A DNA stretch of 24,703 nt from Pigoraptor vietnamica (Eukaryota; Opisthokonta; Filasterea): the NCBI GenBank assembly GCA_943704525.1, contig CALSCQ010000030.1, positions 1 through 24,703 on the forward strand, given 5' to 3'. This document shows positions 1 to 24,703 of the stretch, piece by piece. Made by a program: the position numbers and the translations under genes. Position 1 is the first letter of the stretch, and every line of letters begins with the position of its first letter. Under the pieces are notes generated by a model, which saw only the letters and a list, made by a program, of their open reading frames with translations, made no database searches and was not told the DNA's origin.

Positions 1-20
1 CCCCCCCCCCCCCCTCCCCC
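1..20. repeat. Poly-C run at the window edge
   Basis: Fourteen C, one T and five C open the window. Together with the terminal G run at the other end this looks like a contig boundary. It may be a true homopolymer where assembly stopped or a sequencing artefact. Confidence 0.9.
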
Positions 21-93
21 TCTCAAAGCTACGGGGCTGCATGCTTCTCTCCTCTCCGTGACACTGTGACCCTCGTTCTCGTTCTCTTCATGC

Positions 94-3000
94 ATGCGAC
101 TGACGGCCTCCCCTCGTGCGACGGCCGCAGGGTCGCTGGGCCGCTTTTTTGGCGGGAAGCACAAGGACGGCAAGGAGCCGAAGGACGGTTCGAAGGAAAT
201 TCGGCGGGAAGACAGCGGGGGTGAAGTGCGCAAGCGCGCGGGAACGCTCGACGAGAAGCTTGCGCTTGTGGCGACGCGTCTTCCGAGCGAGCAGGCCCCG
301 TTGGACGGACCGCGGGTGCGTGCTGCGCAGAAATGCGTGCGTGTGCCCGTTTGTGTGAGGAGCGGTTACGTTGTGTAGGTCGCGGGTGCTGTTGTGCAAT
401 AATGTGTCCCCGTGTGCCCTGTGTTTGTGTGTGGCGGGGTATCGCCGTTAGGTGATGTAGGCGGTGCGTGAGTGTTCTGTGTTCTTCTCATTTGTCGAAA
501 TTCCGGTATAGTGTCTGTCTTTATGTGTGGCTTTCGGGCACTGACGCAACATCTTCCCCCCGTGCAGGCATCGGAGCAGCGGTGGACGGACTGGTACACA
601 CCCGAGGCCCTTGCGCTGCTTCCGAAGAACGTGCTCACTCTCCACGAGGCAATATGGGAGGTGTACACGAGCGAGGCGACGTACCTGGACCACCTCGGCG
701 TGTTGCAGTCGGTGCGTGACAGTGAGATTGCGAAGTGCGCTGCGTGTGCGTCGCTCGTTTTCGCTGGCTGTGTCGGCGATCACGTGACAGTGGGGCAGCA
801 GGAGTGGTGTGAAGGGTCGCTGCTGCGTGTGCGTCGTTCGTTGTTCGTTACGCTGCTTGGCCTTTGACAGTCAGTCCCAATGTGCGCACATGCGGTAGAT
901 ATTCCTGGGTTCGCTCAGGGACGTCCAGGGCGAGGACGCGCTCGTCGACGTCGATCCCCACGCCCTCTTCGGGAACCTCGACGCCATTCGCGAGACAAGC
1001 GCACGCTTTCGATCATCCCTCGAGCCAACCATGCCGCCAGGGGTATGGCCCCAAGTATATTATTACCCCCTCCCCCACTTCACCTCTCCGCTCGCTACAT
1101 CCCTTACCCTTGCGATGGCCTCTTGTGTTGCAGGCGACTGTTGAGCCGGAGCGGCGGCGGACGCACTCGGACCCTTCGAAGAAGAATGACGCTCCGGAGT
1201 CTGAAGAGCTGCTCAGCCGCAGCGCCGCGTCACCCGGACACGGTGCGCGAGGGATGTCCAGACACCCGTCGAACTCGCTCAAGGACAGCGAGCGGCCCAT
1301 TGGGCTGTACTCACTTTCGTCTGCGTTCAAGGGGGTGCGTCATCTGAACGTGTGCAGGCTGTTGCGTCACTCTAATTGTTGCGTCACTTTGAACGTGCGC
1401 GTGCATTTTATTGTTGCTGAGCGCACGCAGCACATTGACTCATCCACGCCTACCATGTCGCCTTGTAACCGCAACGAATCGCAACCCATGCACACTCCGC
1501 ACCGCTGACGCACTCCCTCGCGCAGTTTGCGGAGCGCTTTGAGCCTTATCTCGAATACTGCATGAACTACAAGCGGGCATGCGAATACCTGCGCAGCCTC
1601 GAGGATCGGTCCGACTTTCAGACGTGGCTGAAGGTGGATGCTCGTGTGCTTGTGCAATGCACTTGCGCGTGGTGTGCGCGCGCGTGCACTTGTCGTCGTT
1701 TTCTCACCGGTTCGTATTGCTCCGCTGCAGTGGTGCGAATCGCGGCCCGAGTGCAAGCGCCTCAAGCTCACCGACCTACTCGTCGAGCCTATGCAGCGCG
1801 TGACGCGATATCCGCTTCTCCTCAAGTGAGTGACACTGCCATGTCGCCGCATGTGCATGTGTGGGTGTGTGGGTGTATGGTCAGTTGTGTATGGGTGTGC
1901 TGGTGCATGTTCGATGTGCAGGCGTGTGCGCATGTGCCTAAACTTGTGTGTACGGCCACGTGTTCATTCTCGTGTGTTTTGTGTGCTCTGCCGTGCGTGT
2001 GAAGTCCACTCAATTTGTGCTTTCCTCAACAAGGACCGTGCTGTCGAATGTCCCCGATGGCTCGGCTGGTCGCCCGCTCATCGCGAAAGCCGTCGAGGTG
2101 CGCTGCCCGTAATGGACGGAAGCGCCCTCCTGCGACCGTGTACACGTGCTCACACACATTCACGCACGCGCGCACGCATATACGCACGCACGCGTACTGA
2201 CGCGCAATCGCAAACGAAATGATACGAGTGCACTATATTGTGTTTCTCACCCGCAATTCGCTGTCCCGCGCAGGTGACCGAGCAGTTTGCGTGCCGCGTC
2301 AATGCCCTCGTGTGGCATCGTGAGAACGAGGCGAAGCTGTTTGAAATTCAGCAGCAGATTGACTGGCACTCGATCATGGACGAATCGCCCATCGACTATG
2401 TGCCACAGGTGATATGCGCGCGCGTCGTGTGTGTAGTGCGTGCGTGTGTGCGCACGCGTGTACGTTTGAGTGTAGGGCGAAATTTTCGACCACGTGGACG
2501 TAAGAGAGGAGCGAGTATATGTGTTCTTGTGTGCGTGCGTGCACAACCATCGCTTACGAGTGGCCCGTCACGTGACACAGTTTATTTACGAGTATGTGCG
2601 CGACCGCCGCCTCGTCATCCTCGCGCGCGCCGACCGCACCTTTCTGATGGAGGGGAAGCTGTCGCGGATTGTGGGCGGGGGGACCAACGCCGTCGAGCTG
2701 CACGCGTACCTGCTCAGCGACATGCTCCTCCTCACGAAGCTGAAGAAGAAGCGCATGGTCCTCGTGCGTCGGGTGCGTGCTGTGCACGTGTGGCGTGTGG
2801 CATGTGTGTGGGCGCGAAAACATTGTGTGCGTGCTGTGCACGTGTGGCGTGTGGCAAGGGTGTGGGCGCGAAAGCATTGGTGTGCGTGCTGTGCACGTGT
2901 GGCGTGTGGCATGTGTGTGCGCGTGAATGTGCGAAAACATTGGTGCACGTGTGGCGTGTGGCATGTGTGTGCGCGTGAATGGGCGACAACATTGGTGTGC

Positions 3001-4523
3001 GTGCGTGTGCGTGTGCAATTTTGCGCACACCGCCACATCGAGAGATGGTCTTGAACGTACTTGAACCAGCAATGGTCTTGTGCTAACTTGATGCGGTTGT
3101 TACATGTGTGCGCAGCCGTTGAGCACGTCGTCGCTGCGCGTGTGGGACATTCCCGAGGATCCGGGTACGAATCGCATGGTGTTGAATGCGCTTCACGCGC
3201 GTGTGTATGCGCTGAGTGTGTGTGTGTGTGCGCGCGCGCTGTGTACGTGTGTGTGTGCGTGCGCTGTGTGCGCGTGTGTGTGCGTGCGCTGTGTGCGCGT
3301 GTGTGTGCGTGCGCTGTGTGCGCGTGTGTGTGCGCTGTGTGCGTGTGTGTGCGCGTGTGTGTGCGTGCGCTGTGTGCGCGTGTGTGTGCGCTGTGTGCGT
3401 GTGTGTGCGCGCTGTGTGCGTGAGTGTGTGCGCTGTGCCCATACGTCGCGTATCTCTATTGTCTAGACAAGCTGGCAAAGTGTCTTTTGTGTAACGTTAC
3501 TTGCCCGCAGGCAACCCTGCTCAAGTGCGCAATTCCTTCTTTATTATGGAAACGGACGCTCTCGGACTTCCTTCTTTGGCATGGACCGTCGCCGCCGAGT
3601 CTCCCGAGGCAAAGCGCGCGTGGCTGCGCCACATGAGCTCGATCGTCGTGTCTCCGCAAGCCCCCTCCGTGTCACTATCGGCGTCGCTGAACAGCAACGA
3701 CAGCCGGTGGGGCGAAGCCTTGGCAAGCCTCGCAGGTGGGTCTGCATTCATTTTGACGCGTGTGCAGCAAAAGATGAGACCTTGCCTTACACTCTTATTC
3801 TCTTCGCGCAGGCACGTCGTCGGCCGCCCCGTTGTCCCCCCTCCCACCGGGCGCACCAGGCGCACCCCTCTCCCTCTCGTCCTCTTCATCGATGTTCAAC
3901 GGCGTCGTGTCGCTGTTCCCTGCGTCGGGCGACTTCATGGTGCGCGTCACGCACATGCCCGGCGCCACTGCGGGCTCGCAATCGGCTGCGTCGTCCTCGT
4001 CTTCTGGCATGCTGTCGCAGGCGCAGCTGTCCTTCCGCTCGTTCGCGCTCCACGTACCGCCCCTCACACGCATGACGGAAGTGCTGGAGCGCGCATGCGA
4101 GCACGAGGGCGTGGATTCGACGGGATACGCCCTCGTTCGAGCTGAGGACGGGCACGCCGTAGACCTCAGCCGGTGAGTCCGCGTGTTTGTCTGCGGTCGC
4201 ACACAATTCACACATACGCACACACATTCACACGCACGCACACACACACACACACACACACACGCACAGACATTCGCACACACATTCACACAAGCTCGCA
4301 CACGCACGCACACACACACACGCGCGCACAGACATTCGCACACACATTCACACGCGCACACAAACGCTCGCACAGACACGCACAGAGCACAGACACACAG
4401 TCGCACATCGGCGGCTTACAAGCTGTTCGTTTCCCCTGCAGAGTGATCGACGACTCGGCCGTGTGGGACGTGCGTCTAGTGCAACACGGCGGCACGTGGA
4501 CGCGCACATCGTCACGGGGCTAG
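94..4523 (+). CDS. PLEKHG5-like RhoGEF: DH-PH with C-terminal RA-like domain
   Basis: Predicted guanine-nucleotide exchange factor for Rho GTPases, acting at membranes or cytoskeleton. Thirteen exons: 94-315, 568-711, 899-1042, 1134-1334, 1526-1633, 1731-1825, 2034-2097, 2274-2408, 2581-2772, 3116-3164, 3511-3735, 3812-4172, 4442-4523; 673 aa. The DH domain (about 97-371) opens with [14 protein letters not shown] and has the third conserved region [20 protein letters not shown] at 286-305. The DH sequence resembles PLEKHG5 as I recall it. A Ser/Arg/Lys-rich insert of about 50 residues (173-222) lies inside DH. PH follows (about 380-500; SDMLLLTKL, then AWLRHM in its last helix). After a Ser/Pro linker, 597-668 resembles a Ras-association fold ([14 protein letters not shown], then YALV). 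The 5' end is uncertain: ATG 94 is in frame, but 99-130 also looks like a branch point and acceptor, so an upstream exon may be missing. The exon 9 donor could instead be at 2764. Confidence 0.88.
2773..3005 (+). repeat. Intronic minisatellite, about 54-bp unit, four copies
   Basis: The RhoGEF intron after the first PH exon holds about four copies of a GT-rich unit whose core is gtgcacgtgtggcgtgtggc followed by a variable gaaaacattg segment. Copies begin at about 2773, 2827, 2882 and 2935 (the last lacks its first bases). The first copy starts at the 5' splice site itself, so each full copy carries a donor-like gtgcgt. Confidence 0.85.
3216..3432 (+). repeat. Intronic GT-rich minisatellite, about 22-bp unit
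   Basis: Intron 3165-3510 of the RhoGEF gene contains a tandem array built from gtgtgtgcgtgcgctgtgtg units, with shorter derived units towards its 3' end. Its open frames are Cys/Val/Arg-rich low-complexity translations and not genes. Confidence 0.88.
4201..4400 (+). repeat. CA-rich intronic repeat
   Basis: The last RhoGEF intron (4173-4441) is mostly (CA)n with longer imperfect repeats around cacagacattcgcacacac (two copies, near 4264 and 4328). It has the opposite strand polarity to the GT-rich repeats in the upstream introns of the same gene. Confidence 0.85.
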
Positions 4524-4851
4524 CAGGCGAACGTGGCTCACGCAATATAAGTCAGATTTGGGTGATTGCAGCGCAATGCAGAGAGGATACGGCGTGTCTG
4601 CTTGAGTAACACGGCTCGGTTGCTGTGATGTGCGTCCGTGTGGAAGGGGTAGCGATGGAATCCTTTGTCGGTGCCACAGACGCACATGCCCATGTTGTGC
4701 GAACAACACGCCGCCCGCGTCCATGCGCAACGGGGCACAGTCGCCGGAGGACCCTCAGCTGAGAGAGAGGCCGTTAAGTCATTGTGAGCTTCAGTTTATC
4801 ATAGGGGCAACAGGCACACGGGACCCGCCCGCACTGCCTCGCGCTGCCCTC
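4524..4851. other. Convergent intergenic spacer
   Basis: This 328-bp stretch separates the stop codons of two convergent genes. I see no convincing ORF, RNA gene or canonical AATAAA signal. Both 3' UTRs must lie here or overlap. Confidence 0.6.
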
Positions 4852-6791
4852 TCAGACGAGCAGCTGGCGCACGTGTTGCACGACATCGTCCATGCGAACG
4901 CGGCGCTGCTCGCCCGTGTCGCGGTCTCGCACAGTCACTGTGCCGTCCTCTACAGTCTTGGAATCGACGGTTATGCAACAAGGTGTCCCAATTTCATCTT
5001 GCACAACATAGCGCTTCCCTGCGGAGCCAAGTAAGGAGTTCAGGAGTGCGCATAGCACGCACGTCGCCCGCACGAAAGAGCACACACAGAGTAGACGCGC
5101 TTGTTGCTCAAATACACAGCAAAACCTCAATGCCCAACGTACCAATCGAGCCGTCCTTGTCATACGTCGACGGAATTCCAGCGCGCCTCAGTTCCGCGTA
5201 GATGGCAGACGCGCGCTCCACGAGCTCCGGTGCCTTCCCGACGACAGGGAACACGGCGGCCTTGTACGGCGCGAGGCGCGGATGGAGTCCAAGCACGACG
5301 CGTTCGCCGCGCCCTTTGCCGTCCCCCTTCTGCCCCGGATGGCCCTCCTTCCCATTCATCGGAGAGAAGGCGTCGCAGAGCACGGCGAGAAAGGCGCGCG
5401 TGAGACCCGCCGAGGGCTCGACGACGTGCGGCGTCCACTCCGCGCCCGTCGCACCGTCCTTCACCCGCAGCGGGGCGCCCGTATGTTTCGCATGGGCCGC
5501 GAGGTCGTAGTCGCCGCGCCACGCAATGCCCTCCACTTCGCCCCATCCGAACGGGAATTCGTACTCGATGTCGGTGCACGCGCGCGCGTAGTGGGCAAGG
5601 TCTCCGGACTTGTGTTGCACCGTGCGCAGGCGCGCGTCGCCGTGACGCAACAGCCCCTTCCACCAAGCGAGGCGGTCGTTCGTCCACTGCGCCAGCGCTC
5701 CCGGCGCGGCCTCTTCGCCGCAGAAGTACTCTAACTCCATCTGCTCAAACTCGCGCGAGCGGAACACAAAGTGCTCAACCGAGATCTCGTTGCGAAAGGC
5801 CTTGCCAATTTGCGCAATGCCAAACGGCGGACGGCGGCCCGTCGCGTGCATCACGTTCGTAAACTGCGTGAAAATGCCCTGCGCCGTCTCCGGTCGAAGG
5901 TACACCGCGCCCTGCTCTGCAGCCGCCAGCGCCGCCGCGCGCATCTCTGCGGGTGGTTTGTCGCGGTTTGCAATCGCGGCGTCCACGGCGAGCCCAACGG
6001 CGTCCGTCACGCCCATCGACGTGCGGAACATGGCATTGAAGAGGCGCTCTGGGCCTACAAACGGCGAGTTGGCAGGAGAGGCGTACCCGGCGAACGGCAC
6101 AACGACGGGCGGGGCATCCGGTGCGGCCGCACGCAGCCTCAAAGTGCGCGCAGTCCCGCCTTCACCGGTCTGCTCCGCGTCCACACAGACGAGTCGCACC
6201 TCGCTGCCCTTGCGATCGACGGCAGCGCCAGGGGCCAGCGACTGTGCGATGCGCTTGGCCCACTCGATGGCCGTCGCCGCATCCGGGGCCGCAATGGCTA
6301 CGACTCCGTTGGGTCCCACGCGGAGGGGCGCTGCCTTGTCCGCGCGGAAGCGGGTGCCGGACAGCGCGCAATCCGAAAGGCGATCGGTGAACAGCTCGAG
6401 GTGTCCGGACGCAGCGAAGAGGTCGCGCGGTGCCATGATAGCCGTGTCGACGCCGACGACATCGTCGCGCGCGTGCACGATGGAGCGCCACCTGTGCGCG
6501 ATTGCAGATGCGTGAGCATGGTCGCTGGCTCAGTTTACAATCCCACTCACTCCCACTCATTAATCGCAGGGTGATGACAACGCACACATACACGCACATA
6601 CACACGCACACACAAAAACGCACGCGTACACGCACGCACCATTCGTTGGCAATGTTGCGCTTGAGCTCCACGCCCAGCGGTCCATAGTCATAGCAGCCGC
6701 GCAGTCCCCCGTAGATTTCCGCCGACTGAAACACGAACCCGCGCGCCTTGCAGAGATGGAGCAGCGCGTCAAACGCCGTGCGCCCCGCCAT
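4852..6791 (-). CDS. Glycyl-tRNA synthetase, bacterial dimeric type
   Basis: Class II aminoacyl-tRNA synthetase that charges tRNA-Gly; the bacterial alpha2 type, cytosolic and/or organellar. Three exons on the minus strand: 6791-6640, 6491-5143, 5018-4852; 555 aa. Residues 18-45 contain [15 protein letters not shown] and [11 protein letters not shown], the family N-terminus. [11 protein letters not shown] (248-258), class II motif 2 with RNEIS (284-288) and motif 3 [11 protein letters not shown] (406-416) are present. The anticodon-binding domain ends with [12 protein letters not shown] and [14 protein letters not shown] 6791 fits the family start, and an in-frame stop lies a short way upstream, so no mitochondrial presequence is seen on this exon. 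Odd: the region that usually carries zinc-ribbon cysteines keeps only DC...RFRAD, and an Ala/Gly-rich insert of about 80 residues (105-185) stands in place of the rest. Both introns are short (148 and 124 nt). Convergent with the RhoGEF gene. Confidence 0.96.
6583..6638 (-). repeat. Short GT/CA repeat in GlyRS intron 1
   Basis: Intron 1 of the GlyRS gene (6639-6492) begins with a GTGCGTGCGTGT-type tract (CA-rich on the plus strand) running from the donor site. It is the same class of repeat as in the RhoGEF introns. Confidence 0.7.
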
Positions 6792-6967
6792 GGCGCCGTT
6801 GAAAGCGGGCGCTCGGATGCTGTGTTTTGCGTGTGCACATGCTCAGAACTGATTTTGGCATAAAGCGCATCGTAACACAAATCACGTGGCGTGTAACAAA
6901 ATTTGAATTTGTTTGAAAGTCCGGCCAACTTGAAACACACGGAAAACTGACACTCGCGCAAAGGAAG
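6792..6967. promoter_or_regulatory. Bidirectional promoter region, GlyRS / FYR gene
   Basis: This 176-bp spacer lies between two divergent start codons. It contains CACGTG at 6883-6888 and AAATTTGAATTTG at 6899-6911, 57 bp before the FYR gene ATG. The same 13-mer, in the same order after a CACGTG, occurs upstream of KNL1. Its AT-rich composition stands out against the flanking exons. Function is inferred from position and recurrence only. Confidence 0.5.
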
Positions 6968-9166
6968 ATGGGGCGACCGAGACCCCCCTCGAGGGGCGCG
7001 ACTGTTGCGGAGGTGTGTGCATGTCTGTGTGCACTGCCTCAGTCGAGCCGGCTGTTTTGCCTTGCACCCTCCGACACTCCACGCCCCATCGCAGGTGGAC
7101 GAGCCCGTGGGCCCTGCGAGCGGACGCAAGAAGCCGCGCGCCGCCCGCAGTCTGTCGAAAGCGATTGCAAATGCGGCCGCGGAGGGACCTGCTGCGGCCG
7201 TCGCTGGCCCTTCTGCGTCCCCGTCTGTCCGTCGCGTGCGGCGCCCACGCCCCGTCGAGCCCGTTGTGACATCGACACAGCCGCAACGCGCAGCGCCATC
7301 GCGGGGACGGCGGCGGCGCACGAGTAGCGCGTCACTGACCAGCGAGGACAGCGATGGGTCCATGTCAGACCTGAAGGATACCGACTCGGAGGAAGAGCAG
7401 GAGAGGGCGCCACGTGGGGCGGGACGGCGCACCCCGCGCGCGCCTGCAAAGAAAACAGAGTGAGTTTGGAGCACCGTCGTGCGTTACAGCCGGGACACTC
7501 GGAAGTTCCCTCCTTCCATTGCGTCGTTGAGCCATGCGCAACCGCCGTGCGTGTGCGATTTGGATCTCACCTGCGTGCGTTAACAGGGCCATGTCTCAGT
7601 ACGAGGAAGAGCGCCTGCGGACCATCCGCGAGAACCAGGCCTTTCTGCTGACACTGGGCCTCCAAGAGACGAAGGTGGGAGCCCTCTTCTGCCACGTGCG
7701 GCGCTCTGGACAAGAATAGTGCGCAAACGGGTCCTGCAAGCACACGCCCAGATCACGACGCACAACCAAATGCGTACACACACACACACACGCGCACCCC
7801 GCACATGCACAATCTTACACATCGTTACGCAGGCGGAGCTGTCGGCGCTTGGAGAGACTCCCGGCCGCAGCCCAGGCAGTCGCCATTATGTACGACGGAC
7901 GCCGCCAAGCAGTGGCCCTGTGCGGAAGTCGCGGCGGCTCGGAGGGCTGGAGGCCGAGGTGGGTGCTGAGAAGGCATCCGGCCGTGTTTCGCTGTGTTGT
8001 TCGGCCATTCGCTGTCTGTTTGTGGGTCATCGCCAATGCAACTGACGTTCTTTTGTTGCTTGCAGTGCGAATCACTCGAGGAGGAGGACGACGACGGAGA
8101 CGAAGGGCGCGCGGGAGCAGAAGAGGAGGGCGAGGCGAAACCGGCGGCCGAGCGCGGGTTCTACACGAAGTGTCTGTGGATGGGCCGCAAGCAGACGACG
8201 AACTTTGTACTGACGGACAGGGTGGGCGGGCTGACAACTGGCTTGCTGATCCGCACGCACACTTGTGTGATTGCCCAGCGGGTGCCGTCAATTGCCGTCA
8301 CTTGCATGTTGCCCACGATTGGACTGACCCTTTCGCCTTGTGCTATTCCCTATCCGCAGCTGCCCAAGCGCATCGCACTGCCGCTCACGCTGTGCTCCAT
8401 CGGGACGACCGTGTGGGAGCTCGGCTCAATACACACGGGCCCGAAGAAGGACCTCTACTGGAGCAACCATCAGGTGCGTTGCGTGTGCGTGCGTGCGCAC
8501 ATTGCACCCGACGCCCGGCAGTCCCCTTCGTCAAAATGTGCATGTGCGAGCACGTGACGCGCGCGATGACGTGCTGCATGCCCGCTGCAGTGCCTCTTCA
8601 AGCACCCGTACCCCGTGGGCTACCGCGCGAGCAAAGAGCACTTTGGTCGCCTGTACCACATGCACATTCTCGAGGGACCGCACGGCCCGATCTTCCGCGT
8701 GCAGCAGGAGAACGGGCCCACGTGGACGGGACCCACACGTGAGTACTTGCATGCGCCGTGCTTGAGCCCTTTTGCCTGTGCGCGAATATGTCTACGACAC
8801 GGCAGAGACGTGCATGCGAATTCGGTGTTATTAAGTGTGTTACGTGTGTCCGACCGCAGCGACACAGCCTTGGACAGGGGCGTGCCTTGCTAGCAAATCT
8901 CCGGGAACGCGAGTCAGTGGCCCGCTGGTGCGTAACGCGCTGCCACACGCAGCAACACTCTGCATAACACTTGCATCACCATGTACACATACACACTCAC
9001 CCGCACACACAGTACGCTAATTTGAATTTCAACTTTGTCGCGACAGTTTTTCGGTTTCAGCGATCCAATTGTGCAGAGGCTCATCGAGTGCATGCCAAAC
9101 TACGAGCCGCCGGTGCGGAAAACCAGCGCAGCCGCAGCCGCACCCGAGGCTGACACTGCGGAATAA
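6968..9166 (+). CDS. FYRN/FYRC-domain nuclear protein (TBRG1-like)
   Basis: Likely chromatin-associated protein with the F/Y-rich domain pair known from TBRG1 and KMT2 methyltransferases. Nine exons: 6968-7012, 7095-7459, 7587-7674, 7833-7958, 8066-8221, 8360-8473, 8591-8738, 8860-8927, 9047-9166; 409 aa. The N-terminal 136 residues are basic and disordered, with RKKPR and RGRRRR stretches (probable nuclear signals) and an acidic Ser-rich patch (SEDSDGS, DTDSEEEQE). A short predicted helix (SQYEEERLRTIRENQAFL) follows, then an acidic stretch at 213-237. FYRN (about 238-318) has LPLTLCSIGTTVWELGSI and YPVGYRASKEHFG; FYRC (about 319-395) has YHMHILEG, PIFRVQQENGPTWTG and PTQPWTGACL. No SET or PHD domain is visible, so it resembles the short TBRG1 type more than KMT2. 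The last intron (8928-9046) contains AATTTGAATTTC, a near copy of the promoter 13-mer. Confidence 0.9.
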
Positions 9167-9529
9167 TATAATGGACCCAACAGTGGACAATGTGGTGTGC
9201 AGCGCACCGAGAACAGAGGGCGTACTTGAAGGCACTGCCCACAATCCGCAACGAAAACGCGGTCGCGCACGTCCTGTACTGTGTGCGTGCTCACGGCTCG
9301 CGGTCTGAATTCTTAATTTTGCTCGTCTCACCCGAGTCAATCGCACGTGCGTTCAGTGGCTCTATCCTTGCTCTTCCACCTCCCTCAATTTTCTACCTCC
9401 TCAACGGCTCAGACATGGGCCCAAACTAGCGCAGCGAGTAACGGCGTCGATTCATGCAAGTCACAAACAAGGGAAGACATCACGCGCAAACGCATCAGCA
9501 GCAGCGGCGGGTGGCAGTGGTGCACGCTC
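9167..9529. other. Convergent intergenic spacer
   Basis: These 363 bp lie between the stops of the FYR gene and KNL1. I see no RNA gene or credible ORF. AT-rich words (ggaataatataatgg, 9159-9173) just after the FYR stop could belong to its polyadenylation region. Confidence 0.5.
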
Positions 9530-12500
9530 TCACGAGAGGGTTGACAGAAGGCGCGTGATGGTCGAGGCAATGCGGCCGAACCCGCGGCAGGCGTCCACGG
9601 CTGCGGCGAGCGCCTGCGCAAGTTGCGGTGCGCTGCCCTCGACGACGTTCACGCTCGAAGCAATGTGACCAAACGGATATGCGCAGGGGTTCAGCGCGAG
9701 GACAGCGTCGAACTCGAGGCATGCCTTCGCGTCGACGAGGCGCAGAGCAACAGAGCACTCGCGCGCGTCCGCTCCATTCGAAACGGTCAGCACGGCGCCG
9801 TGCTTGGCCGCGACGGCGCGGATTTCGCCTTCCACGGCGGCCACGCGCGAGAGACGGCGAGCGATCGCGTCCACAACCTGCGGCACAATAGCGTGTGAGT
9901 GCTGTGCGGCAGTGCGATTGCGGCACAATACACGGGTAAGTGCTGAGACAGCAGTGCGACTAAGCGGCCGAAAGGTGCCCCACCGGCCGCACGGACTTGG
10001 ACGTCGTGCACGCGCCGAGGATCTGCTCAGCACCGGAAGCGGCGAAAAGGGCGCGCAGTGTGTCGTCGCAGTCGGGGGCCAGCTGGAGGGCGCACGACGC
10101 AAGGGGAACCTCGCCGTTGGGTCCTGACAAGTGTCCCAAATTGCCCGTCAGCAAGCAAGTAGTAACGAGCACACACGAACACATGCGGAAGAATCACAAG
10201 TGCCACACTCACCGACGGCGGCCGTGCGGTCGAAAGCGACAGTGAGTGCGCAGCGTCCGTCCAAAAACGCAAAGCGGAGGTGGTCCATCGACGCCGCCTC
10301 CACGCCAAAGACGGAGAGGGCCTCCGCAAGCTCGCAGTTGTCCGCGGCGGCCTCCACCGCCGCAGGGGACGTCTGGCGCGCCTCCTCCACAGCGCGGCTG
10401 CGTGCTTCCGCAATGGCCGCACTGAGGCGCGCGTTCTCTGCCTTGGCACGCTCGACATCCGCTGCCACTCCACTCAGGTATCCCTTTGCGGTGTCGACGC
10501 TCATCGCCATCCCCCTGCACCAGAGGCAACATCATGCGTCAGTGTACACGTAGTAGGTAAAGTGATGCCCAAAATCGGTCATGTTCGCGCTCACCGCATC
10601 TTGCCCTCGAGTTCGCGGGCCTCTTCTGCGCGCGCGGCCATCGCGGCAAGGTCGTGGGGAGCGAGGGCGTGGCGCTCCATGCGGCGCACCTCGCGGGCCA
10701 TCCAGTCGCGGCGGGCGCCGAGCTCTCGCAAGGCCTGGTCCGCGCGCGAGTCGAGGGCGCGCATGCGGTCGGCGTCTTCGCGCAGCAGGAGGGCGTTGTC
10801 CTCAAACTCCTCGGCAAGCGCGGCCTCCAGCTTGCACTGCCACTCGTAGCGCTTCAGTTTCGTCTCCATGCGCGAGTGCGTCTTGAGCTGCCGCAGCGCC
10901 TGGTGGAGCGGCCCGCGCGTGTGCGGCGCCTTCGACAGGGCCGCAAACACCTTGGGGTTGGCCTTGCTCAGCTCCCGATCGAGCACCTCCGTGTTCGCGC
11001 GGATGGCGTCGGTGGTCTCGTCGAGGTTCTCGCAGCCCCACTCCATCAGCGCCAGCTCGGGCAGGACCGCGCACTTGACACGCAGCCGCTCCGAAAGCAC
11101 GCCGAGGTCGGCCGGGGGCTGCATGGCGCCGGCGACCGTCGTGCGACGACGCGAGGACAGGTTGTCGAGAAAGCTGATGCCCGCCATGCCGAGAAAGTCC
11201 GCGACGGACACAGCATTGCCCTCCGCAACACCCGCCGACGCCACCGACGCCGACGCCGACAGACCAAAGATGGCGGCGAATTCCATGGTGAGATCGCCCG
11301 CAACGGCGATGTCCTGGGCCGCCGTGATCGGAGCCGACAGGGCGACCGCGGGAGCGACCGGCTGCGCGGGCACCTCCGCCAGCGTGACCAAGGGCGTGAA
11401 CGAGGTGTCCTGCGCCGTTGCATGTGCCGCAGAGCCAGCGGGCTCGGTGCTGCTCATTGCCGCAACAGGCTCAGGCGCAGCGCTCAGAATGCCTCCGTGC
11501 GCTGAGGTAAACTCCATGGTGGCGTCGGGGACGTCCGGTTCCCCAGAGAGGACGCCGCCGTGCACCGTCGTGAACTCCATCGTTGTCTCGGCGGGCACAT
11601 TCGCCGAATCGTGCGCCGCAAGCACACCGCCGTGCACCGACGTGAAGTCCATCGTCGACTCCGCAGGCGCGTGCTCCTCGTCCCCCGGGGGCAAGATGCC
11701 GCCGTGGACGTTGGTGAACTCCATCGTCGTCTCGGCGGGTGCATCTGCAGGCGAGTGCGCCGCGGCAAGTATTCCGCCGTGGACAGAAGTAAAGTCCATC
11801 GTCGACTCTGCGGGCGCGCTTTCCTCTGTCCCAGACATCAGGATGCCGCCGTGCACAGAAGTGAACTCCATCGTCGTCTCGGCGGTTGCAATCGCGGGCG
11901 AGTGCGCGGCAAGCACGCCGCCGTGCACCGACGTGAAGTCCATCGTCGTCTCGGCGGGCGCGCTCTCCTCTGCGCCAGAGTGCAAGATTCCGCCATGCAC
12001 TGACGTGAGCTCCATGGACGCCTCCATTGCGTCCTCGGCAGCCTCCGGGGCGGCAGAGAGAATGCCGCCGTGCACCGACGTGAACTCCATCGTCGCCTCC
12101 GTGGGCTCCTCCGCGGCATTGGGAAGGTAGAACACCTGCGACTGCGACGCAAAGCTCACGCGGCGGTCGATCCCCTTGGGCACGTCGCGACGCGCGCGCT
12201 TGGCGGGGCGCGCATCCTCAAGGTCACCGAGCGTGTCGGCAGAATTTGGGTCGAGCTCAAACAGCGCGCCGCGCTTGTGAACCGGTGTCCCGGGGCCTGC
12301 CTTGAGGATCTGCGGCACGATGCGAAAAGTGAGATGCACATCAGAGGAACACCGCGAAGCCACAGCTCGATTGCGAGGGAATGCCGAGGCCAAGCGAATG
12401 CGTTTTGAGTGTGACGGTAAGTGCGGCGACAGACAGCTGTCGTGAAGAAAGGAATGGTGAGAGGTCCATGAAAACGACGACGATGGTCGTTCAGCGCTCA

Positions 12501-12582
12501 CCCCCGAAGCGCGACGGGCGTGCGCCTGTTGCGCCTGCATTGTCGCCGCAATCGGCGCGTTCTCTTTGTCCGCTGAATCCAT
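9530..12582 (-). CDS. KNL1: Kinetochore scaffold KNL1/Spc105/Spc7
   Basis: Outer-kinetochore KMN subunit; phosphorylated MELT motifs recruit Bub3-Bub1, and N-terminal motifs recruit PP1 to silence the spindle checkpoint. Five exons, minus strand: 12582-12502, 12309-10595, 10514-10213, 10123-9984, 9877-9530; 861 aa. Start at MDSADKENAP. Splicing of the 192-nt first intron creates RRASGILK, the [GS]ILK PP1 motif (27-30); RRVSF follows at 76-80. Nine MELT-like motifs (M[DE][FL]T) have their Met between 101 and 292; TMEFAAIFG near 369 is a decayed tenth. FLGMAGISFLDNLSSRRRTT (about 396-415) matches the Spc7-domain signature. A helical, probable coiled-coil region runs to about 640. The C-terminal part probably holds the tandem RWD region that binds Mis12/Nsl1 in other species; this is placement by family, not by motif. 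The first intron is a multiple of three and open, so simple ORF calling overreads it and would start at 12708 in the promoter. Confidence 0.95.
11486..12097 (-). repeat. KNL1 MELT-repeat array, nine units of 63-75 bp
   Basis: Coding tandem repeat. The codon for the Met of each M[DE][FL]T lies at about 12090, 12015, 11943, 11871, 11799, 11724, 11652, 11580 and 11517, giving spacings of 75, 72, 72, 72, 75, 72, 72 and 63 bp. Each unit reads TM[DE]FT-S/N/T-V/A-HGG-I/V-L plus a linker. Linkers alternate between an acidic type (SGxEESAPAE-like, before units 3, 5 and 7) and a His/Ala type (AAHSPAxAxAE-like, before units 4, 6 and 8). Confidence 0.93.
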
Positions 12583-13030
12583 TTTCAAGCAGTGCGGTCG
12601 AGTTACGCGCGAGAACCCGCTTTGCTTGATGTGGTTCGCAACGCTTGTGTTGACCACGACCGACACCTCCCCAAATTCAAATTTTTTGGCGCCCTTTTGG
12701 CGGATCACGTGACATTGCGGAGTTCACGTGTATAAGGCATGGTTGAGGTTAGGCACTTTGATTGAATCAGCCAGCACAAATTTCACACAATTTTTCGATT
12801 ATTTCCAAATTAATGCGCACGGCGAATCTGCAGTGCGCCCATTGGTTCCCTGTTTTTGATGACGTATTCCAGCCGCTCTTTACTGACGAAAGCCATCTCC
12901 TCGTTGGCACCCGAGTAACAGCACTGCGCGCGCATGCATGTCCTCAACGAAGGCGCTTGTGGTGCGCGCATGGCCATTGAACACATGCATGCTGCGTCCC
13001 AGGTTCATCGGCCGATGTCGGACCGCAGCC
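12583..13030. promoter_or_regulatory. Bidirectional promoter region, KNL1 / beta-helix gene
   Basis: Divergent 448-bp spacer. Reading towards KNL1 it holds CACGTG (12711-12706), two E2F-like sites and AAATTTGAATTTG (12684-12672), all within 130 bp of the KNL1 ATG. A second CACGTG (12725-12730) and a TATAAGG (12731-12737) face the beta-helix gene. The half nearer the beta-helix gene is less GC-rich with no further motif I trust. Confidence 0.55.
12684..12703 (+). promoter_or_regulatory. Two adjacent E2F/DP-like sites upstream of KNL1
   Basis: TTTTGGCGCC at 12684-12693 and TTTTGGCGG at 12695-12703 fit the E2F/DP consensus TTTSSCGC closely or nearly. They lie about 100-120 bp before the KNL1 start, where an S/G2-M regulated mitotic gene would be expected to carry them. 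Binding is inferred. Confidence 0.5.
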
Positions 13031-16000
13031 ATGTCACCCCTACCACGCAGTGTGACTCTCCTCAGCATCAGCCTTGCGCTGTGGGCGGGCGTTGCAGCCG
13101 CGACCCCTTTGCAGCGCGTTAATCTGCAGGGCATCCCGCTCATGCAGTTGGGAATCCCGCTGCGCAACGACTCTTTTCAGGACCTTGTTAGGTGCGTGCA
13201 GTTGTCCGTGCGCTGAGATTGTTTGGGAGAAATGAACGCTGGCGCCTTCTCCACCGTGTGCGCTGCCTTACTGATGACCCATTGCGTGTGCAGGCCGCTC
13301 GACATTGATCCCGTATTTGACTGTGGCGTCAAACAGGCCGCGTGGGACTATGCGCGCATGCTTCTCCCCGAGCGAGGGCCTCTCGTGCAAGTGTTCGACG
13401 CCTTCCAGCTTGGAATAGCGCCGTGTAACGGCACGAGACCCTCGGCGACTGATGCGCGGCTCGTGCGCGCCCAGGTTGCGTCCGCTGCGAAGGCGTACTA
13501 TGCCGACTCGCACAGGAACGCCGGACCGACCCTCTTCGTTGACCCGGAAAACGGGCGCGACGCGATGGGCGGCGGGAGCGAGAATGCGCCGTTCAAGTCG
13601 ATTGCATATGCCGTTGCGCAATCGCGCGCCCTCCGCGCAACGCTGGCGGACGGCGTGACCGTGCAGATACTGCTGCGGGGCGGGCTGTACCAAATCGCGC
13701 GGGAAATCGCCCTGGGCCCCGAGGACAGCTTGTTGGACATTGGCGCGTTCGGCGACGAGGAACCCGTGCTCTCGGCTGGCTGCCCACTCCGCGCGCTGTC
13801 GTGGGCGCCCGTCGCGCACCCGCCGGCGCAGCTTCCGAAGGGAGGGGTCGTGTACGTCGCCAACGGTGGGAGACACGATTTCGGGATGTCAGTTGCATGT
13901 GTTCCATTCGCTCATGCTTTCAATCACGCAGTGACGGCGTCGGGATGCGGCCAATTCGACACTCTCTTCGTGAACGGACGGCGTGCGGTGCGCGCGCGCT
14001 ACCCGAATGCGAATCCGGAGACAATGGGGTTGCACACGAACACGACTGGCTACATCATGAGGGTGGGTGGTTAGGCCGGCGAACACCCTGATCCTGGCAT
14101 TGCAGTGTGCAAATAGTAGCGTGCATGCTGGTTGCTCAGCTCGTCCCGCGCGCTTGCGGCGGTAGTCTCTTGTTAACCTTCTGACCGCCGACGGATGTGC
14201 TCAGACGGCCGCATGGCTCCCCCCGCGTCCGTCGCCGCCAGCAACCGAAGTGCGCATTGACACACCCACGCGGCCCGGCTATTTTCCGTCGTACACCGTG
14301 GGTATTGGCGGTCCCGTTAGTCAGTACGACCCGCCCGTCAACTTTTTCGCGAACGTTTATGCGATTACAAGCGGCGTGCAATATTTTCCGGAGGATTTGC
14401 CGAACCGAACTTACGCGCACCCGGAGACTGGTGAGTGAGCACGCCTTCAGTTGTCAGTGCGGGACGACTCAATTCCATGGCTTCACCTTGACGCATGTCT
14501 CGCCGCAATGCCGTACGGGTTCTCATGGCTGCTCCTTCCGCACACACAGGAATTGTGCACGTGTTCCATTATGCCCATTGGGGTGAGTGTCGTTGTGCCT
14601 AATGATGGCCGAGTTTGTACTCGCGTACTCCATTTCAGTTGCCCAAACTGAAGGCCCCGACTGACTGTTTTCGATGGCAGGCGGTTGGCAGTTTCGCATC
14701 GACACACACGACGAGGCGAACCACACGTTCACATGGTCGTACGGCGGCTTCCAGGAAGCGCGCGGGGCTGCCGAGGGGGTGCGTGGGCGTGATGCTGCCT
14801 GACCGTCCGATCGGCTATGTCTATACTGTGATTACGACCGCATCTGTGCCGTGCTTTCTTGTGTGAGCGGGCCGGCGTGCACACGCATGTGCGTTTCCGT
14901 ATGTTAGTACGACTGGTGCGAGGTGTGCGTGTACACACGTGTCATGTCTATGGATGCCGTGCGGCGATCGCGTCGTAAAAGTGCGTGTCTGATGTGTCAA
15001 TGTGTCTCAATGTGTGTGTGGTATGTCGGTGTTCATGGTTGGTGTGTATTAGAGCGGGCATGCGACAGCTCACGTGCCTCTTCTAATAGCGTTCACTTGG
15101 CGAGAAAGTCCATGCGCGTCGGCTGATGTCTCCGTGCTTCACATTGGTCGGATTAGGGAGCGGAATTCTACCTGGAAAACCTCTTCGAGGAGCTGGACTC
15201 CCCCGGCGAGTGGTACCTCAACCACACTACGAACGAGCTCTACTACTACCCCAACGCCAGCGACTTTGCTTCTGCCGTCTTCACCGCGTCCGGTGTGGAG
15301 ACCATCTTCCGCATCGGTGGGAGTATGAAGGAGCCCGTGCGCAACGTGTCCATCCACGGGCTCACGTTCACACAAACCGCCCCGACGTTTCTTAGACCGT
15401 ACGAAGTGAGTTACCTACCGCCGGTCCCCTTGAGGTTTTGTTCCCGTTTTACGCACGTCCCTTTGCCGGAGGCTGTGTGTCAGTGTAACTCTTATGTATG
15501 GACGCTGACGTGTTTATCTGCCGTGGGCTTTTCAAGGCGCCTTCGGGAGGCGATTGGTCGGTCCACCGCGGCGCGACCGTCTTCGTCGAGGGCGGTGAAC
15601 ACGTCGTCATCGCCGGCAACACGTTCAACGCTACGGGCGGCAATGCCGTGTTCCTGTCCAACTACAACCGCGGGGCTGTCGTGGCGCGCAACGAGTTCTT
15701 CCTACTGGGCGACAGCGCCATTGTGTCTGTGGGATCGGTGCGCCTCAACGACGGCACGGACGGCAACCAGCCGCGCGGGAATCTCATCGAGGGCAATCTG
15801 GCGCACGATTTGGGCGTGTACGGCAAGCAGGTGTGCGGGTACGTGCAGTCGCTGTCGTGCCAGGCGAGGATCCGCAACAACGTGTTCTTCAACGGCCCCC
15901 GCGCGGGCATCAACCTGAACGACGGGTTTGGGGGCGGCAATAGCGTCGAAGGGAATCTCGTATTCAACATGGTCCGAGAGACAAGCGACCACGGGCCGCT

Positions 16001-16912
16001 CAACACGTGGGACCGCGTGCCCTACCTGCACGACCTCCACGGGGACGGGGTGGCGTCGCTCGTGCCCGTTATGAACAAAGTGACGTCGAATTTCTTCTTC
16101 AACAACTACTACGCAAACTGGCCCATCGGTACGAGCGGCGGCGATTTTTGACTGTCATGTGCTGATTAGAATCTGTGTCGGGAGTCTGGACGTGATAGCA
16201 TTGACGCTCACTGAGCACGTCGCGGCTCTATCATTACTCTGGCGTGTTGTGATTGTAGCCAGTGCCCGTTCTCTGCCACTGTTTCGTGTGGTTTTGTGTT
16301 GAGGCGTTTGCGTGCGTGCAGACCACGACGACGGATCGGCGTACTACTACGACACGGGCAATGTGCTCGTGTACGGGGGTTACAAGAGCTTTCTGGGCCA
16401 CCACCACACGGTCACAAACAACCTCTACCTTTTCGCGGACGCGAGATTCTATGGCAAGCTGGTGCGTGCATGGTCCGAGTTGCAGTGTGAGCAAAGTGAT
16501 TCGACTTTGCGTAGCGCATCGACTTTTCTGACGGCGGCTGTTGGGGCGACTTCCTGTCATGCAGAACGCCTGCCCGATGTGCATCATTTCGGTTTTGGGA
16601 CAGCCGGGGGTGAGCAATTACGGGAACGTGTGGACGAACAACATATGCGTCCTCCAGTACGATTGGACCCCGCCGTACTATCTGCTGCCATGTGACGAGA
16701 ACGACACGGGCGGCGTCATACCCTTCACCGCATACAACGTCTTCTACAACCCGGCCGGCGACCTCCCCCACCTCGTGTATTGCGGGGACGTCTGGTGGAA
16801 CATCGCGCGTGCACAGCTGCACGGCTACGACACGGGTAGCACGGCGCGCACTACGCCCCCCTCCAAAGACCTTGTGCAAATGGCGCGAGACTTCCTGAAA
16901 ATCAAGTCGTGA
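13031..16912 (+). CDS. Secreted right-handed beta-helix glycosidase-like protein
   Basis: Predicted secreted or lumenal pectin-lyase-fold protein, probably a carbohydrate-active enzyme. Ten exons: 13031-13191, 13294-13865, 13932-14062, 14205-14430, 14550-14582, 14681-14778, 15157-15405, 15537-16128, 16322-16461, 16565-16912; 849 aa. A signal peptide is clear (SVTLLSISLALWAGVAAA). Family-like motifs are VDPENGRDAMGG...APFKSIAYAV, LLRGGLYQI, LFVNGRRAVRARYPN, FEELDSPGEWYLN, then repeated beta-helix rungs (HVVIAGNTFNATGGNAVFLS, RIRNNVFFNGPRAGINL), and IDHDDGSAYYYDTGNV at 687-702. This resembles large bacterial and eukaryotic right-handed beta-helix hydrolases, but I cannot assign substrate or CAZy family. 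Exon 5 is only 33 nt. The 66-nt intron 13866-13931 is a multiple of three; without it the frame also stays open. ATG 13031 is chosen for the signal peptide. Confidence 0.85.
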
Positions 16913-17729
16913 ATGTTGCGATAATTTTAATGAAGTCGGGTCGCCAACTCTGCGCCGCGAGGTTGCACCCACATTGAGCACGCGTACTGCAACATAAATC
17001 ACGACAGCCGCATCAGTGTCATGCAAGGAATGCGCCGTTCCCGGCAAGGCGAAGCGCAAACAACGGGAGCTTGACGACGAAATGGAATGCGGCAACAGAA
17101 TATCGCTGCGAAAGTCGCACCGCGAAAGCGACGTCGGGTAGGAATGTGAGTGGAGACTTGCGAGAATACCGACAACACGAGCGCATCGGCGGTTGTTACG
17201 GCGGCGACTGTCATTGCAGAAGTTGCCGAAGCGCCGACGCTGGGCACGCAGTGCTTCACGACGACGCTCACGGCGACCGTGGGTGATCGCGAGACCCTCG
17301 AAGTGAGGACGCTGCTTGGCGAGGGCGCGGACGTGCACCTTGCCGTCGAATTCCTCAACGAGACGTCCGCTGCGAGGCGCACGCTAGTGCACGACGTTTT
17401 TGCGGGTCTCGCCGTGCGTATGCGTCCCTTCCGACATACCGCTCGTGCACGCGGGTGTGCGTGGGCAGCGACCACGATGGGCACCCGCCCGTGCAAAGCC
17501 CAGCAAATGACACGCGCTAACCGCAATATGGATGGCGTGCGCCGCTCGAGGACAGCGAGCGTTCAGAACGGAGGGTTCGAGTCGAAACGTTCGAGAGCCC
17601 ATAAGTGGTCCACTCCCACGAGAACGACATTCGCCGACGGGCGAATCGCTCGGAATGTGGGTAGTCTCCAATGACGCGTGCCGTCGTCGGAAAGCCCCAA
17701 ACATCGCTCACAGGCAAACAGCAAGCGGC
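16913..17729. other. Intergenic region with one doubtful ORF
   Basis: About 0.8 kb between the beta-helix gene and the convergent glycosyltransferase gene, longer than the other convergent spacers. Its middle (about 17150-17412) is as GC-rich as exons and is listed separately. The rest shows nothing I can name. Confidence 0.5.
17150..17674 (+). CDS. Doubtful ORF or orphan exon, unknown
   Basis: A 174-codon frame opens here. Its first about 88 codons (to 17412) have codon use like the neighbouring exons and read as a plausible beta-rich stretch (TQCFTTTLTATVGDRETLEV, then VEFLNETSAARRTLV, with a possible N-glycosylation site). A donor-like gtgcgt follows at 17413 and an acceptor-like attgcag ends at 17220. 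The remaining frame to 17674 looks non-coding. It could be a small gene, a lone exon of a decayed gene or chance. No family recognised. Confidence 0.25.
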   Translation: METCENTDNTSASAVVTAATVIAEVAEAPTLGTQCFTTTLTATVGDRETLEVRTLLGEGADVHLAVEFLNETSAARRTLVHDVFAGLAVRMRPFRHTARARGCAWAATTMGTRPCKAQQMTRANRNMDGVRRSRTASVQNGGFESKRSRAHKWSTPTRTTFADGRIARNVGSLQ

Positions 17730-18944
17730 CTACAACACAGGGCATCCCAAGTACTTGATGAGCGACGCGCGAATATCGCCCAAACGCGACGCCAACACGC
17801 CCGCGGGCATCACGTCGCTCCACCCGCTCACCGACCGAATGTGGACAAAGACGTTGGCAACATCGCGGACCATAAAAAGCCCCATGTAAGGGGTCTGACC
17901 CGCCGCGGCAAATCTTTCCACCTCGGCTAGCAAGATCTCGCGCACGAGCGGCGTCGTTTCGGCTTCGGCCCTCTTCCGGTCGACAAAAGCGCCACCAAAT
18001 TCGACGACTGTCAAGTTCGGGTGCGCCTCAAGGTATGCGGCGCTATGGATGCCCGTGTCGCCAAACAGGTCGCGGTAATAGCAGCAACCCATGCGAAACG
18101 ACGAGACGTCGGGAAGCGCGCCCGCATCATACGCGAACATGGCGTCGATTAGATGCCGCACTTCCACGCGGCGCCGTTCGTCGAAGATTCGCATGCAAAC
18201 GCCCGCCAGGTGGTGCCCACCCAGGAACGCCCGCAGCGAAAACGGCTTGAGAAGAAGAATGTCCGCGTGGAACGAGAAGACGAGGCGACGGCTGGGGTGC
18301 CCGACGCGATCCAGGGCCCATGTGAGCGTGCGAGCCACCTCCACGGACGCCACCGTCCCCGCCCGCGGCGGCCGCACCATCGGCGTCGAAATGCACCGCA
18401 CACCGAGGCGCTCGCACTCGGCGCGGATGCCCGCGTGGGAAATGGTGTCGGCGCCGTCGTTGATGACGACGTAGTCGAACTCGTCCGCGAAGTGGCGCTG
18501 CAGCGTGCACAGCTGCGCAGAGATCAAGTCCGGCCGATTAAAGTGTACTATGAGCACGAGGACGCGCTCGGGGTGCTCTGCTAGACTGCGCACGTACGCT
18601 GCGTCAGCAGGCTCCAGGGGCGCCGTCCAGAGCTCTTCCGTCGTTGCGTTGCAGCGCCACGGCGCCTGCTGCACGGCCCCCTGCGTCGCGCAGACATGAT
18701 CGACAAGCGCGACAAGATCTGTCGTGAGAGGCGCGCCGCTGCCGTGGTCCTGCCGAAGGACTCCATAGTACGCGCCGAGTGCGGCTCTGCACTTTGCCTC
18801 GACGGCGGCACTGGGAATCCCGACGCCCTGTTGCGGGCACTCGCCATCAGTCGCGGCAACCGGCTGCCGACGCGACAGCAAAACCAGCGCAGCGACGGCG
18901 ACAATCGACGTCAGTACACCAGCAACTCGTACAGCCACGTGCAT
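17730..18944 (-). CDS. Type II membrane glycosyltransferase-like protein, intronless
   Basis: Single-exon gene, 404 aa. One hydrophobic segment near the N-terminus (about 7-24) after MHVAVR suggests a Golgi/ER signal anchor with a lumenal domain. The core looks like a GT-A glycosyltransferase: VLVLIVHFNRPDLISAQL (128-145), DYVVINDGAD (157-166), FSFHADILLLKP (223-234) in the place of a DxD-bearing loop, and FRMGCCYYRDLFGDTG (283-298). The exact family, donor and acceptor are unknown. A strict DxD triplet is not visible in the expected loop (HAD instead), so metal use is uncertain. It is the only intronless gene in the window. Its 161-bp 5' spacer is shared with the esterase gene. Confidence 0.75.
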   Translation of the reverse strand: MHVAVRVAGVLTSIVAVAALVLLSRRQPVAATDGECPQQGVGIPSAAVEAKCRAALGAYYGVLRQDHGSGAPLTTDLVALVDHVCATQGAVQQAPWRCNATTEELWTAPLEPADAAYVRSLAEHPERVLVLIVHFNRPDLISAQLCTLQRHFADEFDYVVINDGADTISHAGIRAECERLGVRCISTPMVRPPRAGTVASVEVARTLTWALDRVGHPSRRLVFSFHADILLLKPFSLRAFLGGHHLAGVCMRIFDERRRVEVRHLIDAMFAYDAGALPDVSSFRMGCCYYRDLFGDTGIHSAAYLEAHPNLTVVEFGGAFVDRKRAEAETTPLVREILLAEVERFAAAGQTPYMGLFMVRDVANVFVHIRSVSGWSDVMPAGVLASRLGDIRASLIKYLGCPVL

Positions 18945-19105
18945 CGTGGCGGCATGCGAGTATGTGCGAAGGGTCGCTTATTGCTCGGAGCACTTGTGCT
19001 ACCACTTGTATCACACGTGTGCCAGCCAATCATGGCGTCACTATGACGTATGCACATGCAGTGTGCCCTAATGTGGGCATGAAGTGCGACCACACACCAA
19101 CACAC
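18945..19105. promoter_or_regulatory. Bidirectional promoter region, glycosyltransferase / esterase
   Basis: Divergent spacer of 161 bp. CCAAT is at 19026-19030. CGTCA (19036-19040) and TGACG (19044-19048) form an inverted pair separated by 3 bp, like a bZIP/CRE-type half-site pair. Both motifs are short and could be chance. Confidence 0.35.
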
Positions 19106-22100
19106 ATGCCTCGCGCTCATTCCAGAATGACGCGGCGCGTTTTCCCGCTTGTTGCTCTCCTGTCCCTCGTGCATGCGGTCGCCGGGGCAACGCGCGCCGA
19201 GGGCCTGTGGGTGCCCGACTTCTTCTCCCACAACATGGTCCTGCAGGGAGCGCCGTACGCGGCTCGCATCTGGGGTGGGTCGCTGTCGAGGCACTGCGCC
19301 GCTGCCAACGGACTTCCGTGGAATCACGCACTACTTCGAGTTCTCCTCGTTTTCAGTTCATAGTCCTGCCGTCCGAGTTGTGGTCAGAACTTGTCAGTCG
19401 CCGCTCATCGTTTGACTGTCAACTGTGGTCGGTGCCGTCCTCGCTGAGCGGCTTTATGTTTTTTTCGTATGTTTTTCAATTGTTGCCAGCGGTCGCCGGA
19501 CAATGACTGCCGTGGTCTTACTGTGGTGCAAAGATAGATGCGCGCTAATGTAATCTCTGACCGCCGGTTGTGCATGCGCATCGCGTCAGGTTGGGCTGTT
19601 CCCTACGCGCGAGTGTACGTGTCCGTCGGGGAGAACGTGGTCAAAACGTACGCCGCGCCCGTCAAAGGGAACTGGTTGGTAGAGTTTCCGCCGCTTCCCC
19701 ACGGCGGTCCTCACATGCTCACGATTTCTTCGGGGTATGGCTCCATAATTTTTGCGAACGTCATGGTCGGGGACGTCTTTTTCTGCTCGGTAAGCCATGG
19801 CAATGCCCCACTGACTCGTATGATTTTGAGAGACACCTGTTCAAATGATCGCCGCCTCTCCTGTTCTGAGTTCGGTCAGAGGGTTATTCAGTGGCGGTTG
19901 CCAATGCTGCTCAATGTATTATAGCTGAATTGAACTGGCATCGATTCCGAGTCACTCTGTTGTTAATTGGTCACTGTTTCGGTCCCCGCATTGTATGCCG
20001 GTCTCACTCGCCGACGGCTGCGACCGCGCTGATGTGCAGGGGCAGTCTAACATGGCCATGACTGTTGGCGCGACGTACAATGGGTCGCTTGAGGTGGCCA
20101 ACTCGGCTGCATACGGGAAATATATCCGCATCTTCACCACTCTCGAGGGATATCCACACCATATGGGGGATCCCGTCATCAATCCAGCGGAACCTCAATA
20201 CGACGCCCTGTCCAACGTACGTACAGCGTGTGCCGTGACTTTGGTGTACTTCATCGCAATAATGTGTATGTTTGCAACTTCCGCGATTGCCGTGCAGCTT
20301 GAATGTTAAACCGCATGCACGCAAGCCATGCACACTCGTGTACATCACTTGAATTACCCAGCTGCTGTCCGCGCGTTACTGATAGTGCATTGTTTCACGA
20401 TGGCGCAGGCGCCCTACGAATGGGCTCCTGTAAGTCCCGAGAGTCTCGACAGCCCCAGTTTCTTCTCGGGCTATGGTAGCGCCCTTTGGTACGTGGAAGC
20501 AACCTGGCATAGCGCTGCATCGCCTACCACGGTGACCGAGAATGGCACATGACGTCTGTAAATGACACTGGACTTACGGTTGTCCATTATATTATCGACT
20601 TCCTCGCAGTTATTATTTTGCACGCGACCTCGTTCAAAGCAACATCTCAGCAATAGTGGGCATTGTTGTTAGGTGCGATTCTGACTCAAACTACGTTCCC
20701 TCGGTCGCACCCTTCCCCCCGTCACTCTCACTGCGCACCCCGGCTGTTTCCTGTCTCCTTAATTAGCCGATTTCCTTACTACGTATCTTCCGTTGATTCA
20801 CAGTGCTGTGTCTGGAACACCAATAGAGAGTTGGAGTTCACCCGAAGCGATCATGCGTTGTCCCATGGATATGGGAACGTTTGTAAGCGAACTTCAAGAA
20901 TCGCTTCGCGGAGTATCGTGGTTGGTGTCCTTTATGGATCCAACTGATCTTGCCACTCGATAACTGTTGTTGCAGTTTGTTCTCAGTCAAGTGTCTTCTG
21001 TTTTGCGCAGGGAGCTGGATGGCCTCTTCCGCCTGTACAATCAAATGATCCACCCCTTTCTAGGACTCGCCATACGTGCCTTTATTTGGTAGGTGTCCCC
21101 TCACCTCATCTTCCCTGAGGTTTTTTGATCAATGCGCATGACAGTTAGTACAGTACAATCTGTGTTGTGCTTCTCCGTTGGTACCTCTGTGACTGTCGTG
21201 GTGATCGCGTCCCTCACTTCCGCGACTATTTTGTTGCCGGCACTGCAGGTACCAAGGCGAGAATAACTATAATAGCTCAAACTACGAATGTCGACTCCAA
21301 GCGTTCATAGACGACATTCGCAATAAGTTTGGCCATGAGACGTTTCCCTTTCTTGTCGTGCAATTGACACCCGCGCCTCGGATCCGAGAGGCCCAAATGG
21401 TACGTTTCCTGAAGTAAGTCGGGCGTTGATCTGGCTCGACGATTTTTTCATTACTTTATTCTCTGACAGCAGGCTACTGCCGGCTATTCTCATTTGTTAA
21501 TCGTCAATGATTTTGGGGATGACCGACACACTCACACTTGCTTGCTTTTGTTTTGCCAGGGTGCTCTTGCACTCCCCTTTGTCGGCATCGTTCCGTCATT
21601 TGATCTTCAGTGAGTACGTCAGTCAATTGCGCTTTCATCAGTTTAATTTATTATCACTTGACTCACTGTTGAAATTTTCGTTGTGTGCGTGCTGTGTATG
21701 CGCTATATGCATGTTTGTGTGTGTACGTGTGTGCGTGTGTGTGCGTGTACACACATGCGCGCGCGCGTGCCTGTGTGTGTGTGTGTGCGTGTGTCCGTGC
21801 GTGCGTGCGTGCGTGTGTGCGTGTGAGTGTGCTTGTGCATTGTGTGTGCGTCTGTTGGCATGCCACTATTTTTGTGTGCGTTCTTGCAAAATTTTCGAAG
21901 GCAATGGTCCTTTCTTTAGCCTTTTCCCCGGATAACATTAATAACTGAACTTGTGACAGAGATCCCGATTCGCCTTACCGTGCCCTTCACCCGCGCAACA
22001 AGCAAGAGATTGCACGACGCCTCGTGCAGTCTGCACGTTCCCTCGTTTATAACGAAACTGGTGTCGCTAGCACTGGGCCACGTTTTCAATTCGGGCTTGT

Positions 22101-22918
22101 TGCAAGTGAGTGAAGGTAGCCGGCCCGTCACATTTATGGCCAAACTTTGTTCTCATCTTTCCCGTTGGAAATTTAAGCATTACTAATCTTGCAATCCTCT
22201 GTGTTTCAGATGGGACAATTCGTGTTGCCTTTGCTGTCCACTACAGTCGCGCTGTCAAATTGAGAGGGACCGAAAAATGCACAAGCTGTTGTGCCGGCTC
22301 TGCTGGCTTCGAGCTGTTGGGGGCCGATGGAGAGTGGCGGCCTGCTATTTCAGCCGTCGTCGATGTACGGAACGACACTGATCACCTTTCTATGGAAAGT
22401 GTTCATTGGGTGGCTGTTGTTGTTGTGGAGGCGCCGGAGCACTTTGGGGGTATTTTTGGCATACGTCATGCGTATGACGAGACTCCAGAGTGTGCGCTGT
22501 ACAACGACCAAGGCCTGCCAGCGTTCCCATTCCAGGCACTTGTGCGAAAGTGAGTGCACTCATTGTTGGAACTGTTCACATTTCTCTGTAGGTCTTGGAC
22601 TTAGCAAAATTGTGCTTTCACTGTCCCAGCGGGTCGGGATGTGCTCTTGCTGATGCGCATGAAATCCGCATGAGTCCGTTGGAGCCAGCCGCCCCAAGTT
22701 CTACATCGCGGACAAAATTCCCCCTCGCCATCTCACTTGCTGCGTCACTTGCTGGTGTTGGTGCGCTTTTAGTTGGGATGGGCACAGTGTGGTGGTGCAG
22801 AGCATCCTGTGGGCATGCTCGACGTGGATATAAGTCGTTGCGTACGATTTCTCCAAATGGGGACGAGGTTGCCTTGGCCGATTGGCCTCACTCTGTCAAT
22901 GCAGAATTCTACATATAA
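19106..22918 (+). CDS. SIAE: Sialate O-acetylesterase with C-terminal membrane anchor
   Basis: Removes O-acetyl groups from sialic acids in lysosomal/secretory compartments; substrate in this organism is not shown. Twelve exons: 19106-19274, 19590-19789, 20040-20216, 20409-20488, 20610-20672, 20804-20882, 20976-21088, 21249-21399, 21560-21609, 21960-22105, 22210-22549, 22630-22918; 618 aa. A signal peptide (FPLVALLSLVHAVAGA) precedes FFSHNMVLQ. Catalytic Ser126 lies in CSGQSNM, WYQGE at 294-298 and catalytic His371 in LHPRNKQ. SGTPIESWSS matches the family GGTPIEAWSS. After the catalytic domain, one hydrophobic helix (about 554-578) and a 40-residue tail with GYKSL (589-593) follow; typical SIAE is soluble. 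Intron 21400-21559 is chosen over a small extra exon at 21473 because it gives the gap-free join REAQM-GALALPF. Start 19106 or 19127. Later exons are less GC-rich than other genes here. Confidence 0.94.
21680..21852 (+). repeat. GT-rich repeat in SIAE intron
   Basis: The 350-nt intron 21610-21959 contains gtgtgtgcgtgtgtgcgtgtac, an acacatgcgcgcgcg inversion and further (GT)n/(GTGC)n tracts. It resembles the intronic arrays of the RhoGEF gene. The frames running through it are low complexity. Confidence 0.8.
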
Positions 22919-23127
22919 ATGTGAATTGGCCGCCCAGAAACTAGCCGCGGCTGGGTTGGCAACAACCGCAATTCACAAGGAATAGTATTTGGAGATTTTT
23001 TTTTCATGTAATACTAATTAAAAATGCAGGACTGGTTTTAATGAATTCAAAACAAAACCGAAGAAACAGAACAGATTTGGAATAGGTCCACCCTAGATTA
23101 GATACGTTTTATAGCCAGCCGTTTTGT
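22919..23127. other. SIAE 3' flank, AT-rich
   Basis: Just after the SIAE stop the sequence becomes AT-rich, with a T run at 22997-23005 and taatactaattaaaaatg at 23011-23028. It probably contains the SIAE polyadenylation site, though no canonical AATAAA is seen. It also marks the start of the compositional change in the window. Confidence 0.5.
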
Positions 23128-23344
23128 TCATTGAGTTACACAAAATAACCACGAGTGCCCTGCATAGCCAAAGCCATCCAGGCCGCCATGCTTGTGCTCA
23201 GCTGCCACACCCAGTGAGGTAAAGGGAAGTTGTCGAGCAGGACAAGTCCCGCTTCGGGAAGTCCAGCAAGTATGGCACGGATCCCACCAAGGCCATAGTG
23301 TGTGGTATGCCGGCAGCTGATGGGCACTGAAGAGCACCGAGGAA

Positions 23345-24004
23345 TCATGCGGCACACAGGCCGGCAGCAGTGCTGATGGATGCCAAAAATGGAGGCATGA
23401 AGCAGTCTCGAAAATGCATGAGTGGGGTGCAAGGCATTTGCCATCCACATGTGCATGGATGACTTTGACAGTGCACCTGCAGGTGCACCATCTTGCGCAC
23501 CACCTTGTGCACCACCTTTGTGGCCAGTGATGGTGGTGAGACAAATCCCGGCACATTTGTGGCACCCGTCCAGAAGTGAGACCTTGAGCCGCATTCTTGA
23601 ACCACCTGATCAGCAGCAACAGAAAGGGCATCTTGGAAAGCCTGGGAATGTACATGCAGAAGCACAAAGACACCTAGGCAGGCAAGGCGCAGATGGTTGA
23701 GTGCGTGGCAGTGCTGGTCTGTGCCGGCAACAGGGACACGTGCTGTATAGGGCACCATGTAAGAGAGAGGGGGATAGGGATTGTTCTCCTGTTTGTGAGT
23801 GACAAGCGGGTAACACCTTGTGGCACTGTACCGCGCTCGCAGAGTGAGAAAGAGACGTGAATGGAGCTGCATCAGAGGCCTAGTAGTGGGCAACTCAGAG
23901 CATTCTGATTGCCTAAAGGCCTGGGTTGTATCCGAGAAAATTGATTTTTGACAGCCAGGTGACCTGAAATTATCTCTTATGGGAATTCTCATGGGTCCGG
24001 ACAA
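23345..24004 (-). other. Unrecognised open frame in the atypical tail
   Basis: A 219-codon minus-strand frame with His/Cys/Val-rich content. Part of it (QAFQDALSVAADQVVQECG near its middle) looks protein-like, but part is a low-complexity translation of the gcaccaccttgtgcaccacc repeat near 23480-23520. Another minus frame (23136-23594) overlaps it. No domain recognised; codon use differs from the seven genes. It may be an old repeat-derived reading frame or chance. Confidence 0.2.
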
Positions 24005-24297
24005 AGCCTCTCGGGTGACCGGAACAGGGGACTTTTTGGTTTTGACAGCCTTGTATAGGACTCAGGCCCGGGCCCAGGGACCTGCGGGTAATGCAAAAAT
24101 GAAAGAAAATGTCAACCTGCCCCAATTAAAAAACTGCAAATAGTACATGTCCACAACGAAAGCCCGCGAAAAGCCGCGGACAGTGAGTGCCCGGAGATGG
24201 GGGTGGCCGGCAGCATGGTGCGGCACGCATCAACACACACGAATCCTTATTTTATGTACTGTACATGCACCCTGGCAAAAAACTGCAGTATTCGACT

Positions 24298-24590
24298 TTG
24301 CAAATACATGTAAAAACAGCTAGTTTTCCATCTTTCTTTGCACGTGTGTATTTGTTTCGTTTTTGCTAGTATTCAACCATATTTGGCATCGGAGAATGTC
24401 AGTTTTAGCTCTGTATTTGTCTAGGGTTAGCAGCAAAAACACGCGCAAATACAGTTGAATATTCTCAAAAACATTTGCAAATACGGCTGCTAATATGGTT
24501 TTATACAGCTGCTAATACTATCAAATACAGCTGCTAAAACGATACAAATATCGAGCTAATATGGTGGCAAATACGGGTGTGTATTAAGCA
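24298..24590. repeat. Cluster of short inverted AT-rich repeats
   Basis: Degenerate copies of a caaatacagctgctaata-type motif lie in forward orientation at about 24446-24460, 24474-24495, 24505-24519, 24521-24539, 24544-24563 and 24567-24584. Reverse-orientation copies (tgtatttg...gctagtatt / tgtatttg...ttagcagc) lie at about 24347-24372 and 24396-24440. The result is a head-to-head arrangement able to fold into a hairpin. It could be a miniature element or part of a larger repeat. Confidence 0.6.
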
Positions 24591-24684
24591 CCAGCAGCAT
24601 CGGGGCACAGCATGCAAACATAGTCATATGGCAAGCACACAATGGCAAAGTCAGCACGGGAGGGAGTGTGTGTGTGTGAGAAAA

Positions 24685-24703
24685 GGGGGGGGGGGGGGGG
24701 GGG
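24685..24703. repeat. Poly-G run at the window edge
   Basis: Nineteen G close the window, directly after a short (TG)n tract and gagaaaa. It mirrors the poly-C start and marks a probable contig end. It has no telomere-like repeat unit. Confidence 0.9.

Follow-up and report, generated by a model that had tools for sequence, protein, structure and literature searches.

KNL1 is laid out, in excerpts from PMC5371998, as a protein that carries a PP1 site, MELT repeats, a coiled coil and tandem RWD domains in this order. The parts of three further papers that deal with the repeats (PMC3779320, PMC6018199, PMC7292645) describe how Mps1 phosphorylates the MELT threonine and how Bub3 reads it: residues 1 and 3 of the motif enter a hydrophobic pocket, whereas residue 2 and the phosphate meet a basic patch. 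SILK and RVSF are given as the PP1-docking motifs of Knl1 in a section of PMC6018199. In yeast, according to part of PMC7292645, the copy number and the strength of the MELT motifs set the strength of the checkpoint. The arrays themselves are said to grow by iterative expansion and diversification (an excerpt of PMC10577578, citing Tromer, Snel and Kops 2015). Here we analyzed a MELT array in a 24,703-nt stretch of DNA from Pigoraptor vietnamica, referred to below as the window, in which two classes of unit alternate.

The KNL1 gene and its surroundings

The gene occupies positions 12582-9530 of the minus strand and consists of four exons (12582-10595, 10514-10213, 10123-9984 and 9877-9530, with the stop within the last one) that are joined across GT-AG introns into an open frame of 925 amino acids. 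This model was spliced by hand, and its start codon and splice sites were inferred and are not based on transcripts. From the N- to the C-terminus, the protein shows an RVSF motif, the MELT array, an Spc7 domain and a Knl1 RWD match. The first of these, RRVSF (12151-12165, minus), was read from the translation upstream of the array and is a putative PP1-docking motif, as in KNL1; a SILK-like but non-canonical PQILK was read in the same way at 12301-12315 (minus). The frame holding the array matched Pfam MELT_2, a mainly fungal model, with an E value of 9.6e-30, and six stretches passed individually. Downstream of the array lies the Spc7 domain (10672-11223, minus; PF08317, E 1.2e-22, 80.7 bits with a cut-off of 34.5), which corresponds to residues 501-684 of the stop-to-stop frame. 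The Knl1_RWD_C match (9833-10465, minus; PF18210, E 1.2e-7, 32.4 bits with a cut-off of 27.8) corresponds to residues 25-170 of a hand-spliced C-terminal piece of 270 amino acids and covers parts of exons 2 and 3 and the start of exon 4; both sets of coordinates were converted by hand. It was the one match to the RWD domains of the KNL1 C-terminus, and it was obtained on this hand-spliced piece. The predicted structure of exon 4 placed strands between two helices, at a mean pLDDT of 45.4 that is too poor for use. Judged from MELT_2, Spc7, RVSF and the one Knl1 RWD match, the protein is a eukaryotic KNL1/Spc105/Spc7 kinetochore scaffold, which bears out the name given to it in the original prediction.

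Solved structures gave no match to the exon 1 frame up to E = 1, and no relatives were found in one scan each of genome contigs and viral contigs. Pfam matches to M20_dimer (at cut-off) and Stv (below cut-off) in the array region were taken as composition artefacts. Near the inferred N-terminus we noticed DKENAP (12553-12570, minus), which we take to resemble a KEN box, and, at 11275-11292 (minus), LTMEFA may be a decayed tenth MELT motif with Ala in place of Thr. An antisense open frame of 426 codons crosses the MELT array on the plus strand (10850-12130) and probably arises from the high G+C content and the repeats.

Several other features were seen elsewhere in the window. A minus-strand frame at 5108-6529 resembles glycyl-tRNA synthetase (PF00587, E 3e-8), and its five best solved relatives are glycine--tRNA ligases of 442-505 amino acids (8u2q, E 8.5e-77); compared with the 693-amino-acid type (2pme, which we take to be human), its best stretch covers 63 residues. 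Its best matches are presumably bacterial, and the frame may be a bacterial-type glycyl-tRNA synthetase in a eukaryote. An apparently split gene on the plus strand (13217-16151) matched a right-handed beta-helix (PF13229, E 5.4e-6) and, just below cut-off, a GH141 insertion domain (PF21231, E 6.2e-6). A split RhoGEF gene is suggested at 1469-3054 (plus) by weak matches to RhoGEF (E 0.0016) and PH (E 0.0078), neither of which reached its cut-off. A minisatellite at 2773-2997 has units of 52-54 bp whose 92-96% matches make them much more uniform than the MELT units, and GT/CA-rich tracts lie at 3201-3437, 4198-4399 and 21708-21851. The G+C content was 0.49-0.52 at 20001-24000 versus 0.56-0.68 across the first 20 kb. 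No RNA families or tRNAs were found within the window.

Interleaving of two unit classes

The array runs over 11485-12090 of the minus strand and contains nine units, each made of an M[ED][FL]T core and a linker. Every core has 11 residues of the form M[ED][FL]T-[STN]-[VA]-HGG-[IV]-L; eight of the nine begin with M[ED]FT and one with MELT, followed in each by xxHGG[IV]L. The core of unit 1 (12058-12090, minus) and that of unit 9 (11485-11517, minus) mark the two ends, within 1 and 7 bases of the predicted placement at 11486-12097. Units were numbered by core, with the linker after the core, and were assigned to class A (acidic linker; units 2, 4 and 6) or class B (His/Ala linker; units 3, 5 and 7). 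They form three dimers on the minus strand: units 2 and 3 at 11872-12015 (144 bp), units 4 and 5 at 11725-11871 (147 bp, owing to an extra codon in unit 5) and units 6 and 7 at 11581-11724 (144 bp). Flanking them are unit 1 (12016-12090, minus), an edge unit that is closest to unit 8 with 78% identity, and, at 11485-11580 (minus), unit 8 (63 bp) together with the core of unit 9, edge units that joined neither the A nor the B group in the tree. The linkers of units 1 and 9 both start with SAAPE, encoded by codons that differ at four of the five positions.

The earlier description had placed the linker before the core. Read in this register, its units 3-8 give acidic-MDFT followed by His/Ala-MEFT three times over, with unit lengths of 72+72, 72+75 and 72+72, so that the strict alternation and the dimers of about 144-147 bp described for these units were found as such (144, 147 and 144 bp). 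The A linkers contain SG or PG plus EE, whereas the B linkers read A(A)AH...AETT, and Lys or Arg occurs in none of the nine linkers. The two linkers had been called chemically different, and a contrast is present. However, it is milder than claimed, because the numbers of acidic residues (3, 3 and 4 in A versus 1, 2 and 2 in B) leave a gap of only 1-3 residues, and because two of the A linkers, those of units 2 and 6, contain His as well.

Tandem Repeats Finder scored a period of 144 at 531, a period of 72 at 246 and a period of 291 at 652, and gapless autocorrelation likewise peaked at 291 (0.599; 0.508 at 147 and 0.501 at 144). With gapped alignment of units 2-8, the similarity was 0.749 at lag 2 and 0.729 at lag 4. 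Because these two values are nearly equal, we explained the peak at 291 by the extra codon of unit 5 and set a four-unit period aside. When the units were aligned by codon, identity was 74-81% among A units and 76-83% among B units, and 58-65% in the nine A-B pairs, with no overlap. The excess of lag-2 over lag-1 similarity was reached by 88 of the 5040 orders of units 2-8 (linkers 16/5040, cores 942/5040) and, for all nine units, in 505 of 20000 shuffles (linkers 442, cores 2243). These order tests cannot be very strong, because a random order of three A and three B units alternates with a probability of 2/20. Among the 27 informative sites of units 2-7, seven split A from B exactly and five more were disjoint; against a tidy split, a letter common to both classes was found at the other 15.

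A unit tree was built by neighbour joining with 1000 codon bootstraps. With all nine units, A clustered with A at a support of 0.79 and B with B at 0.96, as had been predicted, and with units 2-7 only, the A/B split reached 0.996. Neighbours as closest relatives, which would have spoken for the opposite history, were looked for and not found. The alternation also persisted after codon alignment in the linkers (0.99 for units 2-7) and came near to vanishing only in the core (0.68, or 0.49 without codon 2, the E/D codon), so that the core alone carries little of it. Units 2-7 grouped together with a support of 0.72, and a split joining units 1 and 8 had 0.69; a fourth dimer starting with unit 8 is not favoured, since this unit groups with unit 1. 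Branching among the three dimers was poorly supported (0.38-0.53). The interleaving of A and B in units 2-7 is thus confirmed.

Origin and age of the dimers

Growth by single units cannot readily interleave two classes, because single-unit tandem duplication gives contiguous clades. Array growth was simulated with random units of 72 bases, in a model that had neither selection nor gene conversion, at five mutation rates with 3000 runs each. Single-unit tandem duplication produced the lag excess in 0/3000 runs at each of the five rates and perfect 3+3 interleaving in 0/3000. Two-unit growth, simulated as a first single copy followed by two-unit blocks and cut to seven units, produced the lag excess in 1392-2923 of 3000 runs and perfect interleaving in 1057-1246. 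Synonymous redraws were then made, in which codons were resampled from the whole gene (array included) with the amino acids kept fixed. The within-class DNA identity of 0.782 was matched in 0/1000 redraws (linkers 0/1000, core 64/1000), and the gap between within-class and between-class identity in 6/1000 (linkers 23/1000, core 44/1000). Therefore, the A and B classes each share ancestry at the DNA level, and an alternation made by selection or convergence alone is disfavoured.

The tree, the simulations and the synonymous codons together support the earlier claim that the array grew by two-unit blocks. We put at about 0.87 the probability that an A-B pair was copied to three dimers in a two-unit register, the linkers being inherited markers. 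We infer the following mechanism and succession of events: one A-B pair, present in an older array together with the edge units 1, 8 and 9, would have been copied to three dimers by unequal exchange or slippage in a two-unit register. Strong synonymous divergence of the dimers would have followed, with the cores being kept under strong purifying selection. On the simplest view, the differences between A and B linkers would be what was inherited from the block duplication.

It is also conceivable that the units were duplicated singly and that the alternation is secondary, produced by convergence or by gene conversion between units two positions apart. A hint that units may exchange sequence comes from core codons 4-6, which group neighbours: ACT TCT is found in units 4 and 5 and GTC in units 5 and 6; outside the array, ACT makes up 2 of 32 ACN codons and TCT 5 of 46 TCN codons. 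However, single-unit histories lead to contiguous clades and gave the pattern in none of the 3000 simulations per rate, from which conversion and selection were left out, and within-class synonymous codons are more alike than the amino acids explain. Gene conversion at a two-unit register, for its part, is hard to tell from block duplication. We regard a single-unit origin as very unlikely. Short exchanges between adjacent cores may nevertheless overlie the block history, as these few sites weakly suggest.

The original prediction had placed this growth recently, which is not supported. At fourfold sites, identity was 15/30 (0.50) for A-A and 25/41 (0.61) for B-B, compared with a chance identity of about 0.38 derived from codon usage outside the array; within-A identity was no higher than that between A and B (39/78), a point against the block history, and units 1, 8 and 9 shared 44/122 sites with the other six, all from pairs that are not independent and from few sites. 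The array is orderly and its dimers differ in length by one codon only, as a recent expansion of the dimer would have it, but the dimers are 75-81% identical, and within-class dS, when pooled, amounts to 0.88 for A and 0.65 for B. From the fourfold sites and the dimer identity, the duplications are therefore old on the synonymous scale, and a recent expansion is the least probable of the readings weighed here.

The pooled within-class dN/dS, also from few sites and non-independent pairs, was 0.06 in the cores (bootstrap interval 0.00-0.19) and 0.38 in the linkers (0.13-0.88), suggesting that the linkers are probably partly constrained, far less than the cores. When pooled, the linker value reached 1 or more in 28 of 2000 bootstraps, whereas the intervals by class were 0.07-1.36 for A and 0.09-1.04 for B.

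Linker classes and known MELT arrays

All nine units provide Met, Asp or Glu, Phe or Leu, and Thr. By analogy with the described systems, we infer that the present protein is phosphorylated by Mps1 and binds Bub: Mps1 would phosphorylate the Thr of each M[ED][FL]T core, Bub3-Bub1 would bind cores modified in this way, and PP1 docked at RVSF would undo the modification.

The original prediction also proposed two functional classes of Bub-binding sites, for which we found no positive evidence. The nine cores are all M[ED][FL]T, and the alternation of Asp and Glu by itself gives no ground for two classes because the consensus permits either at position 2. The linker classes look inherited, and linkers are less constrained than cores (0.38 versus 0.06). 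If A and B linkers tuned Bub3-Bub1 affinity or kinase access differently, selection would maintain the alternation; in keeping with this, the class features persist despite wide synonymous divergence, the pooled linker dN/dS lies below 1, and yeast and human arrays are known to contain MELT motifs of unequal strength (part of PMC7292645). However, the class-by-class intervals exceed 1, so that constraint on either class is not secure, the acidic-residue contrast is small, and the known differences in strength, according to the same source, lie primarily in the MELT residues, which here fit one pattern throughout. The alternation also follows from block duplication alone, as the simulation showed. 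Such tuning is very unlikely in our view. Rated still lower, as highly improbable, is the idea that the A-B dimer itself is the functional unit, in which neighbouring Bub sites are paired, for example as one strong and one weak site or as sites for two Bub3 complexes, and selection keeps the pair as the DNA diverges.

Copying of an A-B pair, the preferred reading, would have a consequence of its own: growth by pairs would add docking sites two at a time, in a system where copy number sets checkpoint strength in yeast. If the pair were a functional unit, the array would provide a natural test case for why motifs within an array are unequal. No title on a dimeric MELT array was among those listed in our literature searches, though such a paper may exist. 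The abstract of Tromer, Snel and Kops (2015) is said to describe higher-order multiplication.

Compared with KNL1/Spc105/Spc7, the RVSF motif, the MELT array, Spc7 and the Knl1 RWD match stand in like order, with one RWD match here. The consensus M-[E/D]-[L/I/V/M]-T, as given in an excerpt of PMC3779320, does not include the Phe found here at position 3, a residue that is hydrophobic all the same. In yeast Spc105 and human KNL1, as here, repeats within one array differ in sequence; there, according to part of PMC7292645, it is primarily the MELT residues that differ, with an effect on Bub1 recruitment, whereas here the differences lie mainly in the linkers. Repeated duplication is common to this array and to the rapidly evolving MELT arrays (part of PMC10577578), whereas the strict three-fold A-B dimer with two linker types may be what sets this one apart. 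It provides a clean single-genome example of a MELT array for which growth by single motifs is very unlikely, and its duplication pattern, which is real but fairly ordinary, fits the known evolution of MELT arrays.
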